Source: an uncultured Poribacteria bacterium (lineage in GTDB: Bacteria > Poribacteria > WGA-4E > PCPOR2b). Taken from it: a DNA stretch of 64,000 bases. Under the pieces are notes generated by a model. That model had not been told where the DNA came from, made no database searches, and worked only from the letters and a program-made list of their open reading frames with translations. A program made the translations under genes and the position numbers. Location: contig OY282444.1 of the NCBI GenBank assembly GCA_958296125.1, positions 2,103,940 to 2,167,939 on the forward strand. Direction: 5' to 3'. Shown here piece by piece: positions 1 through 64,000 of the stretch (positions are counted from its first letter, which is position 1; every line of letters begins with the position of its first letter).

Positions 1-1728
1 CCGTACCTCTGGACGAATCAGCGAACTGGAATCTAATAGCACTTCGTCCTGACCGTTCCCCCACGTGTCCCCCTTACGCCGTCGAACATAGGCGCAATTC
101 TGCCATTCTCGCAACAGGTAACGCATGAGCCCAAGTCGATCTGGTTGAATAGGGCCTCGATCTTCGTCCAAGGTTGGCACACCAAAAAGCGAGCGAAGCT
201 GGGAGGCAATTCGGCGGCATTCCGAGATAGCCGCGCTATGGAGGTGGTGACGCTTAGGATTGCCGTATCGTAAGGTCAAAATCAACGCCGTGATGTCACA
301 GTGACTACGGGTTAAATCTTTACGTCGTGCTTCAGAGATAGCGTAGATTTCTTCGGGTGAAAGTCGATCCAATTTCCGCCACAACGGCGCGGGGCGTTCC
401 AGCGTTGCAATCAGGTCAATGAGATCTCGCCAGACGGAAGGTGGTGCTTCGGCCAGTAACCGTGCATAAGAAACGTCAACAGGAAGCACAGATAACCTTC
501 GCCCAAAATCGGTCAGTGTTCCGTCCTGAGAGAGGATGCCCCATTGTCCCAACTGTTCTTGAGCACGCTCAACAGCAAAAGCCGGCGGCGCATCGAGAAA
601 TTCTAGGTCCTGCGGGCGAAACCCTGTTGCGGCAACTGCGAGCACAAACTGTGCTAAGTCCTCTCTTACAATTTCGGGCGGTGTCTCCCTTTCAAGTTGT
701 CCTCGTTCTTCCCACAGCCGGTAGCACACGCCGGGCATGAGCCTTCCCGCCCGTCCGCGGCGTTGTTCCGCGGAGGCATGCGATATGGGACGCAACGCAA
801 GAACAACCCGTTGTGCCTGATGGATGCGCTGACGCACCAAGCCTGTGTCTACAACCGCTGTTATGCCTGGTAGTGTGACAGAGGTTTCAGCAACATTCGT
901 TGACAGGATCACGCGGCGGCGGGTCGTCTCCTCAAAAACCCGATCTTGTTCTGCCGTCGACAAATCGCCATGTAACGGCAAGATCTCAACATTTCTTAGG
1001 TGGCGCAATTCATCAAGACATGCAGAAATCTCCCCTTTGCCCGGTAGGAAGACCAATATGTTCCCATCTGTCTCTCTTAACGCTCGACGTACCCCCCGTT
1101 CCACCCGCTCCTCCAACCGCCGCGCTGTCGGAACAGTCACATCGCCAAGGTAGCACACATCAACCGGGTAGGCTTTTCCCGCCGCGGACAGCGATTTTCC
1201 ACCGACAAACTGAGCGAATTTCTGGGCATCTATCGTCGCAGACATCAGGACAAGCCGGGTGTCTGGATACTTCTTTCGGCAAATCGCCAGAAAGAGATCC
1301 GATTCTAGCCCGCGCTCATGAAATTCGTCAAGTATGATTGTCGCATATCTGTCAAGCTCTCCATCAGCTGCATAGCGTAGGGCAACCCCCGGTGTGACAA
1401 ATCGGATTCGTGTTGCTTTAGGCCCGACATCTTCAAACCTCACCGTGTAACCGACTGAAGTTCCTAACGGCTCTCCCCGGAGTTTCGACAGCCAACGAGC
1501 GAGCGAACGGCACGCAACTCGCCGTGGTTCCAAAACTAGGGTTGGGCGGTCCGACAATTCTGCACACCAGATCGGGACCATCGTAGACTTTCCACTACCG
1601 GTAGGGGCTGTAATAATGAGCGGTTGAGTTGCAAGGGCAGTTTGAAACGCTGCACGCAGTGGCGTAATTGGAAAAGCTGTGTTGTTTAATAGTTCTGCGT
1701 GTTGCGTCTTACCCGATGCGCCATCCAT
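1..1728 (-). CDS. hrpB: ATP-dependent helicase HrpB, C-terminus cut by window edge
   Basis: DEAH-type superfamily 2 helicase of the HrpB family. The frame is open for 576 codons from ATG 1728 to the window edge. Residues 41-49 form a Walker A motif (APTGSGKST) and residues 134-139 read DEFHER, the motif II variant typical of HrpB. HrpB proteins are usually a little over 800 residues, so roughly the last third lies outside the window. Upstream, AGGAG lies about 15 bases before the ATG, a loose fit, so a start a few codons away is possible. The gene is divergent from the Nudix gene. The biological role of bacterial HrpB is poorly known; RNA remodelling is inferred from the family. Confidence 0.9.
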   Translation of the reverse strand, partial: MDGASGKTQHAELLNNTAFPITPLRAAFQTALATQPLIITAPTGSGKSTMVPIWCAELSDRPTLVLEPRRVACRSLARWLSKLRGEPLGTSVGYTVRFEDVGPKATRIRFVTPGVALRYAADGELDRYATIILDEFHERGLESDLFLAICRKKYPDTRLVLMSATIDAQKFAQFVGGKSLSAAGKAYPVDVCYLGDVTVPTARRLEERVERGVRRALRETDGNILVFLPGKGEISACLDELRHLRNVEILPLHGDLSTAEQDRVFEETTRRRVILSTNVAETSVTLPGITAVVDTGLVRQRIHQAQRVVLALRPISHASAEQRRGRAGRLMPGVCYRLWEERGQLERETPPEIVREDLAQFVLAVAATGFRPQDLEFLDAPPAFAVERAQEQLGQWGILSQDGTLTDFGRRLSVLPVDVSYARLLAEAPPSVWRDLIDLIATLERPAPLWRKLDRLSPEEIYAISEARRKDLTRSHCDITALILTLRYGNPKRHHLHSAAISECRRIASQLRSLFGVPTLDEDRGPIQPDRLGLMRYLLREWQNCAYVRRRKGDTWGNGQDEVLLDSSSLIRPEVR

Positions 1729-1961
1729 CAATTTATCAACCCACTCCTCTTTTTCTTAGTGACGAGGCTATTATCGCATAATTAAAGTTTACCTGTCAAG
1801 GGCACAAAATTCCTTACAGATAGGGGCATTTAATTCTCCTGTAGGAGGGATTACCGAATCCCGACACACATCGCCGTAGGATTCATCTTCCGATAGCGAC
1901 TTCCTACTCAGACAGGGAGAAAACCGAAAACGAAATAGCCCTAATTCCTTGCAATCAATGA

Positions 1962-1990
1962 TTGACATCTCTTTCGCTTTGTTGTATCAT
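1962..1990 (+). promoter_or_regulatory. sigma70-type promoter of the Nudix gene
   Basis: TTGACA at 1962-1967 and TATCAT at 1985-1990 are separated by 17 bases. Transcription would start near 1997, leaving a leader of about 60 bases before ATG 2060. The rest of the 1729-2059 gap shows no gene that I recognise. Confidence 0.7.
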
Positions 1991-2059
1991 TAACCGATTG
2001 CTACTAGGTTTTATGTTTTACCTTTTTGCTCAACAGGATACTCGGAGTCACCCCGAACC

Positions 2060-2626
2060 ATGAACATTTCCGAAACAAACACCTCCCACACGACTAGCCA
2101 AACGAAGTCAGGGCTGAAATTCTGCCCAAAATGTGCAAATTCCCTTGAAGAGCGAATCCTCGAAGGAAAAGCGCGCCAAGCATGTACAGTATGCGATTTC
2201 GTATTCTATCGCGATCCAAAGCCCGTTGCCGGTGTCCTCGCACTCAAAGACCAAAAACTGCTACTGATACAGCGCGGAAATGAACCCAAACTGGGACTAT
2301 GGAGTTTCCCAACGGGTTACATTGATATTGGCGATACGCCAGCGGAGACAGCCGTGCGAGAGGCAAAAGAAGAAGCAGATGTTGATGTCGAATTGGATGA
2401 GCTGCTAGGGGTTTACTCCAATGAAAGCCGGACGGTTGTCCTTATTATTTATGTTGGAAGAATCGTCGCGGGAACTCCGGCGGGTCGTGCGGAAGCGTTA
2501 GATGCACGCCTCTTTGTCCCCGATGCACTGCCTGAATTGGCATTCGACCACGATTATCATATTTTAGAGGACCTGCTTCGTCCAAAGACAGATTCACAAC
2601 AGACAGAATTCCCTATCAATAAATGA
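2060..2626 (+). CDS. Nudix hydrolase with N-terminal zinc ribbon
   Basis: Pyrophosphohydrolase of the Nudix superfamily, 188 residues. Cys22, Cys25, Cys42 and Cys45 form a zinc ribbon like that of NADH pyrophosphatase-type Nudix proteins. The Nudix box covers residues 86-110: Gly86, then Asp92 where the first Glu is usual, then Arg100-Glu101 and Glu104-Glu105. The Gly that normally follows the EE pair is Asp107. These changes are conservative, so metal binding is probably kept, but the substrate (NADH, ADP-ribose or another nucleotide) cannot be read from the sequence. It ends 45 bases before the aminotransferase gene on the same strand, so the two may be co-transcribed. Confidence 0.85.
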   Translation: MNISETNTSHTTSQTKSGLKFCPKCANSLEERILEGKARQACTVCDFVFYRDPKPVAGVLALKDQKLLLIQRGNEPKLGLWSFPTGYIDIGDTPAETAVREAKEEADVDVELDELLGVYSNESRTVVLIIYVGRIVAGTPAGRAEALDARLFVPDALPELAFDHDYHILEDLLRPKTDSQQTEFPINK

Positions 2627-2671
2627 GTATCGGAATTTTCATCTTCCACTTAATGTACAAGGAGAAAAACG

Positions 2672-4036
2672 ATGTCGTCCCACACAATCCTAGAAAAATA
2701 TCAAAAAACTTTTTCAAAAAATACAGAACTCGCTCAACAGGCGAACCATATTTTCCCCGATGGTGTGACGCATGATAACCGGCACACAGAGCCATTTCCA
2801 ATTTACATTAATCGAGCACAGGGATCAAAAAAGTGGACCGTTGACGAGATAGAAGTAATCGATTACTGGTCGGGACATGGGGCGTTGTTACTCGGTCACA
2901 GCCCGCCTGAAATTGTTGAAGCTGTCACGCAGCAGATGCCGCACGGAACACACTATGGCGCCTGTCATGCGCTTGAGGTGGAGTGGGGCAGCCTCGTGAA
3001 GGACCTAATCCCCTCAGTGGAACGGATCCGATTCGTCAATTCCGGCACGGAAGCAACCTTAATGGCGATTCGGCTGGCACGGATGTATACGGGAAAAAAC
3101 AAATTCCTGAAATTTGCGGGCCATTTTCACGGCTGGCACGACTCCGTTATTTTAGGCGTGTATCCGCCGTTTGAGATGCCTGTGCCCGGTATTCCAGAAA
3201 GTATCATTGACACAACGGTTATCTGCCCACCTAACGAGATTGACGCAGTGGAGAAATATCTAAAATCCGACCCGGACATCGCTTGTATTATCTTGGAGCC
3301 GACAGGCGGTGCTTTCGGCACTATCCCCACACATGGTGAGTTCCTCCGACAGTTACGGCAGATTACGCAAGATTACGGCGTTGTGTTAATCTTTGACGAA
3401 GTGATCTCCGGTTTTCGTGTTTCTCCGGGCGGTGCACAGGAGTATTATAATATCACGCCCGACCTTACGACGCTCGCCAAAATCTTGGCAGGTGGACTTC
3501 CCGGCGGTGCGGTTGCTGGAAGCGAAGATCTACTGAATTTCATCTCGATTAAAGCCGAAAAATCGAATCCACGCGGAAAAAAGATGCCGCATCCCGGAAC
3601 CTTTAACGCCAATCCGTTATCCGCTGCCGCTGGAATTGCGATGCTGAAGCGCGTCAAGACAGGTATCCCCCATGAGAAGGTCAATCGTAGCGCGAAAATG
3701 TTGCGGGAAGGGCTCGTTGATGTCATTGATCAGCACGAACTTGATTGGGCGGTCTACGGCGAGTTTTCTGGGGTGAAGTTTCTCATTGGACACGGCGTTG
3801 ATGGACTGCGTGCCGCCGATTTTGACCCTTACAAGTGCGACTATCGTCAATTGAAAGGCGGCAGCAATGCGCTGCTCACAATGAATTTGCGTTGTGGAAT
3901 GCTACTGAACGGAATCGACATCGCCGGAAATGGCGGGATGACAATGGCAGCACATACCGACGAAGATGTGCAACAGACGATTGCGGCGTTTGATCAGACC
4001 ATTGGCTGGATGAAGGCAGATGGGCTTTTGGACTGA
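2672..4036 (+). CDS. class III PLP-dependent aminotransferase, glutamate-1-semialdehyde aminomutase-like
   Basis: Fold-type I PLP enzyme of 454 residues related to glutamate-1-semialdehyde 2,1-aminomutase. Residues 124-129 (SGTEAT) form the phosphate-binding loop, Asp242 in DEVISGFR binds the pyridine nitrogen, and Lys270 in the TLAKILAGG segment should carry the PLP Schiff base. AAGGAG lies just before the ATG. No other tetrapyrrole gene lies nearby, and such GSAM-like enzymes are often expanded paralogues acting on other amino compounds, so I do not assign hemL. It follows the Nudix gene closely on the same strand. Confidence 0.88.
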   Translation: MSSHTILEKYQKTFSKNTELAQQANHIFPDGVTHDNRHTEPFPIYINRAQGSKKWTVDEIEVIDYWSGHGALLLGHSPPEIVEAVTQQMPHGTHYGACHALEVEWGSLVKDLIPSVERIRFVNSGTEATLMAIRLARMYTGKNKFLKFAGHFHGWHDSVILGVYPPFEMPVPGIPESIIDTTVICPPNEIDAVEKYLKSDPDIACIILEPTGGAFGTIPTHGEFLRQLRQITQDYGVVLIFDEVISGFRVSPGGAQEYYNITPDLTTLAKILAGGLPGGAVAGSEDLLNFISIKAEKSNPRGKKMPHPGTFNANPLSAAAGIAMLKRVKTGIPHEKVNRSAKMLREGLVDVIDQHELDWAVYGEFSGVKFLIGHGVDGLRAADFDPYKCDYRQLKGGSNALLTMNLRCGMLLNGIDIAGNGGMTMAAHTDEDVQQTIAAFDQTIGWMKADGLLD

Positions 4037-4171
4037 AGCAATCAAGGGGCTAAGGAGGTATGCGAGGAGGTCAACCCTTAAACTTTCTGCTCCACGCTAT
4101 CTTCTGATGTCCCATCTACTCCGCAAGCTGTCTTGACTCAAGGGTGACCCTTTGTGCCCCTCCATTATCTT

Positions 4172-6148
4172 TCAACCTCTTCCAGAACGTTTATCCACAA
4201 TCTGGGCACCCTTCTTCAAGGTAGCTAACCAATTTCTGTAAATCTCAGTTTGTTTTGTCTGTAGCAATGCTTTATAAATTTTGGTGCGCTCTTCTAAGTC
4301 GTTCTCGAACGTTTCCATATCTGGTTCTTCGCGTTCAACTAGCTGGATAATATAGGCGGCGTTGTCCCCTTGGAGGCCGCCCTGCACCTCATTCAACTCC
4401 ATCCCAAAAGCGGCAAACATAGCGTCCCGGCACGACCCCATCCCTGAGATAAACCCACTGTTCGGCGCGAGCGCAAACAGGTTACTCTCCTTAACTTCTC
4501 GTTCTTTATTCGTAATATCTTCCGGTGCTTCATACTTTTTCACTAGATCCTCGAGCGATTCATCAGAGGCACGGAGTGCTGCCAGTTTCTGGGCATCTTC
4601 TAGGGCGAGCTGCTTTGCTTTTTCCCCTTTAATATCATCAATCACTTGCGCCTTGACGGTTTCAAATTCAGGAAGTGTGGCGTGTTTCTTTTCAAGGACT
4701 TTCGCTACAAAATAGGCATCAATATCCCCATTCTGTTTCCTGTTTGGACTGATCGCACTGACATTTACTTCCATGTCGAAGGCCTGATCAAGCACATCTT
4801 TATACGCCCACGTCCTTCCGATTTCAGGGATGTTAGTATCATCCGCTGTAAAGAATCCTGTGTCCTGAACCGTAAGCGACAAATCTTTGTATCTGTCCAG
4901 TTGGATCGCCGCTTCATAATCATGAATCTCAACATCAAACAGGAGATTTTCCACAACGGTTTTCGCCTGTTCTACGCCTATAATCTGAATCAACTTATCA
5001 CGGATTGCGCTCCTTGCCTGGCTAAAGGGTTGAATCTCTTCCGGGCGCTTCTCTTCCAACTTGATGATGTGGTATCCAAATCTCGATTCGACCAGATCGC
5101 TCACCTCGCCGGGGGCTAACTCATCAAACGCTGCCTTCTCAAAGGGCTGCACCATGTCGCCTCGTGCAAAATAGTCTCCCGGCGGTAAGTCTGGGTTTCT
5201 CCCTCGCAATGCCCCTCCCTGCGGAGCCGAGCCGGTATCTTCAGAATGTTCTTTTGCAAGTTCAGCAAAATCCTCTCCCTCGGCAATTGCAGCCTTGACT
5301 GTTTCAAGCAACTTTTCCGCTTCCACCTTCACCGCCGCCTTCTGCTCGTCGGTTGCGTTATCTGGAAACTTCTTCAAGATATGACGCGCTTTCACCGCTT
5401 CCGGAGTCTTAAATTCCTGTTGATGTTCATTATAATAAGCTTGCAAATCCTCGCCCGAAATGAAGTTTTGCGGATCGAGTTTGATGAACCTTAGATTGAT
5501 CTCCTCTCCCTTTTCATATTTCTCCTTGTGTTCCTCAAAATAGGTTTGCGCTTCAGTCTCCTCCACCTTAACAGCACTATTGTACGCGAAATGCTGAAAT
5601 TGAATGTACTTCAGCTTGGCTTTGGTATTCTGGCGGCGGTGCTCATTTAACACTTCCACATCCGTGACCAATTCAAGTCCTTGAATCTGATTCAGCAGAA
5701 TCTGATTCAGCAGGAGAGAACGAACATATTGACGGAACTCATTTCCGTTACCACTCTGCTGCACCACATTATAGTTAGCTAGCAGGTTTTCGTCACTACG
5801 GATATATTGTTCGACTTCTACCTTGCTAATCTGGAAGCTGCCAAGTAGTACCTGACGATTAATGAGCAGATCAAGCACCTGTTGCTCAACCTCCTCGCGT
5901 TCAACCTGAGAGCGGCCTTGGCTCTGTTGCTGTTGCCGGGTCACTTCGCCAGAGACAAGGTTTTCAAATTCGCGTTGTTGTATTTTGGCACCGTTGATCT
6001 CGAAAGCGACCGCGTTCTCTCTTCCTCCCCCCAACGCGCCACCCCCGCCGACAATGTCGAAGAGAAGAAACGAACCAATAAGAAAGGCAATACCAACAAC
6101 AATTAAGAAAATCTGCGCGATAAATTTCTCCCGTAGAAAAACAATCAT
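4172..6148 (-). CDS. PpiD/SurA-like peptidyl-prolyl isomerase, membrane-anchored
   Basis: Periplasmic folding factor of 658 residues. One transmembrane segment (about residues 10-32) follows a short basic N-terminus, as in PpiD. A SurA_N-like region follows, then a parvulin rotamase domain around residues 255-370, recognised by KARHIL at its start, a GGALRGR segment and FGYHIIKL at its end. A long C-terminal helical part follows, again as in PpiD. The start is set by AGGAGAGAT upstream of ATG 6148. Its role, inferred from the family, is to assist folding of secreted and outer-membrane proteins, which fits the many secreted proteins in the window. It is convergent with the aminotransferase. 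Confidence 0.88.
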   Translation of the reverse strand: MIVFLREKFIAQIFLIVVGIAFLIGSFLLFDIVGGGGALGGGRENAVAFEINGAKIQQREFENLVSGEVTRQQQQSQGRSQVEREEVEQQVLDLLINRQVLLGSFQISKVEVEQYIRSDENLLANYNVVQQSGNGNEFRQYVRSLLLNQILLNQIQGLELVTDVEVLNEHRRQNTKAKLKYIQFQHFAYNSAVKVEETEAQTYFEEHKEKYEKGEEINLRFIKLDPQNFISGEDLQAYYNEHQQEFKTPEAVKARHILKKFPDNATDEQKAAVKVEAEKLLETVKAAIAEGEDFAELAKEHSEDTGSAPQGGALRGRNPDLPPGDYFARGDMVQPFEKAAFDELAPGEVSDLVESRFGYHIIKLEEKRPEEIQPFSQARSAIRDKLIQIIGVEQAKTVVENLLFDVEIHDYEAAIQLDRYKDLSLTVQDTGFFTADDTNIPEIGRTWAYKDVLDQAFDMEVNVSAISPNRKQNGDIDAYFVAKVLEKKHATLPEFETVKAQVIDDIKGEKAKQLALEDAQKLAALRASDESLEDLVKKYEAPEDITNKEREVKESNLFALAPNSGFISGMGSCRDAMFAAFGMELNEVQGGLQGDNAAYIIQLVEREEPDMETFENDLEERTKIYKALLQTKQTEIYRNWLATLKKGAQIVDKRSGRG

Positions 6149-6277
6149 GGAAATCTCTCCTGTTTGTAGTAAGAGTCAGTTCGACGTAACGGTTAGTATG
6201 ATAACCCAAGTTGCTAGCTATTAAAAAATCCATCGGTTTTTTGTTAAAACTAAAGTGCTCTACCTTTCATTCCAGTT

Positions 6278-6299
6278 TTGAATCCCAATCTTATCGGGG
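6278..6299 (+). repeat. R2-type palindromic repeat (intergenic copy)
   Basis: TTGAATCCCAATCTTATCGG and the following two bases match the R2 copy that interrupts the tnpB gene near 8.86 kb, except for one base in the left arm. Confidence 0.6.
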
Positions 6300-6309
6300 A
6301 GGAGCACTA

Positions 6310-6374
6310 TGTGTATAGCAGAGCATATCTAACCCAAATCCCCACTCCAGCGGGGCGACAGGTAACTTGCATTA
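6310..6374 (+). repeat. degenerate R3-type palindrome
   Basis: It shares GTGTATAGCA, a CCAGCGGGGCGA core and an AACTTGCATTAT flank with the better-preserved R3 palindrome upstream of the giant protein gene at 25.73 kb, in inverted arrangement. The arms have drifted. Confidence 0.45.
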
Positions 6375-6623
6375 TGATACTTGATTTTTTTAGAACGTTC
6401 AAGATTAAAAAGATTAATTTTAAGCAGGATGTCAGGATTCTTATCCTATCAATCCTCCAGTTCTGATGCGGTTTTTGCTCAAGCGGGCTCGATACCAATC
6501 GAATTGATACCGTTTTCGATAAATTGTGTATTTAACCTGAAAAGAAAAAAGGGGTGGAAATGGTTATAGCCCCATCCCTACCCCTTCAGCCTCTTGTAAC
6601 AGTTGCTAGTACCACCCGAATAC

Positions 6624-6660
6624 TTGACATACTCCCAAACCTAAAGGATTGGGATTCTCG
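6624..6660 (-). repeat. solo TnpB-transposon right end
   Basis: On the minus strand a GAATCCCAAT...TTTGGGAG hairpin ends in TCAA, the same structure that ends the tnpB element at 8412. The sequence continuing to about 6690 also resembles the region inside that element, so this is probably a relic left by deletion of most of a copy. Confidence 0.6.
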
Positions 6661-6694
6661 TCCCCATCCGATAAGCGTGGAATTGTGCGATCTA

Positions 6695-6739
6695 CACGGA
6701 CAATGCTTGGGCTTTACGGGCTAAAGCCCCTTTCTGTAA
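6695..6739. repeat. R4 palindromic repeat abutting tRNA-Leu
   Basis: This 45-bp unit matches 9926-9970 at about 42 of 45 positions. Its centre is a perfect palindrome, GGGCTTTA and TAAAGCCC around CGGGC. Its last base is immediately next to the 3' end of tRNA-Leu. Confidence 0.75.
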
Positions 6740-6823
6740 TGCCCCCGACTGGACTCGAACCAGCATGCCAATTAAGGCACAGGCCCTCAACCTGCTGTGT
6801 ATACCAAATTCCACCACAGGGGC
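6740..6823 (-). tRNA. tRNA-Leu (anticodon GAG)
   Basis: An 84-base cloverleaf on the minus strand. The acceptor arm pairs GCCCCTG (6823-6817) with CGGGGGC, followed by discriminator A at 6740. The anticodon loop is TTGAGGG with anticodon GAG between GCAGG and CCTGT. The variable arm is long, as in class II tRNAs, and the T loop reads GGTTCGAGTCC. CCA is not encoded. It should read CUC and CUU codons. Confidence 0.93.
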
Positions 6824-6858
6824 AAAAAACCTAATTATCCCCATCAGGAAAGCGGGGT

Positions 6859-6893
6859 TTGACTTACTCCCAAAGCTAAAGCATTGAGATTCT
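6859..6893 (-). repeat. second solo TnpB-transposon right end
   Basis: TTGACTTACTCCCAAAGC at 6859 on the plus strand is the reverse complement of a right-end hairpin ending in TCAA. The opposite arm (GCATTGAG) is degenerate. It has the same orientation as the copy at 6624, and the two flank the tRNA. Confidence 0.5.
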
Positions 6894-7265
6894 TATCCGC
6901 TGTGTGAGCCGGATTTACACAGGTGCCAGTGAAACTTGCCACCTATGGAGGTCCCCATAGCCCCAACTACAGGGAATGAACCCTGACACTCGTCTAATAA
7001 TAGTAGATTAACACCATCCCTATATGTTGGTGTTAAGATTCTACCAAAAAGCAACCTAATTATACCATTTTTAACCTAAAAACGCAACAAAAATTAACCC
7101 ATTGGGCCCAAGTCTAAAGACTTGAGTTGGTTGCAAGTTTGCTGTCAAGCGAAATTTCTGTCTCGAATCAGTGCTTGGAAAACACGAGAACCGACCATAT
7201 TGTATGTGGTTAATATCGGTTTCGGTGGAATGGCATAAAGTTAATATTGAATAAGCTTCGACTCA

Positions 7266-8387
7266 CTAACCGTGTGACTTCGGCAAAAATGTCTGGCTGA
7301 ATCGCGCAGATTTTTTAACGCGTTCCAAGACCGGCTGATACCCCGTCCCAGCTGACTGCGACGGCGTAAATGTGCAGTCATCGTTCAAAACCAATTCCGT
7401 TTCCGTCAAATCTTGTCGATAGAAAAAATTACTAGGGAACAGGTCGCCGGGATAGGTGAAGTTATCCAATGTCGCGAGCTCAACCAAGACACCGGCACCG
7501 ATGCCGCTCTCTAACATGCTGCCCACCCAGCACGGGATTCCAGCGTCACGTGCCATGTTATGCAATCTCACCGCGATAGAAAGACCCCCAACACGGCCCG
7601 TTTTGAGATTGAGAATCTGACACGATTTCAGCTTCAATGCCCATTCAAAGACACGCACCGATTCGATCGACTCGTCCAGACAGATTGGGGTTTCAACCTG
7701 CTGCTGCAACTCGGCGTGTTCCAATAGGTCGTTATGATACAGCGGCTGCTCAATCATCGCCAACGCTAGCTTATCAATCTTCTTGAAGAAATCGATATCG
7801 TCCAGTGTATACCCTGAGTTGCAGTCGATGTGGAACGTTTGATGAGGAAAAGCTCCACGGACCGCCTGCAACATCTCAAGATCCCAACCCGGGCGCACCT
7901 TGAGTTTAACCCGCTTGAAGCCATCCTCAACGGCACGCTGAATCTTCTCCAACAGCATGTCAATAGAATCCTGCACACCAAAGTCAGCACCGGCATCCAC
8001 CTTCCTGAAACTCCCACCCAGCAATTGGTGTAGCGGCACTCCCTCCATATTGGCTTTGAGCACCCACCAAGCAACCTCCGGACCAGCCTTGGCAAATGGG
8101 TTCCCTTTGATCCACTTGTACGCAGCGAGTAGCTCTTCAGCCGTATCAAACGCTCTCCCAACCAGCAGCGGCGCGATAAATTCGGTTATCGTGTGGTATG
8201 CCGACATTGTGGATTCGGGTGAGTAGGCGGGTGCCTTCAGCGGTGTGGTCTCGCCCCAACCTTCATGTCCGTCTGACTCCATTCGGACCAGGACCGAATC
8301 GACAGCGTCATCCTCGCCGTAAGCGGTGCGCCAAGGGTAGATGAGTGGTAAACTGACATAATAAACGTCAATACGATCTATCTGCAT
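7266..8387 (-). CDS. enolase-superfamily enzyme of the OSBS / N-succinylamino acid racemase type
   Basis: Muconate-lactonizing-enzyme subgroup protein of 373 residues. All catalytic positions are visible: Lys161 and Lys163 in VKLKV, metal ligands Asp188 (with Asn190), Glu213 in IEQPL and Asp238 in CLDES, and the opposite base Lys262 in LNLKTGRVGG. This set matches o-succinylbenzoate synthases and N-acylamino acid racemases. The start ATG 8387 is preferred over an upstream in-frame ATG because AGAGAGGAAT precedes it. No menaquinone genes lie nearby, so a racemase or other lyase role is as likely. The tnpB element at 8412 ends just upstream and may have replaced the native promoter. Confidence 0.82.
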   Translation of the reverse strand: MQIDRIDVYYVSLPLIYPWRTAYGEDDAVDSVLVRMESDGHEGWGETTPLKAPAYSPESTMSAYHTITEFIAPLLVGRAFDTAEELLAAYKWIKGNPFAKAGPEVAWWVLKANMEGVPLHQLLGGSFRKVDAGADFGVQDSIDMLLEKIQRAVEDGFKRVKLKVRPGWDLEMLQAVRGAFPHQTFHIDCNSGYTLDDIDFFKKIDKLALAMIEQPLYHNDLLEHAELQQQVETPICLDESIESVRVFEWALKLKSCQILNLKTGRVGGLSIAVRLHNMARDAGIPCWVGSMLESGIGAGVLVELATLDNFTYPGDLFPSNFFYRQDLTETELVLNDDCTFTPSQSAGTGYQPVLERVKKSARFSQTFLPKSHG

Positions 8388-8490
8388 GGGTAATTCCTCT
8401 CTATCAGGTATTTGACATACTCCCAAACCTAAAGGATTGGGATTCTCACTTATTCCTTTAGGTGTCGAATTGTTCTATCAACGAGGTGAG

Positions 8491-8505
8491 TCCCGATTCA
8501 TCGGG
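8491..8505. repeat. short R2-like palindrome at the 3' end of tnpB C
   Basis: TCCCGATTCATCGGGA reads as CCCGATGAATCGGG on the coding strand. The TGA inside it is the stop codon of the interrupted tnpB gene, so the last residues and the stop come from the palindrome. Confidence 0.6.
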
Positions 8506-8527
8506 AACTTACGACCTCTCCTGAAAG

Positions 8528-8545
8528 GTCCGTGCCGAGACCAGG
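8528..8545 (-). repeat. S1 18-bp repeat, copy 1 (inside tnpB C)
   Basis: CCTGGTCTCGGCACGGAC on the minus strand, read as PGLGTD near the C-terminus of the tnpB product. Confidence 0.85.
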
Positions 8546-8729
8546 GGTGGATGCCCCCACCCTGTAGATATTAATCGCGGCGTTGCGATCTCTATCTAAC
8601 TGTGTGTGGCAGCAGGGACACTGCCAAGTCCTATCGCGCAGATTTAACGCTTCATTCACGGCACCGCAAACCGAGCAAGTCTTAGATGAAGGATACCACT
8701 TATCAATGAACGTGATTTTAACGCCTTTT

Positions 8730-8747
8730 GTCCGTTCCGAGACCAGG
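8730..8747 (-). repeat. S1 18-bp repeat, copy 2 (inside tnpB C)
   Basis: CCTGGTCTCGGAACGGAC on the minus strand, read as LVSERT between IASH and KGVKITF. Confidence 0.88.
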
Positions 8748-8854
8748 TGGGAAGCGATATACACTAACTTCTTAACGAAGTCAGCAAACCCTAAATCGCT
8801 AACCTTACGTCCCCAAAGAGCTTTCATGCCTTTAAGGTTCAAATCCTCAAGTTG

Positions 8855-8881
8855 CTCTGAATCCCGATCTTATCGGGGCCG
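8855..8881 (-). repeat. R2 palindromic insert carrying a stop codon in tnpB C
   Basis: A unit of about 27 bp with a CCCCGATAAGATCGGG palindrome followed by ATTCAGAG on the coding strand. It sits between DEI and QLEDLN of the tnpB frame and supplies the TAA. The reverse complement matches the copy in the sulfatase gene at 38.89 kb. Confidence 0.75.
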
Positions 8882-8904
8882 TATCTCATCATACCTATCA
8901 GTGA

Positions 8905-8922
8905 GTCCGTTCCGAGACCAGG
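8905..8922 (-). repeat. S1 18-bp repeat, copy 3 (inside tnpB C)
   Basis: CCTGGTCTCGGAACGGAC on the minus strand, read in a different frame from copy 2 as PWSRNG, between AHQ and LTDRYDE. Confidence 0.88.
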
Positions 8923-9166
8923 GTTGGTGTGCCAACTTCCAGTGGAAGTCCTCACGCTGGTTAGAGATTCTGCGGTGCTGGCGGGCTAAATCCAAACGGG
9001 CGCGTCCCCGATTCTTTGAACCTTTACGTTTGGTGCTGTGTTTGCGGTTAAACCGCTTGATAGCGTTGAGACTGCGTTTGAAAAACAGAGGCGATTCTAT
9101 ATCATGTCCGTTTGACCCTGTGAGATACCGTTTGAGACCGAAATCAAAGCCTGCGATATGACCCGT

Positions 9167-9184
9167 GTCCGTGCCGAGACCAGG
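9167..9184 (-). repeat. S1 18-bp repeat, copy 4 (inside tnpB C)
   Basis: CCTGGTCTCGGCACGGAC on the minus strand, read as PGLGTD shortly before the RuvC-I aspartate. Confidence 0.88.
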
Positions 9185-9528
9185 CATGACTCGGTTTTGG
9201 CCTGGCTCTTCATAGTCTGTCAAAACACAGATATAAACATCACCAATGGTATCCCGTTTCACGGTGCACCGCTTGGGAGTGCCTTGTATCTCACGGGACT
9301 TGAAATAGCGGTAGACCCGTTTCCCGATTCTGATTCGGTTGTCGGATAAAAGCTTCCAGCCCGCCTGTGTCAGCGTGAACGACTTGTATTTACGACGGGG
9401 CTTGAAACGAGGTCTACCACACTTTTTGCCTTGCTTCCTATCGGCAAACATCTTTTGGTAGCCTTTGTCTATCCGGGCCGCTACGTCCTGAACCGCTTGG
9501 CTTGGCAACTGATTCCAATGGGCAAAAC

Positions 9529-9546
9529 GTCCGTTCCGTGACCAGG
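9529..9546 (-). repeat. S1 18-bp repeat, copy 5 (inside tnpB C)
   Basis: CCTGGTCACGGAACGGAC on the minus strand (one base off consensus), read as PWSRNG between KHLP and RFAHWN. Confidence 0.85.
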
Positions 9547-9904
9547 GAGGGAGGTGCTTGAGTTTAGAAAGGTGTTTCATCAATCGAAACTTGCTGATAT
9601 ATTTGCCGTAGATAGCATAGTAGCGACGCTGAAGGGCGACGCAATGATTCCATACAGGCGCGTGACCGTCTATAGTCTTATGCAACTCCCTATTGCCGTG
9701 ATGGTTATACATCTTGAACTTGTAGGCTTTCATTGAATTCGGCTTTCTGGCTCGCATATCCTATCCTGTAGGAGGTAGGGGACAGCCCTAAGGGTTCGGG
9801 AGGCAGCATGCCCCCTACGAATGCCAACACAAGTATATCATATTTTACATACAAAGTTAAAAAAAACGCTAAAGCGAAACTTATATCCCAAGTATACCTG
9901 GTCT

Positions 9905-9922
9905 GTCCGTGCCGAGACCAGG
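9905..9922 (-). repeat. S1 18-bp repeat, copy 6 (intergenic, joined to R4)
   Basis: GTCCGTGCCGAGACCAGG on the plus strand. With the following CGGCACGGAC it can form a 9-bp hairpin (GTCCGTGCC / GGCACGGAC), and it adjoins the R4 unit at 9926. Confidence 0.85.
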
Positions 9923-9925
9923 CGG

Positions 9926-9970
9926 CACGGACAACACTTGGGCTTTACGGGCTAAAGCCCCTATCTGTAA
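9926..9970. repeat. R4 palindromic repeat, second copy
   Basis: A near-identical 45-bp copy of 6695-6739 with the same perfect inner palindrome. It ends 10 bases before a consensus promoter. Confidence 0.75.
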
Positions 9971-9980
9971 CATTTTGTTG

Positions 9981-10008
9981 TTGACACCGATTTAAAAATG
10001 CCTATAAT
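9981..10008 (+). promoter_or_regulatory. sigma70-type promoter of the 10.2-kb enolase-superfamily gene
   Basis: A perfect TTGACA (9981-9986) and a perfect TATAAT (10003-10008) with a 16-base spacer. The leader to ATG 10236 would be about 220 bases. No gene is visible in 9758-10235. Confidence 0.8.
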
Positions 10009-10235
10009 ACCAGCAAGCCTCAAAGCTAACACGTTGGGTTCAACCTTGGGAGGAGAACCGCAAAATTCATCAGAATTGGGAGTTGGGAGCATACTAAAAA
10101 ATTTACCTTAATTTTACCATATCCGGAGAAACCAAGGAAATAGAGAAATGAAGATGGGGCTTCACCCAATACACGGATAGTTTTGACACGAAAGGGTTTC
10201 GACATTTTTACTCATTTGCTCGAAAGGATAATTGG

Positions 10236-11525
10236 ATGAAAATTGTAGATGTAGAACGCATAATCGTTGATGTGCCATTTACCCCACGGCAGCAAAAGAT
10301 CACGGCACGAGAGGTGTACAACTGGGCGGTTCTAGAACTGTGCAAGGTAACAACAGATACCGGACATGTCGGTTGGGGCGAAACTGTGATTCACTACACT
10401 TGGGCGCGAGTGACAGACGATGCGGTCGAAAGAGTGAAAGGACAAAGCCCCGCAAAGTTGATGAACGATGATTCTCTCGGAGCGGGCTTACAGATGGCGT
10501 TGTTCGATGTGGTCGGCAAGGTGTTGGAAGTGTCGGCTTACGAGTTGATGGGCACACAGGTGCGCGACTGGGTTCCTATCTCTTGGTGGTGTATTGATGC
10601 TTCCCCCGAAGACTGGGCAGCCGAGGCTGCGGCTGCTGTGACAAAGGGTTACACCAGCATTAAGCTCAAGCCCCGACCTTGGTGGGATATCGTTGCACAG
10701 GTCGATGCCATCGCCCAAGTCGTGCCCCCTCACTTTAAGCTGGATCTTGATGCCAACGGCACGTGGCAGAATGCAGCCGCCGCAATTCCCATCATCAAGA
10801 AACTGGAAAAATATACCAATGTGGCGATGTTTGAGACACCCATCCCGCAGGACGATGTGCTTGGGAATATGCAGATTCGGGGTGCGATTAATCGGCCGAT
10901 TGCGATGCACTTCGGGGCACCGCCCTATATTACCAATATCCGCGAAGGGGTTTGTGATGGATACGTTATCTGTACCGGGAAGTCTGGCGTTATGAAACAA
11001 GGGACTTTAAGTGCTGAGGCGCAGATGCCCTTCTGGTTGCAATTGGTGGGCAATGGGCTGACCACGACTTGGGCTGCCCATCTAGGCTCAGTTTTAACCC
11101 ACGCCACTTGGCCCGCGATTACCTGCATAAACCTCTATAGCCACCAGTTGTTGAAAAAGGAGATCGAGGTTGTCGGCGGGTATCACAAGGTGCCGGAGGG
11201 TCCAGGGCTAGGCGTTGAGGTTGACGAAGAGGCAGTTGAGAAGTATCGCGTCCCGCAGGATACACTCGAAGAATTGAAACACAGGGGGGAAATCTATGAC
11301 CGTCCGAAACCACGTATCATCAACACCATTGTATACCCGGATGGCAGCTGCATCCACATGGGCTATAGCAGTCAAGGGTACGGTTACTTCAATGCGGGAC
11401 ATGGCCCCGCGTATGTAGAGGGTGTGCGTTTAGAAGCGCAGCCGGATGATGGGTCCAAAACGTGGCAAGATCTGTTTGAGCGGGCGCAGCAACATCCGGT
11501 AAGAAGTCGCTGGGAAGCGTATTAA
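10236..11525 (+). CDS. mandelate racemase/enolase-superfamily protein with altered metal site
   Basis: Enolase-superfamily protein of 429 residues. The catalytic KxK motif is Lys143/Lys145 in SIKLKPR. Metal ligands Asp172 (with Asn174) and Glu200 in MFETPIP are present. At the third ligand position, where Asp or Glu of a DES/DEG motif is normal, the segment reads PIAMHFGAPP, so His225 is the nearest candidate ligand. The C-terminal part after residue 330 is longer than in typical MR/MLE proteins. AAGGATAATTGG precedes the ATG. Function is open: an acid-sugar dehydratase or racemase is the family expectation, but the metal site suggests caution. The hydrolase gene follows on the same strand. 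Confidence 0.8.
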   Translation: MKIVDVERIIVDVPFTPRQQKITAREVYNWAVLELCKVTTDTGHVGWGETVIHYTWARVTDDAVERVKGQSPAKLMNDDSLGAGLQMALFDVVGKVLEVSAYELMGTQVRDWVPISWWCIDASPEDWAAEAAAAVTKGYTSIKLKPRPWWDIVAQVDAIAQVVPPHFKLDLDANGTWQNAAAAIPIIKKLEKYTNVAMFETPIPQDDVLGNMQIRGAINRPIAMHFGAPPYITNIREGVCDGYVICTGKSGVMKQGTLSAEAQMPFWLQLVGNGLTTTWAAHLGSVLTHATWPAITCINLYSHQLLKKEIEVVGGYHKVPEGPGLGVEVDEEAVEKYRVPQDTLEELKHRGEIYDRPKPRIINTIVYPDGSCIHMGYSSQGYGYFNAGHGPAYVEGVRLEAQPDDGSKTWQDLFERAQQHPVRSRWEAY

Positions 11526-11555
11526 AACATACAAATTGGATGCTTGGGAGGAGTC

Positions 11556-12245
11556 ATGAAAATGAACTATGAAGTTGTTGAATCGAAGTTTGTCGCAACC
11601 GAGGAGAAGGGCGAAGTGTCGTCGCTGCTGATTCGTCCTGATGGTGCCCAATGCCTGCTAGTGCTAGGGCATGGGGCTAGCACAGATATGCGGCACACAA
11701 CCCTTCAGACTATTGCCGAACGATTGGCGGAAGTTGGCATCGCTACATTCCGCTACAACTTCCCTTATGCAGAACATGGGGCTGGTCGAAACGCAAACGC
11801 CGTTTGTCAGGAGACCGTTCGTTCGGCGGTCGCAGGGGCGTACACAGTGGCGAGCGATCTGTCGATTCTCGTCGGCGGGCACTCCTTCAGCGGACGAATG
11901 TCATCAATGGCTGCGGCGGAGGCACCGCTGGAGCATGTCCGCGGCTTGGTGTTTTTTGCTTTTCCCCTGCATCCATCTGGGAAGCCTTCGACGGAACGTG
12001 CAGCGCACCTGAGCGATGTCACAATACCGATGCTCTTCCTGTCTGGCACACGCGACAAATTGGCTGTACTCGACGTGCTACAACCTACCTGCGAGCAGAT
12101 CGGTGACAAAGCGACGCTGCATCTTTTGGATACCGCTGACCACGGATTTAAGGTCCTTAAACGCTCTCGCAAAACCGACGAAGATGTGTTCGTGGAGATG
12201 GCGCGGGTCATCAATGAATGGGTATCAGCGTTGGATGGAACGTAG
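11556..12245 (+). CDS. alpha/beta hydrolase, KANL3/Tex30-type
   Basis: Single-domain alpha/beta hydrolase of about 230 residues. Counting from ATG 11556, the nucleophile is Ser110 in VGGHSFSGR, with Asp167 in SGTRDKL and His196 in ADHGFKV completing the triad. GHGAS near residue 38 forms the oxyanion region. GGGAGGAG precedes two closely spaced ATGs (11556 and 11562), so the start is ambiguous by two codons. The gene lies 30 bases after the enolase-superfamily gene, so both are probably transcribed from the promoter at 9981. The substrate is unknown. Its end faces the aldo-keto reductase gene with only six bases between them. Confidence 0.8.
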   Translation: MKMNYEVVESKFVATEEKGEVSSLLIRPDGAQCLLVLGHGASTDMRHTTLQTIAERLAEVGIATFRYNFPYAEHGAGRNANAVCQETVRSAVAGAYTVASDLSILVGGHSFSGRMSSMAAAEAPLEHVRGLVFFAFPLHPSGKPSTERAAHLSDVTIPMLFLSGTRDKLAVLDVLQPTCEQIGDKATLHLLDTADHGFKVLKRSRKTDEDVFVEMARVINEWVSALDGT

Positions 12246-12251
12246 CCGCGT

Positions 12252-13073
12252 TTACCGGCCGTGAACAGTTCGCAAATCTAACCGTTGCTCAACATCATCC
12301 GAAACTGCGTTAGTCCACTCCACATCGTTGAGGCTTTGCAGGCTCATCAGAGCGACATCAACGAGTGGATTGGAGAGGACGTAATTCAGTAGAAAACTGT
12401 CCAGATTGACCCCCTCCATCTGTGTCGGGAAGCACCGCTGCATTAGATTCTGGAAGGCGTTGCTTGTTGTCGAGCGCATCAACACAACCCCCATGTCCTG
12501 AGCCACCGCCTCCGGTATCGTCCCACGATTGCCAAAGATGTCACAGGTGCTCTGGTACATGAGGTTGTAGTGAACCTGAATCATGTCGAATTCACCGGAC
12601 GCAACCATCCGCTCGATGCCTCCTGACGGTCCATCTGCCGAAAATCCAATAAAGCGGATTTTCCCTTGGTCTCGCAACTTCTGATAAGTTTCCAACCCAC
12701 CCTGCTCTAGGATGCGGTCTGCATCGTCCCCCTGATGCCAGCCGCCGTGAAATTGCAAGACATCGATCACGTCTATCTGCAGCCGTGTCAGGCTTCCTTC
12801 TACATCGGCGAGAATGCCCTGCGGATCGAAGGCTTCTGTTTTGGTCGCCAGAACAAGCCCCTTCTTACGCCCCTGAATCGCTTTCCCTATAACCGTTTCA
12901 CTGAGACCGTTCCCGTAGGTCGGTGCTGTGTCGATGTAGTTGAGGCCCATGTCGAAGGCGTGGTGGAGCATGTGGATGAGAGTTTGCTCGTCTTGGTCGG
13001 GACGCACACGCCCCCCACCGTATCCGATCTCCGAAACGCGCAGCTGGGTGCGACCTAATGTTCGATACTGCAT
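12252..13073 (-). CDS. aldo/keto reductase
   Basis: NAD(P)H-dependent oxidoreductase of the aldo/keto reductase superfamily, 273 residues. The catalytic tetrad is visible: Asp48 and Tyr53 in YIDTAPTYG, Lys78 in LATKTE and His109 in LQFHGGW. The C-terminal part contains the VALMSLQ segment near the cofactor site. ATG 13073 is chosen because AAAGGATTTC lies before it and the family N-terminus YRTLGRTQLRVS follows at once. Its position beside a Gfo/Idh-type gene suggests sugar or inositol-type metabolism, by inference only. Confidence 0.87.
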   Translation of the reverse strand: MQYRTLGRTQLRVSEIGYGGGRVRPDQDEQTLIHMLHHAFDMGLNYIDTAPTYGNGLSETVIGKAIQGRKKGLVLATKTEAFDPQGILADVEGSLTRLQIDVIDVLQFHGGWHQGDDADRILEQGGLETYQKLRDQGKIRFIGFSADGPSGGIERMVASGEFDMIQVHYNLMYQSTCDIFGNRGTIPEAVAQDMGVVLMRSTTSNAFQNLMQRCFPTQMEGVNLDSFLLNYVLSNPLVDVALMSLQSLNDVEWTNAVSDDVEQRLDLRTVHGR

Positions 13074-13141
13074 GGTGAAATCCTTTCGCCTTTGATACAA
13101 CTAGCAAAGCGATTTATGGATGTGATTATATTGTGCCCCGA

Positions 13142-14803
13142 CTAAAAGTCAAACTCAATCTCTACCAGCCGGTTTTCACGCGCGGCGGTCTCGCACCCCT
13201 CGATACACTGGATGGTCCCCTTCGCCCACTCCGGTGTAATCAGTAAAGGCTGCCCGGAAAGCAGATGGTCGGAGACGTTCTTGTAATACGTCCCCCAGCC
13301 TCGGTTCGTCACCGTTGGATAATTGGAAACCATTTGGCGACCGTCCTCCATAATGGAGGTCACGGTTGTGTCGCCTTGGAAATTCTGCACCACAATGGAG
13401 CCGTGGGTGCCGAGTATCGTCCAGAGCGGTTTCTCAGCTGCGTGCAGGTTCGACTGGATGAGTTGCGCTTCCAAGCCGCTGTCGAACCGAACATACGCCC
13501 GGCAAAAATCTTCAACCGAATTGGCTTGCCAATGCTGTTTGAGAAAATTACCGTACAGCGTCGCACGTTTATTGATGCGGTTCCCGTTTCGGTCCTGTTG
13601 AGGAACTAATTGCAGGATCTTCTCAAACTGATGCGCTCCCATATCGTACAACAGTCCTCCCGAAATCTCCTTATGGTCTCGCCAAGCCTGCCCGGGCGCG
13701 CCGTAGCCGACCATGTTACATTCAATCGAATACACCTGTCCAATCATCCCCGATTCAACAGCATCACGGAGGGTGAGGATATCCGGATCCCAGTGTCGGT
13801 TGTGGTAAACCGAGAGCATGACACCCTTTTCGCGTGCGAGCGCGATCAACTCGTTAGCTTCGGAGACATGGATGACAAACGGTTTTTCGGTTATGGTGTG
13901 CAGCCCCGCTTCCAACAGAGTTTTTGCAACCGGGGCGTGATATACATGCGGCACAATCACAATGCCCAGATCAATTTCGCCGCTTTCTGCCATCTCCTGT
14001 GCATCAGTGAAAGTGGCAATCGTCTCCCCTTGTTCCTCTTTCGCAGCGCGGAGGCGTTCAGTATCCCTATCACATACAGCCGCCAACTCAAATCCATGGG
14101 TCTGCGAAATCATATCGGCGTGATGGCTGCCCATATTAAACAGCGGACCGTAGCCCACCAGACCGATGCGAATCGGTGGGTTATCCTTTAGGTTGGTCAC
14201 ATAGCGGAGCCCCTTGAGCAATTGATCTTGAAAGTCCGAATGACCGAAAGCGCGATCATCGTGTCCAAGCGCGGTGTAAAACACCTTCCCCTCACCATAG
14301 TCACGCACATAGCCGAGCGGATATTTTTGGAGTCGCCACGCACCGTATTGAAAATAACGCAAGGGGGCTTCCGTGCGAACCTTCATCTGATAACACTCAT
14401 CTACGATACGAAACTGCTTGTTGAGGCGCGGTAGAATATCGTCAATCCCGTCTTCCGTTGTCACTTCAAATGGTGCTAGTGGGTCGTGCTGGATGAACTC
14501 CGTGCCGATGAGTTCAATGTAGTCATCATACTGTCCGAGTCCGGCGTTGGCCCCATGCACTGCCAGCAATCCACCGCCGCCTCTGACATATCCGGTCAAC
14601 CCCCGCTCAACCTCTGGTGTAATTTCTCCACCGCCGATGTATAGCGCGACTGCATCGAACGCGGAGGAATCAGTCAAGCGGTTGCGGTCCTCGCTAACCT
14701 CCACTTCAAACTGCCCCGCATCTTCAACCAGCGGCTTAAACATCTCCGCAAACGCACTAAAAGGGGGATGCGGACCGTTAATAATCAATAAGACTTTCTT
14801 CAA
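13142..14803 (-). CDS. ThuA domain fused to Gfo/Idh/MocA-family oxidoreductase
   Basis: A 553-residue fusion. Residues 1 to about 205 form a ThuA-like glutamine-amidotransferase-fold domain (LLIINGPHPPFS, GGGLLAVHGAN, ALGHDDRAFGH). The rest is an NAD(P)-binding Gfo/Idh/MocA oxidoreductase with a Rossmann GLVGYG segment near residue 216 and the TEKPF motif. I chose the TTG start at 14803 because GGAGG lies six bases before it and the ThuA beta-strand starts right there; the open frame continues upstream without support. ThuA proteins are linked to trehalose and 3-keto-sugar metabolism, so the fusion may couple recognition and oxidation of a sugar. It starts 60 bases after dapF. Confidence 0.85.
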   Translation of the reverse strand: MKKVLLIINGPHPPFSAFAEMFKPLVEDAGQFEVEVSEDRNRLTDSSAFDAVALYIGGGEITPEVERGLTGYVRGGGGLLAVHGANAGLGQYDDYIELIGTEFIQHDPLAPFEVTTEDGIDDILPRLNKQFRIVDECYQMKVRTEAPLRYFQYGAWRLQKYPLGYVRDYGEGKVFYTALGHDDRAFGHSDFQDQLLKGLRYVTNLKDNPPIRIGLVGYGPLFNMGSHHADMISQTHGFELAAVCDRDTERLRAAKEEQGETIATFTDAQEMAESGEIDLGIVIVPHVYHAPVAKTLLEAGLHTITEKPFVIHVSEANELIALAREKGVMLSVYHNRHWDPDILTLRDAVESGMIGQVYSIECNMVGYGAPGQAWRDHKEISGGLLYDMGAHQFEKILQLVPQQDRNGNRINKRATLYGNFLKQHWQANSVEDFCRAYVRFDSGLEAQLIQSNLHAAEKPLWTILGTHGSIVVQNFQGDTTVTSIMEDGRQMVSNYPTVTNRGWGTYYKNVSDHLLSGQPLLITPEWAKGTIQCIEGCETAARENRLVEIEFDF

Positions 14804-14862
14804 GTTGCCCTCCAAAAAAGGATTACGGTTGCCAAGATAATCGAATTGCCCCGAAAATCCTG

Positions 14863-15690
14863 TTAATATACCCAAGCGTCCTCTGTGAGTTCACCTGAAT
14901 AGATGATTCGGGCATCCCCCTCCAGATAGACATTTTCCGGTCTGCCATTAACTAGGTCAAAGTGGATGGTCAGCACCGAACCGCTGGCAGTCCGCACGGC
15001 GACCGGGGACTGAACCTTCCCTAGCGCGGCGGAGACAACCGCAGCGGCAATAGAGCCTGTACCACAAGCGAGGGTTTCATCCTCGACACCGCGTTCATAG
15101 GTGCGGATGTCAATCGCTTGAGAGTCTTTGACCCTAACGAAATTGGCGTTTGTCCCCGCAGGCTTGAAGTCGTCGTGGGAGCGCGTCTGCCTACCAAGCC
15201 CGAACACATCCGTTCCCTCCAAATTTTCGGCGAAAAAGAGGGCATGGGGGACACCGCTGTTGGCAAAGGAGATGTTGTGGACACCATCTTCTAACTGAAG
15301 CGGAAAGTTCAATCGAATATCCGTTGGATCGCTCATCCGCACCTTGACATCTGCATCGACAATTTCTGATTCGTAGATTCCTGCTTGTGTTTCAAAGGAC
15401 ATCCGCTCCGAAACGATGCCGTTAATATAGGCGAACCTTGAGATACAACGCGCGCCGTTTCCGCAGGTCTCCGCCTCGCCGCCATCCGCGTTGAAATAGC
15501 GCATCCGGAAATCTGCTTTATCCGTATTTTCGACGAGCAGCACACCATCCGCACCGGCAGACATCCGGCGTTGGCAAACCTTTTCGACAAAATCGGTATT
15601 TTCGTATTGGACAACCCCATCGCGGTTATCGATGATAACGAAGTCGTTGCCTGCACCACTTAGTTTCATGAAGGGTATTTTTTGAGTCAT
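14863..15690 (-). CDS. dapF: diaminopimelate epimerase
   Basis: Converts LL- to meso-diaminopimelate for lysine and peptidoglycan synthesis. The protein has 275 residues, the usual length. The two catalytic cysteines are Cys76 in ETCGNGARC and Cys209 in LACGTGS, and the N-terminal SGAGNDF motif is present. The first ATG (15690) is used; ATG at MKLSGAG is seven codons in and would also fit the family. No other lysine-pathway genes lie beside it. It precedes the ThuA fusion gene on the same strand. Confidence 0.95.
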   Translation of the reverse strand: MTQKIPFMKLSGAGNDFVIIDNRDGVVQYENTDFVEKVCQRRMSAGADGVLLVENTDKADFRMRYFNADGGEAETCGNGARCISRFAYINGIVSERMSFETQAGIYESEIVDADVKVRMSDPTDIRLNFPLQLEDGVHNISFANSGVPHALFFAENLEGTDVFGLGRQTRSHDDFKPAGTNANFVRVKDSQAIDIRTYERGVEDETLACGTGSIAAAVVSAALGKVQSPVAVRTASGSVLTIHFDLVNGRPENVYLEGDARIIYSGELTEDAWVY

Positions 15691-15793
15691 ATCAATTCCC
15701 CTTTTCTTAATAGTTGAGTCCGATAACAGCTCCTTCCCTTCCTTCCAACCCTCTACTTACGCTCTCAGGAACAAATCAAAGAATAAATATTCA

Positions 15794-16465
15794 TCAATGG
15801 CCACCATGTCCTGATTTCCAATATCCTTGACCACCAATTTCCGCAGCTAATTGAGCTATAGATGTGTATACTCCATCATGAATTTCACCATCGCAAAAAC
15901 AATAACCAGCTCTCTTTCTATGACTGCATGCAAGGATTTTCTCACAAGCCCAAGCAGCTCCTTCAGGAGTAAAAATCAAAACATCATTGCTAGGTGTTAA
16001 AAAGCCTTTGGCAAAAGGAGAGTATGGTTTGAGAAACTTAACCTTAATCGGAGAATAGCATGCAAACTCCTCACGGTGCAAATACCATTGTGGTTGAAAT
16101 ACCTTTGCATCATAGGGCAGTTCAGACAACAATTCTTGAAGTTTACAAAATGGTATTGTTAATCTTCTGTCGTCATTCATCAACATTGTTGTCTTATTAG
16201 ACAAACTAATCTCCTTAAGAGCTTCATAAAAAGAAAGGGACGAACGAATATGGCTGCATGCTAGTGGTGGTTGATGTTTATGGAAACGTAACCCATTCCT
16301 TTCCAGCGCTGCTATCACATCTTCTTCAGAAGCAGTCTTAGCAAGCCCCATATACTTTTCTATCAAACACTTAGGCACTCCAGAATCAAGCAAACAAGCC
16401 TTTACAGCCTGCTGTCTATCTTTACTACTTTCTATAGTTCTAACCACAACCTTTTCTACTTTCAT
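15794..16465 (-). CDS. hypothetical protein, Cys/His-rich C-terminus
   Basis: I do not recognise this 223-residue protein. The N-terminal third is helical and basic (VVRTIESSKDRQQAV). Two ACSH segments, a CFCDGEIHDG stretch near residue 190 and the closing SGHGGH give it an unusual density of Cys and His that could bind metal. There is no signal peptide or membrane segment. The DNA is more AT-rich to the eye than the neighbouring genes, which may mean a recent arrival. It stands alone between dapF and a pseudogene fragment. Confidence 0.6.
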   Translation of the reverse strand: MKVEKVVVRTIESSKDRQQAVKACLLDSGVPKCLIEKYMGLAKTASEEDVIAALERNGLRFHKHQPPLACSHIRSSLSFYEALKEISLSNKTTMLMNDDRRLTIPFCKLQELLSELPYDAKVFQPQWYLHREEFACYSPIKVKFLKPYSPFAKGFLTPSNDVLIFTPEGAAWACEKILACSHRKRAGYCFCDGEIHDGVYTSIAQLAAEIGGQGYWKSGHGGH

Positions 16466-16539
16466 TCAGGTTATCCCTCCAAAGCGTTTATTTAATTAAA
16501 CTCTTATTCAATCTTTCTGTACTGCTAGTGTTCATGAGT

Positions 16540-16896
16540 TTAGATGTCTCCCCTTAATTGAAATGGTTTACCACCCCGATGAACGATACAATTGAGGCTA
16601 CCATCTAACGGTAACTGCACTTCGAGACTATGCTCGTTTGCGTGGGCCGGTGGCAGGTCAAGGAGGTCACTGTTCAGGCGCATAGTCTCAGCCGCAAGGT
16701 CCTTATCGATCTCAATATCCCCAAGCGGTGTACGGGACGCGCCGCGTGCGTAAGAGGGAGGGGCAAGAGGTTCACGTTTCAGTTGTGGTAGATAGTGCAC
16801 CGCGAATAATCGTGATCGTAAATATTGGTTATTCGTCAAAAATGATGATTTGTGCTGGCAGCGATCCGGCTTGATTGTTATGCTCCGGGTTTTCAT
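16540..16896 (-). pseudogene. probable MEMO-family (AmmeMemoRadiSam B) fragment
   Basis: The open frame codes for 118 residues, of which the middle part resembles MEMO proteins: TPLGDIEIDKDLA followed about 30 residues later by HANEHSLEVQLP. In full MEMO proteins these motifs sit in a fold of 260-300 residues, and the rest is missing. The N-terminal 30 residues overlap the lectin-like gene and look unrelated, and the segment after VQLP does not continue the family. A gene relic is the best reading. A short expressed protein of unknown function cannot be excluded. Confidence 0.45.
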
Positions 16897-17197
16897 TCAT
16901 TGCGAGAAAGATTACACCGTCAGCCGGTGCAGCGTTATCATACCGTGAACCAACCGCGAACACCATATCGCCGATTTGTGCGATTAATGCGCCAACGTTG
17001 GCACCGGGCATCAGGAAACCCTCTTCAGCGGGCAGATTGGCAATGCCATCGGCACCGCACCAGCAGATACGATTCTGTGTATCCGGCGACCATGCCCCTT
17101 GTGCCTCAATGACCATGCGTTGTCCTTTTTTAACGCGAACGTATGTCTCCTGCCAGACCGGACTCGGACGGGCTGTGTGGATAATGGTTAATGCCAT
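16829..17197 (-). CDS. PA-IL (LecA)-like galactose-binding fold protein
   Basis: A 122-residue protein with the pattern of PA-IL/LecA-like beta-sandwich domains: an early VRVKKGQRMVIEAQG strand, a segment from GANVGALIAQIG to FAVGS, and FLAMNENPEHNNQAGSL near the end, where family members have the calcium and sugar loops. No signal peptide is present. ATTTAATA and AAAGGA precede the ATG. Role is inferred only: such domains bind carbohydrate or act as add-on modules of secreted enzymes. It stands alone here, downstream of the cyclophilin pair. Confidence 0.65.
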   Translation of the reverse strand: MALTIIHTARPSPVWQETYVRVKKGQRMVIEAQGAWSPDTQNRICWCGADGIANLPAEEGFLMPGANVGALIAQIGDMVFAVGSRYDNAAPADGVIFLAMNENPEHNNQAGSLPAQIIIFDE

Positions 17198-17331
17198 AAA
17201 AAAATCCTTTCTTTTAATAAATTAGGTTTCAGGAAAAAAATCAGGGGCGAGAAATGAGCAAACCTACAAAAACGCAAATGAGCAAGCAAGACAACCAATG
17301 CTCTGTTTTCATTGCTCATTTGCACCATCAC

Positions 17332-17940
17332 TTATTTTTCGTCTTTTTCACGAATCTTGACCGTCATGATCTGGTCGCCTTCCGCGATGCGGTCGATCGC
17401 CTCCAACCCTTTCGTGACCTTCCCAAATAGGGTGTAGTCGCTGTCTAAAATAATCGTGTCGAGACAGATGAAGAATTGCGTGGCATCTGCTACAGTGGCC
17501 CCCTCTGCTTTTGCCATAGCGAGGATACCTCTCACCGGTTGGTGGTCACTCGTCTCAATCGCGATAGTGTCTTCGATGGGAAAACGCGACCCGGCTTGAA
17601 TCAGCTTTCCGGGCTCAACGCGATGGAATTTCCCATGATTATAATATTCCAACCGCGCATTCTTTAGAAAGTTTTCTACGGTTTTGGGTGCAACGTCCGC
17701 AAAAAACTCGACCTCAATTGTCCCCTTGTCTGTCTCAATGACAGCCATAGCGTTGTGGATGTCAATTTTTGATTTGGCTGCTTGCATCGTGTCAGCCGAT
17801 ACTGTTGGACGCGCCTTCGGCTTTGGTGGACCCTTCTGTTCCTGTGAACAGCTGACAAGATATATGGTAAACAATGCTGCGAGGAGCATCACAGTAAAAC
17901 GTTCAATGTAGCTGCGTCGGTTTTTATTCTGAAGTAACAT
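17332..17940 (-). CDS. cyclophilin-type peptidyl-prolyl isomerase, lipoprotein, divergent
   Basis: Second gene of a cyclophilin pair, 202 residues. The N-terminus has a hydrophobic segment ending in the lipobox LVSC, so the protein should be lipid-anchored. The cyclophilin domain starts at MAVIETDKGTIEV. The FHRV segment keeps the catalytic Arg region, but the following part (IQAGSRFPIED) departs from the usual QGGDPTGTG loop, so activity may be reduced or changed. Its start overlaps the end of the upstream cyclophilin gene by 17 bases, which points to translational coupling. It probably folds periplasmic proteins. Confidence 0.85.
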   Translation of the reverse strand: MLLQNKNRRSYIERFTVMLLAALFTIYLVSCSQEQKGPPKPKARPTVSADTMQAAKSKIDIHNAMAVIETDKGTIEVEFFADVAPKTVENFLKNARLEYYNHGKFHRVEPGKLIQAGSRFPIEDTIAIETSDHQPVRGILAMAKAEGATVADATQFFICLDTIILDSDYTLFGKVTKGLEAIDRIAEGDQIMTVKIREKDEK

Positions 17941-18502
17941 ACTTTGACTTCGCCTCCAATCGAACTTTTTTCATTACGTCGCCGACCCTTAACAGATCTA
18001 CGACCGCCATACCCTGAATAACTTGACCAAACGTTGTGTACCGGCCGTCTAAATGCGGTTGCGCTTTTAGACATACATAAAACTGACTTCCTGCCGAGTT
18101 GGGGTTGCCTGTGTTTGCCATGGCAATTGTTCCTCGTTGGTGCGGGACCTGATTCGGGTTGGTGTGCTCATCGCTGATGGTATATCCGGGCCCACCCGTT
18201 CCATCCCCGCTCGGATCGCCTCCCTGAATGATATTCAGGCCTGGTTTATCCACTCTACGATGAAATGTTAGCCAATCGTAGAACTTTTTCTTAATTAGGT
18301 TTCTAAAGTTATCAACTGTGGCGGGTGCTGTGTCCGGATACAATTCAATGACAATTTTCCCTTTATCTGTTGTTATCACAGCAACCTGCTCTTCTTCCAT
18401 CATTCTACCACTACCACTTGAGGCGGCACAACCAATCCAAGTGGCTAGCGGGATTAATATAGCAAGCACGGAAGTGGTAAGCAGAATACGTTTTCGCATC
18501 AC
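17924..18502 (-). CDS. cyclophilin-type peptidyl-prolyl isomerase, lipoprotein
   Basis: Periplasmic lipid-anchored prolyl isomerase of 192 residues. The signal peptide ends in a WIGC lipobox near residue 25. The cyclophilin core is canonical: FHRRVD with the catalytic Arg, QGGDPSGDGTGGPGY, GTIAMANTGNPNSAGSQFYV and the FGQVIQGM end. It is the first gene of a two-gene operon with a TTGACT-N17-TATGCT promoter about 65 bases upstream of its ATG. Together with the PpiD-like protein at 4.2 kb it makes three prolyl isomerases in the window. Confidence 0.92.
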   Translation of the reverse strand: MMRKRILLTTSVLAILIPLATWIGCAASSGSGRMMEEEQVAVITTDKGKIVIELYPDTAPATVDNFRNLIKKKFYDWLTFHRRVDKPGLNIIQGGDPSGDGTGGPGYTISDEHTNPNQVPHQRGTIAMANTGNPNSAGSQFYVCLKAQPHLDGRYTTFGQVIQGMAVVDLLRVGDVMKKVRLEAKSKYVTSE

Positions 18503-18567
18503 TGCCCCTTTCCTCGTTGTTCGGGATTCACTAGTTGTTTGACTGCATAATGACTTGACGAAATATT

Positions 18568-18596
18568 AGCATAGCAAAGATTAACAGAAAAGTCAA
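18568..18596 (-). promoter_or_regulatory. promoter of the cyclophilin pair
   Basis: TTGACT (18596-18591) and TATGCT (18573-18568) on the minus strand with a 17-base spacer. It is divergent from a weaker promoter for xisH. Confidence 0.65.
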
Positions 18597-18625
18597 GACT
18601 TTCGTGACACGAAAAAAATTTATGG

Positions 18626-18654
18626 TTGTTCATCAGAAAAGTTTGTGCTATCAT
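18626..18654 (+). promoter_or_regulatory. possible promoter of xisH-xisI
   Basis: TTGTTC (18626-18631) and TATCAT (18649-18654) with a 17-base spacer, 45 bases before the xisH start. The -35 element matches the consensus only in part. Confidence 0.45.
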
Positions 18655-18699
18655 TTGATGCATACAAAAATACAGGTGCTGCATCACAGGAGACACTGA

Positions 18700-19116
18700 A
18701 TGCCGCAACGAGATATTTATCATGATGCTGTCAAAAATGCGCTTATCAAGGAGGGTTGGGAGATTACAGCTGATCCACTCACACTTCAATTTGGTGGGCG
18801 TAATATCTACGTTGACCTAGAAGCGGAATCGCCGATTGCTGCCCAAAAGGAGGGACGCAAAATTGCTGTTGAAGTCAAAAGCTTCAGCAATCCATCGGAA
18901 GTTAACGACTTAGAAAAAGCCGTTGGACAGTATGTGATGTATCGTGAACTCCTCGCATGTAAGGAGTCTGATCGCGCGCTTTATTTGGCGATTTCCATTG
19001 AAACTTACAGGGGGATTTTTAGCGAACCTTTGGGTGAATTGATGGTTGAGACCCAACAACTCAAACTGATTGTTTTCGACGAGATTCAAGAGGTGATTCA
19101 GCAATGGAAAAACTAG
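18700..19116 (+). CDS. xisH: XisH-family protein (PD-(D/E)xK nuclease fold)
   Basis: A 138-residue member of the XisH family, first named in cyanobacteria as a factor needed for excision of the fdxN element. The sequence carries an endonuclease-like core: His8-Asp9 near the start, Asp39 in YVDLEAE and Glu58-x-Lys60 in AVEVKSF. QYVMYRELL follows, as in other XisH proteins. It overlaps xisI by 13 bases, the arrangement seen for xisHI pairs elsewhere. No DNA-element recombinase (XisF) is present, so excision is not an obvious role here. The pair may work as a nuclease and partner module. Confidence 0.88.
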   Translation: MPQRDIYHDAVKNALIKEGWEITADPLTLQFGGRNIYVDLEAESPIAAQKEGRKIAVEVKSFSNPSEVNDLEKAVGQYVMYRELLACKESDRALYLAISIETYRGIFSEPLGELMVETQQLKLIVFDEIQEVIQQWKN

Positions 19117-19439
19117 CGACCTACCAAGACATTATCAAACGCATTCTCCGCGAGTACGCACAATGGAAACCGACTTACGGCGACATTGAAGTCGAAACGG
19201 TTTTTGACGATGTACAAGGACATTATGAAATGCTCTACATGGGTTGGGAAGACCGCTGTCGGGTACATGGTACGGTTATCCATGTAGACATTCGGAACGG
19301 GAAAGTCTGGGTCCAATTCGACGGAACGGAAAATGGCATAACGGACGAACTTGTCGCATCGGGTATTCCTCCCGAGCACATCGTGCTTGGGTTTCATAGC
19401 CCCTACAAACGAAGATTCACGCCCTATGCCGTGCAGTAG
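19104..19439 (+). CDS. xisI: XisI-family protein
   Basis: A 111-residue XisI protein, the constant partner of XisH. It has the features of the family: an N-terminal helix with YQDIIKRIL, the EVETVFDDVQGHYEMLYMGW core, and the C-terminal IPPEHIVLGFHSP segment. The ATG lies inside the end of xisH, so translation is probably coupled. A small regulator or inhibitor of XisH is the likely role by analogy with nuclease-partner pairs; this is inference. Confidence 0.88.
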   Translation: MEKLATYQDIIKRILREYAQWKPTYGDIEVETVFDDVQGHYEMLYMGWEDRCRVHGTVIHVDIRNGKVWVQFDGTENGITDELVASGIPPEHIVLGFHSPYKRRFTPYAVQ

Positions 19440-19473
19440 CTGGCTCAGGCTCCTTGAGGACAGCGGAAGATTA

Positions 19474-19521
19474 GAAAAAAACGCCCCGAGACCTGCCTAA
19501 GTTCCGCAAATTTCGGGGCGT
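19474..19521 (-). terminator. rho-independent terminator of the TrpD2-like gene
   Basis: On the minus strand ACGCCCCGA and TCGGGGCGT pair over 9 bp, followed directly by seven T residues at 19480-19474. It lies 58 bases after the stop codon of the minus-strand gene and also closes the convergent xisHI unit. Confidence 0.8.
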
Positions 19522-19578
19522 GATGTCCTATGATTTAGTATCAAACCAATTCGCATCGGCATCAGTTTCAAATCGGTT

Positions 19579-21030
19579 TCAAGGTTGGCTTTTCGCAATA
19601 TATGCTTTCAGATGCGCTAGAGCGCGCCCGCTATCAATCGCTTCTTTCGTCCGCTCGATAGCTTCGTGTGGATCCAAGCAAAACCCGAATAGGTAATCGG
19701 TCATGGCTGTATTGAGCACTAACCTGTCATATACCTGCCCTTTCTGACCGGATAGTGCCTTCATTCCCGCTGATGCAAATGCTTCAGGACTTATCGTTTC
19801 TATGCGCGGGTTTTTCTCGTAATTGAATCCGAATTCTGACGGATCTATGTCTAGCGAAAAATCCTCACGCCGTTCACCGACACGCCGAAACCCTTGTGAA
19901 TAATTTATCGCTTGTCGCTCTTCCGTTGAGGGATTCCCCAAACGCAGGGCGTAGTGGCTTGTTCCCTCCTCACCTTTGACCACAAGCCCTGCTTGGAAAC
20001 CGCGCTCCCATATCAACTGCAGCAATGGCGTTTCGTAGCCGGGGTGGTAATACCCAATAACCATGTAGTTTGCATCGGAAGCGGCGAACAGTTGCTGCGC
20101 TTTTTCCGTCGCTGCCCAAGGGGGCCGCTTTTTGATATGGACTCGTAATTCTCGGAGATCGTAGGCACCGGGTGCATATTCTCGCTGACTCACGTAAGCA
20201 AACCGGACCTCTGGATCTTCGATTAAACCTGCCGCTTCCTCAAGGGCGAGATCTGTGCGGGCACCGAGCACATGCAGAACTTTTTCCTCTGTGATTCCGC
20301 TTTTCGGGGGCATCTCATCAACGCCGTGCAGCACTGAGGGCTCACCCAACGCAGCTCGCACGGCTGCGATAAACAGCGTTGGTCTAAAGTAACGTGTCGC
20401 ACCATCGAAAGGTTGGCCAAAATGCGTCAGGGACTCGACGGAAACCTTGCGAACCTGCTCCGGACTGAAAGTTGCATCTAGATAGCCGCGCACCTCATCG
20501 TAGCTCTCAAGGTTCATGCGCTGACCGATAAGGGCTGCCCCCTTCAGTGCTCCCTTCACATCTCCATTCAGGATAGCTTTCCCCATCCGGTGCGTTTCAT
20601 CGTAGGTCAAGTGCTCCCCTCTCAAGATTTTGTCAAGGGCTTTTACAACGACAGCTTCATCGGGATTTGCATCGGTATGCCCCAACGCTGGTTGCATAAT
20701 AAACTTAATCTCTGAAGGCATAAGCCGCTCCAAATCCGCACGGTATTTGTCGAAAGCCAAGATCTCGGCTTCGCTCCACTGAGTCTTTTTCGGAAAACCC
20801 TTCCGAATCGTCATCGCGGCGAAAAATGCCCCCATCTGGGCTTCTGAGACAGCTTGATCCTCAGGCAACTCTCCTTTGACCGACATCAAAATGGTCTCAA
20901 GAATTGCCGAGGGTTTGATTGTATCCCCCGCTTTTGCCCCCAAGGGCCGGGTCTGGTGCGGTCCGGTGCAAACTCTCGCCAAGGCTTCCTCGACTTCCGT
21001 ATTGGGTCCTGGATACTGTTTTCTATACAT
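19579..21030 (-). CDS. anthranilate phosphoribosyltransferase-like protein (TrpD2/YbiB type)
   Basis: Protein of 483 residues with the fold of glycosyltransferase family 3. The segment GQPFDGATRYF and the region GEPSVLHGVDEMPPKSGIT correspond to the TrpD KSG-loop area. The canonical GTGGD PRPP-binding loop is not seen, which fits TrpD2/YbiB paralogues that bind nucleic acid rather than make phosphoribosyl anthranilate. No tryptophan genes are close. The C-terminal half (ASDANYMVIGYYHPGYETP) is longer than in classic TrpD. A terminator lies just after the gene. Confidence 0.75.
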   Translation of the reverse strand: MYRKQYPGPNTEVEEALARVCTGPHQTRPLGAKAGDTIKPSAILETILMSVKGELPEDQAVSEAQMGAFFAAMTIRKGFPKKTQWSEAEILAFDKYRADLERLMPSEIKFIMQPALGHTDANPDEAVVVKALDKILRGEHLTYDETHRMGKAILNGDVKGALKGAALIGQRMNLESYDEVRGYLDATFSPEQVRKVSVESLTHFGQPFDGATRYFRPTLFIAAVRAALGEPSVLHGVDEMPPKSGITEEKVLHVLGARTDLALEEAAGLIEDPEVRFAYVSQREYAPGAYDLRELRVHIKKRPPWAATEKAQQLFAASDANYMVIGYYHPGYETPLLQLIWERGFQAGLVVKGEEGTSHYALRLGNPSTEERQAINYSQGFRRVGERREDFSLDIDPSEFGFNYEKNPRIETISPEAFASAGMKALSGQKGQVYDRLVLNTAMTDYLFGFCLDPHEAIERTKEAIDSGRALAHLKAYIAKSQP

Positions 21031-21088
21031 TCTGGCTTGTCCGCCTTCCGTGGAGCAGGTATAGATAGACTATACGATATTAGGTATT

Positions 21089-21108
21089 GTCGATTTTGGA
21101 AAATCGAC
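21089..21108. repeat. perfect inverted repeat upstream of the TrpD2-like gene
   Basis: GTCGATTTTGGAAAATCGAC has 9-bp arms around a 2-base centre. It lies about 60 bases before the start of the minus-strand TrpD2-like gene. It could be an operator or one more small dispersed palindrome. Confidence 0.5.
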
Positions 21109-21155
21109 CTACAATAGGGCAACCATAGGGCTAAAGTGGAACAAGTAAATCTGCT

Positions 21156-24100
21156 TTATTTTAGAATCAGCATCCGTCGCGTCGCCGTGAATTCGTCCGC
21201 TGTCAGTGTGTAAAAATAGAGGCCACTAGCGACAGACTCACCCAACTGATTTCGTCCGTCCCAATATATCGCACGGCTGCGACTCTGATACATACCCGCC
21301 GCTCGATGCCCCACCGCCAAACGCCGAATTACTCCCCCGTTCATATCATAAATCGTCAGCGTTACCTCTGCCGCCTCCGCCAACTGATACGGTATCCACG
21401 TCTCCGGGTTAAACGGATTCGGATAGTTGCGATGCAACGCGGTCTCTTCAGGAATCAACGAGGCTAACAGGTTCTGAAGATTCTCAATACCCTCTTTGAA
21501 GGCAAGCGAACCGTCATCTACCAACCGCGCCTGCGCTATCCACGCCTCTATCGTCGCAGCATCTACCCTCCCCTCTTTTAGTGCGAATCGCCTGGTGTTT
21601 TTCGATGCGGTGTCTATCATCGCAGCATCGACCCTCCTCCCTCTCCCCACAGCATCGACCATCCTCTCTCTCCCCATAGGATCTACTATCCCATATCTCC
21701 CCGCAGCGTCTAACATCCTCTCTCCCCCTGCCCCGACAGATCGGGATGAAGACACCCCGACAGATCGGGATGAAGACACCCCGACAGATCGGGATGAAGA
21801 CACCCCGACAGATCGGGATGAAGACACCTGCGGGGGGATTAAGGGGGGTGCAGCAGACGCTGTAGTCTCCCCGATTCCCTGTGACACGAGGATGAGGTCA
21901 AGGACACTAACCACCCCATCGCCGTTGGCATCCACCGGCGAGTTGGCAGGCACCCTTTGCCCCAACTGCTGAGCGACGAGAATCAGATCCAAGATACTAA
22001 CAATCCCATCTCGATTCACGTCCCCGGTTGCCAGTTGTCCCTCCATAGCGATGCGGATTTGATGCGGCCCTGCGGGGATACTATCGCCGGTGACGGAGCC
22101 GAACTGGAAGTTCTTTAATGCCAACTCTGTTTCACCGCCCGATTTCGCCTTGAATCTTACCTGAAGCAGGGAGCCGGTGCCATTTACACCTTGAGAGGAC
22201 AGCCGCGCCGCGCTGAGTCCTGTGATTTTACCCGCTGCGTTATCAATGCTGCCCCCTTGAAAGAAGGTCGTGCCGCTGTCCGCCTTCAGGAAACCGCCTT
22301 CGGTCACGTTAATGGCTTCGAGGGCGGCAGGGTCGAAAGCAACATCAAACTGCCACCCCGCCAAGTCGAAGATATTTTCTGCGCGGATATCAAGGGTGAA
22401 GGTATCGCCCGTATGAATTGGGGTCTTGGAAAAAGCGTAGCCGACACCGGGGTTTGCCGCTGTATATTCGGTGCCGGGTTCAAACCCAAAAAAAGCATTA
22501 TACTGGGCTCTAACCGCAACTAACAAGACATTTTTCCCTTGTTTCAGCGTGACCGGGAGAAAATCCGTGTAATCAACACTCCCATGGTAACGAAGAGACT
22601 CATAAATCAGAGTCCCGTTGAGCCAGACCTTAAATTCGGTATGGCTGCCAACATATAGCGTTTTCACCTGTTGCCGTGGTGAATAAAGGGACACGGTGCC
22701 GTAGAGGTTGGCGTTATCAATGAGGATGGCATCATCACTTCGGCTGTCAACCATCTTTACAACATTATTCCATCCCGTAGGTGGGAGTCTGCGGGATGTC
22801 CACACGTCATCGCCGACGGGTTGTCCCTCTACTGCCCCGTGGGTAGCAATCTCCATCTCTGTTACCGTGCCCCCACTTGCTTCTGATAGTAAATCCGTAC
22901 CACTTTTAAAATCGTGTATTGCTACGTTTGGTAGCACTATCCATAACCACGGCCCCTCTATTTTCGGAGCATCTGTAGGAAAAGCCGGGTTGCCATGCCA
23001 AGCAACCGTTGTATTCTCGCGTAACCCATCCAAAGGCGAAATGTCAGAGATCTCATTGTTGTAGACCCCGAGCCATTTCAGGTTGGTTAATCTCGCAAGC
23101 GGCGATACGTCCGATATATTGTTACCTGCAAGATTCATACGGGTTAACCCGGTTAATCCCGTAAGGGGGGATATATCCGATATTTCGTTGTCGACAAAAT
23201 ACAGTTCTTTCAAACCTATTGATCCCGCAAGAGGCGTAAGGTCTGATATATTACCGCCGCAAAAATCTATCGTCTCCAGTGTTGTTAAACCCGCCAGGGG
23301 CGATAAATCGGATATAGAGTTGTTCCACGAGCGAACCCATTCCAGATTGATTAATCCCGCAAGGGGCGACAGGTCAGATAGACTTTCATGGGAAAAAGCT
23401 AACCACCTTAGATTGATTAATCCTGCAACCTGCGATAGGTCAGATATCAGAGTGTCATGAAAATATAGGTGAGTGAGATTTGTTAAACCTCTCACGGGGG
23501 ATAAATCGGACACCAAAGTGTGACCAAAATCAAGATGGGTGAGATTTGTTAAGTTCCTCACAGGCGATATATCAGATACCTCACTATTATCAACCTCAAG
23601 GTAGGTGAGATTTGTTAAGTTCCTCACGGGAGATATATCAGATACCTCACTGTGATCAATCTCAAGGTGAGTGAGATTTGTTAAGCCTCTCACAGGGGAG
23701 ATATCAGATAATAGGTTTTTGTCAAGCCAGAGTTCGCGCAGGTTGATTAAGCCTGCTAGCGGTGAAAGGTCGGAAATCTGATTCACTTGGAGCTTTAACA
23801 GCTTCAGATTGGTCGCAAACTGCATCCCTGTCAAATCACGGATGCCCCCATCCAACACGTCGAGTCTCCCCAATCTTCCCATATCCGCCACAGTAATCGG
23901 GGCATTCGGGCTTTTGTCGAGCTCCTCCGCAATTGCAGCGCGCAGGTTCGAGTCAGGGATATGAACAACCGCACTCGGTGTCTGTTCCGGTGGTGTTATG
24001 ACCGTCGGAGGGGTGAACTGCTCCGGGAAATCCAACGCAAAAATCACATCCCGAAACCTCGATGTCCACGCGTCCCGTTTCATACTCCCATTCTCACCCT

Positions 24101-25703
24101 CTAACACTAGCAAGCCCGCGTTCTGTAGCCCTATATTCTCACGAATCTTCTCTTGGAAGGCTTCGGTCTCTAACCCAACCACCGCAGCGGCATAAGCCGC
24201 GTCCACCGATCCCTCAAACGCTTCATGAAATCGTGAAATCGGTTCAATATCACCAAACGCACCTCCCGTTGCTGCCAGTGCCGCCTTGTATCTATCCGTG
24301 TCTTCTTGAACAAGCGCGTCCATCGTTGATTGTTCGGCATACAAGCGTAACGCCTGCGCTTTGTCATACGCCGGGGTGGCATTGCTCTCTATCACGGAAC
24401 GGACTTGATCCTCAAACGTCTTCATCCCCTCCGTGTGGCACCCCAAACAGGACAACCCATTCCGCACCGTCGGATCGCTCGCCGCGGGATTGGAAACAAT
24501 GTTTATCGGTGCGTCATCTAAACGAAGGCCGGACGCATTAGCGAGGTAATATCCCTGTAATCCATTGGGAAGATTAAAGATAACCTCTCCACCATCATGC
24601 GTGAAATTGAGGGGGTAGGTGAAGATGTTCTGTGTGCCAACACTCCCCGCGAAATCGTAACTTTTCCAATACGCTCCGTGTTGAGAGGTGTGTCTTTCTA
24701 TCACCCGGTTGTGATTGGAGACACCGGAATCGTTGGTGCCTGCCCGCCAGACACGCACCCCCGGCGCATTGCGTAGATTTTGGGTAACATCCACCTCCAA
24801 TCGGGTCTCTAACTCCCTATCCGTCAATGGGAGGGATAGCAAATCGTGGTATAGCGGTGGGGTGGAGGCCGTTGCCAGAAACCAATCGACATGAACCGAT
24901 GGTATATTACTCTTCGTCTCCGTCTGTAATCGCCCGAGTTGGTTATGCAGCGCGGTCTGTGTTGGCGCATTAAACGCGATGTGATAGGGATACGCCGCTT
25001 CTATCTGTGTCCAGCCATCATTACGATCCCACTCGTAGTGTCGGAGGTCGATGTAGAGAATTGTTCCTTGTGGGTCAATGGGTTGTGGGTTGGTAACGGT
25101 GCTTCCCCATGAGAGACTATTGACCAGTTTGGAGAGTCCTTTACGGTATTCTCGGAGTCTCCTCGGTGTCTCACCGGCATTGTAGAGGTGTGTCATTGTG
25201 AAGTAACGGGCAAACGCACGGTCAAACGGTGTGAGCGACATGACGTGATTCTCAATGGTATTGAGCACTTCACCGGGAGAGATGAACTGACTATCGGAGA
25301 TGGGAGGGGCCGCCCAATCGGGTGCACCGATTAAAATCCAGTTTCGGATGGTGTCAATCGATTGAGGGGACAGCTGCGGTTGTGCGAGCGGCATCCGTTT
25401 GGCTAGGTCAGTAGTCAGGAGCCGTTTATACAGTTCGGAAGCATCGGGGTTTCCCGGGACAACGGTTCCCTCTTCGATGAGGGCGTTGTGTTCAATTAAG
25501 AGGGTCTCCCGAAAGGCACCGTCGGGGCCGTGGCAGATGAGGCAACGCTGTTCAAAGATAGCGTAGGCATCTTGGGCGATCTGCTGTTGGGCGGATACAT
25601 TTTGAGAACTGACAATGAACATCAATAGGCCAATGAGTGCGATGAGATGTTGCTGTTGCTTACAAGTCCTAATCAAATAACAGACTAAATGACGCTTAAA
25701 CAT
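21156..25703 (-). CDS. giant secreted protein: cytochrome c motifs, LRRs, cohesin, dockerin, FlgD-like C-terminus
   Basis: A 1515-residue exported protein. ATG 25703 is preceded by AGGAGATAC; an earlier in-frame start would read through an R3 repeat. A signal peptide covers about residues 1-38. CLICH (Cys54-His58) and CLGCH (near residue 420) are c-type haem sites in a cytochrome-like region. Leucine-rich repeats with the SDISPL/NLTHL pattern of internalins span about 618-900. A beta domain follows, then a cohesin domain (about 1096-1217) and a type I dockerin with two calcium loops (GDVNRDGIVS, DANGDGVVS). A low-complexity tract (1290-1390) and a YPNPFNPETWIPYQL FlgD/T9SS-like domain end the protein. 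It is probably cell-surface and may bind polysaccharide or other cells. Confidence 0.85.
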   Translation of the reverse strand: MFKRHLVCYLIRTCKQQQHLIALIGLLMFIVSSQNVSAQQQIAQDAYAIFEQRCLICHGPDGAFRETLLIEHNALIEEGTVVPGNPDASELYKRLLTTDLAKRMPLAQPQLSPQSIDTIRNWILIGAPDWAAPPISDSQFISPGEVLNTIENHVMSLTPFDRAFARYFTMTHLYNAGETPRRLREYRKGLSKLVNSLSWGSTVTNPQPIDPQGTILYIDLRHYEWDRNDGWTQIEAAYPYHIAFNAPTQTALHNQLGRLQTETKSNIPSVHVDWFLATASTPPLYHDLLSLPLTDRELETRLEVDVTQNLRNAPGVRVWRAGTNDSGVSNHNRVIERHTSQHGAYWKSYDFAGSVGTQNIFTYPLNFTHDGGEVIFNLPNGLQGYYLANASGLRLDDAPINIVSNPAASDPTVRNGLSCLGCHTEGMKTFEDQVRSVIESNATPAYDKAQALRLYAEQSTMDALVQEDTDRYKAALAATGGAFGDIEPISRFHEAFEGSVDAAYAAAVVGLETEAFQEKIRENIGLQNAGLLVLEGENGSMKRDAWTSRFRDVIFALDFPEQFTPPTVITPPEQTPSAVVHIPDSNLRAAIAEELDKSPNAPITVADMGRLGRLDVLDGGIRDLTGMQFATNLKLLKLQVNQISDLSPLAGLINLRELWLDKNLLSDISPVRGLTNLTHLEIDHSEVSDISPVRNLTNLTYLEVDNSEVSDISPVRNLTNLTHLDFGHTLVSDLSPVRGLTNLTHLYFHDTLISDLSQVAGLINLRWLAFSHESLSDLSPLAGLINLEWVRSWNNSISDLSPLAGLTTLETIDFCGGNISDLTPLAGSIGLKELYFVDNEISDISPLTGLTGLTRMNLAGNNISDVSPLARLTNLKWLGVYNNEISDISPLDGLRENTTVAWHGNPAFPTDAPKIEGPWLWIVLPNVAIHDFKSGTDLLSEASGGTVTEMEIATHGAVEGQPVGDDVWTSRRLPPTGWNNVVKMVDSRSDDAILIDNANLYGTVSLYSPRQQVKTLYVGSHTEFKVWLNGTLIYESLRYHGSVDYTDFLPVTLKQGKNVLLVAVRAQYNAFFGFEPGTEYTAANPGVGYAFSKTPIHTGDTFTLDIRAENIFDLAGWQFDVAFDPAALEAINVTEGGFLKADSGTTFFQGGSIDNAAGKITGLSAARLSSQGVNGTGSLLQVRFKAKSGGETELALKNFQFGSVTGDSIPAGPHQIRIAMEGQLATGDVNRDGIVSILDLILVAQQLGQRVPANSPVDANGDGVVSVLDLILVSQGIGETTASAAPPLIPPQVSSSRSVGVSSSRSVGVSSSRSVGVSSSRSVGAGGERMLDAAGRYGIVDPMGRERMVDAVGRGRRVDAAMIDTASKNTRRFALKEGRVDAATIEAWIAQARLVDDGSLAFKEGIENLQNLLASLIPEETALHRNYPNPFNPETWIPYQLAEAAEVTLTIYDMNGGVIRRLAVGHRAAGMYQSRSRAIYWDGRNQLGESVASGLYFYTLTADEFTATRRMLILK
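21731..21826. repeat. four tandem 24-bp units inside the giant gene
   Basis: Four copies, identical to the eye, of a unit beginning CCCCGACAGATCGGGATGAA. They code for a repeated octapeptide VSSSRSVG on the minus strand. Each unit contains CCCGA...TCGGG, the same palindromic arms as the R2 family. Confidence 0.9.
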
Positions 25704-25730
25704 AGAAAGTATCTCCTGATAATAATGCAA

Positions 25731-25773
25731 GTTGCTACCTAAAGCCCCAGCGGGGCGATAGGTGTATAGCAAC
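25731..25773. repeat. R3 palindromic repeat
   Basis: A 43-bp REP-like unit: outer arms GTTGCTA and TAGCAAC, inner arms GCCCC and GGGGC. A degenerate relative lies near 6.33 kb. It sits directly upstream of the giant protein gene, inside what would be its promoter and leader. Confidence 0.7.
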
Positions 25774-25781
25774 AAAGTTTA

Positions 25782-25812
25782 GAAACCGAGCTCTTCCGAA
25801 CAACTCGGTTTC
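25782..25812 (-). terminator. hairpin after the 25.85-kb oxidoreductase gene
   Basis: Arms GAAACCGAG and CTCGGTTTC pair over 9 bp. On the minus strand it follows the Gfo/Idh gene by about 40 bases, but only a weak T run follows (TAAACTTTG), so termination would be partial. Confidence 0.4.
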
Positions 25813-25850
25813 CCCGGGCCTCTTTGCCCCCTCTTTTGACATGAAATCAA

Positions 25851-26924
25851 TTATCTTTTAAGTGGATGCTCTCGATTTACGATAGGGAATGAAACACGCT
25901 TCCCCGTCAGTTGCGATTCGTAGGCACCGAGAATCATCTCCAATGCGGCAACTGCATCTTCCGCAGCGGAAATTGGCTTACGGTCATTTTCAATCGCATC
26001 AATCAGATCGAGGACCGCAAGGTTATTGCCGCTGGAAAAAGGCGTGTCGTTAACTTGCACAGCTTCCCATTTCTGAGAGGTATCAGCCGGTGTCCAGCAC
26101 GGATAGGGATAGATGACCAAACTGTCCCCGCCGCCCCCTCGCATCGATAATCTGCCCTCGCTGCCGATAATCTCCATTCCGTAGTAATCACCGCTCACCT
26201 CGTGCTTTCGGGAATCAAATAATCCAGAAACACCACTTTCAAAGGCGAAGTAACTATTGACGCAATCGCCGGCGATAAGGCCTACTGGCTCGGTGGCGTT
26301 GCGGGCATCGTTGGCTGTGACCTCTTTCCCATTCTCTGTGACGTGTGCCTGCATCCACTTAACATTTCCGACGAAAAAGCGCATCATATTGAAAAGGTGT
26401 GTGCCGAGCACGATCATGTCCTCGCCCCCGCCGCGCCGGTCCTGCTTACCGTGTGCGTGAATCGCTTGAACTGTCCCAATCGTCCCGTCGTGTAGCATCT
26501 GTTTGACCGCTTGAACCGATGGCAGATAGACCGCCTGATGGGCGACAGCGATTTTTATCCCTTTCTGATTTGCCGCTTCCACGATTTGGTCTCCATCGGC
26601 GAGGGTGGCTGTCATCGGCTTTTCGCTGTAGACGTGGCAGTCGGATTCGATACATGCCAACAGCATATCGAGGTGGTCAGTCGTCCAGCGAGGGCCCATG
26701 CTGACGATGTCCAGCTCCTCTTTGTCGAGCATTTCACGGTAATCGGCGTAACCCCGTTGTATGCCTGTTTTTTCCAGCTCCGCCTGCCGTCCCGCTTCGT
26801 CGGGATCCGCAATGGCAACAAATTCAATGTTCTCTAACTCCTTAAACGGCAGGTGAAGTCCGTGTCCATAGTTTCCGGCACCGGTGTGTCCAATCGCAGC
26901 AGCACGATACGTTTTCTGACTCAT
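25851..26924 (-). CDS. Gfo/Idh/MocA-family oxidoreductase
   Basis: NAD(P)-dependent sugar or inositol-type dehydrogenase of 357 residues. The Rossmann loop is GHTGAGNYG (residues 12-20), and the EKP motif with the catalytic Lys is at 101-103. GTHLFNMMRF in the second domain corresponds to the conserved His helix of the family. GGAGAAGGAG precedes ATG 26924, which is preferred over an upstream in-frame start. It follows the SDR gene on the same strand, so the two may form a small operon for a polyol or sugar acid; the substrate cannot be told. Confidence 0.88.
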   Translation of the reverse strand: MSQKTYRAAAIGHTGAGNYGHGLHLPFKELENIEFVAIADPDEAGRQAELEKTGIQRGYADYREMLDKEELDIVSMGPRWTTDHLDMLLACIESDCHVYSEKPMTATLADGDQIVEAANQKGIKIAVAHQAVYLPSVQAVKQMLHDGTIGTVQAIHAHGKQDRRGGGEDMIVLGTHLFNMMRFFVGNVKWMQAHVTENGKEVTANDARNATEPVGLIAGDCVNSYFAFESGVSGLFDSRKHEVSGDYYGMEIIGSEGRLSMRGGGGDSLVIYPYPCWTPADTSQKWEAVQVNDTPFSSGNNLAVLDLIDAIENDRKPISAAEDAVAALEMILGAYESQLTGKRVSFPIVNREHPLKR

Positions 26925-27025
26925 GAAATTCTCCTTCTCCAATCTGTTTACGGTAGAAGATGTAACACCCATAGGACTTACGCAGTTGAACGTTCAAACT
27001 GTTATTCAACCCGCATCCCCACACA

Positions 27026-27799
27026 CTACAGTCCAGCGATATACCCGCCGTCAACCAGCAACGAGGCACCGGTGATCCACTCCGCGTCATCCGATGCAAG
27101 AAAGACCGATGCCCGGCCGATGTCTCGTGGCAAACCGAAACGCGGCATCACCGTTCTTTGGCTCGCTTCCTGAATCTGTTCCGGTGTAAGGTAATCTTGG
27201 ATTGCGGTTTCAATGTAGCCGGGGCAGATTGCGTTGACGGTAACACCGTATCCCCCAACTTCCAGTGCGGTGTCACGCACCATGTTAACGAGGGCAGCTT
27301 TTGCCGAAGCGTAAGCGGGGCCACCGCCACCACCGAAGGCGTGAACGGAAGCGATCTGGATGATACGCCCATATTGCGATTTTGTCAAGTGGGGGATAGC
27401 GAGTTTTGTCGCCACAAAAATGGCGCGAAGGTTCACGCCAACTACCTTGTCCCAATCGGCTATTGTAATTTCTTGGCTAGTACCGGGGATATGGATACCA
27501 GCGTTATTGACAAGAATATCCAACTCACCAAAGTGTGCAACCGCCTCCTGAATGAGTCGATCAATTTGCGAGGCATCTGACATATCGGTTTGGACGAATA
27601 GCCCTTGGCTTCCCAGTTTTTCGACCTCTTCAACCGTTGGGGTTGTCACATCCTGTTCATGGTACTTACCGCGTTTGGGAGCGTCCTGAACATCAGCGAC
27701 GACAACATTGGCACCTTCACGGGCGAATTCGACCGCAATTCCTCGTCCAATACCCGAACTGGCACCGGTAACAATGGCGACTCGGTCTTTTAATACCAT
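27026..27799 (-). CDS. short-chain dehydrogenase/reductase (SDR)
   Basis: Classical SDR of 257 residues. The cofactor loop TGASSGIG is at 11-18, NNAG at 98-101, and the catalytic Ser151, Tyr163 and Lys167 (YASAK) are all present. The C-terminus ASLLVDGGY is typical of the 3-oxoacyl-ACP reductase/glucose dehydrogenase-like group. GGAGGAAGT precedes the ATG. An insertion of about 20 residues after Asp36 (DAPKRGKYHEQDV) lies where the second cofactor-binding strand ends and may affect NAD or NADP choice. It is the first gene before the Gfo/Idh oxidoreductase. Confidence 0.9.
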   Translation of the reverse strand: MVLKDRVAIVTGASSGIGRGIAVEFAREGANVVVADVQDAPKRGKYHEQDVTTPTVEEVEKLGSQGLFVQTDMSDASQIDRLIQEAVAHFGELDILVNNAGIHIPGTSQEITIADWDKVVGVNLRAIFVATKLAIPHLTKSQYGRIIQIASVHAFGGGGGPAYASAKAALVNMVRDTALEVGGYGVTVNAICPGYIETAIQDYLTPEQIQEASQRTVMPRFGLPRDIGRASVFLASDDAEWITGASLLVDGGYIAGL

Positions 27800-27881
27800 C
27801 GAAAACTTCCTCCAGATATGCGTGTTATGCTAAATGTTGCTAGCAGGTTGGGATGTGTCAGCGGGCACTGATATAGCGCGG

Positions 27882-28514
27882 TTACAATGCTAACTGAAGT
27901 ACCACCGCTGTATTCGCAACAGCGATCGGTGCGGCGACGATAGTTTGAAGGTAGGTGTGCCTTTTCCGATGCACTCTTGCCCACGCAATCAACGGCAGCA
28001 GGATGAACAAACAAACAAACTGGCTGCTGATTAACGTCGTGAGTGCTGTCATACACCCCGCGGCAACCCCACTGTGGAAGCTGATTTTCCACGCTTGTGT
28101 GATTAAGGTAAACACAACCCCGTTAATGGCATAGGCAATGCAGAGCCAGACAAGCTCTGGTGGTGCATCAAGGATGTGTAAAATGCCGCTGCCGACAAGG
28201 GCACTCATAAGCGAAAACATCAAAGGTTTGACACGTTGTTCTCTGACCGTCAAGCGAACATCACTAAGTTTCCCCAAACAAAAAAGTATCAGAATAAAAA
28301 GCATCGGCACCACACTGGCAAACAGTATGACAATCATCATCCACAACAATCCCTGCTGCATGGTCGTGACATATATACGGACGATTAGCAGGATTGACGC
28401 AATCGGCACGAGGAAAGGACTGAAGAGCACGGATATAGTAACCGCAATGCGATTGAGTATTTGTGTGTGTAGGGCGTGACGCATTATTTTAGATTCAGAA
28501 CCGGCATCAGACAT
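27882..28514 (-). CDS. integral membrane protein, PAP2-phosphatase-like
   Basis: A 210-residue protein with about six transmembrane segments. Two regions recall PAP2 lipid phosphatases: KISFHSGVAAG in place of the usual PSGH motif, and RVHRKRHTYLQTI in place of SRxxxxxHxxxD. The residues are only partly kept, so catalytic activity is doubtful. The VREQRVKPL segment also fits the first PAP2 motif (KxxxxxxRP) loosely. It stands alone, upstream of and divergent from the peptide transporter genes. Confidence 0.6.
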   Translation of the reverse strand: MSDAGSESKIMRHALHTQILNRIAVTISVLFSPFLVPIASILLIVRIYVTTMQQGLLWMMIVILFASVVPMLFILILFCLGKLSDVRLTVREQRVKPLMFSLMSALVGSGILHILDAPPELVWLCIAYAINGVVFTLITQAWKISFHSGVAAGCMTALTTLISSQFVCLFILLPLIAWARVHRKRHTYLQTIVAAPIAVANTAVVLQLAL

Positions 28515-28755
28515 GATTGACTATTTCTGGCGATTTGTGCCGGCACCAAGGAATCTTCCCACGATTCCATTCTTGATAAATTGGGAAAGCACCCAATGCC
28601 AACAATAACGTTAGGATAAACCAGTACCCAAAAGTGTGTATTGTATGAAATCAAACATCGACAAACCCTCCTCGTTTTTTCGTATATTACGACAGTATGT
28701 TATCTATTGTATCATAATCATTGGCATCAGCGCACATCAAATGCACTGTTTTCTC

Positions 28756-28784
28756 TTGACACACCCCTCTATTTCTGCGATAAT
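28756..28784 (+). promoter_or_regulatory. sigma70-type promoter of the peptide ABC transporter
   Basis: TTGACA (28756-28761) and GATAAT (28779-28784) with a 17-base spacer. The leader to ATG 28872 is about 80 bases. The rest of the 28515-28871 gap shows no gene. Confidence 0.75.
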
Positions 28785-28871
28785 ACTTTGATAGCAGCCT
28801 ATATTATTGATGGCTCACTAAATTGTGAATACCGTTAGATCTCAATTACCTCAATCGTAGGAGTGGCTTTA

Positions 28872-30446
28872 ATGAAACAACCATATCGATGCCTCTTTGT
28901 AATTTTTTTGTTTTTAATATCCTCTGTCTATACCGCTGCCGCCCAAATGATTGGCGGCACACTGATTTTTGGGCGCGGCGGCGATTCTGTTGGACTCGAT
29001 CCTGCCTACGAAGAGGATGGCGAGTCCTTCAAGGTGTGTGAGAATATCTACGACAGACTGGTACAGTATAAGGACGAGAGTACGGAAATCGAGCCAGCGT
29101 TGGCAGAATCGTGGGAGTCCTCGGCGGATGGGTTGACATGGCGGTTTAATCTCCGCAAAGGCGTTAAGTTTCACGATGGCACACCTTTCAACGCGGAGGC
29201 AGTGCTTTTTTCTCTGAACCGTCAGCATGATTCAAACCACCCCTTTCATAATGTTGGTGGTTCCTACACTTATTGGTCTTACACCGGATTGGCTGAGATT
29301 ATCGGAAAAATCACTGCGCCGGATGCGTATACGGTCCAATTCACCCTCACACGCCCCTATGCCCCTTTCATTTACACGATTGCAATGACACCTTTTTCTA
29401 TTGTCAGTCCAACTGCTCTCCAAAAATGGGGTGTGGATTTTAGAAATCATCCGGTCGGCACCGGACCGTTCAAGTTTGTACGTTGGGACCGTGAGGATAA
29501 GGTTGTCTTAGAAGCAAACAAAGACTATTGGGAAGGACGACCCCCGCTTGACCGAATCATCTTCCGATCTATCCCCGACAACTCAGTCCGCCTTATCGAG
29601 CTCCAAAACGGAAGTATTCACGCAATGGAATTTCCGAATCCGGATGACTTACCCCAGATTCGTGCAGATGCCCAACTCAGGATTATCGAACAACCCGGCA
29701 TGAACATCGGTTACCTCGCAATGAATCTGGATAAAAAGCCTTTCGACAATCTCAAGATTCGTCTCGCCATCAACCACGCGATTAACAAGCACGAGATTGT
29801 CACACAGCTTTATCAAGGTATGGGCATCCCTGCCAAAAACCCCATCCCCCCGACGATGTGGAGTTATGATGACTCGATTGAGGAGTATACCTACGCCCCA
29901 GCAAAGGCGAAGGCGTTGCTGGCAGAGGCAGGTTACCCAAACGGCTTCGAGACAACGCTGTGGGCATTGCCGGTGCCACGTCCCTACATCCCCGATGGGA
30001 GTGCCCTTGCTGCGGCGATTCAATCAGATTTGCGCCACATTGGAATCAAGACCAAGATTGTGACCTTCGATTGGGGGACGTACTTGGAGAAAACCAAAAA
30101 TGGTGAGCATGACATAGCGATGCTCGGTTGGTCTGCTGACCTCGGCGATCCGGATAACTTCTTCTACTACCTCTTGAGCAAGGAAGCAGCGAAAAAGCCT
30201 GCGGGGAATATCGCATTTTATCGTAGCGATGAAATGCAGGAGGTGCTTGTTCAGGCACAGTCAACCACCAATCAAGCCAAGCGGGTCGAACTTTATAAAA
30301 GAGCTCAAGGCCTCTTTCACCGCGATGTGCCTTGGGTGCCACTAGCACATGCCAAGCAGATGATAATCATCAACAAACAGATTAAGAACCTCAAACTTCA
30401 CCCGACGACGTGGAAGTACTTTCGGCAGATTTGGCTTGAGGAGTGA
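28872..30446 (+). CDS. peptide/nickel-type ABC transporter substrate-binding protein
   Basis: Family 5 extracellular solute-binding protein (DppA/OppA type), about 524 residues. A signal peptide covers about residues 1-26 (ending TAAAQ). Family signatures include FGRGGDSVGLDPAY at the mature start, LAESWE near residue 70, the FNLRKGVKFHDGTPFNAEAV segment and PVGTGPFKF. ATG 28872 is preferred over GTG 28863 because AGGAG lies eight bases before it. It is followed by two permease genes within nine bases and by overlap. The cargo may be a di- or oligopeptide or another small molecule. Confidence 0.92.
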   Translation: MKQPYRCLFVIFLFLISSVYTAAAQMIGGTLIFGRGGDSVGLDPAYEEDGESFKVCENIYDRLVQYKDESTEIEPALAESWESSADGLTWRFNLRKGVKFHDGTPFNAEAVLFSLNRQHDSNHPFHNVGGSYTYWSYTGLAEIIGKITAPDAYTVQFTLTRPYAPFIYTIAMTPFSIVSPTALQKWGVDFRNHPVGTGPFKFVRWDREDKVVLEANKDYWEGRPPLDRIIFRSIPDNSVRLIELQNGSIHAMEFPNPDDLPQIRADAQLRIIEQPGMNIGYLAMNLDKKPFDNLKIRLAINHAINKHEIVTQLYQGMGIPAKNPIPPTMWSYDDSIEEYTYAPAKAKALLAEAGYPNGFETTLWALPVPRPYIPDGSALAAAIQSDLRHIGIKTKIVTFDWGTYLEKTKNGEHDIAMLGWSADLGDPDNFFYYLLSKEAAKKPAGNIAFYRSDEMQEVLVQAQSTTNQAKRVELYKRAQGLFHRDVPWVPLAHAKQMIIINKQIKNLKLHPTTWKYFRQIWLEE

Positions 30447-30454
30447 CGTGACGG

Positions 30455-31477
30455 ATGATTGCCTACATCCTGCATCGACTCCTGTCAATGGGATTATCAC
30501 TCTTTGGTGTTTCGCTGCTCGTCTTTTTTATGGTGCATCTCATCCCCGGTGATGCCGCCCTCGCAATTCTCGGTGAGCGTGCTACAGAGGAAGCCTTGAC
30601 CGCACTCCGCCATCAGATGGGGTTAGATCAGCCGCTGTATAAGCAGTACGGGGTGTTCCTATGGGATTTGGTGCATTTAGATCTGGGACGCTCGTTCAAG
30701 ACAAACCAGCTGGTCATTGACGAAATTCTCCGCAAATTTCCTGCGACAGTCGAGTTGACGCTCGCAGCGATGAGTTTCTCAATCTTTTTCGGAGTAGCTG
30801 CCGGGATTATCGCTGCTATCAATCGTGGGAAGTTTTGGGACTACACGACGATGTTCGGATCGTTGGCAGGGATTTCAATGCCAATCTTCTGGCTTGGTCT
30901 GATGCTCATCCTACTGCTGGCTTACGCTTTGCCGATTTTTCCCAGCTCACAACGGCTCGACGCTGTATTAGATCTCAGCATTGAGCCCCGGACCCACTTT
31001 TACCTGATTGACACCCTTCTCGCCGGCAATTTCACTGCGTTTCGAGATGCAATTGCACACCTCATCCTCCCTGCGGTAACACTCGGCACGGTGCCGTTAG
31101 CCATCATCGCTCGTATGACCCGGTCTAGCCTCCTAGAAGTGCTTAACCAACAGTATATCGTAACCGCCTACGCAAAGGGACTACCCAAACGGGTTGTGAT
31201 CCTTAAACACGCCTTAAAAAATAGCATCATTCCGGTGTTGACGGTAATTGGTCTCGAATTTGGCTATCTGATGGGCGGCGCGATCTTAACAGAACATATC
31301 TTCTCCTGGCCCGGATTGGGGTCGTGGTTACGGGCTGCTGTTGAAGCTCGTGATATTCGCCCAGTGCAGGGCGGCGTTCTCTTTGTCGCTACGGTTTTCA
31401 TGACGGTGAATTTGATTGTCGATCTGCTCTACGCATATTTTGATCCGCGGATCCGGATCGGAGGAGAGGCAACATGA
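30455..31477 (+). CDS. peptide-type ABC transporter permease, DppB-like
   Basis: Inner-membrane permease of 340 residues with six predicted helices. The N-terminal helix followed by HLIPGDAA and the LGLDQPLYKQY-like segment (GLDQPLYKQYGVF) are typical of DppB. The cytoplasmic coupling loop reads TAYAKGLPKRVVILKHALKN. It starts eight bases after the binding-protein gene and overlaps the next permease gene by four bases (ATGA), so the three are one operon. Confidence 0.93.
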   Translation: MIAYILHRLLSMGLSLFGVSLLVFFMVHLIPGDAALAILGERATEEALTALRHQMGLDQPLYKQYGVFLWDLVHLDLGRSFKTNQLVIDEILRKFPATVELTLAAMSFSIFFGVAAGIIAAINRGKFWDYTTMFGSLAGISMPIFWLGLMLILLLAYALPIFPSSQRLDAVLDLSIEPRTHFYLIDTLLAGNFTAFRDAIAHLILPAVTLGTVPLAIIARMTRSSLLEVLNQQYIVTAYAKGLPKRVVILKHALKNSIIPVLTVIGLEFGYLMGGAILTEHIFSWPGLGSWLRAAVEARDIRPVQGGVLFVATVFMTVNLIVDLLYAYFDPRIRIGGEAT

Positions 31478-32316
31478 GGGAGCATCGTCGTCAATTTTAT
31501 CGAGAGCTGCTGCGTCAGAAATCAGCGTTGATTGGCGCATCAATTTTAACCTTCTTTATCCTCATCGCAATCTTTGCCCCACTGATTGCAACACATGACC
31601 CCCGCAACGCAGATGTGGCATCACGCCTCAAAGGCTGGTCTCAAGAACATTACTTCGGGACTGATAAGGTTGGAAGGGATATTTTCAGCCGCATCGTCTA
31701 CGGCTCGCGGATCTCGATTAAAGTCGGGTTGGTTGCAATGACATTTTCGATTTCGATTGGCGCGCTGCTGGGTATCATTGCCGGCTATTATGGAGGTTGG
31801 ATCGACAACACCATCATGCGGACGATGGATATGATGCTTGCCATGCCGAGTATCCTACTAGCAATGGTTATTGTTACCATCTTGGGGCAGAGCCTGACGA
31901 ATGCGATTATTGCGGTCTCAATCGTTTACATCCCGCAATATGCTAGAATCCTTCGTGCCGCCGTCCTCACCATCCGTGAGCAGGATTATGTAACCGCCGC
32001 CCACGCCATCGGGGTCAGTGATTTTCGCATTCTGACCCGTGCGATTTTGCCCAACTGCCTTGCGCCCCTAATTGTGCAGGCAACGCTGGGTATGGGCGCA
32101 GCTATTCTGGATGCGGCCGGCCTCAGCTTCCTTGGGCTTGGTGCCGAAATTGGTGAACCAGAGTGGGGGGCGATGCTCAACGAGAACCGGGCGTTGATTC
32201 GTCGGGCACCATGGACTGTTATGATGCCGGGGATTGCAATTTTCCTGATTGTTTTAGGGTTCAATCTGCTGGGGGATGCACTGCGGGATGTGCTGGATCC
32301 GCAGGTGAGGACATAG
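31474..32316 (+). CDS. peptide-type ABC transporter permease, DppC-like
   Basis: Second permease, 280 residues. It has the LGTDKVGRDIFSR-type segment (FGTDKVGRDIFSRI) of the DppC family, the coupling loop TAAHAIGVSDFRILTRAILPN and SFLGLGAEIGEPEWGAML near the C-terminus. The start overlaps the stop of the first permease. No ATPase genes (dppD, dppF) follow; the next gene is convergent. The ATPases must be encoded elsewhere or shared with another importer. Confidence 0.93.
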   Translation: MREHRRQFYRELLRQKSALIGASILTFFILIAIFAPLIATHDPRNADVASRLKGWSQEHYFGTDKVGRDIFSRIVYGSRISIKVGLVAMTFSISIGALLGIIAGYYGGWIDNTIMRTMDMMLAMPSILLAMVIVTILGQSLTNAIIAVSIVYIPQYARILRAAVLTIREQDYVTAAHAIGVSDFRILTRAILPNCLAPLIVQATLGMGAAILDAAGLSFLGLGAEIGEPEWGAMLNENRALIRRAPWTVMMPGIAIFLIVLGFNLLGDALRDVLDPQVRT

Positions 32317-32323
32317 ACCGAGA

Positions 32324-32350
32324 GTGAAACGTGATGCGTGAAACGTGAAA
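32324..32350 (+). repeat. GTGAAACGTGATGCGTGAAA repeat, copy 1
   Basis: A 27-bp unit with an internal repeat of CGTGAAACGTGA type, eight bases after the DppC stop codon. A second copy ends the comA-like gene at 41.17 kb, and a related inverted one is at 46.76 kb. Confidence 0.65.
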
Positions 32351-32394
32351 GCAATTTGCTTATTGGTTCATTACATGAGCGTTGAGGATTATTT

Positions 32395-33243
32395 TCAGTG
32401 TGCTTTGACTCGTGCCCAAGTCGTTGTCAGTTTGTTGGTTGGTTCAACCGCCAGCTTACCTGTGATGTTTTGGATAATCTCGGCTCCGCTCAACGGTCTG
32501 TCGTAGATACGAAGGATAGCGATTGAGCCGTTGAAGTTTCGATCTCTGTCTCCAGCGCAAAATATTGAAAGCCGCACAGGTTCTTCAGGATCGAAGTTCT
32601 GATTGACTTCATTCATCCCGACCTCTTCACCGTCTTGGTAGGTAACAACTGTTTTTTGATTGGTGAAGACAAAGGCGATCCAGTGCCACTCTTTTTCCTT
32701 AATATCAATGCCGAGGTCTTCCGGGATTAACCATTTTCCTTTGTTGTTATTTTTTCCCTTAAACTTTGCGATAAGTTCGCCGGTATCCGGTCCGTTGAGA
32801 GAGACCTGAAATCGCTGCATCTCCTTATCACGCGCGTGGAATCCCAGCACTTGGGAGGCTACAACGAGATCTGGCCATTTGGGACCATTGCGTTTGATGA
32901 GAACCTCCATCGTCCAATCCTGAAGTTGCATTTGGGGGGTTAGGTCTGGAGGTCCCCCAAAAGTCTCGGACTTTCGTGTGGCGGTATACCACCTCGCATC
33001 CTCTTTGATACCGAGCGTGGGGATCCTGAGTTTCCCCTCCTCAAGTTCAGGCACTTCATTGTCGGCTGGCATCTTTCCACCGGCTAAACCGAGATTCTTC
33101 CAAGCAATTTCTCGCTTATGCTGCTCTCTAGCATCAAGGTGGATTACGGCACCGGGAATTACCTTCTGTGCCGCCGCTGGGAAGCCGGTGAACCCCAGTA
33201 TAAAAATCACACTGAAAATTGCAATGTTGTTTATACATTTCAT
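32395..33243 (-). CDS. secreted LamG/concanavalin-fold protein with TTW tail
   Basis: Exported protein of 282 residues. A signal peptide (about 1-24, ending PAAAQ) is followed by a LamG-like jelly roll (VIHLDAREQH, WTMEVLIKRNG, WHWIAFVFTNQ, GSIAILRIYDRPLSGAEI). It closes with NKLTTTWARVKAH, the same tail as three other LamG proteins nearby. ATG 33243 with AAAGGAATAT upstream is the start; the open frame extends upstream only through transposon-related repeats. It likely sits on the cell surface and binds carbohydrate, by family analogy. It is the most divergent of the four. Confidence 0.82.
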   Translation of the reverse strand: MKCINNIAIFSVIFILGFTGFPAAAQKVIPGAVIHLDAREQHKREIAWKNLGLAGGKMPADNEVPELEEGKLRIPTLGIKEDARWYTATRKSETFGGPPDLTPQMQLQDWTMEVLIKRNGPKWPDLVVASQVLGFHARDKEMQRFQVSLNGPDTGELIAKFKGKNNNKGKWLIPEDLGIDIKEKEWHWIAFVFTNQKTVVTYQDGEEVGMNEVNQNFDPEEPVRLSIFCAGDRDRNFNGSIAILRIYDRPLSGAEIIQNITGKLAVEPTNKLTTTWARVKAH

Positions 33244-33284
33244 TTGGATATATTCCTTTGGGTGAAGCTGGAGGTTTTCTTCAA

Positions 33285-33345
33285 TGACAGTAATTCGCAC
33301 AAGCCCAATGTTTTCCTGGTCTCGGAACGGACAACATTGGGTCAA
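33285..33345 (+). repeat. TnpB right-end-type hairpin with S1 in its loop
   Basis: It begins TGACAGTAATTC, followed by the arm CCCAATGTTTT, an S1 unit, and the opposite arm AACATTGGG ending in TCAA. The S1-free version of this hairpin exists at 57688-57730, and a close variant at 48883-48930. It lies 38 bases before the left end of transposon A. Confidence 0.8.
33315..33332 (+). repeat. S1 18-bp repeat, copy 7 (in hairpin loop)
   Basis: CCTGGTCTCGGAACGGAC inserted exactly between TTTT and AAC of the hairpin loop. Confidence 0.9.
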
Positions 33346-33486
33346 AATGCGTGATTTTCTCTTGATATTGTAGTTAGGATGTGTTACAATAAGGTTGTCT
33401 TTCTTGTGGGAGAATAGCACGCCACCGCTTGGTGGTGTCTCCCACACCCATTGCTATTGGGACAAGAAAGACAGAAAGACAATCCA

Positions 33487-34731
33487 ATGTTAAAAACACA
33501 CAAAATCGCATTAGCCCCGAATAACAAGCAAGCGACCCAGTTTGCCCAGCACTGCGGTTACGCTCGTGTCGCTTACAATCACGCCCTCGCAGACTTCAAA
33601 GCAGGGCTCGATGGTAATGACTGGCGGACGCATATAGACCTTTGTCGCCGTTTCAATGCTATCAAGCATGATACATACGATTGGTGCGGTGATATGTCAC
33701 AGAACGCCTCCAAGAATGCGATTTACACGAACCTTAACGATGCGGTCTCCAGATGGAAGTCAGGTCAAAACCGCTTCCCAAAGTTTAAGAAAAAGTCTCA
33801 TATCAAGAGTTATCAAGCAGATAGCGGTCGAGGCACAACCGCTGTCGCAGGCAGGCGAATTAAACTTCCCAAAATCGGTTGGGTTCGCATGTTTCAAAAC
33901 CTGCGCTACCTCGGCACCATCTGCAAGGTTGTTATTTCTAAACAAGGGCATCGGTGGTTTGCTTCCATTCTCGTTGATACATTCGTTGACGACCCAATAC
34001 CCCTGGTCTCGGAACGGACAGACCCACGCGGCAAGCCTGTTGTCGGTGTTGACGTTGGCATCAAGCATTTAGCAATTACGTCTGAAGGACGGTATTTCGA
34101 GAATCCGAAAGCGTTGCGTCGGTATGAACGCAAAATGAAGCGACTCCAGCGTCGGTTTAGCCGCAAGGTAAAAGGCAGTCGCAACTGGTATAAACTGAAA
34201 GACAAGATAGCCAAGCTCCACTATCGGATAACTTGTATTCGCAAGGATGCCCACCATAAGGCGACAACGGCTATTGTCAAAGGTGCCAGTCGTATCGGCA
34301 TAGAATCTTTGAACGTCGCGGGCATGATTCAGAATCATAGGCTTGCCAAAGCATTATCAGATGCATCCCTGTCATCATTTCTTGAGATGTTGAAGTATAA
34401 ATCGGATGCGATGGACGTAAAGATAGTTGAAGCCGATCGGTTTTATCCATCCAGTAAGACGTGCTCGGCCCCGTTCCGAGGGCAGGCTTGCGGTGTCATT
34501 GATAGTGACTTATCGTTATCGGATAGGACATATCAGTGTAGCGAATGTGGGCATACTCAAGATAGAGACCTCAATGCTGCAATAAACTTGAGAACGGTCG
34601 CCGAGGGACACTCGGAGACATTAAACGCTTGTGGAGATTCGGTAAGCCCTCAGCAGTTGGGGCGCGAATCGTCGAATCAAGAAGATAGCATAGCAATAGG
34701 TGAGCAACTATTGCTGTTTAGTCTATCATAG
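33487..34731 (+). CDS. tnpB: TnpB RNA-guided nuclease with two S1 inserts
   Basis: TnpB of 414 residues, closely similar to the 402-residue TnpB at 56.3 kb. RuvC-I is GVDVGIKHLAI, RuvC-II is GIESLNVAGM and RuvC-III is QDRDLNAAINL, so all three acidic residues are kept. Two six-residue inserts are S1 copies: LVSERT shortly before RuvC-I and PFRGQA inside the first CxxC of the zinc finger (CSA...ACG). The latter separates the two cysteines by nine residues where the other copy has CSAC, so zinc binding and possibly nuclease activity may be lost. The start is the ATG matching the family N-terminus MLKTHKIAL. Confidence 0.9.
   Translation: MLKTHKIALAPNNKQATQFAQHCGYARVAYNHALADFKAGLDGNDWRTHIDLCRRFNAIKHDTYDWCGDMSQNASKNAIYTNLNDAVSRWKSGQNRFPKFKKKSHIKSYQADSGRGTTAVAGRRIKLPKIGWVRMFQNLRYLGTICKVVISKQGHRWFASILVDTFVDDPIPLVSERTDPRGKPVVGVDVGIKHLAITSEGRYFENPKALRRYERKMKRLQRRFSRKVKGSRNWYKLKDKIAKLHYRITCIRKDAHHKATTAIVKGASRIGIESLNVAGMIQNHRLAKALSDASLSSFLEMLKYKSDAMDVKIVEADRFYPSSKTCSAPFRGQACGVIDSDLSLSDRTYQCSECGHTQDRDLNAAINLRTVAEGHSETLNACGDSVSPQQLGRESSNQEDSIAIGEQLLLFSLS
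34002..34019 (+). repeat. S1 18-bp repeat, copy 8 (inside tnpB A)
   Basis: CCTGGTCTCGGAACGGAC between AATACC and AGACCC. The sister tnpB at 56.3 kb reads AATACC-TGACCC without it. Confidence 0.92.
34469..34486 (-). repeat. S1-like 18-bp repeat, copy 9 (in tnpB A zinc finger)
   Basis: CCCCGTTCCGAGGGCAGG on the plus strand, a diverged S1 in reverse orientation (14 of 18 positions). It is absent from the sister gene. Confidence 0.75.
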
Positions 34732-34744
34732 GAATCCCAATGCT

Positions 34745-35596
34745 TTAGCGTTGGGAGTAGTCAATATTTTTGATTGATGCCCACGTTGTGGCGAGCTTCC
34801 CTGATGGGGCAACTGCAAAGATGGCCTTATCAAGTCCCTTCCCAAGCTGTTTTACGTCTGCTTCGCTCAAAACAACATTGAAGATGGCAAGCTCATCAAT
34901 GATACTCTTACTGAACGAATCAAACCGCTCTGGCAATAACGCGCCAATGTACATCGATTCCCCTTGTGCCGGTGCTAGCACCATCTTCTTCTTCCCATCG
35001 CCATGTTCAACGGGCTTTGATTCGCCATCAATATAAAGCGTTGGTGCCCTTTCTCCATCTTCGGCAACGGCGACATAGTGGTGCCACTGATCATCCTTGA
35101 TACCGCTGGCCCCCTGAAATCCGTCTTGATACCAGAAATAAAACATATTGTCAAAAACCTTGTGGAGCGCGATGCCGAAACCTGGGCCCGGGCGCTGCCA
35201 TTCCGCCCCCCTATGTAGAATGACATAAGGTGCAACATCAGTCGCTTGTAGCCGGGGTGGTCTCTTGACCCAAACCGAGATCGAGATAGCATTCTCAAGG
35301 TTTAATGCCACGTCGTCCGGCACTTCCAAGTAATTTTTTCTGCTGTCACTAAACTCGATTGCCTTGCCGAATTTCCCATCAACGAGCGCGGGTTTATTCA
35401 CCAGCTTTGCGTCATGACCTTTGCCGGTAATATCCGGGATACCAACCCGACCAGCCTCCTCAAAGGTCCATATCGCAACAGCCGCCTCCAGCAACTTACG
35501 TCCTCTCAACTGGGCATCACTCACCGTCGTGAAAGCTAGACTCAGGACGATTAAGCTGAGACTGATTGTGCTTAACTTCGTTATAGAATTGTTCAT
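34745..35596 (-). CDS. secreted LamG protein with TTW tail; stop codon supplied by transposon A
   Basis: Exported protein of 283 residues with a signal peptide (about 1-28, ending VSDAQ) and a LamG domain (AVAIWTFEEAG, ISISVWVKRPP, WHHYVAVAEDG, IIDELAIFNVVLSEADV). The tail GKLATTWASIKN is followed by IDYSQR and a stop. The last codons (DYSQR and stop) lie within the right end of transposon A, which begins at 34764. The insertion therefore replaced the natural C-terminus by only a few residues. It is a tandem duplicate of the next gene upstream (35621-36475), with most core segments shared. Confidence 0.85.
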   Translation of the reverse strand: MNNSITKLSTISLSLIVLSLAFTTVSDAQLRGRKLLEAAVAIWTFEEAGRVGIPDITGKGHDAKLVNKPALVDGKFGKAIEFSDSRKNYLEVPDDVALNLENAISISVWVKRPPRLQATDVAPYVILHRGAEWQRPGPGFGIALHKVFDNMFYFWYQDGFQGASGIKDDQWHHYVAVAEDGERAPTLYIDGESKPVEHGDGKKKMVLAPAQGESMYIGALLPERFDSFSKSIIDELAIFNVVLSEADVKQLGKGLDKAIFAVAPSGKLATTWASIKNIDYSQR

Positions 35597-35620
35597 GATT
35601 GTGTAGCCTTTTTTTCTAGC

Positions 35621-36475
35621 TTACCGACTCTGTTTAAGGGCCGCCCACGTTGTGGCAAGTGCCCCCGATGGAGGAACCGCGAAGATTGCTATATCAAGCC
35701 CTTTCCCAAGCCGTTCAACGTCGGCTTGGCTCAACGCGACATTAAAGATAGCAAGATCGTCTATGGTGTTATTGGTCCACGAATCGAATCGCTCTGGGAA
35801 CATCGCTCCAATGTGCAGGGCCCGCCCCGGTGAAGGTGCCAACACGATTTTTCGTTGACCATCCCGATGTTCAACCGGCTTTAACTCACCATCAATATAC
35901 ATCTCAGGGTCCCGTTCCCCATTTCTAGCAACGGCGACATAGTGGTGCCACTGATCATCCTTTATGCCGTTCACCCCTTGGAAGCCACCCTGATACCAGA
36001 AATAGAACATGTTGTTAAAAACCTTATGCAGCGCTATTCCAAAAGCGGGTCGACCGTGCTGCCATTCTCCCCCTTTTTCGAGGATAAAATAGGGTGCCAC
36101 ATCGGTTGCTTGTATGCGCGGGGGTCTTTTCACCCATACCGAAATCGAGATTGCCTCCTCAAGATCGAATGCCTCATGGTGTGCTACTTCCATGTAATTT
36201 TTTGCACCATCACTAAACTTGGCGGCCTTGCCGAATTTTCCCGCCACCAGTTGTGGTCGATTTACCAACACTGCATCGTGGCCGTTGCCAGAAACGTCCT
36301 TGACAAAAGGCTCGTGATCTTTATTTCGCTCCGTTTCCTCAAAGGTCCATATTGCTACAGCCGCATCCAGAAACTTTGGGCCCGTCAACTGGGCGTTGCT
36401 CATATCTGTCAACAGCAAATTCAGAATGATTAAGCCGAGTCCAATTCCGCTTAGCCTAGTGATGAAAGTATTCAT
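35621..36475 (-). CDS. secreted LamG protein with TTW tail
   Basis: Exported protein of 284 residues. A signal peptide (about 1-28, ending SNAQ) is followed by the same LamG domain as its neighbour: AVAIWTFEET, SGNGHDAVLVNRP, ISISVWVKRPP, DDQWHHYVAVARNG and DDLAIFNVALSQADV. It ends in GALATTWAALKQSR, which probably shows the original tail of the pair. GAGAGGTGC precedes ATG 36475. The gap to the duplicate is only 24 bases, so the two were probably one operon. Carbohydrate or surface binding is the family expectation. Confidence 0.87.
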   Translation of the reverse strand: MNTFITRLSGIGLGLIILNLLLTDMSNAQLTGPKFLDAAVAIWTFEETERNKDHEPFVKDVSGNGHDAVLVNRPQLVAGKFGKAAKFSDGAKNYMEVAHHEAFDLEEAISISVWVKRPPRIQATDVAPYFILEKGGEWQHGRPAFGIALHKVFNNMFYFWYQGGFQGVNGIKDDQWHHYVAVARNGERDPEMYIDGELKPVEHRDGQRKIVLAPSPGRALHIGAMFPERFDSWTNNTIDDLAIFNVALSQADVERLGKGLDIAIFAVPPSGALATTWAALKQSR

Positions 36476-36609
36476 TTTCAGCACCTCTCTGTCTGTTATT
36501 TTTCAAGTGTTCTGCAAAGTATGCACCGAAGTATCGAGATAAACCCGATGCCCTTTACAGTGTATCGATAAAGAGATTGAATGTCAATGCAAAAGTTACT
36601 TCTTTGCGC

Positions 36610-36639
36610 TTGACTTGTTCAGCAGAAAAATGTTAATAT
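36610..36639 (+). promoter_or_regulatory. possible promoter of the plus-strand LamG gene
   Basis: TTGACT (36610-36615) and TAATAT (36634-36639) with an 18-base spacer. The 36485-36862 gap otherwise shows no gene. Confidence 0.45.
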
Positions 36640-36862
36640 GTGTATGTTACCAAAATCATATTTCCACAGGCTCCCCTAATCCTACAATGTCACGTTAAAA
36701 TTGGATCTCGTTGTAATTCAACTTTCTAAGTTGGCTATAACTCATGGCGATTCAAGCAGAACAAGATAGGCTCTTGGGCGACAGTCGTGGGATGTATTGC
36801 AGTACGAGATCAGAATCCAAAACCCTACTATCCAAACCCCTTAATAAAGAAAGGATACTCCG

Positions 36863-37663
36863 ATGAAAAAAAGTAGATTAATCTCTATAGTTTTGGCTCT
36901 TGCATTTGTGCTCTTATTGACGCAAGTGAGTTTTGCTGCGCCAAAGAACTTTGCACTCAAGTTCGACGCTAAAAAAGATAATGGAGAGAAAGGCACACGA
37001 GTCATTATTGACCATAGCGAGGAATTGAACCTTGCAGACAAACTAACCATCGAAGCATGGATTTACCCCACTGCCCTAGATTCGGGCGGAGGGAGAAGTA
37101 TGATTACCGGGAAGGCAGATACATGGATGCACGCCATCTTTAACGAACAGTCAACCTACCAAGGAGCTGTTAACGCTGCTCAGTGGAATTGGCAAGGCAC
37201 GGGCAAAGTTAGCTTAGACAGATGGACTCATGTTGCGGCTTCCTTCGATGGTCGTGCCTACCTTCTCCACGTCGATGGTAAGTTGAAAGATGAAGTCGAA
37301 GATCCAGGGGATATCAACACCTCTTTATCTGATGTTTATATCGGTTGGCTTCCTCAGTGGAATGAAGCGTTTACCGGGTTAATCGACGAAGTCCGGATTT
37401 CTAACATTCCCAGATACCCAGCCGCTAACTTCCCGAGACCGACAACCGAATTTGAAGAGCGGGATCGCAATACCATTCTGCTCATGCATTTTAATGAGGG
37501 ACAAGGTGGCGAAGCGATGGATGCTTCCGCTTTTGAGCATCATGGCTTAATTGATGGGGCGACATGGGAAGAGGTGCAGGATGTTCCCTTCAAACCGTTA
37601 GCAGTCGAGCCGGGTACAGACAAACTATCAACGACATGGGGTAAACTCAAACGCAATTACTAG
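36863..37663 (+). CDS. secreted LamG protein with TTW tail
   Basis: Exported protein of 266 residues. A signal peptide (1-25, ending SFAAP) is followed by a LamG domain with LTIEAWIYPTAL, RWTHVAASFDGRAYLLHVDG and GLIDEVRISN, which is the classic concanavalin-like pattern. The C-terminus reads DKLSTTWGKLKRNY, the TTW tail. It is on the opposite strand from the other three and only distantly similar to them in the core, so the shared tail stands out. A strong terminator follows 50 bases after the stop. Confidence 0.87.
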   Translation: MKKSRLISIVLALAFVLLLTQVSFAAPKNFALKFDAKKDNGEKGTRVIIDHSEELNLADKLTIEAWIYPTALDSGGGRSMITGKADTWMHAIFNEQSTYQGAVNAAQWNWQGTGKVSLDRWTHVAASFDGRAYLLHVDGKLKDEVEDPGDINTSLSDVYIGWLPQWNEAFTGLIDEVRISNIPRYPAANFPRPTTEFEERDRNTILLMHFNEGQGGEAMDASAFEHHGLIDGATWEEVQDVPFKPLAVEPGTDKLSTTWGKLKRNY

Positions 37664-37713
37664 CCCCCATGCGGGTTGAGTCAGCTTTGCGACACGGAAT
37701 TTCCTGATTATTT

Positions 37714-37772
37714 GCCTCCTGGTTTCCGATTAGATCAAGATATTTTCGATCGGTATCAGGAGGCTTTTCTTT
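37714..37772 (+). terminator. rho-independent terminator of the LamG gene
   Basis: GCCTCCTG (37714-37721) pairs with CAGGAGGC (37757-37764), followed by TTTTCTTTT. The loop holds a second small pairing (CCGAT/ATCGG). Confidence 0.8.
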
Positions 37773-37873
37773 TGGGGATCGTATTTGGGCCCTAAATGGT
37801 TACTGGCGGTTTAAGCAGGATTCACAGCCAATTATATTCCGGCGATAGTAATTCAAATATAAAGAGGTATTAC

Positions 37874-38758
37874 ATGATTTTAATGAGTCCGTCTGTAAGA
37901 TTGGGAAAGACATCGGAGGAACGAGCAGCCTTTCTTCAAAAAGTTAAGTTAATGGAAGTCAAAACTGTGACCACGAACACGCCCGCCGATTGGAGCGATG
38001 CGGATGTCGAGGAAGCCAAGCGGTTCCTCGATGATCACGACATCCGAGTTGGTGAGTTTAGTGGGCATCAAGGGGGATTTGGCTCAGCGAACAAAGACGA
38101 GTATCGGGCTGCTATTGAAGGGCATCGTCGTCAACTCCGTCATGCCCACATCATCGGGGCACACTGCATCGCCTGTGCAATGCTTATCGGCCGGGTCTGG
38201 ATTGAAGAGATGCCAAAAACCTTTGCCGAGCGGGGTGGAACTATCCCCCCAATGTGGTCTGAAGAAACGTGGAAACGATGCATCGGCGCGGTTGATGAAC
38301 TCATGCCTTATGCGGAGGAGTTTCAGACGGATGTTGCAATCCATCCCCACATTATCACACCGGTCTATTCTGTGGAGCGATATAAGGAGCTTTTTGATGC
38401 TGTCCCCTCTCCGCGCCTGAAGGCACTTTTTGATCCGGTGAATATGACATGGCCCCGTATGTTCCTCAAAATGACGGACTTTATCAATGAGATTTTCGAT
38501 GAAATTGGGGATAAAATTGTCACGATGCACGCAAAAGATGTTACAATGTGGTCAGCACAACCAATCAGCATTATCAGCCGTGTGGATGAAGCTGTTCCGG
38601 GAACCGGTATGATGGACTATGCGACAATACTCCGGCGGCTGGATGAACTAGAGCATGATGTTCCGGTGCACGTAGAGCACTTCCCTGAATTGGAGACAAT
38701 TGCGGGGCAGCAGTATATTCGGCATGTGGCGCGGGAAATTGGTGTCACCGTAGGTTAA
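37874..38758 (+). CDS. sugar phosphate isomerase/epimerase-like TIM-barrel protein
   Basis: Xylose-isomerase-like TIM barrel of 294 residues. Typical segments are VKTVTTNTPADWSD near the start, RVGEFSGHQGGFG, DVAIHPHI with a metal-ligand-type His, FDPVNMTW, VTMHAKDVTM and VHVEHFPE, which together supply the metal ligands expected for this superfamily. ATG 37874 has AAAGAGG before it. It is the first of four plus-strand genes (isomerase, sulfatase-like, ComA-like, NHL) and could act on a sugar released or processed by them; the substrate is unknown. Confidence 0.82.
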   Translation: MILMSPSVRLGKTSEERAAFLQKVKLMEVKTVTTNTPADWSDADVEEAKRFLDDHDIRVGEFSGHQGGFGSANKDEYRAAIEGHRRQLRHAHIIGAHCIACAMLIGRVWIEEMPKTFAERGGTIPPMWSEETWKRCIGAVDELMPYAEEFQTDVAIHPHIITPVYSVERYKELFDAVPSPRLKALFDPVNMTWPRMFLKMTDFINEIFDEIGDKIVTMHAKDVTMWSAQPISIISRVDEAVPGTGMMDYATILRRLDELEHDVPVHVEHFPELETIAGQQYIRHVAREIGVTVG

Positions 38759-38864
38759 TAGCAGACACTTTTCGATTTCTTGCACATCGATCCATCTGTT
38801 CTAGATATCCCTTCGCTGGTCATTGGTGAAACAAGGGATTGGATAGATAAATGAGGGAGAGGTT

Positions 38865-40316
38865 ATGGCCAAAAAAGAGACATCAGATTGCTCTGAATCC
38901 CGATGCAGTCGGGGCGTAAATCATCCGTGGAATATCGTGGTTGTGGTTTCGGACACGTTTAGGGCAGCGTATCTGGGTGCCTATGGGAATAAATGGATCC
39001 ATACGCCTAATCTGGATCGTTTCGCTCAAGATAGCGTGCGATTCACAAATGCACACCCCGAATGTCTGCCAACGATTCCGACGCGCCGCACTTTGCACAG
39101 CGGCCGGCGGGCGTTCCCGTTTCGGAATTATCATCCCGTGCCTTGGGATAATGTCTATATCCCAGGTTGGCAGCCGTTGTCGTCGGACGAAAGCACGATA
39201 GCAGAGGCACTTGTCCGTCAGGATTATCACACCGGCTTCTTCGCGGACGTGCCCCACTACTTCGTGCCGGGGATGAATTTTACGCGCGGATTTCGGCAAT
39301 GGGAATTTATCCGTGGTCAGGCGGAGGATCGGTATAATGCGATAGCCCATGCGGATGAGACGCTGCTATCGCGCTACCGTGGGGGTGCAGATCGGATTCG
39401 GGCGCATCTAGTCAACGTGCAGCCGGGACAGGCAGAAGAGACGTGGCCCACAGCACGCACATTCCGATCCGCAATAAAGTTTGTCGAACAGAATTATAAC
39501 AACCGCCCATTTTATCTGTATGTCGATAGCTTTACACCGCACGAAACTTGGGAAGCACCACTGCACTACTATGACCTCTACGGAAGTCGGGAAGACCGGG
39601 AACCGATTTATCTCTCTGCACCTTATGGATCCATTGACCGCAATCCCGAAGTCGAAGAGCGTCTCCCCAGCATTCGGGCAAATTATGCCGGTTTGGTGAC
39701 GATGGTGGACACGTGGTTTGGAAAACTGATTGATACTATCGACAGGTTGGGGCTGAAAGAAAACACGCTCGTGATATTTTTGAGCGATCACGGGACCAAC
39801 TTCGGTGAGAACCCTGACCGTGTTACTGGCAAACCGGCGGATTTCATGTATCCGGGAACAATGGACCTCCCGATGCTGCTACGCCACCCGGAAGGGGTCG
39901 GTGCCGGAAGTACACGCGATGAATTTGTTTACACTTTGGATGTACCGGCGACCGTTATTGACGCTGCTAGTGTCGAACCGATCGGCACAATAGAGGGGCA
40001 AAGTCTGCTTACACTGGCAGCGGGAGGAAGTGGATTTCAGGCACGGGAGTATCTGACCTGCCGCTACGGTAACTCTGTTTGGCACAAAGATTCAAAGAAT
40101 TGGTTCTTCAGCGGTGTGGATTTCCAGAATTCCCGTCTCTTTGACCTAGAAGCGGATCCGACGTGTCAGAATAACATTGCTGCAGCGGGTGCGGCGGATC
40201 GGCTCGCTCTCGCACGAGAACGAATTTTAGCAGATGCGGGGGGTGAACTACGACGCTATGAGCGGCAGGAAAAGACCGATGCGTTGGGAAGACCTGAGTT
40301 TGCAGAAGGGAGATAA
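38865..40316 (+). CDS. sulfatase-family protein with Thr at the formylglycine position
   Basis: Alkaline-phosphatase-superfamily protein of 483 residues resembling type I sulfatases. Asp30 in VVVVSDTFR and Asp-His in FLSDHGTNFGE fit metal-binding motifs. The active-site signature C/S-x-P-x-R reads T70-I-P-T-R, followed by LHSGR, so the residue that is normally converted to formylglycine is Thr. Activity may be phosphoesterase-like or lost, or Cys67 may matter. Residues 10-18 are encoded by an in-frame R2 repeat. There is no signal peptide, unusual for sulfatases, so a cytoplasmic role is likely. Confidence 0.85.
   Translation: MAKKETSDCSESRCSRGVNHPWNIVVVVSDTFRAAYLGAYGNKWIHTPNLDRFAQDSVRFTNAHPECLPTIPTRRTLHSGRRAFPFRNYHPVPWDNVYIPGWQPLSSDESTIAEALVRQDYHTGFFADVPHYFVPGMNFTRGFRQWEFIRGQAEDRYNAIAHADETLLSRYRGGADRIRAHLVNVQPGQAEETWPTARTFRSAIKFVEQNYNNRPFYLYVDSFTPHETWEAPLHYYDLYGSREDREPIYLSAPYGSIDRNPEVEERLPSIRANYAGLVTMVDTWFGKLIDTIDRLGLKENTLVIFLSDHGTNFGENPDRVTGKPADFMYPGTMDLPMLLRHPEGVGAGSTRDEFVYTLDVPATVIDAASVEPIGTIEGQSLLTLAAGGSGFQAREYLTCRYGNSVWHKDSKNWFFSGVDFQNSRLFDLEADPTCQNNIAAAGAADRLALARERILADAGGELRRYERQEKTDALGRPEFAEGR
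38891..38917 (+). repeat. R2 palindromic insert in frame in the sulfatase gene
   Basis: CTCTGAATCCCGATGCAGTC and the following GGGGCGT match the R2 insert of tnpB C in both flank and arms, with a different four-base centre. It codes for SESRCSRG, just before the first core strand (NIVVVVSD). Confidence 0.75.
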
Positions 40317-40383
40317 GGCCCTAGCATTGTGCGGGCTATCTATCCACCAGCTTTAGTGCTGAGTTTTTATATCTAACGGAGAT

Positions 40384-41184
40384 ATGAGACACATGAATCC
40401 ACATTTCTTTGAAGGGATCGACGGAATCGATCGACAACAGAAACCGAGAGATTGCGGTCTGACGATGGTTATCGATTGGGGCATTGGGCTGCATGAACAG
40501 GAAGACCTCATCGAGACTGCGGCAGACTACTTCGATTTTGCAAAGATCGCCGTCGGTATCTCCCGTTTATTGTCAAATGATGTCCTGGACACGAAGTTGA
40601 AAAAGTATCGGGAGCATCGGATCGAGCCATTTGCGGGAGGCATGTTTCTCGAATACGCAGAGGTAACCGGGAAGGCAGCTCTCTACTTTCCGGCGATCGT
40701 TCAGGCGGGCTATCGTTGGGTTGAGGTATCAGATAATTTGGGAGCCGTTTCAGTTGAGTGGAAACGACAGATGATACGTCAAGCGGCCGAAGAACACAGT
40801 TTACAGGTTATGGGTGAGGTCGGCAAGAAGGAAGGGCTTGTAAGTGAGATTCCTTTCCCGGACGATGCACAGGGATGTCTGGATGCCGGCGCAGCACTCG
40901 TCCTCCTAGAGGCTGCTGAATTGATCACCGAAGATGTTGACACAATGCGGGCAGTTGAGGCAGTCGTGGAACTCGTTGGACTGGAGAAAGTTATGTTTGA
41001 GTTACCCGGTCCGTGGATTGCTGGGGTGACCGCGCATGACATCCACCACCTGCGCCGGCAACTTATCGATCGATATGGTCCAGAGGTCAACCTAGGTAAC
41101 GTCGCACCCGCTGACTTGGTGTCATTGGAGGCGTATCGCCGGGGATTGGGGGTCAACGCTGGCGAGGTTAAACGTGATGCGTGA
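40384..41184 (+). CDS. phosphosulfolactate synthase-like protein (ComA family)
   Basis: TIM-barrel protein of 266 residues in the ComA family, which joins phosphoenolpyruvate and sulfite to give phosphosulfolactate. Family segments are present in order: KPRDCGLTMVIDWG, DFAKIAVGIS, EPFAGGMFLEYA, WVEVSDN, GEVGKKEG, LLEAAE, FELPGPWI and NLGNVAP. The rest of coenzyme M synthesis (comB, comC) is not seen, so the product may be sulfolactate or the enzyme may have another substrate. The stop codon and the last residues (KRDA) come from a dispersed repeat. It lies downstream of the sulfatase-like gene on the same strand, which makes a shared sulfur theme plausible. Confidence 0.85.
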   Translation: MRHMNPHFFEGIDGIDRQQKPRDCGLTMVIDWGIGLHEQEDLIETAADYFDFAKIAVGISRLLSNDVLDTKLKKYREHRIEPFAGGMFLEYAEVTGKAALYFPAIVQAGYRWVEVSDNLGAVSVEWKRQMIRQAAEEHSLQVMGEVGKKEGLVSEIPFPDDAQGCLDAGAALVLLEAAELITEDVDTMRAVEAVVELVGLEKVMFELPGPWIAGVTAHDIHHLRRQLIDRYGPEVNLGNVAPADLVSLEAYRRGLGVNAGEVKRDA

Positions 41185-41193
41185 AACGTGAAA
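41169..41193 (+). repeat. ACGTGATGCGTGAAACGTGAA repeat, copy 2
   Basis: It matches the unit at 32324-32350 and encodes the end of the ComA-like protein including its TGA stop. Confidence 0.7.
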
Positions 41194-41292
41194 AACATTA
41201 GTTCGCTAGTGAAGTCGGGCTACGGTCGCCCCTACAGTTTGTTGCACGATCTCTTAACATGACCCAAAACCAAATGAGGAGGAACAATCAGT

Positions 41293-42138
41293 ATGATTTA
41301 TGGAAGTGGTGATTACCGATACGAGGTTGTAGAAGGTTGGGGGCAGATACCACAGTTGGGGCTTGCCTCCGGTGTTGCTTGCGACTCCCAAGACCGGGTC
41401 TATGTGTTCAATCGGAGTCCTAATCCTGCCATGCTCGTTTATGAGCGCGATGGGCGGTTCATCGGTGCGTGGGGAGAGAATCTTTTCAAAACACCACACG
41501 GGATTTGGATTAGCCCGGATGATGAAATCTACACCACAGACACCGAAGACCACACCGTTCGGAAGTTCTCGCTCTCTGGGAAACTTCTACAAACGTGGGG
41601 AACTGTGGATGAACCGGGGCCGCCGGGGCAACCATTTAATCAACCGACCCGTGCGGTCTTATCCCAATCCGGCGAGATTTACGTCTCGGACGGCTACGGA
41701 CAATCGCGGGTTCACCGCCTGACACCCGATGGTGAAGTCATCGTTTCGTGGGGTGCACCGGGCTCAGGCCCCGGCGAGTTTAACTTGCCGCATGATGTCA
41801 CGGTGGACAAAAATGATCGGGTCTACATTTTGGACCGGGGGAACCTTCGGTGTCAGATTTTCGACTCAAATGGGGAATACATTACAGAGTGGGGGGACCT
41901 CCGTTCTCCCAATGATCTGTTCATAGATTCGGATGATGTCATCCACATCGCAGAAGGTGGACAGCGCATTACCGTCATGACACTTGGCGGTGAGATTCTC
42001 ACCCATTGGGGCGAGCAAGGCGAGCGTGCTGGACAGTTTAGCAATTCGCCGCACGGTATATGGATCGATTCCCACGGCGATGTTTATATCAGCGAGGTCA
42101 TCGCGGAAAAACGGTTCCAGAAGTTTGCGCGGGTCTAA
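41293..42138 (+). CDS. NHL-repeat beta-propeller, peptidyl-amidating-lyase-like
   Basis: Beta-propeller of 281 residues with about six NHL repeats, each with the pattern PHGIWISPDDEIYTTD or PHDVTVDKNDRVYILDRGN followed by a strand such as RCQIFDSNGEYITEWG. The arrangement resembles the lyase half of peptide-amidating enzymes and many environmental NHL proteins. No signal peptide is present. GAGGAGGAA precedes the ATG. It is the last of the four plus-strand genes and ends 21 bases before the convergent malate synthase gene. A sensor, lactonase or binding role is possible. Confidence 0.82.
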   Translation: MIYGSGDYRYEVVEGWGQIPQLGLASGVACDSQDRVYVFNRSPNPAMLVYERDGRFIGAWGENLFKTPHGIWISPDDEIYTTDTEDHTVRKFSLSGKLLQTWGTVDEPGPPGQPFNQPTRAVLSQSGEIYVSDGYGQSRVHRLTPDGEVIVSWGAPGSGPGEFNLPHDVTVDKNDRVYILDRGNLRCQIFDSNGEYITEWGDLRSPNDLFIDSDDVIHIAEGGQRITVMTLGGEILTHWGEQGERAGQFSNSPHGIWIDSHGDVYISEVIAEKRFQKFARV

Positions 42139-42159
42139 TTCACGGCTCCAAGCGACGCA

Positions 42160-44358
42160 TTATTGCATCGCTTTGACCTCTCTCCGGCGAGGGTGCAGCA
42201 CAGCCTCAGTATAGCCGTTGGGGACCGTTCCCCCCTTAAAAACCAAATCTAGTGCTGCTTGGAAGGCGATGCTCTGGTCAAATGCGGGTGCCATGTTTCG
42301 ATAGTTAGCATCCCCCGCATTCTGCCTATCTACAACCGCAGCCATCCGCTCAAAGGTTGCTATGATCTGCTCCCGCGTCACAACCCCATGATGTAGCCAG
42401 TTAGCAATATGTTGACTCGATATACGCAGCGTTGCTCGGTCTTCCATCAACCCAACGTCATGGATGTCCGGCACCTTTGAACAACCAATCCCCTGATCGA
42501 CCCAACGCACCACATAGCCCAGTATCCCTTGGGCATTATTATCCAGTTCCTGCTGGATTTCTGCCGCACTAAATTCCCCATCTGATAACGGCGGTGTCAG
42601 GATATCCGACAGACTCGCACGTCCTCTGCTCGCAAGTTCTGCCTGCTTGTTCGTAACGCTCACTTGATGGTAATGTATGGCGTGGAGTGTAGCAGCTGTC
42701 GGCGAAGGCACCCAAGCGGTCGTTGCACCGGCTTGTGGGTGGCCTATCTTTGTCTCGACCATGTCGGCCATCTCATCCGGCATCGCCCACATCCCTTTAC
42801 CAATCTGTGCCTTACCGGGGAGTCCGGTCTCAATGCCGATATCCACGTTCCAGTCCTCATAAGCTAGCATCCACGGTTGGCTTTTGATGTCAGGTTTGGG
42901 TATCATCGGGCCCACTTCCATACTTGTGTGGATTTCATCGCCCGTCCGATCGAGAAATCCGGTATTGATAAACACGACCCGTTCTTTCGCTGCGCGAATG
43001 GCTTCTTTCAGGTTAATAGTGGTTCGACGCTCCTCATCCATAATCCCCATCTTCAGTGTATTCCGTTCAAGCCCAAGGGCGCGCTCTACGCGTTCAAACA
43101 GTTTGACCGTTGCTGCAGCCTCTTCGGGGCCGTGGAGTTTGGGTTTAACGATGTAGATGCTGCCTGCGCGGCTGTTGACATGTTCCCCATTTCTCTGGAG
43201 ATCGTGTATCGCTGCCAGTGATGTGATCATCGCATCAAGGAAGCCTTCGGGAATTTCCTGATCGTCTGCCGTGGTAACCGCATCGGTGTACATGTGAATC
43301 CCAACGTTCCGAACTAGCAGGAGACTTCTCCCCGGAAGCGTTAGCGTTGCCCCATCGGGGGTTCTAAAGGTCTTGTCTGCATTTAGCCTGCGAGTCTTCT
43401 GCTGTCCACCCTTCTCAAAAGTCGCTTCCAGCGTTCCCTTCATGATGCCGTTCCAGTTGCTATAGACTTTCATCTTGTCCTCGGCATCGACAGCGGAGAC
43501 GGAATCTTCGCAGTCCTGAATCGTTGTGATGGCAGATTCCAGTAGCACATCTTTTACCCCTGCGGGGTGGGCTTTGCCAACAGGATGATCGCGGTCAATT
43601 TGGATCTCAATGTATAATCCATTATTTTTGAGCAAAACACAGCAGAGTTCACCATCTTTCTCATTAAACCCGGCAAAGTTACTAGAGTCGGCTAAACCTA
43701 CTTCGCTGCCATTGTTAAGCCTTGCGGTCAATTGGTTGGTTCCATTAACATCTTTGAGTGAGAATTGCGTGACTTCTGAGAACTTCCCCTGTTCAAGCCC
43801 CACGACTTCATCTAGAAACGCCTCTGCTTGGGCGATGACCGCCGCGCCGCGCCCGGGATTGTAACCCCCACTCTTTTCCTTCCCATCTTCCTCCGAAATC
43901 ACATTTGTGCCGTACAACGCATCATACAGACTCCCCCAACGAGCATTGGCGGCATTCAGCGCGTAACGGGCGTTATCCACTGGCACCACCAGTTGAGGCC
44001 CGGAGGTCTCCGCAATTTCGGGGTCTACATTCGCTGTAGTCGCTTGGAAATCTTCGCCTTCGGGGAGGAGGTAACCAATTTCTGCTAGAAATTCCTCATA
44101 TTCAGTTGGCTCGACCGGCTCGCCCTTTGTAGATAAATACCATTCGTCAATCCGCTGCTGCAATGCGTCCCGTTTGTCCAGAAGTGCCCGATTTTTGGGC
44201 GCAAGATCTGCGACAATCTCACCTAGCGACTCCCAAAAGACATCTGCTTCCACACCCGTGCCGGGCGCAATTTCGTCTCGTACCAGACGGTATAACCCTT
44301 CATCAACTTTGAGTCGCCCAACTTTAATTCTGTTTGCCATTCTTTCATGTGTCTCCAT
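42160..44358 (-). CDS. glcB: malate synthase G
   Basis: Condenses glyoxylate and acetyl-CoA to malate. The 732-residue length matches isoform G. Characteristic segments are [21 protein letters not shown] with the catalytic Arg and metal-binding Glu, [24 protein letters not shown] taken in parts, and [18 protein letters not shown]. An ATG at MANRIK, six codons in, is an alternative start, but GGAAG suits the first ATG. No isocitrate lyase is nearby, so glyoxylate may come from glycolate or purine breakdown. The gene is convergent with the NHL gene. Confidence 0.95.
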
Positions 44359-44502
44359 GTTTGAGGACTTCCGAAGAAAATCAATTTTTGAACAGTTCGA
44401 TATCTGATTCCTATTTTAACCCGATCTGTCTCATCCTGTCAAGATGCTTACGTCCCAACATCAGTCAAAAAACGGAAAACTAAATGCCCCTATCTTTCGC
44501 TT

Positions 44503-44531
44503 TTGACAATATGGATCAAGTATGGTATTAT
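44503..44531 (+). promoter_or_regulatory. sigma70-type promoter of the 44.7-kb membrane protein gene
   Basis: TTGACA (44503-44508) and TATTAT (44526-44531) with a 17-base spacer. The transcript would carry a leader of about 200 bases. Confidence 0.75.
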
Positions 44532-44601
44532 ACTGTATCTTATATTAATTCTCGATCACCACGTTACGGACCGCAGAGTGTAATTGCCCCCAAAACCTGG
44601 G

Positions 44602-44642
44602 CAGCTGAATAAGATGGAGACTGGTAACCCGGTCATCAGCTG
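44602..44642 (+). promoter_or_regulatory. nested hairpin in the leader of the 44.7-kb gene
   Basis: CAGCTGA (44602-44608) pairs with TCAGCTG (44636-44642). Inside it GACTGG (44619-44624) pairs with CCGGTC (44629-44634) around a TAAC loop. It lies between the promoter and the gene and could be a regulatory RNA structure. I do not recognise a known riboswitch class. Confidence 0.45.
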
Positions 44643-44739
44643 TGGAAAAATATGGGTCAGAAATATCCATGACAAGACCTGTTTACAACCGCTCACTAGC
44701 TATGGTGTGAAATGAGGTTGGATAACATTTTACTTATTT

Positions 44740-45246
44740 ATGCGCCCAATTGTCGAACTTTTCATCCGTTGGATACATCTCATCGCTGCAATCGTTTGGT
44801 TTGGTGGAATCGTTTTTTCTGTCAGCGTTGCGACACCGATCCTGAGGAAGCATTTCCAAATCCCTGAAAGTGTCCAACATGCTTCCGCGATTCGGAATCG
44901 CCTGCGTCATATTATCCGTTTCACAATCCACATTCTCTTGATCACCGGTGCGATGAACCTGTTCATCGTCGGGCTGAATACGCAGATGCGCTTTTCTCAG
45001 GACTATGGCTATTTTGTTGCTTTTATCGTAAAACTTGCCTTTGTAGGATTGATGACGCTATTTCATAGCCTGCATATTGCAGTGTTCAATCGAAGGTTAG
45101 AGGCAGCGGTGGCAAACCCCAATTTCGACGATTCAGCGGTCGCCAAGCTACAAAGAAGGGTAGACCTATTCGGTATTTTTACGATGCTTGCTGGGGTTGT
45201 TGTGTTCGCGTGCGCCCTGTACCTCTCCCAAATGATAGGGGTTTGA
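44740..45246 (+). CDS. four-helix membrane protein, CopD/HemJ-like
   Basis: Membrane protein of 168 residues with four helices. The first helix IRWIHLIAAIVWFGGIVF and the third, with VKLAFVGLMTLFHSLHIAVF, resemble both the CopD copper-resistance domain and HemJ-type protoporphyrinogen oxidases, which share conserved His in helix 1 and Lys/His in helix 3. A leader with a nested hairpin precedes it. The next gene is a NirJ/Ahb-like radical SAM protein, which favours a tetrapyrrole role over copper transport; this is inference. Confidence 0.65.
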   Translation: MRPIVELFIRWIHLIAAIVWFGGIVFSVSVATPILRKHFQIPESVQHASAIRNRLRHIIRFTIHILLITGAMNLFIVGLNTQMRFSQDYGYFVAFIVKLAFVGLMTLFHSLHIAVFNRRLEAAVANPNFDDSAVAKLQRRVDLFGIFTMLAGVVVFACALYLSQMIGV

Positions 45247-45387
45247 TAAGGATGGAACTCACGCCGAAAAGCCAAGAACGCGGGGACGATGTGTTATCGG
45301 GCTCAAAGTGTAATAAAAAAAACCTGCGTTGTCTGTGTCTCTAGGGTTGAAATACGCGACCCTCATATCACGTTTTAAGGAACAACA

Positions 45388-46689
45388 GTGGAAACGAAAA
45401 TCCAAGCCGTTTCATGGAATATCACACGGCTATGCAATCTCAAATGTACGCACTGCTATCTCCCCGCCGGGTTTGTGGATACCAATGAATTTCCGAGCGG
45501 GTATTATCGGGCTTCGGAGTTGACCCAATCCCAGTGCTTCCGCGTAATTGATGAGATTGCCGAAATTAATCCCAACGTCCTCCTGATTCTGACGGGTGGT
45601 GAACCGTTGTTGCGTCCTGACATTTTGAACATCTCAGATTACGCGGCTCGAACCGGATTCTTGGTGGTGATGGGCACAAACGGTGTTCTACTGAATGATG
45701 AAACGGTCCAGAGGCTGAGCGATCACGGTGTCGCTGGCGCAGGCATCAGTTTGGATGCGGTGGACGCGGTCAATCACGACAAGTTTCGGGGCATGGAAGG
45801 GGCTTGGGAAAGCACGATGAACGGGGTCGAAGCCCTCAAACGAGCAAACCTCGATTTCCTCGTGCAGACCTCTGTGACACGCTGGAATTACGATGAGATT
45901 CCGCAAATCGTTGATTTCGCTTATGAACTCGGTGCCAAGGTGTTCAATCTCTATTTCCTTGTGAGAACTGGTAGGGGAAAGACAGTGATGGACATCACAC
46001 CCGCTCAATATGAGCGTATGCTCTCAACGCTCTTTGAGTTACAGGCGAAATATCGTGGCAAAATGCTTGTCGCTGCGAAATGTGCGCCACACTACAAACG
46101 GGTCATCTATGAACAACAATCGGATTCGCCCTTTCTACAAGCCTATCCGAGCGGTACATGTCCCTGTGGCATCTATTACTGCCGCATCACACCTGAAGGC
46201 GATTTGACACCGTGCCCGTATATGCCGGTGAGCGTCGGCAATCTGAAGACAGAAAGTTTCGCGACGCTCTGGCATCAATCAAAGGTCTTTCACGAACTAC
46301 GAGATCGGAAACTGCTGGAAGGCAAGTGTGGTGCCTGCGAATTTCGTGACGTTTGCGGCGGGTGTCGCGCCCGCGCCTACGCGCTTACCGGAAACTATCT
46401 CGCTGAAGATCCGTCCTGCGAATACCAACCGGGACAAGCCGGTGGTCAAAATATTCGGTTCGAGCAGACGACCCCCTTTGCGGCTGAAACCGACTACGAG
46501 TTACGGTGGACAGCTGCTGCACAAAAAAGATTGCAGCGTGTTCCCTCCTTCGCCCGGGGGATGGTCACCAAAAGCGTCGAAAAATACGCCCGCGAACACG
46601 GTTACAGTGAAATTACGCCGGAAATCATGAAAGCTGTCAAGGATCGGTTTGATAAAACAGGAATTCCGTCGTTCAGGCCTCGGCGGTAA
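45388..46689 (+). CDS. radical SAM/SPASM protein, NirJ/AhbC-AhbD-like, with PCP_red tail
   Basis: Radical SAM enzyme of 433 residues. Cys16, Cys20 and Cys23 form the CxxxCxxC cluster site, and LTGGEPLLR is the SAM-binding GGE motif. The SPASM region holds CPCGIYYC and the run CGACEFRDVCGGCRARAYA, which continues as TGNYLAEDPSC, close to haem d1 and alternative-haem enzymes NirJ, AhbC and AhbD. Residues 375-425 form a PCP_red-like domain as found at the end of light-independent protochlorophyllide reductase subunit B. GTG 45388 follows TAAGGAAC. A modification or decarboxylation step on a porphyrin or a peptide is likely. Confidence 0.85.
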   Translation: METKIQAVSWNITRLCNLKCTHCYLPAGFVDTNEFPSGYYRASELTQSQCFRVIDEIAEINPNVLLILTGGEPLLRPDILNISDYAARTGFLVVMGTNGVLLNDETVQRLSDHGVAGAGISLDAVDAVNHDKFRGMEGAWESTMNGVEALKRANLDFLVQTSVTRWNYDEIPQIVDFAYELGAKVFNLYFLVRTGRGKTVMDITPAQYERMLSTLFELQAKYRGKMLVAAKCAPHYKRVIYEQQSDSPFLQAYPSGTCPCGIYYCRITPEGDLTPCPYMPVSVGNLKTESFATLWHQSKVFHELRDRKLLEGKCGACEFRDVCGGCRARAYALTGNYLAEDPSCEYQPGQAGGQNIRFEQTTPFAAETDYELRWTAAAQKRLQRVPSFARGMVTKSVEKYAREHGYSEITPEIMKAVKDRFDKTGIPSFRPRR

Positions 46690-46759
46690 AATATAGTTGA
46701 CTGATATATTTCCGGTACTTTTGCGTAAATCCTTATCTGTTTAGGGGTTCAAGAGTTGA

Positions 46760-46780
46760 TTCACGTTACACATCACGCAT
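46760..46780 (-). repeat. diverged copy of the CGTGATGCGTGAAACG repeat family
   Basis: TTCACGTTACACATCACGCA on the plus strand is the reverse complement of a close variant of the repeats at 32324 and 41169. Confidence 0.5.
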
Positions 46781-46809
46781 AATGTCTGCACATTTGAGGA
46801 GAAAAAACA

Positions 46810-47223
46810 GTGAACAGTGAAAACAAAGTTGAAGAACGATTATCTGCGGTTGAAGCCCGGTTGAATCGCTTGGAAGATTTGCTGGTTGGTATCAGTCAGA
46901 AATTGGATCAGAACCCCCAACCGACTACAGTTGACGAGGAAAAGGGAGAAGCACTCAAAGGTTGGGTGACCGATTACGTTTCAATGCGCTTGCAGCAGCT
47001 TGTGCCGGAGACGTGCGACCATCCCTCTGAAGCCAAATCGCACGAAGGTCCATTCTTGGGTAATACCTCTATCCGTTGCACGGAGGAAGTTGTCCACCGC
47101 GTCAAACGCATCCCCATCCCATTTGTTCGGGAAATGGTTGTTCAGCGGGTCGCTGACAATGCCCGGCGTGCGAATGTGGAGGTGATCGAGATTGACTTCT
47201 TTGAGAAAACGGCAACTTTTTGA
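46810..47223 (+). CDS. small coiled-coil protein with PCP_red-like C-terminus
   Basis: A 137-residue protein. Residues 5-40 predict a coiled coil (VEERLSAVEARLNRLEDLL). The C-terminal 50 residues (EEVVHRVKRIPIPFVREMVVQR, read in part) match the pattern of PCP_red domains: helix, R-x-P-x-FVR turn, then a helix ending in NVEVIEIDF. The same domain ends the radical SAM protein just upstream, so the two proteins may meet through it or bind the same cofactor or nucleic acid. GTG 46810 follows GAGGAG. Function unknown. Confidence 0.7.
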   Translation: MNSENKVEERLSAVEARLNRLEDLLVGISQKLDQNPQPTTVDEEKGEALKGWVTDYVSMRLQQLVPETCDHPSEAKSHEGPFLGNTSIRCTEEVVHRVKRIPIPFVREMVVQRVADNARRANVEVIEIDFFEKTATF

Positions 47224-47313
47224 CAATGCAAAGCAACGGAGGAGTTTCCTCTGCCACACTTCCACTGGGAGGATTTTTTAACATCCCCTCTCTGAGATGA
47301 TTTCAACCCCCCT

Positions 47314-47808
47314 ATGCCAACATACCCATTCGATGAAAACCAACGGAAAGCCTACCAAGCCTTGGCTGCTCGTATCGATTCCGGTTCTGAGCAAGGGACG
47401 GTTTGTCTCGTCGGAGATTTTCAGTCGGGTAAAACGAACCTAGTCAAGCACCTACTCAAGGAAAAATTCGGCAACTCCACAGATTATTACGTGAACTTGA
47501 ATCTGTATCTGCTTGATGAACTAGACAAACAGCGTGCCTCAATCGCCTACGCCGGCGCGAAAGCAAAAATACACCTCCTGATACAAATCGCTATTGAAGA
47601 TCTGCTAGAAAGCCATTTCCGAACACACAATCTCCTCGTCCTTGATGCTATCGAGATGATATATTCCTACGAGCTCAATCTTGTTGCGATTACCGATCGC
47701 TTCGCCCGCAATGGTAAGTGCTGCATCATCTGCGTCCCTGAAAGCGAAAAGCATAATTACTACTTTGATTTTAGCTGGGGCCTTACAGAGGCGATCCAAA
47801 TCGTCTGA
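47314..47808 (+). CDS. small P-loop NTPase-like protein
   Basis: A 164-residue protein with a clear Walker A motif, GDFQSGKT at 34-41, and a Walker B candidate LLVLDAIE around 108-115. VAITDRFARNGKCCIIC after it fits a sensor strand. Conserved parts outside the motifs are not recognised. The length recalls BrxF of BREX type 3 systems, but no BREX partner is present. It could serve the radical SAM or TPR genes nearby. There is no clear Shine-Dalgarno sequence before the ATG. Confidence 0.6.
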   Translation: MPTYPFDENQRKAYQALAARIDSGSEQGTVCLVGDFQSGKTNLVKHLLKEKFGNSTDYYVNLNLYLLDELDKQRASIAYAGAKAKIHLLIQIAIEDLLESHFRTHNLLVLDAIEMIYSYELNLVAITDRFARNGKCCIICVPESEKHNYYFDFSWGLTEAIQIV

Positions 47809-47894
47809 AGTGACTGTAAGACCCCGGTAGAACCTCTCCCGTCTAACCTCCCGATTCTCTTTGCTTATTTGCACATTTCTATCTGATTTTGGTG

Positions 47895-47923
47895 TTGACT
47901 GAAACTGTGGAATGTGATACAGT
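47895..47923 (+). promoter_or_regulatory. possible promoter of the TPR gene
   Basis: TTGACT (47895-47900) and TACAGT (47918-47923) with a 17-base spacer, followed by a leader of about 170 bases. Nothing else is recognised in 47809-48103. Confidence 0.5.
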
Positions 47924-48103
47924 TATTTAGCAATGTTATAATTGTGGTAATAACCTTCCTTGATATTGAGGCGGCTTGGCAAAAGAAGCAGCGCGAGTAA
48001 GATCCAAGTAAACTCTAGGGATCGGGGCTAAACTGCGAATGATTGAAGGCTCGCGAGTGCTAACCCCAAGCTCACCCCCCATACCACCAAATTGGAAAGA
48101 TTC

Positions 48104-48640
48104 ATGAGTAAGCACGCTAAAATCGCTAATGACCGAGCCATTGAATATTGGAAACGGAATCGCTTTGACGAGGCAATTGCTCAATGGGAGGAAATCGTTC
48201 GTAAAAATCCGAATCTTGCGGAGATATACTATAACCTTGGAAATGCTTACGTGTACCAAGGCAAAATTGAAAACGCGATCGAAGCATTTAAGCAAGCATT
48301 ATCTATTGATCCAGCCCTGCTTGAGGCGTACAACAAGTTGGGGATTATCTGTTACAAGCAAGGCAATTTAGAACTGGCGTTTGCCTGTTGGAAGCAGGCG
48401 TTAATGATTAACCCAGACTTTGAAGAAGCACGCCACAATATCGGATTAATCCAAAACGCCCCTCAGTTTAACGCGGATGACGAAACACCTGTTAACGCGG
48501 ATGACGAAACACCTGCACCCCAGCCTGTAACAGAGGACGATGCAAAAGGTGATAAGCATGCAAGGGTTGAGGATAGCAACGACCTACCTACATGGAGAAA
48601 TCGAATCCGTCAAGGTTGGGGCGCATTCCGAAAAAAATAG
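48104..48640 (+). CDS. tetratricopeptide-repeat protein
   Basis: A 178-residue cytoplasmic protein. Three TPR units cover about residues 10-110 (AIEYWKRNRFDEAIAQWEEI, then AEIYYNLGNAYVYQGKIENA and LEAYNKLGIICYKQGNLELA). A short acidic direct repeat (NADDETP twice) links to a basic tail ending RQGWGAFRKK. TPR proteins assemble partners; the partner is unknown. GGAAAGATTC precedes ATG 48104. No operon partner follows. Confidence 0.85.
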   Translation: MSKHAKIANDRAIEYWKRNRFDEAIAQWEEIVRKNPNLAEIYYNLGNAYVYQGKIENAIEAFKQALSIDPALLEAYNKLGIICYKQGNLELAFACWKQALMINPDFEEARHNIGLIQNAPQFNADDETPVNADDETPAPQPVTEDDAKGDKHARVEDSNDLPTWRNRIRQGWGAFRKK

Positions 48641-48821
48641 AGCGGCTCCCTTGATAGGTGAATGATCGAAACAAGATCTACTGATCTGGCTCAATTTTCT
48701 GGAGGAGTCAGGGTAGTTTCTCAGCTAGCACTGCTGTGTTAAACCTTGCAATGAAGTCACGAGTAAGTTACTGGTCTGTGAAACTCAGGCAAAACCTGTC
48801 ATTGCGTTTGTCTCTCCCAAT

Positions 48822-48848
48822 AAAAAAAGCCCCCAATCACTTGAGAGC
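48822..48848 (-). terminator. probable terminator of the cold-shock gene
   Basis: On the minus strand GCTCTC and GGGGGC pair over 6 bp with G-T wobbles around AAGTGATT, followed by seven T residues. It lies about 95 bases after the csp stop codon. Confidence 0.5.
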
Positions 48849-48882
48849 CTTTTTTCCCCGGTTTCATTTTCTATCTAGTTTT

Positions 48883-48930
48883 TTGACTGCTCCCAATGTT
48901 AAAACATTGGGCTTGTGAGAATTACTGTCA
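48883..48930 (-). repeat. solo TnpB right-end-type hairpin
   Basis: On the minus strand: TGACAGTAATTCTCACAAG, then CCCAATGTTTTAACATTGGG, then AGCAGTCAA. It is nearly the same as the hairpins near transposons A and B, with an AGCAG spacer before TCAA as in the right end of transposon B. It lies between csp and its terminator. Confidence 0.75.
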
Positions 48931-48942
48931 GCTTTATCAACC

Positions 48943-49143
48943 TCAAAGTCTTCTAACTTCTTCGGCCTGAAGCCCCTTTTGCCCTTCCACGACGTTGAAC
49001 TCAACCTCTTGTCCTTCATCAAGGGTTTTGAAGCCAGTTCCTTCAATGTTGGAATAATGGACAAAGACATCTTGCCCTTCATCAGTTACGATGAATCCGT
49101 AACCTTTCTGATCGCTGAACCATTTCACTCGACCTGTTGCCAT
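48943..49143 (-). CDS. csp: cold-shock protein (CspA family)
   Basis: Single cold-shock domain of 66 residues. The RNA-binding motifs KGYGFI (13-18) and VFVHY (26-30) are present, and the start MATGRVKWF is typical. AAGGAGG lies nine bases before ATG 49143. The promoter at 49303-49331 gives a leader of about 150 bases, as in cold-inducible csp genes. Family role: binding single-stranded RNA and keeping it unfolded. Confidence 0.95.
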
Positions 49144-49302
49144 CGGTGTGTACCTCCTTTCCTGAAGATTCAAAACTGCAAATGAAAATCAAGTTTTAGC
49201 GCTAAGAGGTACAAAATACAGCATACAGCCGGGGAAATGCTTCCATTTGAACCTAACATCACTTTTTGAACTTTCTTTAATCCATTGTACAGTTGCGACA
49301 CA

Positions 49303-49331
49303 ATTATACTTGATTCGGCGCAGGAATGCAA
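49303..49331 (-). promoter_or_regulatory. promoter of the cold-shock gene
   Basis: TTGCAT (49331-49326) and a perfect TATAAT (49308-49303) on the minus strand with a 17-base spacer. Transcription would start near 49296, about 150 bases before the ATG. Confidence 0.7.
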
Positions 49332-49401
49332 GAAAAAATTCTGATAAGGTAAAAACGTACAGCAGCGAATCTGATTTTGAATTCGTTTTGACCGGTTGGC
49401 C

Positions 49402-50163
49402 CTAATGTTGTAGCGTTTGGGAAATGAAAAGCTGCGTCCGTTCATGCTGAGGGTTATCGAAGAAAGCCGCCGGTACCGCTTCTTCGACAATTGCTCCCTC
49501 ATCGATAAAGATAATCCGATCTGCCACCTCTCGGGCAAACCCCATCTCATGTGTGACAACCAGCATCGTCATGCCGGACGCGGCTAACTCACGCATCACA
49601 TCCAAAACTTCGTTAATCATCTCAGGATCAAGGGCACTTGTCGGCTCGTCGAACAGCATAATTTTGGGCTGCATCGCCAAAGCCCTTGCAATTGCGACAC
49701 GTTGTTGTTGTCCTCCTGAAATCTGTGCGGGAAATTTGTGAGCATGTTCTTCAATACCCACCCGCTCCAATAACGCTAAAGCCTCCGATTCTGCCTCACT
49801 TTTTGCCACCTTCTTTACCCAGACGGGGCTTAACGTTACATTTTGCAGGACAGTCAGGTGGGGAAACAGGTTGAACTGTTGGAACACCATGCCGACTTCT
49901 TGGCGGATACGTTCTATATTACGGAGGTCATCACTGAGCTCGATACCATCAACAACGATTCTGCCCCTTTGGTGCACCTCCAGACGGTTTATTGTACGGA
50001 TGAGTGTGGACTTACCCGAACCTGAAGGCCCACATATCACCACCTTTTCCCCTCTTTTGAACGCGGTGGTAACCCCTTTGAGTACATGGAAATCGTCGAA
50101 CCATTTATGGACATCCTCACAGATAATAATCGAGTCCTCCGAAGTGTTTTCCAGATCAGCCAC
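49402..50163 (-). CDS. aapP: amino-acid ABC transporter ATP-binding protein
   Basis: ATPase of 253 residues of the polar amino acid (GlnQ/AapP) group. Walker A is GPSGSGKST, the signature SGGQQQR, Walker [14 protein letters not shown], and the H-loop VVTHEMGFA. It is the last gene of the aap-type operon, 44 bases after aapM. The energy-coupling role follows from the family. The gene order J-(insert)-Q-M-P matches aapJQMP of proteobacteria except for the inserted restriction-modification genes. Confidence 0.93.
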
Positions 50164-50207
50164 TGCTTTATCTCTCCCTTCCTAGTATGCGCGAAGTAAT
50201 CTCATCC

Positions 50208-51398
50208 CTACCCGACTTCCAGTGCTTCTTCAATTTTCTGACTGATATATGACATTGAGTAACTGAAAACAAAATAGACAACCGCAGCGAACAGATACAC
50301 CTCAGCTTGCAATCCCAACCAGTCGGGATTTGCAATAACCGTTTTGGCTATACCCAATAGATCGAGCAATCCAATGACAGCGACCAGCGATGTATCCTTA
50401 AAGAGACTGATGAACTGCCCAACGATTGCTGGGATGACAGAGCGAAGTGCCTGCGGTAGGATGATAAGTAACATCGTAAGCGGATAGTTGAGCCCCAGTG
50501 CCTGGGCAGCTTCATGCTGTCCTTTTGGAATTGCTTGAAGTCCACCACGGACGTTCTCTGCCATGTAAGCCGCCGAAAACAATGTGATACCGAGCATCGC
50601 CCGTAGGATTTTGTCAATGCGAAAATCAGGTAGGAAAATCGGGACCATAATCTGTGCCATAAACAGAATTGTTACCAAAGGCACACCACGTACTGTCTCG
50701 ATATACGCTGTCGAAACCCATTTAATCGCGGGGAGAGTGCTCCGCCGGCCGAGAGCTAAAAGAACTCCCAGCGGAAAAGAGACAACGATACCCACAGCTG
50801 CTAGGATAAGTGTCAGGAGAAGCCCACCCCAGTTACTTGTAAAAACAACAGGCAAGCCACCGAACCCGTGCAGCCATACCATAGTCCAAGGAAATGATAA
50901 CAACCAACCGCCTAGAACCCAAAGGCGCATCCCTTTTCTGCCGCGTCCCAGAAAAAGAGAGGCGGCCAGCAACACTACCCCGCCCAAAAGCCCTAATCGA
51001 CTCGATAAAGGGGCAGGGAAAAAGGCTAGGATAATTCCAATTCCCCCTCCAACTCCCCCGATGACAAGGGCCAGTCGGAGGGCTAACCCTCCCCAAATTC
51101 CGGCACTCAATCCCGTCAGGATACCCAAAGTATAAATCACAACCCATACGCGCCATATCTCCTCTCTCGGATAAGCACCGACTAGAAAAATTTGCAGGTT
51201 GGCAGGTATAACGTTCCAATTTGCCTCGGTGAGTACCCAAGTCAAAATCCCCTTAAAAATAACGTACAAAAACCCAACGGCTAAGCAGGTAAAAAGCGCG
51301 TTATACCAAGTGTTAAACAAATTTTCCTTCAGCCACCGCAATATATCCTTCGATTCAGTTGGCGGTTTAATTGCTTGATTTGGTGCTCGCTCTTCCAC
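50208..51398 (-). CDS. aapM: amino-acid ABC transporter permease, AapM-like
   Basis: Permease of 396 residues with about eight helices. The C-terminal half has the His/Glu/Gln-type permease core with the coupling segment GQHEAAQALGLNYPLTM and LPQALRSVIPAI. The long N-terminal half with extra helices fits AapM/BztC. It starts 15 bases after aapQ ends. It would form a heterodimer with AapQ in the inner membrane. Confidence 0.9.
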   Translation of the reverse strand: MEERAPNQAIKPPTESKDILRWLKENLFNTWYNALFTCLAVGFLYVIFKGILTWVLTEANWNVIPANLQIFLVGAYPREEIWRVWVVIYTLGILTGLSAGIWGGLALRLALVIGGVGGGIGIILAFFPAPLSSRLGLLGGVVLLAASLFLGRGRKGMRLWVLGGWLLSFPWTMVWLHGFGGLPVVFTSNWGGLLLTLILAAVGIVVSFPLGVLLALGRRSTLPAIKWVSTAYIETVRGVPLVTILFMAQIMVPIFLPDFRIDKILRAMLGITLFSAAYMAENVRGGLQAIPKGQHEAAQALGLNYPLTMLLIILPQALRSVIPAIVGQFISLFKDTSLVAVIGLLDLLGIAKTVIANPDWLGLQAEVYLFAAVVYFVFSYSMSYISQKIEEALEVG

Positions 51399-51413
51399 GC
51401 TCTTTTCTTCCCC

Positions 51414-52598
51414 TTATCGTCCGATCCGGTTAATCCTGCGGTTGTACCAATTCATGTACGCCGATGTCGTCAAGCTGATGAATAGGTAGCTCATCATGAT
51501 CATTGCAAAAATAGGGATCGATTGTCCGGTTTGATTCATCATTGTGTTGCCGACGTTAAACAGATCTGGGAAACCGATTGCAACAGCTAAACTGGAGTTT
51601 TTGGTGAGATTTAGGTACTGACTGGTGAGGGGTGGCGCGATCACGCGCAAAGCTTGAGGCAGGATAACCAACCTCAGCGTTTGAAATTCACTCAGACCTA
51701 TTGCCTTAGCTGCTTCCCATTGTCCCTTCGCCACGGACTGTATCCCACTTCTCACCACTTCGGCGATGAAAGCCCCGGTATAAATGACAAGCCCAATTAA
51801 TAGGGCAGCAAATTCGGGAGAAAAATATATCCCTCCGGCGAAGTTAAATCCCTTCAAAGCCGGTAACTCCAAGGTAAACGGCTTCCCCGGTATCAGAAAC
51901 CAACCCAAAATAGCCACCAACAGAAACGCCGGCAGTGCCCACTTTGCAGCAAAGCCGGGCTGTTCCATCTGTCGAAGTTTCCTCAGTCGTACGAGATAGA
52001 GAGCCAGTGCAAAAATGAATCCCACAGCGAGGCAGCCGATCCAAATCTTCACACCCGATGTGGGTTGCGGTGAGGGCAGATATACTCCGCGTTGATTAAT
52101 GAACACACCCCCGAAGAATGTAAAACTCTCCCGTACCGAGGGGAGTTGAAGGATTACAGCAGTATACCAAAACAAAATCTGTAGTAGGAGTGGGATATTG
52201 CGGAAACATTCGACGTAAATGGCTGCTATGTTTCTAACCAACCAGTTGCTTGATAGCCGAGCGATACCAATAACAAGCCCCAGAATTGTGGCACACACAA
52301 TTCCTATGACGCTGACCCTTAAGGTGTTCACTACGCCCACCCAAAACGCCCTTAGATAGGCATCTGAAGGCTCATAAGCGATCCCTTCAGCTATCCCAAA
52401 CCCAGCCTCATCATTAAGAAAATCGAGATTTAAAGTCAAGCCAAGACCGCGTAATCCTCTCAACATATTTGTGTAGAGAATACCAGCCAACAGGATGACT
52501 CCAATAAGGAAGCTGACCTGGAACAGCACACGCAGGACCCGAATATCCCGCCAGAAGGGTATTTTATCTGATGCACTTTGGGGTGAGTTGTTTTCCAT
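51414..52598 (-). CDS. aapQ: amino-acid ABC transporter permease, AapQ-like
   Basis: Permease of 394 residues. The split core, with an insert of about 90 residues between the first and later core helices, is typical of AapQ/BztB. Segments VECFRNIPLLLQILFWY and GQWEAAKAIGLSEFQTLRL carry the family motifs. The restriction endonuclease gene ends 76 bases upstream, so aapQ is separated from aapJ by about 2.5 kb of foreign genes and may be transcribed partly from their promoter. Confidence 0.92.
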   Translation of the reverse strand: MENNSPQSASDKIPFWRDIRVLRVLFQVSFLIGVILLAGILYTNMLRGLRGLGLTLNLDFLNDEAGFGIAEGIAYEPSDAYLRAFWVGVVNTLRVSVIGIVCATILGLVIGIARLSSNWLVRNIAAIYVECFRNIPLLLQILFWYTAVILQLPSVRESFTFFGGVFINQRGVYLPSPQPTSGVKIWIGCLAVGFIFALALYLVRLRKLRQMEQPGFAAKWALPAFLLVAILGWFLIPGKPFTLELPALKGFNFAGGIYFSPEFAALLIGLVIYTGAFIAEVVRSGIQSVAKGQWEAAKAIGLSEFQTLRLVILPQALRVIAPPLTSQYLNLTKNSSLAVAIGFPDLFNVGNTMMNQTGQSIPIFAMIMMSYLFISLTTSAYMNWYNRRINRIGR

Positions 52599-52674
52599 AG
52601 GCTTGTATGGTTTCAGTGATTGCGCTTTTGTATTGTGTGTTGTTCATCATTGATTTTGCATATTCGCAGGTTAA

Positions 52675-53667
52675 TTACCTAAATATTCGTCCAAAATTAT
52701 ATCTCCATTGAAGGGCAAAACTCATTCCAATTTGCCCATCTAAAGAACTGGCAAGCAATCGCATCCATTCGTTTTCGTTTGGCAGACGAGCGACATCCTT
52801 ATAATTTTCCACAACCCAATTATCTGCTGCATCAACAATTCCCAAAATTAGAGGTTGAGTTTTAGCTATGGAAAGCAATCTTTCAAGCTGATGGTCAGGT
52901 ATTACCTCTTTATCGGTGAGCAGGCGTTGGATATTCTTTTGTTGAAAGTCGTTTTCCGCTGCAAATACCAAACGTTGTATTTCATCTCTGTTTTGCATGG
53001 TGTCAATGATACGAAGCAGATGCGCTGCTTGCCAATTGCTCTGATTGACATAAGCCAAAAATCGAAAAATCTTTTGTGTCCAAATCTCGCTCTGTTTAAG
53101 CAACCAATCACGGTGTTTCCGGGCAATTGTGGTCAAGGCAAAGTCTGCCAACTGCGTATTGAAGAGGTATTGCCACCTAATTACCTGAAGTTTCAAAGGT
53201 GGATTTGTTTTTCGTGTTTGGTAATCAGTCAGCATGATAAGAGCATCATATTCGCTACCAAGTAGTCTCTCATACGCTGAGAAAAAAGGTTCACTGGTAC
53301 AGTAGTTTTGAGAGGGAGACTTTATATTCAAGTCAATATCCGGCAAGTCAACGCCTCGCGCAGGATTAATATGGAGCGGTGGTCTTTCGACATCTCGAAA
53401 AGTCATGGTTTCAAGAACAGCGACGAAAAGCATTTCAATAACACTACCCACTGTCTTACCGTCAAGGTTAGGAAGAGTTTGTGATTCAAACAGTTGTTTG
53501 TACCAGTGAGGCAAGGTCCGCCCTCTCCCGATACGTAAAAGAACAGGTTCAAGATGTTCAAGGTTTATCCCTTGAAGGGCTCGATTTAACGCTGATATAG
53601 TTTCTTCTAGCCGTGTATGAAGTACGCCGCGTAATTCTGCTTTAGTAAGCATCATTTGGTGATTCAT
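52675..53667 (-). CDS. putative type II restriction endonuclease
   Basis: A 330-residue protein coupled to the methyltransferase gene by a 26-base overlap. Residues 107-116 (DLPDIDLNIK) look like a PD-(D/E)xK nuclease core, with Asp107, Asp110 or Asp112 and Lys116, and Glu78 upstream as another candidate. Otherwise I recognise no family. The function is deduced mainly from the tight link to a cytosine methyltransferase. The recognition site cannot be predicted. Confidence 0.75.
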   Translation of the reverse strand: MNHQMMLTKAELRGVLHTRLEETISALNRALQGINLEHLEPVLLRIGRGRTLPHWYKQLFESQTLPNLDGKTVGSVIEMLFVAVLETMTFRDVERPPLHINPARGVDLPDIDLNIKSPSQNYCTSEPFFSAYERLLGSEYDALIMLTDYQTRKTNPPLKLQVIRWQYLFNTQLADFALTTIARKHRDWLLKQSEIWTQKIFRFLAYVNQSNWQAAHLLRIIDTMQNRDEIQRLVFAAENDFQQKNIQRLLTDKEVIPDHQLERLLSIAKTQPLILGIVDAADNWVVENYKDVARLPNENEWMRLLASSLDGQIGMSFALQWRYNFGRIFR

Positions 53668-54859
53668 GAAGAAAAAGATGAAGCTGTTGTTGTTTAGGTT
53701 CTCTTAATTTGGTGACATGATTCCGTAAAATCTTATGAATGAGCCAATCTCCAAATATAGGTGGGATCGCGTTACCATATAAAGAGTATTGATTGTAAAT
53801 GGAAACCGCTGAACAGTGTTGGTCTGGAAATCCTTGTATTCGAGCATATTCTACATTTGTCAGCCGTCGATAACAGTTGCCCACTTTGTAACGTTCATAG
53901 TGGCGGCTGGTCGCAGACGTGAGCGTTGGGGCGACTCCGCTACTACCAAACACGGTGTAGCCCATACGAGCACCACCGTTTTGATTATAGAGAATTTCAA
54001 CACCTTCAACGAATTTATTAGTTTGCTTACTATTCTTCAAGCGTTGCAAAGTATTCTCAGTGAAGTCAAAAATTGGTTCAACTGTAGATTGTAATACCCG
54101 GTGCAAAGGTAGAATGGGCTTTGCCTCAGAAAAATATTCCAAATTATCCGCAAAGAAACGTTTGTTCCAAGCCACCCCCCAACTGGGAAATTTCCTACTA
54201 TGTCTTTCAATTTCAGTCCAGCTTGATACATTCCTGATGATTGGAAAGTTTCTTTCCAATGTCTTACAAAGATCTTCTGATGAAGCAAGTCTGACAAGGG
54301 GGCAATCATCCGTCATACCTAAAGAGCCCAATATAAGCACACGTTGGCGATTTTGCGGTAAGCCAAAGTGCATTGCATTGACCAAACGCCATTCCACCTG
54401 ATAATCAAGTGCTGTCAAAGCGGCAAGCATTGTTGCGAAATGATCCCCTTGTTCCATTGAAAGCAAGCGTTTCACATTTTCCAAAATGAAATAACGTGGG
54501 CGATGCCTTCTTAAAATATCAACAATGACAGCGAAAAGATGCCCACGAGGGTCACGGAGTCCCCTTTTTTTTCCTGCACTGCTGAATGGTTGACAAGGAA
54601 AACCAGCTGTGAGTAAATCGTGCGGAGGAATCTCATGTGCGAATGCTTGAATGTCGCCTTGGCAAATTTCGGCATCTCCAAATTGACTACGGTATACTTG
54701 GCACGCTCTCGGACAAATATCATTCGCCCACAACGTCTGAATACCGTGCCTTTCAGCAGCGATGCGGAATCCACCGATGCCCGCGAAAAGTTCTACTGTT
54801 GTTTGGATAGCTTGCGGTGCCCTGTCCCTCCCTTTTAGAATTTGCCGTTGATGTTTCAT
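53642..54859 (-). CDS. dcm: C5-cytosine DNA methyltransferase
   Basis: Modification enzyme of 405 residues with all key motifs in order: FAGIGG (25-30), PCQPFS (88-93) with catalytic Cys89, ENV (127-129), QNRQR (about 172), the variable target-recognition region, RRLTNVEYARIQGFP and YGNAIPP. It would protect host DNA from the endonuclease encoded by the overlapping gene. TTGACT-N17-TAGGAT upstream gives the pair its own promoter. The pair lies within an amino-acid transporter operon. Confidence 0.94.
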   Translation of the reverse strand: MKHQRQILKGRDRAPQAIQTTVELFAGIGGFRIAAERHGIQTLWANDICPRACQVYRSQFGDAEICQGDIQAFAHEIPPHDLLTAGFPCQPFSSAGKKRGLRDPRGHLFAVIVDILRRHRPRYFILENVKRLLSMEQGDHFATMLAALTALDYQVEWRLVNAMHFGLPQNRQRVLILGSLGMTDDCPLVRLASSEDLCKTLERNFPIIRNVSSWTEIERHSRKFPSWGVAWNKRFFADNLEYFSEAKPILPLHRVLQSTVEPIFDFTENTLQRLKNSKQTNKFVEGVEILYNQNGGARMGYTVFGSSGVAPTLTSATSRHYERYKVGNCYRRLTNVEYARIQGFPDQHCSAVSIYNQYSLYGNAIPPIFGDWLIHKILRNHVTKLREPKQQQLHLFLHESPNDAY

Positions 54860-54927
54860 GCTTTTACGTGTTGCCGAGCATTGAGACTCGGAAGCATCGC
54901 CTGCATTTCAGATGCCTTCCTTCTTGC

Positions 54928-54956
54928 ATCCTAGTGCACCAACATGCCAGAGTCAA
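54928..54956 (-). promoter_or_regulatory. promoter of the restriction-modification pair
   Basis: TTGACT (54956-54951) and TAGGAT (54933-54928) on the minus strand with a 17-base spacer, about 70 bases before the methyltransferase ATG. Confidence 0.55.
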
Positions 54957-55131
54957 AACTACACCATGTTAGGTTAATCTCCAGTAAGGAATTTCCTGTC
55001 GAAGTTTGCTAATGCACCCCCTGCCCCTAGTACTTCTCGACTATGCTATTTCAGGTTATTCCGTTTAAGTATCATAAGGTATTCCTTTTACTTTGTTGAT
55101 GGAGGTAATTGCACTGCGTTTGTGAAACAGT

Positions 55132-56148
55132 CTAACGGAACGGCATCGCGTACAGCAGCCCCCCTTGAATCCAAGGCTTGTTGACACCGCGCGGTAGACC
55201 AATGGGAGTAAGGTTGCGTTCAAAAATTTCACCATAGTTGCCAACGGCAGCGATAACCTGACGCGCCCAATCTTTCGACAGACCGAGTTTTCCGCCCATA
55301 TCGCCGGCCTCACCCAAGAAACGTCCAATCTCTGGGTTTTTGGATTGATAAGTGCTGACATTCGATTGCATAATTTCGTGCTCCTCGGCGAAAAACGTCG
55401 CGTAAACAACCCAGCTAACGACATCGTTCCATTTGTTATCTCCATGGATGGTGACGGGTCCCAACGGTTCCTTTGAAATAGTCACATCCAGAATAACATG
55501 TGCCTCTGGATTCTTTAATACCTTGCGACGGGCGGCTAGCTGCGATTTATCACTTGTAATGACATCACAACGCCCCTGCTCGTAACTGTTGTAAAGGGTA
55601 TCAATCTCCTCAAAAACAACCGGCTTAAAATCTACCCCTAAAGCCCGCATTGTATCCGCTAGGTTTAGCTCAGTCGTGCTGCCTGCGGTGACACAGATAC
55701 TCGCGCCTGCCAACTCCTCTAAGGCGGTGATGCCGTGCGCTTTACGTAGCATGAATCCTTGGCCGTCGTAAAAGGTAGGCGGGGCGAAGTCAGCACCTAC
55801 TTGGGTGTCGCGGGTAAGCGTCCAAGTCGTGTTTCGGATTAAGACATCTATTTCACCTGTCTGAAGGGCGGGAAAACGTTCCGGTGTCTTCAACGGCACA
55901 AACTCAACCTTATCTGGATCGCCGAAAATAGCGGCAGCAATTGCCCGACAATAATCTACGTCGAAGCCACTCCACGTACCATCTTGGTTGAGGAAGCTGA
56001 AGCCGGGCAAACCGCCGTATACCCCACAAACTAGCCTCCCCCTATTTTTTACTTTGTCTAATACACTATCTTGTCCACTGGCAAGTGGGGGTACTACCAG
56101 TGAAATGACTAAAGCAAATACAAAAGTGTTAAATAACAACCTACGCAT
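55132..56148 (-). CDS. aapJ: amino-acid ABC transporter periplasmic binding protein, AapJ-like
   Basis: Periplasmic binding protein of 338 residues with a signal peptide (about 1-25, ending LASGQ). Family segments include VKNRGRLVCGVYGGLPGFS, WSGFDVDYCRAIAAAIFGD and the hinge region SICVTAGSTTELNL. The C-terminal LGLSKDWARQVIAAVGNYGEIFERN (in parts) is typical of AapJ/BztA. A strong promoter lies 95 bases upstream. General L-amino acid uptake is the expected role. The matching permeases and ATPase are downstream beyond the restriction-modification genes. Confidence 0.93.
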   Translation of the reverse strand: MRRLLFNTFVFALVISLVVPPLASGQDSVLDKVKNRGRLVCGVYGGLPGFSFLNQDGTWSGFDVDYCRAIAAAIFGDPDKVEFVPLKTPERFPALQTGEIDVLIRNTTWTLTRDTQVGADFAPPTFYDGQGFMLRKAHGITALEELAGASICVTAGSTTELNLADTMRALGVDFKPVVFEEIDTLYNSYEQGRCDVITSDKSQLAARRKVLKNPEAHVILDVTISKEPLGPVTIHGDNKWNDVVSWVVYATFFAEEHEIMQSNVSTYQSKNPEIGRFLGEAGDMGGKLGLSKDWARQVIAAVGNYGEIFERNLTPIGLPRGVNKPWIQGGLLYAMPFR

Positions 56149-56241
56149 TAAAATCCTCCTTTTTACTTTGAAGTAGGTGCGAACTGTACGCCCTTACCAT
56201 CAGAAACTCGGATAGCCCAAAATAGCTTAGATTCAACGAGC

Positions 56242-56270
56242 ATTGTAACACAAATGTAAATCAATGTCAA
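56242..56270 (-). promoter_or_regulatory. sigma70-type promoter of aapJ
   Basis: A perfect TTGACA (56270-56265) and TACAAT (56247-56242) on the minus strand with a 17-base spacer. It lies between the right end of transposon B and aapJ, so the operon keeps its own promoter. Confidence 0.8.
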
Positions 56271-56309
56271 TTAATCTGTCAATAAAGGGCACAGTGAAAT
56301 AATCTACAG

Positions 56310-57647
56310 TTGACTGCTCCCAAGCATAAATGCTTGGGATTCCTATGATAGACTGAACAGCAATAATTGTTCACCTATTACTGTGCTATCTTCTTGATTC
56401 GACGATTCGCGCCTCAACTGCTGAGGTCTTACAGAATCTCCACAAGCGTTTTCAGTCTCCGAGTGCCCCTCGGCGACGGTTCTCAGGTTTATCGCAGCGT
56501 TTAAGTCTCTGTCTTGTATGTGACCACAAGCCCTACAATGATATGTCCTATCAGATAAAGATAAGTCGCTGTCTACCACACCACATGCAGAACAGGTCTT
56601 ACTCGACGGATAAAACCGATCGGCTTCAACTACTTTTACGTCTGTCCGTTCAGATTTATACTTCAACATCTCAAGGAACGTTGACAATGACGCATCTGCC
56701 AATGCTTTGGCAAGTTTATGATTCTTTATCATACCCGCGACGTTCAACGATTCTATGCCGATACGACTTGCACCCTTGACAATAGCCGTGGTCGCCTTAT
56801 GATGGGCATCGTTGCGAATGCAGGTTATCCGATAGTGCAACTTGGCTATCTTGTCCTTGAGTTTATACCAGTTGCGGCTGCCTTTGACCTTGCGACTGAA
56901 TTGACGTTGAAGCCGTTTGAGTTTCCGTTCATGCCGACGCAATGCCTTCGGATTCTCAAAATACTGTCTTTCAGATGTTACCGCCAAGTGTTTAATACCA
57001 ACATCTACACCAACGATAGGCTTGCCACGCGGGTCAGGTATTGGCTCGTCAGCGAAAGTGTCAACGAGAATAGAAGCGAACCACCGATGCCCTTGCTTAG
57101 ATATAACAACTTTGCAGATAGTGCCAAGGTAGCGTAGGGTTTGAAACATGCGAACCCAACCGATTTTGGGAAGTTTAATTCGCTTGCCTACGACAGAGAT
57201 TGTGCCTCGACCGCTATCGGCTTGGTAACTCTTGCTATGAGACTTTTTCTTAAACCTAGGGAATCTGTTTTGACCTGACTTCCATCGGGAGACGGCATCG
57301 TTAAGATTCGTATAAATCGCATGCTTGGAGGCGTTCTGTGACATATCACCGCACCAATCGTATGTATCATGCTTGATAGCATTGAAACGGCGACAAAGGG
57401 CTATATGCGAATGCCAGACCCCTTCATCAAGTCCTGTTTTGAAGTCGGCTAATCCGTGATTGTAGGCGACCCGAGCGTAACCGCAATGCTGGGCAAACTG
57501 TGTCGCTTGGACGTTGTTAGGGTCTAATGCGATTGTGTGAGTTTTTAACATAGGAATATCTCTCTATCTTTCATAGCCTGTAGCGCAGGATGTGAGGGAC
57601 ACTGCCGAGCGGCAGTGCGCTACTCCCTCACTGAAAGACATTTAATT
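56310..57647 (-). mobile_element. TnpB-only transposon B (IS200/IS605 type), near-intact
   Basis: The right end is a CCCAAGCATTTATGCTTGGG hairpin followed by AGCAG and TCAA (ending at 56310). The left end has arms GAGGGA and TCCCTC around a GCACTGCCG...CGGCAGTG stem (57590-57635), next to a TTAT flank where transposon A has TTAC. No tnpA is present. It lies just upstream of aapJ on the same strand. Confidence 0.8.
56343..57551 (-). CDS. tnpB: TnpB RNA-guided nuclease, uninterrupted
   Basis: TnpB of 402 residues. The RuvC acidic residues lie in GVDVGIKHLAV, GIESLNVAGM and QDRDLNAAINL, and the zinc finger has both CSACG and CRACG. The sequence is collinear with the 33.5-kb copy except for the two S1 inserts there, so this gene is the empty-site reference. 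Like other TnpB proteins it probably uses an RNA from the right end as guide. It may be active, since no defect is visible. Confidence 0.93.
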   Translation of the reverse strand: MLKTHTIALDPNNVQATQFAQHCGYARVAYNHGLADFKTGLDEGVWHSHIALCRRFNAIKHDTYDWCGDMSQNASKHAIYTNLNDAVSRWKSGQNRFPRFKKKSHSKSYQADSGRGTISVVGKRIKLPKIGWVRMFQTLRYLGTICKVVISKQGHRWFASILVDTFADEPIPDPRGKPIVGVDVGIKHLAVTSERQYFENPKALRRHERKLKRLQRQFSRKVKGSRNWYKLKDKIAKLHYRITCIRNDAHHKATTAIVKGASRIGIESLNVAGMIKNHKLAKALADASLSTFLEMLKYKSERTDVKVVEADRFYPSSKTCSACGVVDSDLSLSDRTYHCRACGHIQDRDLNAAINLRTVAEGHSETENACGDSVRPQQLRRESSNQEDSTVIGEQLLLFSLS

Positions 57648-57687
57648 ATAACACATTTTTACTATGGTTGCAATAAAAAAACGCCGT

Positions 57688-57730
57688 TTGACCCAATGCT
57701 AAAGCATTGGGCTTGTGAGAATTTCTGTCA
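57688..57730 (-). repeat. TnpB right-end-type hairpin before transposon B (empty form)
   Basis: On the minus strand TGACAGAAATTCTCACAAG, CCCAATGCTTTAGCATTGGG, then TCAA. It lies 36 bases before the left end of transposon B, just as the S1-filled version lies 38 bases before transposon A. Confidence 0.75.
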
Positions 57731-57788
57731 AAGCCATCAACTCAGAAGGGCCACAGGTTAGTTTTTCGTGCCGTTTTCTGTGGAATTA

Positions 57789-57797
57789 TGGTATAAT
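57789..57797 (+). promoter_or_regulatory. extended -10 promoter of rqcH
   Basis: TGG followed directly by TATAAT (57792-57797), an extended -10 element. No good -35 is seen. About 85 bases of leader precede the ATG. Confidence 0.45.
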
Positions 57798-57889
57798 AAA
57801 TAACTGTTCCACCGAGCGACACGCTGAGAAACGCGATGCTGCTGAAGGTATGAGAACTTACGATAAATCACTCCCACGAGGTCTGCCTC

Positions 57890-59665
57890 ATGTCATTCGA
57901 TAGCCTAGCTTTACATCTTGTAACGGATGAACTCCGTCATACAATTCTGAATGGGACCATTCGGCATATTGAACAGTTGAACTCTCACAGCATTGTACTG
58001 AAAATCTCTCAGTCAACCACAAGTCACTTTTTACTCATTTCAACTCATTCTGTTCATGCCCGCGCACATCTGATTGAACGTCCACCGAAAGGACAATCTA
58101 GGTCGCATTTTGCAGACTTCTTGATGAAGCACGTTAGGCGGGGCCAACTCACAGGGATAGAACAGGTTGGCTTGGATCGAGTTCTAAAGCTCACCATCGT
58201 ACCCACTTCCGATGTCCTCGCAACGTCCCCCAAATCGATTATCGCAGAAGTGATGGGCAAGTACAGCAATATCATCCTCGTTGATGAAGCGAGCGGCAAT
58301 ATCCTCGAAAGTATCAAGCATATCGATGAAACGATGAGCCGCTATCGTGAGGTATTGCCCGGTCTAGCTTATACCCCACCGCCGCAGCAGGATAAATGGC
58401 ATCCACTCAAGTTAGATCGAGGCACCTTTGTTTCGCTTATTGAAAACCGGAAGGTTGGCTGGCGATTTCTGTTTAACCAGATCGATGGTTTGAGCCCAAC
58501 GCTTGCCAAAGAAATCATCGCCCGCGCCGGCGATCGCTCAACCCCAGCGAACCTGTGGGACGCATATCAGCAGGTTGTGGTGTGCTTTCAACCCTCTCAC
58601 AGTCGTCCCCAAGTGCTCATTGAGGCAGATGGAGATGGTTCGGTCAAACAGTCCCAATCAGAGGAGGGCGCAAACAGCCACGATTACTTGGATGAAGGAG
58701 CTAAAGTTGTCGCTGTTTCTGCGCTAAAACTCGCGCAATTCGCAAACACCGAGAGCCGTTTTTTTGAAACGATGAGCGAAGCACTATCCGCCTACTACGA
58801 TATGGTTACTCGTGATGAGGCGATGCAATCTGAGCGGAATACACTGCGTCAGGTTTTAGACAAGATGAGGGCGGCACGCGATCGGAAACAGGTGTCGCTA
58901 CGGCAGGATTTGGCAAATGCGGAACAGGCTGAAGATTATCGGATCAAAGGCGAGCTCCTCACTGCGAATTTACACCAAGTTGAGCGAGGACAGACGGTTA
59001 TCGAGGTACAGAACTACTACAGTCCAGATTTAAGTGCCTTGCAAATCGAACTTGAGCCGCAACTTAGTCCTTCAGAAAACGCTCAGCGATACTTCAAGAG
59101 GTACACCAAAGCAAAGCGCGGGAGTTCAGTTATCCATCGGTTGATTGCTGATAATGAAGCGGAGCAAGAGGTATTACGGGCTTATGCGTTGGAAGTTGAG
59201 GAGGCGCGGAGTTTGAAGGACCTTCGAGCGATTCGGTCTGAATTTGTTAAAAAAGGTTGGATAAAAGAAACTAAACGTCAGTCCAAGCAGAGCGAATCTG
59301 CGGGCGCATTTCGGAAATATACCTCGCCAGATGGTTTTCAGATATACGTGGGCCGCAACAGCAAGGAAAATGACCTACTCCTTCGCCGGATCGCTTCAAG
59401 TCGGGATATGTGGTTACATGCAAAGCAGATTCACGGTTCACACGTTATCATCCGGAATCCCGAAAACAAGCCGGGGATCCCAATGCCAACGTTGCTAGCA
59501 GCCGCCCAGATTGCGGCGTTCTTCAGTAAAGCACAACACGCCAGCTATGTCCCGGTCGATTATACATGGTTTCGATATGTCGTCAAACCGAAGGGCACCG
59601 CTGCAGGCTTCGTGACTTACACCCACGAAAAGACATTGTATGTTGAACCAAGCGTTAGAAGATAG
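57890..59665 (+). CDS. rqcH: RqcH / NFACT-family ribosome quality-control factor
   Basis: Protein of 591 residues of the Rqc2/NEMF/FbpA family. The NFACT-N domain spans about 1-200 with Asp96-Arg97 in GLDRVLKL, matching the DR motif that RqcH needs for tRNA handling. Helix-hairpin-helix (GLSPTLAKEII) and coiled-coil parts follow. The NFACT-R domain lies near 465-570 (SPDGFQIYVGRNSKEND, DMWLHAKQIHGSHVII). The family adds C-terminal alanine tails to stalled nascent chains on 50S subunits. No signal peptide is seen, which argues for this role and against an adhesin. Confidence 0.92.
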   Translation: MSFDSLALHLVTDELRHTILNGTIRHIEQLNSHSIVLKISQSTTSHFLLISTHSVHARAHLIERPPKGQSRSHFADFLMKHVRRGQLTGIEQVGLDRVLKLTIVPTSDVLATSPKSIIAEVMGKYSNIILVDEASGNILESIKHIDETMSRYREVLPGLAYTPPPQQDKWHPLKLDRGTFVSLIENRKVGWRFLFNQIDGLSPTLAKEIIARAGDRSTPANLWDAYQQVVVCFQPSHSRPQVLIEADGDGSVKQSQSEEGANSHDYLDEGAKVVAVSALKLAQFANTESRFFETMSEALSAYYDMVTRDEAMQSERNTLRQVLDKMRAARDRKQVSLRQDLANAEQAEDYRIKGELLTANLHQVERGQTVIEVQNYYSPDLSALQIELEPQLSPSENAQRYFKRYTKAKRGSSVIHRLIADNEAEQEVLRAYALEVEEARSLKDLRAIRSEFVKKGWIKETKRQSKQSESAGAFRKYTSPDGFQIYVGRNSKENDLLLRRIASSRDMWLHAKQIHGSHVIIRNPENKPGIPMPTLLAAAQIAAFFSKAQHASYVPVDYTWFRYVVKPKGTAAGFVTYTHEKTLYVEPSVRR

Positions 59666-59727
59666 AGAAACCTCCCCGTTTCTTGCGTTTGGCTCATTCC
59701 TTTTAATGAGCTTAATGAGCAGACGCA

Positions 59728-61539
59728 TCAAATCTTGAAAATCTCGCCCAAACGTCCCCCCAGTATACGGCCCGCAGTCACTAGGCACGCGATTAGGATA
59801 AACATCCCTATGACACCCAACGCACAAGCAATATATGCCCCACCAACCGGGCGTTGTGAGAGATTCCAAATGGCTTTGGTAATTGGGTTGTACTGGTCCC
59901 GCATAGCCAGAATCAAGCTGTCAGACACTTCCAGCATAGAGAACGAGAACACGAGGATTGAGCCGGCGATGATATTGGCAATCACGAGGGGCAGCGTAAT
60001 CTTATACAGCGTCCGTGCTGAGCTTGCGCCGAGATTCTGTGATGCCTCTTCCAATGTAACGCTCGTCTGCTGAAGGCCCGCATAAATGGATCGGAGCATA
60101 TACGGCAAACGCCGCACCGCATAACTAATGATTAGCAGCACAATGGGGTTTTGTCGGGGATCTAAGATGGATACGATGGACTGGGGCAGATGACGGAGTA
60201 AAAGCGTTGTATCCGCGAAACTACCCACATAGCCAAAGGCGAGCGCAACACCGGGAAGGGCCAGGGGTAACATCGCGATGGCATCGAGGAGGTTCTTGAA
60301 GGGAATCCGCCTACGGGTGAGAAGGTATGCGAGGCTAATCCCGAGGAGGAGCGCAAGCAGTGTGCTGAATACGCTGTAGAATAGACTATTCTTGATACTT
60401 AGCAACGTATCTTCCAGCTTGCTTTCATGGCTAAAAACCTCTGAATAATGGTTCAGCGTATAGCTCTGAGGTAGCACACTCAGCCGCCACTGACTTGCGT
60501 CAGGGGTTAGTGAAGTCAAGACAATACTGATATGCGGCAACAACGCCATGAATATGATAGTTCCCACGAAAAAATAGATGAGGGCACACATCCAGCGGCT
60601 TGCTTGAACCTCACGTGAACCCACATGCCCGCGTCCGAGCATCTCATACCGCCCGGCACCAGTCCAACGCTTGGAGATGTAGAATGCCAGGGCTGTCAGC
60701 ACTACAATCAAGACGACGAGTGCATACCCCATCGGGTTGACGTTGGCATCGGTCACTTGGCGAAATATCCGTACGGCGATAACTTCATTGTAATTGAAGA
60801 TTAGCGGTGTGCCCAGATCGGTGAACGCCCAAATGAACACTAGGATGGCACCTGCGAAATATCCGGGGAGCATAAGGGGGAGCGTCACCGTCCGAAAAAG
60901 CGTGAAGCGTGAGGCCCCCATATTTTCCGCTGCTTCTTCCAGACTTGGATCCACATTTGCCAGCACCGCGACGACGTTGAGATACATAATTGGATAAAGG
61001 TGCAGGGTGGACAGCAGTATAACTCCCCAAAAGCCGCTACCGAACCAATCGATCGGTTCCGCCAAATCGATAAGCCCAATCTTGTTCAGGAAGATGTTCA
61101 CGCTACCGTATAAGCCGAACAGCTGCTTCATGCCGATTGCCCCAACGAAAGGCGGCATAATAATCGGAATCAGGATAATCCCTTGTAGGGTGTTACGTCC
61201 GGTGAAGCGGTAGCGGGTCAGGAAATAGGCAAGCGGCAAGGTAATGAGCGTTGTCGTTAGCGTCACCACAACGCCCATATTGAAGCTATTGATCACTAGT
61301 TCGCGGATGCTCGCATCCGTAACCATCAGCTTGAAATAGTCAATGCTCAGACGGTTGTTAATCCAGAAAGATTCCTTGAAAATGTACAGGAGTGGATATA
61401 TCAGAAAGACACAGAAAAAGAAAATTATCGGTAGGAGGAGTAGCAGGACAGAGGGCGTTAAATCGTATTTTCTCAGCATAGCCATTTGGGTGGGCTTGCA
61501 GCGGAAACTTCCATCCACCGCAAGCCCACTCACCTGCAC
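59728..61539 (-). CDS. iron(III)/thiamine-type ABC transporter double permease
   Basis: Fused permease of up to 603 residues with about twelve helices, in two halves, each with a coupling motif: EEAAENMGASRFTLFRTVTLP and EEASQNLGASSARTLYKITLP (in parts). This is the FbpB/AfuB or ThiP arrangement. The GTG at 61539 overlaps the TAG stop of the upstream gene (TAGTG), which suggests coupled translation, but ATG 61485 just before LRKYDLTPS is a plausible alternative. No binding protein or ATPase is in the window downstream, so the partners are elsewhere. Confidence 0.85.
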   Translation of the reverse strand: MQVSGLAVDGSFRCKPTQMAMLRKYDLTPSVLLLLLPIIFFFCVFLIYPLLYIFKESFWINNRLSIDYFKLMVTDASIRELVINSFNMGVVVTLTTTLITLPLAYFLTRYRFTGRNTLQGIILIPIIMPPFVGAIGMKQLFGLYGSVNIFLNKIGLIDLAEPIDWFGSGFWGVILLSTLHLYPIMYLNVVAVLANVDPSLEEAAENMGASRFTLFRTVTLPLMLPGYFAGAILVFIWAFTDLGTPLIFNYNEVIAVRIFRQVTDANVNPMGYALVVLIVVLTALAFYISKRWTGAGRYEMLGRGHVGSREVQASRWMCALIYFFVGTIIFMALLPHISIVLTSLTPDASQWRLSVLPQSYTLNHYSEVFSHESKLEDTLLSIKNSLFYSVFSTLLALLLGISLAYLLTRRRIPFKNLLDAIAMLPLALPGVALAFGYVGSFADTTLLLRHLPQSIVSILDPRQNPIVLLIISYAVRRLPYMLRSIYAGLQQTSVTLEEASQNLGASSARTLYKITLPLVIANIIAGSILVFSFSMLEVSDSLILAMRDQYNPITKAIWNLSQRPVGGAYIACALGVIGMFILIACLVTAGRILGGRLGEIFKI

Positions 61540-63029
61540 TAATCATCAATCTTTTTCGCCATAGCGAGGTTGGGAGGAAGCCCACACATGAGCTCTCGAG
61601 GTTTGAAATTTGGCGAGAAGTCGTACAGTCCATAGTGAAGCAGCCCATCATTTTTAACAATTTTACCTTCAACAGGATCGAAAACGAGATTTTTCAGATA
61701 TTCATTTTTGTTCCCAATCCGCTGTGCATTCATGTTACGCCGCTTTATAGTATTCACAGCTTCCTGAAGCTCCGTTGGAATTGGCTCCTGATTTTGGCGC
61801 ATCTCCAGATATGTCTTCATCACGTGCCAACGCTTAGGACCGCCGTTGTAGAAGGTATAATACGCCCAGTGATAGGGCTGCAGGTTTTGTTTAAGATTGA
61901 GCTCGGCTGTGAGAGCTTTGGCGTTTTTCCTGTAAAAATCCAGACATTCGTTGAAACGATAGGTCTTATCGCGCTTTATGTGGTAGGCTGCCAAGAACGC
62001 ACCGATGTGAGGGGCTTTCAGAAGATTCGTGTAATATTTCCCAGTCGGATTGTTTTGACGATCGTAGGTCCCCGCTAGTTCTGCTTCTAATCGCGGCAAA
62101 TACTCATTCCAAGTGAGCTGTTCCCTCGTTTCCCACCCCTTTCCAGGTCTGAGAAACTCAAAAAAAGGAGAATATGCCGGCATACTTGGATTTAAGATGT
62201 GGCGAATCAAGTTGGGTAAGACCGCCAAATTATTCTGAGCAATGCCAATATCATCTTTGCCAGTTGCAGTCTGACTGGGGCCGACTATGATTTCATCGAA
62301 ATGGGTCTCAATTTCAAAAATCTTTAATAGAAGCAACGGGTCTATGTCGGCGACCCGTCCGGCAATAAGCGCGAATGGAAAGTAGCGCCGTGCCTCAAAT
62401 AGCACATGCTCTAACGCCTTTGGACTGTATCCCGGTACACTTAATCCTTTTTCGTATACTAGTTCGTTCGCGGTAATCCCATATACTTCCTGCTCAGTTT
62501 TCCGATTAAAGTCGTAATAAATTCGATAGGCTTGCTCGAACGCCGGTTGAATCAATTGTTCGTAGTTCTTTTTGTGATCTTCCTGCACCGCCATATTATA
62601 AAGGATGGGAACCTGTTGCGGATTGCTTTGGGCATATCCATCTAGTTGCAGTTGAATCAACCGCTCTTGCATCGTCTTACCGGGGATTGTGAGTGTTTCC
62701 AGAACACCATAGGTTGCAGTGTCCTGGACTTTCGTTCCCTGTATCAATGTCAGGACGATGGTGCGGTTTTTTGTCAGATAGTACCAAAACGTCTCTTTCT
62801 CCTTCACTGCGCGATGAACTAGAAATCCACAAAGTGCCAAAAAAGACAGGAGACAAACGATTAGAGCGAATCGGAAAAGAATCCGAAAAAAACGCTTCCC
62901 GCGCGCGGTGATAGAAGTTTTCGATATATATGGCGGAAGAATTGCGCTCAACCGTTCATTTATTTCTTGTTCTTCAGAGAAGTATGGTTTAACGGGGTAG
63001 GCTTCTAATTTCTTCGGTAATAAGTCCAT
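61539..63029 (-). CDS. membrane-anchored protein with SLT-like lytic transglycosylase domain
   Basis: A 496-residue protein with one transmembrane helix (about 48-70) and a large extracytoplasmic part. Three motifs fit soluble lytic transglycosylases: KIFEIETHF with the candidate catalytic Glu, GPSQTATGKDDIGIAQNN in place of the usual SxxGAxGLMQ region, and YTFYNGGPKRW for the YNAGP motif. The match is distant, so the activity is a proposal. It overlaps the permease gene by one base, an odd pairing of wall remodelling with uptake. The length is moderate for this family. Confidence 0.6.
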   Translation of the reverse strand: MDLLPKKLEAYPVKPYFSEEQEINERLSAILPPYISKTSITARGKRFFRILFRFALIVCLLSFLALCGFLVHRAVKEKETFWYYLTKNRTIVLTLIQGTKVQDTATYGVLETLTIPGKTMQERLIQLQLDGYAQSNPQQVPILYNMAVQEDHKKNYEQLIQPAFEQAYRIYYDFNRKTEQEVYGITANELVYEKGLSVPGYSPKALEHVLFEARRYFPFALIAGRVADIDPLLLLKIFEIETHFDEIIVGPSQTATGKDDIGIAQNNLAVLPNLIRHILNPSMPAYSPFFEFLRPGKGWETREQLTWNEYLPRLEAELAGTYDRQNNPTGKYYTNLLKAPHIGAFLAAYHIKRDKTYRFNECLDFYRKNAKALTAELNLKQNLQPYHWAYYTFYNGGPKRWHVMKTYLEMRQNQEPIPTELQEAVNTIKRRNMNAQRIGNKNEYLKNLVFDPVEGKIVKNDGLLHYGLYDFSPNFKPRELMCGLPPNLAMAKKIDD

Positions 63030-63353
63030 GGTCCTCCGGAATAATTAATAAGGGCGAGGGGCAAAATCGGGCTAGTATTCCATTATTAATTCCTTAAGAG
63101 CCCGTAGTATAACTCCAGCCACACATAAAACGTAAAAAATTAAAACGTAAAAAATCTGTTTCCGTTTCGCATCTTGAGCGTGTAAACTTGTAGATAGATT
63201 TACGGTATAATTCTACTTACAGAAAGGAGGAGAACAAATTAGATAGAATCGTAGTCTGCTTTGCCAGACTTCTAAGGATTTTCCGCTATCAACAGATGGC
63301 TTTATTTATCTTTGCGTAGATACTCTTCACATTTCAGACTTCTTAGGTGGGTA
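63030..63353. other. intergenic region with an orphan ribosome binding site
   Basis: No gene is recognised. ACGTAAAAAAT occurs twice near 63129-63160. On the plus strand TATAAT (about 63206) is followed by AAAGGAGGAGAAC at 63223-63236, but no start codon or frame continues from it. It may be the relic of a lost gene. Confidence 0.5.
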
Positions 63354-64000
63354 TTAAGCAGTGCTCCTGAAGAAATATTCCAACTGCTCAAGTGGAGTGT
63401 CCAACTGCATGGGCATCAACTCAGTAATAAGCGATCGAAGTTGATTTTCACGCCCCGGGACACTCTGAAGTTGCAGGTTTTGTGTGTCCAAGTATTTCTT
63501 CAGTTGTTCTACGAGGAAGGTCTGCAACCCTTTTCCAGATTCGTGCAGTTGCGCTGGCAGCAATGCGGGAACATTAATTCCGCTAATAAAGATTTCAATC
63601 AACTCCAGTTGATAATCAATCTGTTCGGCAATCTGCTCATATTTCTCCATTGCAGACTCGCGCACCTTATCATTGAACTTTGCGACCTCACGATCGACAA
63701 ACTCCGTATAAGCAGTATTCCAATTATTGTCATTGAATTGATCGCTAGCGGTACAAAACTCTTCCAACCTTTTTGTTATCTTCATCAACTGGTTCGATAG
63801 TGTGATCTTGGTATCTCCATGAAGCGTAGTGGTAAGCTGGACAAGTGTTCTAATGAATCCAAGTTCAAATTCCTTATAATTCTCATCCGATTCCCGCTGC
63901 ATCAGTTCAATCAGTTGATCAGAAACAGGGCGTAAGTCGGGAAACTCCTTCAAATGAAGTTGAGCTAAAATGTAAGCGGATTTTGCCAGACTAAAAGCGA
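63354..64000 (-). CDS. unknown helical protein, N-terminus cut by window edge
   Basis: The frame stays open to the window edge, so the gene is partial; the visible 215 codons end at 63354. The sequence is almost fully helical and acidic (ENYKEFELGFIRTLVQL, EKYEQIAEQIDYQLELIEIF), without membrane segments. I do not recognise a family. A coiled-coil or scaffold role is possible. It lies on the same strand as the SLT-like gene, about 320 bases upstream of it. Confidence 0.6.
   Translation of the reverse strand, partial: AFSLAKSAYILAQLHLKEFPDLRPVSDQLIELMQRESDENYKEFELGFIRTLVQLTTTLHGDTKITLSNQLMKITKRLEEFCTASDQFNDNNWNTAYTEFVDREVAKFNDKVRESAMEKYEQIAEQIDYQLELIEIFISGINVPALLPAQLHESGKGLQTFLVEQLKKYLDTQNLQLQSVPGRENQLRSLITELMPMQLDTPLEQLEYFFRSTA

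Follow-up and report, generated by a model that had tools for sequence, protein, structure and literature searches.

A tnpB gene (8498..9757, minus strand) in the window, that is, the whole 64,000-nucleotide stretch of DNA analysed here, from a sponge symbiont (Candidatus Poribacteria), contains six small repeat units. Are these units native to the gene, and if not, how did they enter it, and why did they do so in frame? The gene belongs to an IS605-type element and was assigned to tnpB (OrfB_IS605) by Pfam (PF01385, E 7.5e-11), the ORF list, and alignment with paralogues and relatives. The sequence and direct repeats D9 and D11 place the IS element carrying it approximately at 8409..9970 on the minus strand. 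No tnpA adjoins this element, and its end sequences are common to a short relic at 6621-6739. This 119-bp relic or MITE contains nothing of the IS but its two ends and adjoins a tRNA-like sequence.

A previous sequence-only reading counted five S1 units and one R2 unit in this 1.26-kb gene, and the sequence, ORF list, and pattern matches bear out all six. S1 (GTCCGTKCCGWGACCAGG, 18 nt) runs antisense to tnpB, at 8528..8545, 8730..8747, 8905..8922, 9167..9184, and 9529..9546 on the plus strand. Were S1 spread uniformly, at least five copies in 1.26 kb would have P ~3e-10. R2 (CCCCGATAAGATCGGGATTCAGAGCAA on the gene strand, 27 nt, a 6-bp hairpin plus tail) occupies 8852..8878 on the minus strand. 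As the same reading recognized, R2 brings a stop; the open frame ends at its in-frame TAA, giving a 295-aa ORF (8870-9757). All inserts had also been described as multiples of three. Their lengths agree with this, but they represent one fixed 18-nt unit, GTCCGT[G/T]CCG[A/T]GACCAGG, and one 27-nt unit rather than six independent lengths. Upstream of the tnpB start, a 36-nt nested double unit (9897..9932, plus strand) is made up of S1 (9905-9922) within a reverse-complement S1 (9897-9904 and 9923-9932). It was recognized from the sequence and from other loci with the same nesting, and its empty form exists in L090. Such nesting of S1 inside S1 recurs at several loci.

The genome has four further close tnpB copies (L037, L038, L039, and L040; 85-87% protein identity). 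In their alignment, S1 and R2 appear as clean gaps in some copies and filled in others, forming a mosaic. The S1 at 8528 is also found in L037 and L039 but is absent from L038, L040, and the relatives; the one at 9167 recurs in L038 and L039, the one at 9529 in L037, and R2 in L039, while those at 8730 and 8905 occur in the window copy alone. Other own copies carry S1 at sites where the window copy has none, and 12 tnpB copies from related genomes are without any insert of the window gene. An empty homologous site was found for all six S1 sites in or next to the window tnpB, and at least one empty homologue for 96 of the 158 S1 sites at hand. A stricter cut (≥60 nt, ≥70% identity) still gave empty homologous sites for 71 of the genome's 128 own copies. 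The S1 insertions are clean and exactly 18 nt, with no target duplication seen in the paralogue and relative comparisons, and 18 nt is the commonest length among the inserts that distinguish paralogous segments (60/207). The sequence-only reading had named native TnpB sequence in orthologues as the observation that would overturn it. Instead, for every S1 and R2 of the gene, orthologous sites without the unit exist among paralogues and relatives. Judged from these alignments, the S1 and R2 units in tnpB are not native but insertions.

S1 is not confined to this gene. The pattern TCCGTNCCGNGACCAGG occurs 8 times in the window, where shuffles predict 0.09 occurrences, and 129 times in the genome (a chromosome of 5,156,246 bp in one contig), against 0 for a reversed control; beyond 1.25 Mb of sequence, S1 densities are from pattern counts. 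The located copies number 128: tnpB coding stretches contain 36 of them, a further 13 are no more than 350 bp away, and 79 are elsewhere, including copies in intergenic repeats. A second IS605-type element in the window has S1 in its left end (33315..33332, minus strand; empty counterpart near 57700) and another inside its tnpB (34002..34019, minus strand), the latter accounting for a clean difference of 18 nt with respect to the copy at 56310-57572. Five genomes of the same genus have 5 to 12 S1 copies each. Within the 98 genomes searched, one from another family of the order has a single copy, and S1 was not found in the remaining ones. S1 has probably multiplied recently in this Poribacteria lineage. 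Seven viral sequences match the S1 pattern. Horizontal spread beyond the genus was considered and rejected, as single matches in other species are at about chance level (~120 estimated for 257 Gb). No strand bias of S1 along the chromosome was resolved, as the sampled stretches had too little GC skew for locating origin and terminus. Separately, several loci (L067:5983, L078:5194, L097:9951, and others) repeat an intergenic context in which GGGTCATTTAATTCTTCG is followed by S1 and then GC-rich sequence, with further S1 nested; this context may be a larger composite repeat.

The unit can be drawn as GTCCG-TKC-CG-W-GAC followed by CAGG, that is, a 5-bp stem, a 3-nt loop, one bulged base, and a tail. 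The stem part spans 14 of the 18 nt and the tail is unpaired. Both variable positions are unpaired as well, K being the loop centre and W the bulge. Where the outer pairs depart from the consensus, they are fully complementary in 39 of 71 cases against 1 in 16 by chance, these cases not all being independent. Outer pairings among S1-core units were CC..GG (18), CA..TG (10), CT..AG (9), and TT..AA (2). Across 23 distinct S1-core unit sequences, the stem had more paired cells and a higher covariation score than any of 500 shuffles, and it also surpassed every slid version. The predicted hairpin itself has little stability: at -0.8 to -1.5 kcal/mol, it does not outdo shuffled sequences. Therefore, it is the pairing evidence, and not stability, that carries the structural claim. 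Hairpins of the S1 form have the CAGG tail 150 times, the next commonest tail occurring 34 times.

Comparison of paralogous segments revealed further insert units of 18, 21, and 26-27 nt. R2 and several hairpin units of 18-27 nt belong to the same class as S1. One such sister unit, CCCCGTTCCGAGGGCAGG, is present in the second tnpB (34469..34486, plus strand) and has two compensated stem pairs relative to S1. Elsewhere in the window, four 24-bp tandem copies of CCCCGACAGATCGGGATGAAGACA (21731-21850) resemble CCCGAT-type hairpin units. About ten 66-bp tandem repeats at 23080-23776 are possibly a leucine-rich-repeat-like coding array.

These units also seem to have a target in common. To the right of S1, the consensus of 52 independent sites in this genome is G (62%), R, N, G (75%), and S (79%). 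The G at +4 was present at 39 of these sites (P ~1e-12) and at 11 of 15 sites (73%) in the relatives. The 21-nt family has C at +1 in 9 of 10 targets and G at +4 in all 10, and R2-type units have both bases in 5 of 6. It thus seems that a single insertion preference is common to the different units. Besides, the first target base is often the same as the first unit base, which is G in S1 and C in the 21- and 27-nt units. Hairpin-loop targeting was rejected as a rule, since dyad symmetry at the 52 independent sites equals that of shuffles (2.40 vs 2.40), although several sites lie in palindromes.

What moves S1? Two Y1 proteins are encoded in its genome, an IS200-like one (C1:355745-356098) and a RAYT-like one (C1:4411522-4411848). 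In general, a short one-sided motif, oriented insertion, and the lack of duplication suit single-strand HUH transposition better than DDE transposition. Since S1 insertion is orientation-specific, duplication-free, and directed to a short one-sided motif, HUH is favoured over DDE. We consider it probable, with room for doubt, that S1 is a very small REP/SDR-like mobile hairpin of exactly 18 nt which is moved in trans, most likely by an HUH (Y1) enzyme. Its insertion duplicates no target bases, keeps one orientation, and takes place immediately 5′ of S-N-N-G (G at +4), wherever this is tolerated. The single-strand HUH (Y1) enzyme could be, for example, the genome's lone RAYT-like or IS200-like protein. 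TnpA-REP enzymes act on a tetranucleotide next to a hairpin, which may be bulged (PMC8266576), and the layout of S1 resembles these substrates. The TnpA of the IS elements themselves is an unlikely mover because the apparent target of the tnpB-carrying elements, TTAC at the left end by inspection, differs. Within this overall probability, an HUH (Y1) enzyme as the mover has roughly even odds.

A dedicated enzyme other than Y1 is nearly as likely. This tentative alternative could be, for example, a recombinase, or a polymerase-based process by which short hairpins are templated into SNNG sites. The units speak for this, as S1, the 21-nt unit, and R2 differ in stem and tail and yet share the +4 G target; so does the one-base match at the join. 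Furthermore, neither of the genome's two Y1 genes was found linked to S1. Against our main reading stand the weak hairpin, the CCTG/CAGG tag in place of GTAG, Y1 genes that are just as common in relatives poor in S1, and a RAYT-like gene bordered by another repeat array instead of S1. On the other hand, no candidate gene for a dedicated enzyme was found, and the combination of tag and bulged hairpin has a known precedent in the TnpA-REP substrates. The RAYT-like gene (L200:706-1980) lies within an array of ~60-bp palindromic repeats and is a candidate REPtron of its own.

Why does tnpB hold so many of these units? Its coding stretches make up an estimated share of well under 1% of the genome, yet they contain 28% of the S1 copies (36/128) and at least 15 of the 52 independent sites. 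The sequence-only reading suggested either repeated targeting of tnpB or selection for coding capacity until late. Repeated insertion into tnpB is borne out by the 36 copies found there, but the copies in intergenic DNA and host genes, together with a motif that is not enriched in tnpB, leave no tnpB-specific invader. That tnpB or its IS is an actively preferred target, for example as an element that is often single-stranded, is a possibility that we regard as doubtful. The large share of copies in such a small part of the genome would fit this, as would the antisense orientation of all single insertions in the window tnpB family. However, the second tnpB family has S1 in both orientations, the 12 relatives' tnpB copies that were read have none, and just 5 S1 copies accompany the 36 TnpB-like matches of genome G004. 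A motif-driven preference was rejected, the target motif being rarer in tnpB than in the background. Moreover, dispensability and gene conversion would look the same as preference. In our reading, tnpB copies are the genes hit most because they are many, dispensable, and exchanging sequence with each other.

As for selection, pairwise dN/dS was 0.09-0.16 among the own tnpB paralogues and 0.07-0.12 in comparisons including the relatives' copies. The highest value (0.16) was that of the window copy and L039, the pair with the common R2 stop. It follows from the low dN/dS that TnpB was constrained during the greater part of its history; it tolerated S1. In this respect coding constraint is supported, but the argument from the kept frame is not. 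S1 is stop-free in all six frames, as read from its sequence, and adds six codons. Being 18 nt long and free of stops, any S1 insertion keeps the frame; therefore, frame-keeping by itself is not evidence of selection. Host genes also contain S1 in frame. A PanE/ApbA ketopantoate reductase gene carries it where five orthologues are without the 18 nt, a Uma2 protein gene has two in-frame units, and type ISP restriction-modification genes have tandem in-frame units. Further in-frame copies are present in DUF1156 methylase genes, a TPR protein gene, and others. Two paralogous DUF1156 methylase genes (L107:9661-9696 and L108:9291-9334) show different S1 arrangements at the same place.

The sequence-only reading also proposed putting the insertions in order, which the tnpB copies do not cleanly allow. 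Presence and absence across the five copies form a mosaic with four-gamete conflicts, for example between an L039/L040 site and the one at 9167, so the insertion order is not recoverable from them. Along with the patchy identity among the own copies, these conflicts suggest gene conversion between tnpB copies. Could all S1 then descend from a single ancestral insertion that IS transposition and gene conversion between repeats have multiplied, with no continuing mobility? The mosaic would be in keeping with such passive spread, and so would the many copies with common flanks; half of all S1 have flanks common to several copies, and independent insertions are thus fewer than copies. Nevertheless, we consider passive spread very improbable in view of the 52 independent flank contexts, none of them nested, in this single genome, the common target motif, the host gene with five empty orthologues, and the precise empty orthologues of unrelated sites. 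A native TnpB sequence, an adaptor, or an assembly artefact, for which the shortness of the unit alone could speak, can be dismissed with near certainty given the absence of the inserts from all relatives' tnpB that were read, the presence of S1 in five other genome assemblies, and the stem covariation and target motif.

S1 shows that an 18-nt unit can be mobile, with a target preference and a constrained base-paired structure, and can enter ordinary genes in frame. The genus may even possess a working system that disperses hairpin DNAs of 18, 21, and 27 nt into genes at SNNG, adding six to nine codons each, although we put this forward with less than even confidence. If true, S1-type hairpins would rank with the smallest mobile DNA known and would keep supplying proteins with short in-frame insertions. 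One complete genome here offers about 50 independent contexts of insertion, many having empty counterparts, which makes the movement of the smallest mobile repeats (REP, SDR) directly testable. The natural six-codon insertions of S1 could also serve to study what proteins tolerate.

How does S1 compare with known systems? IS200/IS605 elements of the IS608 type cause no target duplication, recognize a short fixed motif on one side, and have bulged hairpins at their ends. S1 likewise has no target duplication and a fixed short target on one side, but it carries no gene, has no room for subterminal ends, and uses a target unlike that of the tnpB-carrying IS. Similar to MITEs, it is non-autonomous, short, and present in many copies, but it is far smaller and has neither terminal inverted repeats as ends nor target duplication. 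The SDR of cyanobacteria, as reportedly described by Elhai et al. in 2008, are very small mobile repeats that are dispersed, 21-27 nt long, and precisely inserted. By that description, S1 is alike, a dispersed unit of ~20 nt with precise filled and empty sites. It differs in its 18-nt length, its phylum, its compensating bulged stem, its CAGG tail, and its in-frame entry into protein genes. Among the SDR, SDR5 always enters the short target HIP1 at one and the same position (PMC4390886).

Like REP/RAYT systems, S1 has a conserved tetranucleotide on the 5′ side of a small, often bulged, hairpin, at high copy number; its compensatory stem variants agree with such a hairpin, with a weak predicted fold. 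A small REP has a 10-nt palindrome interrupted by 4 nt and lies two bases from GTAG (PMC8266576). In contrast, the S1 tag is CAGG (CCTG on the other strand) rather than GTAG or CGTC, and the S1 stem is weak. REP are mainly extragenic, whereas 36 of 128 S1 copies are in tnpB and more in host genes. Moreover, a RAYT gene is flanked by its repeat, but the RAYT-like gene here has another array and none is linked to S1. Rickettsia palindromic elements (RPE) are 105-150 bp long (PMC2229807, PMC10969869). They resemble S1 as palindromic selfish units in frame in unrelated protein genes (for S1, PanE, Uma2, type ISP restriction-modification, and DUF1156 methylase), but S1, with 18 nt and six codons in Poribacteria, has neither their length nor Rickettsia-type sequence. 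In other words, S1 works like REP and SDR, and like RPE in its coding insertions, but lacks what defines REP (tag, location, and linked RAYT), MITEs (inverted ends and duplication), and RPE (size). Hence, we place S1 as a new form within the known class of very small mobile repeats.
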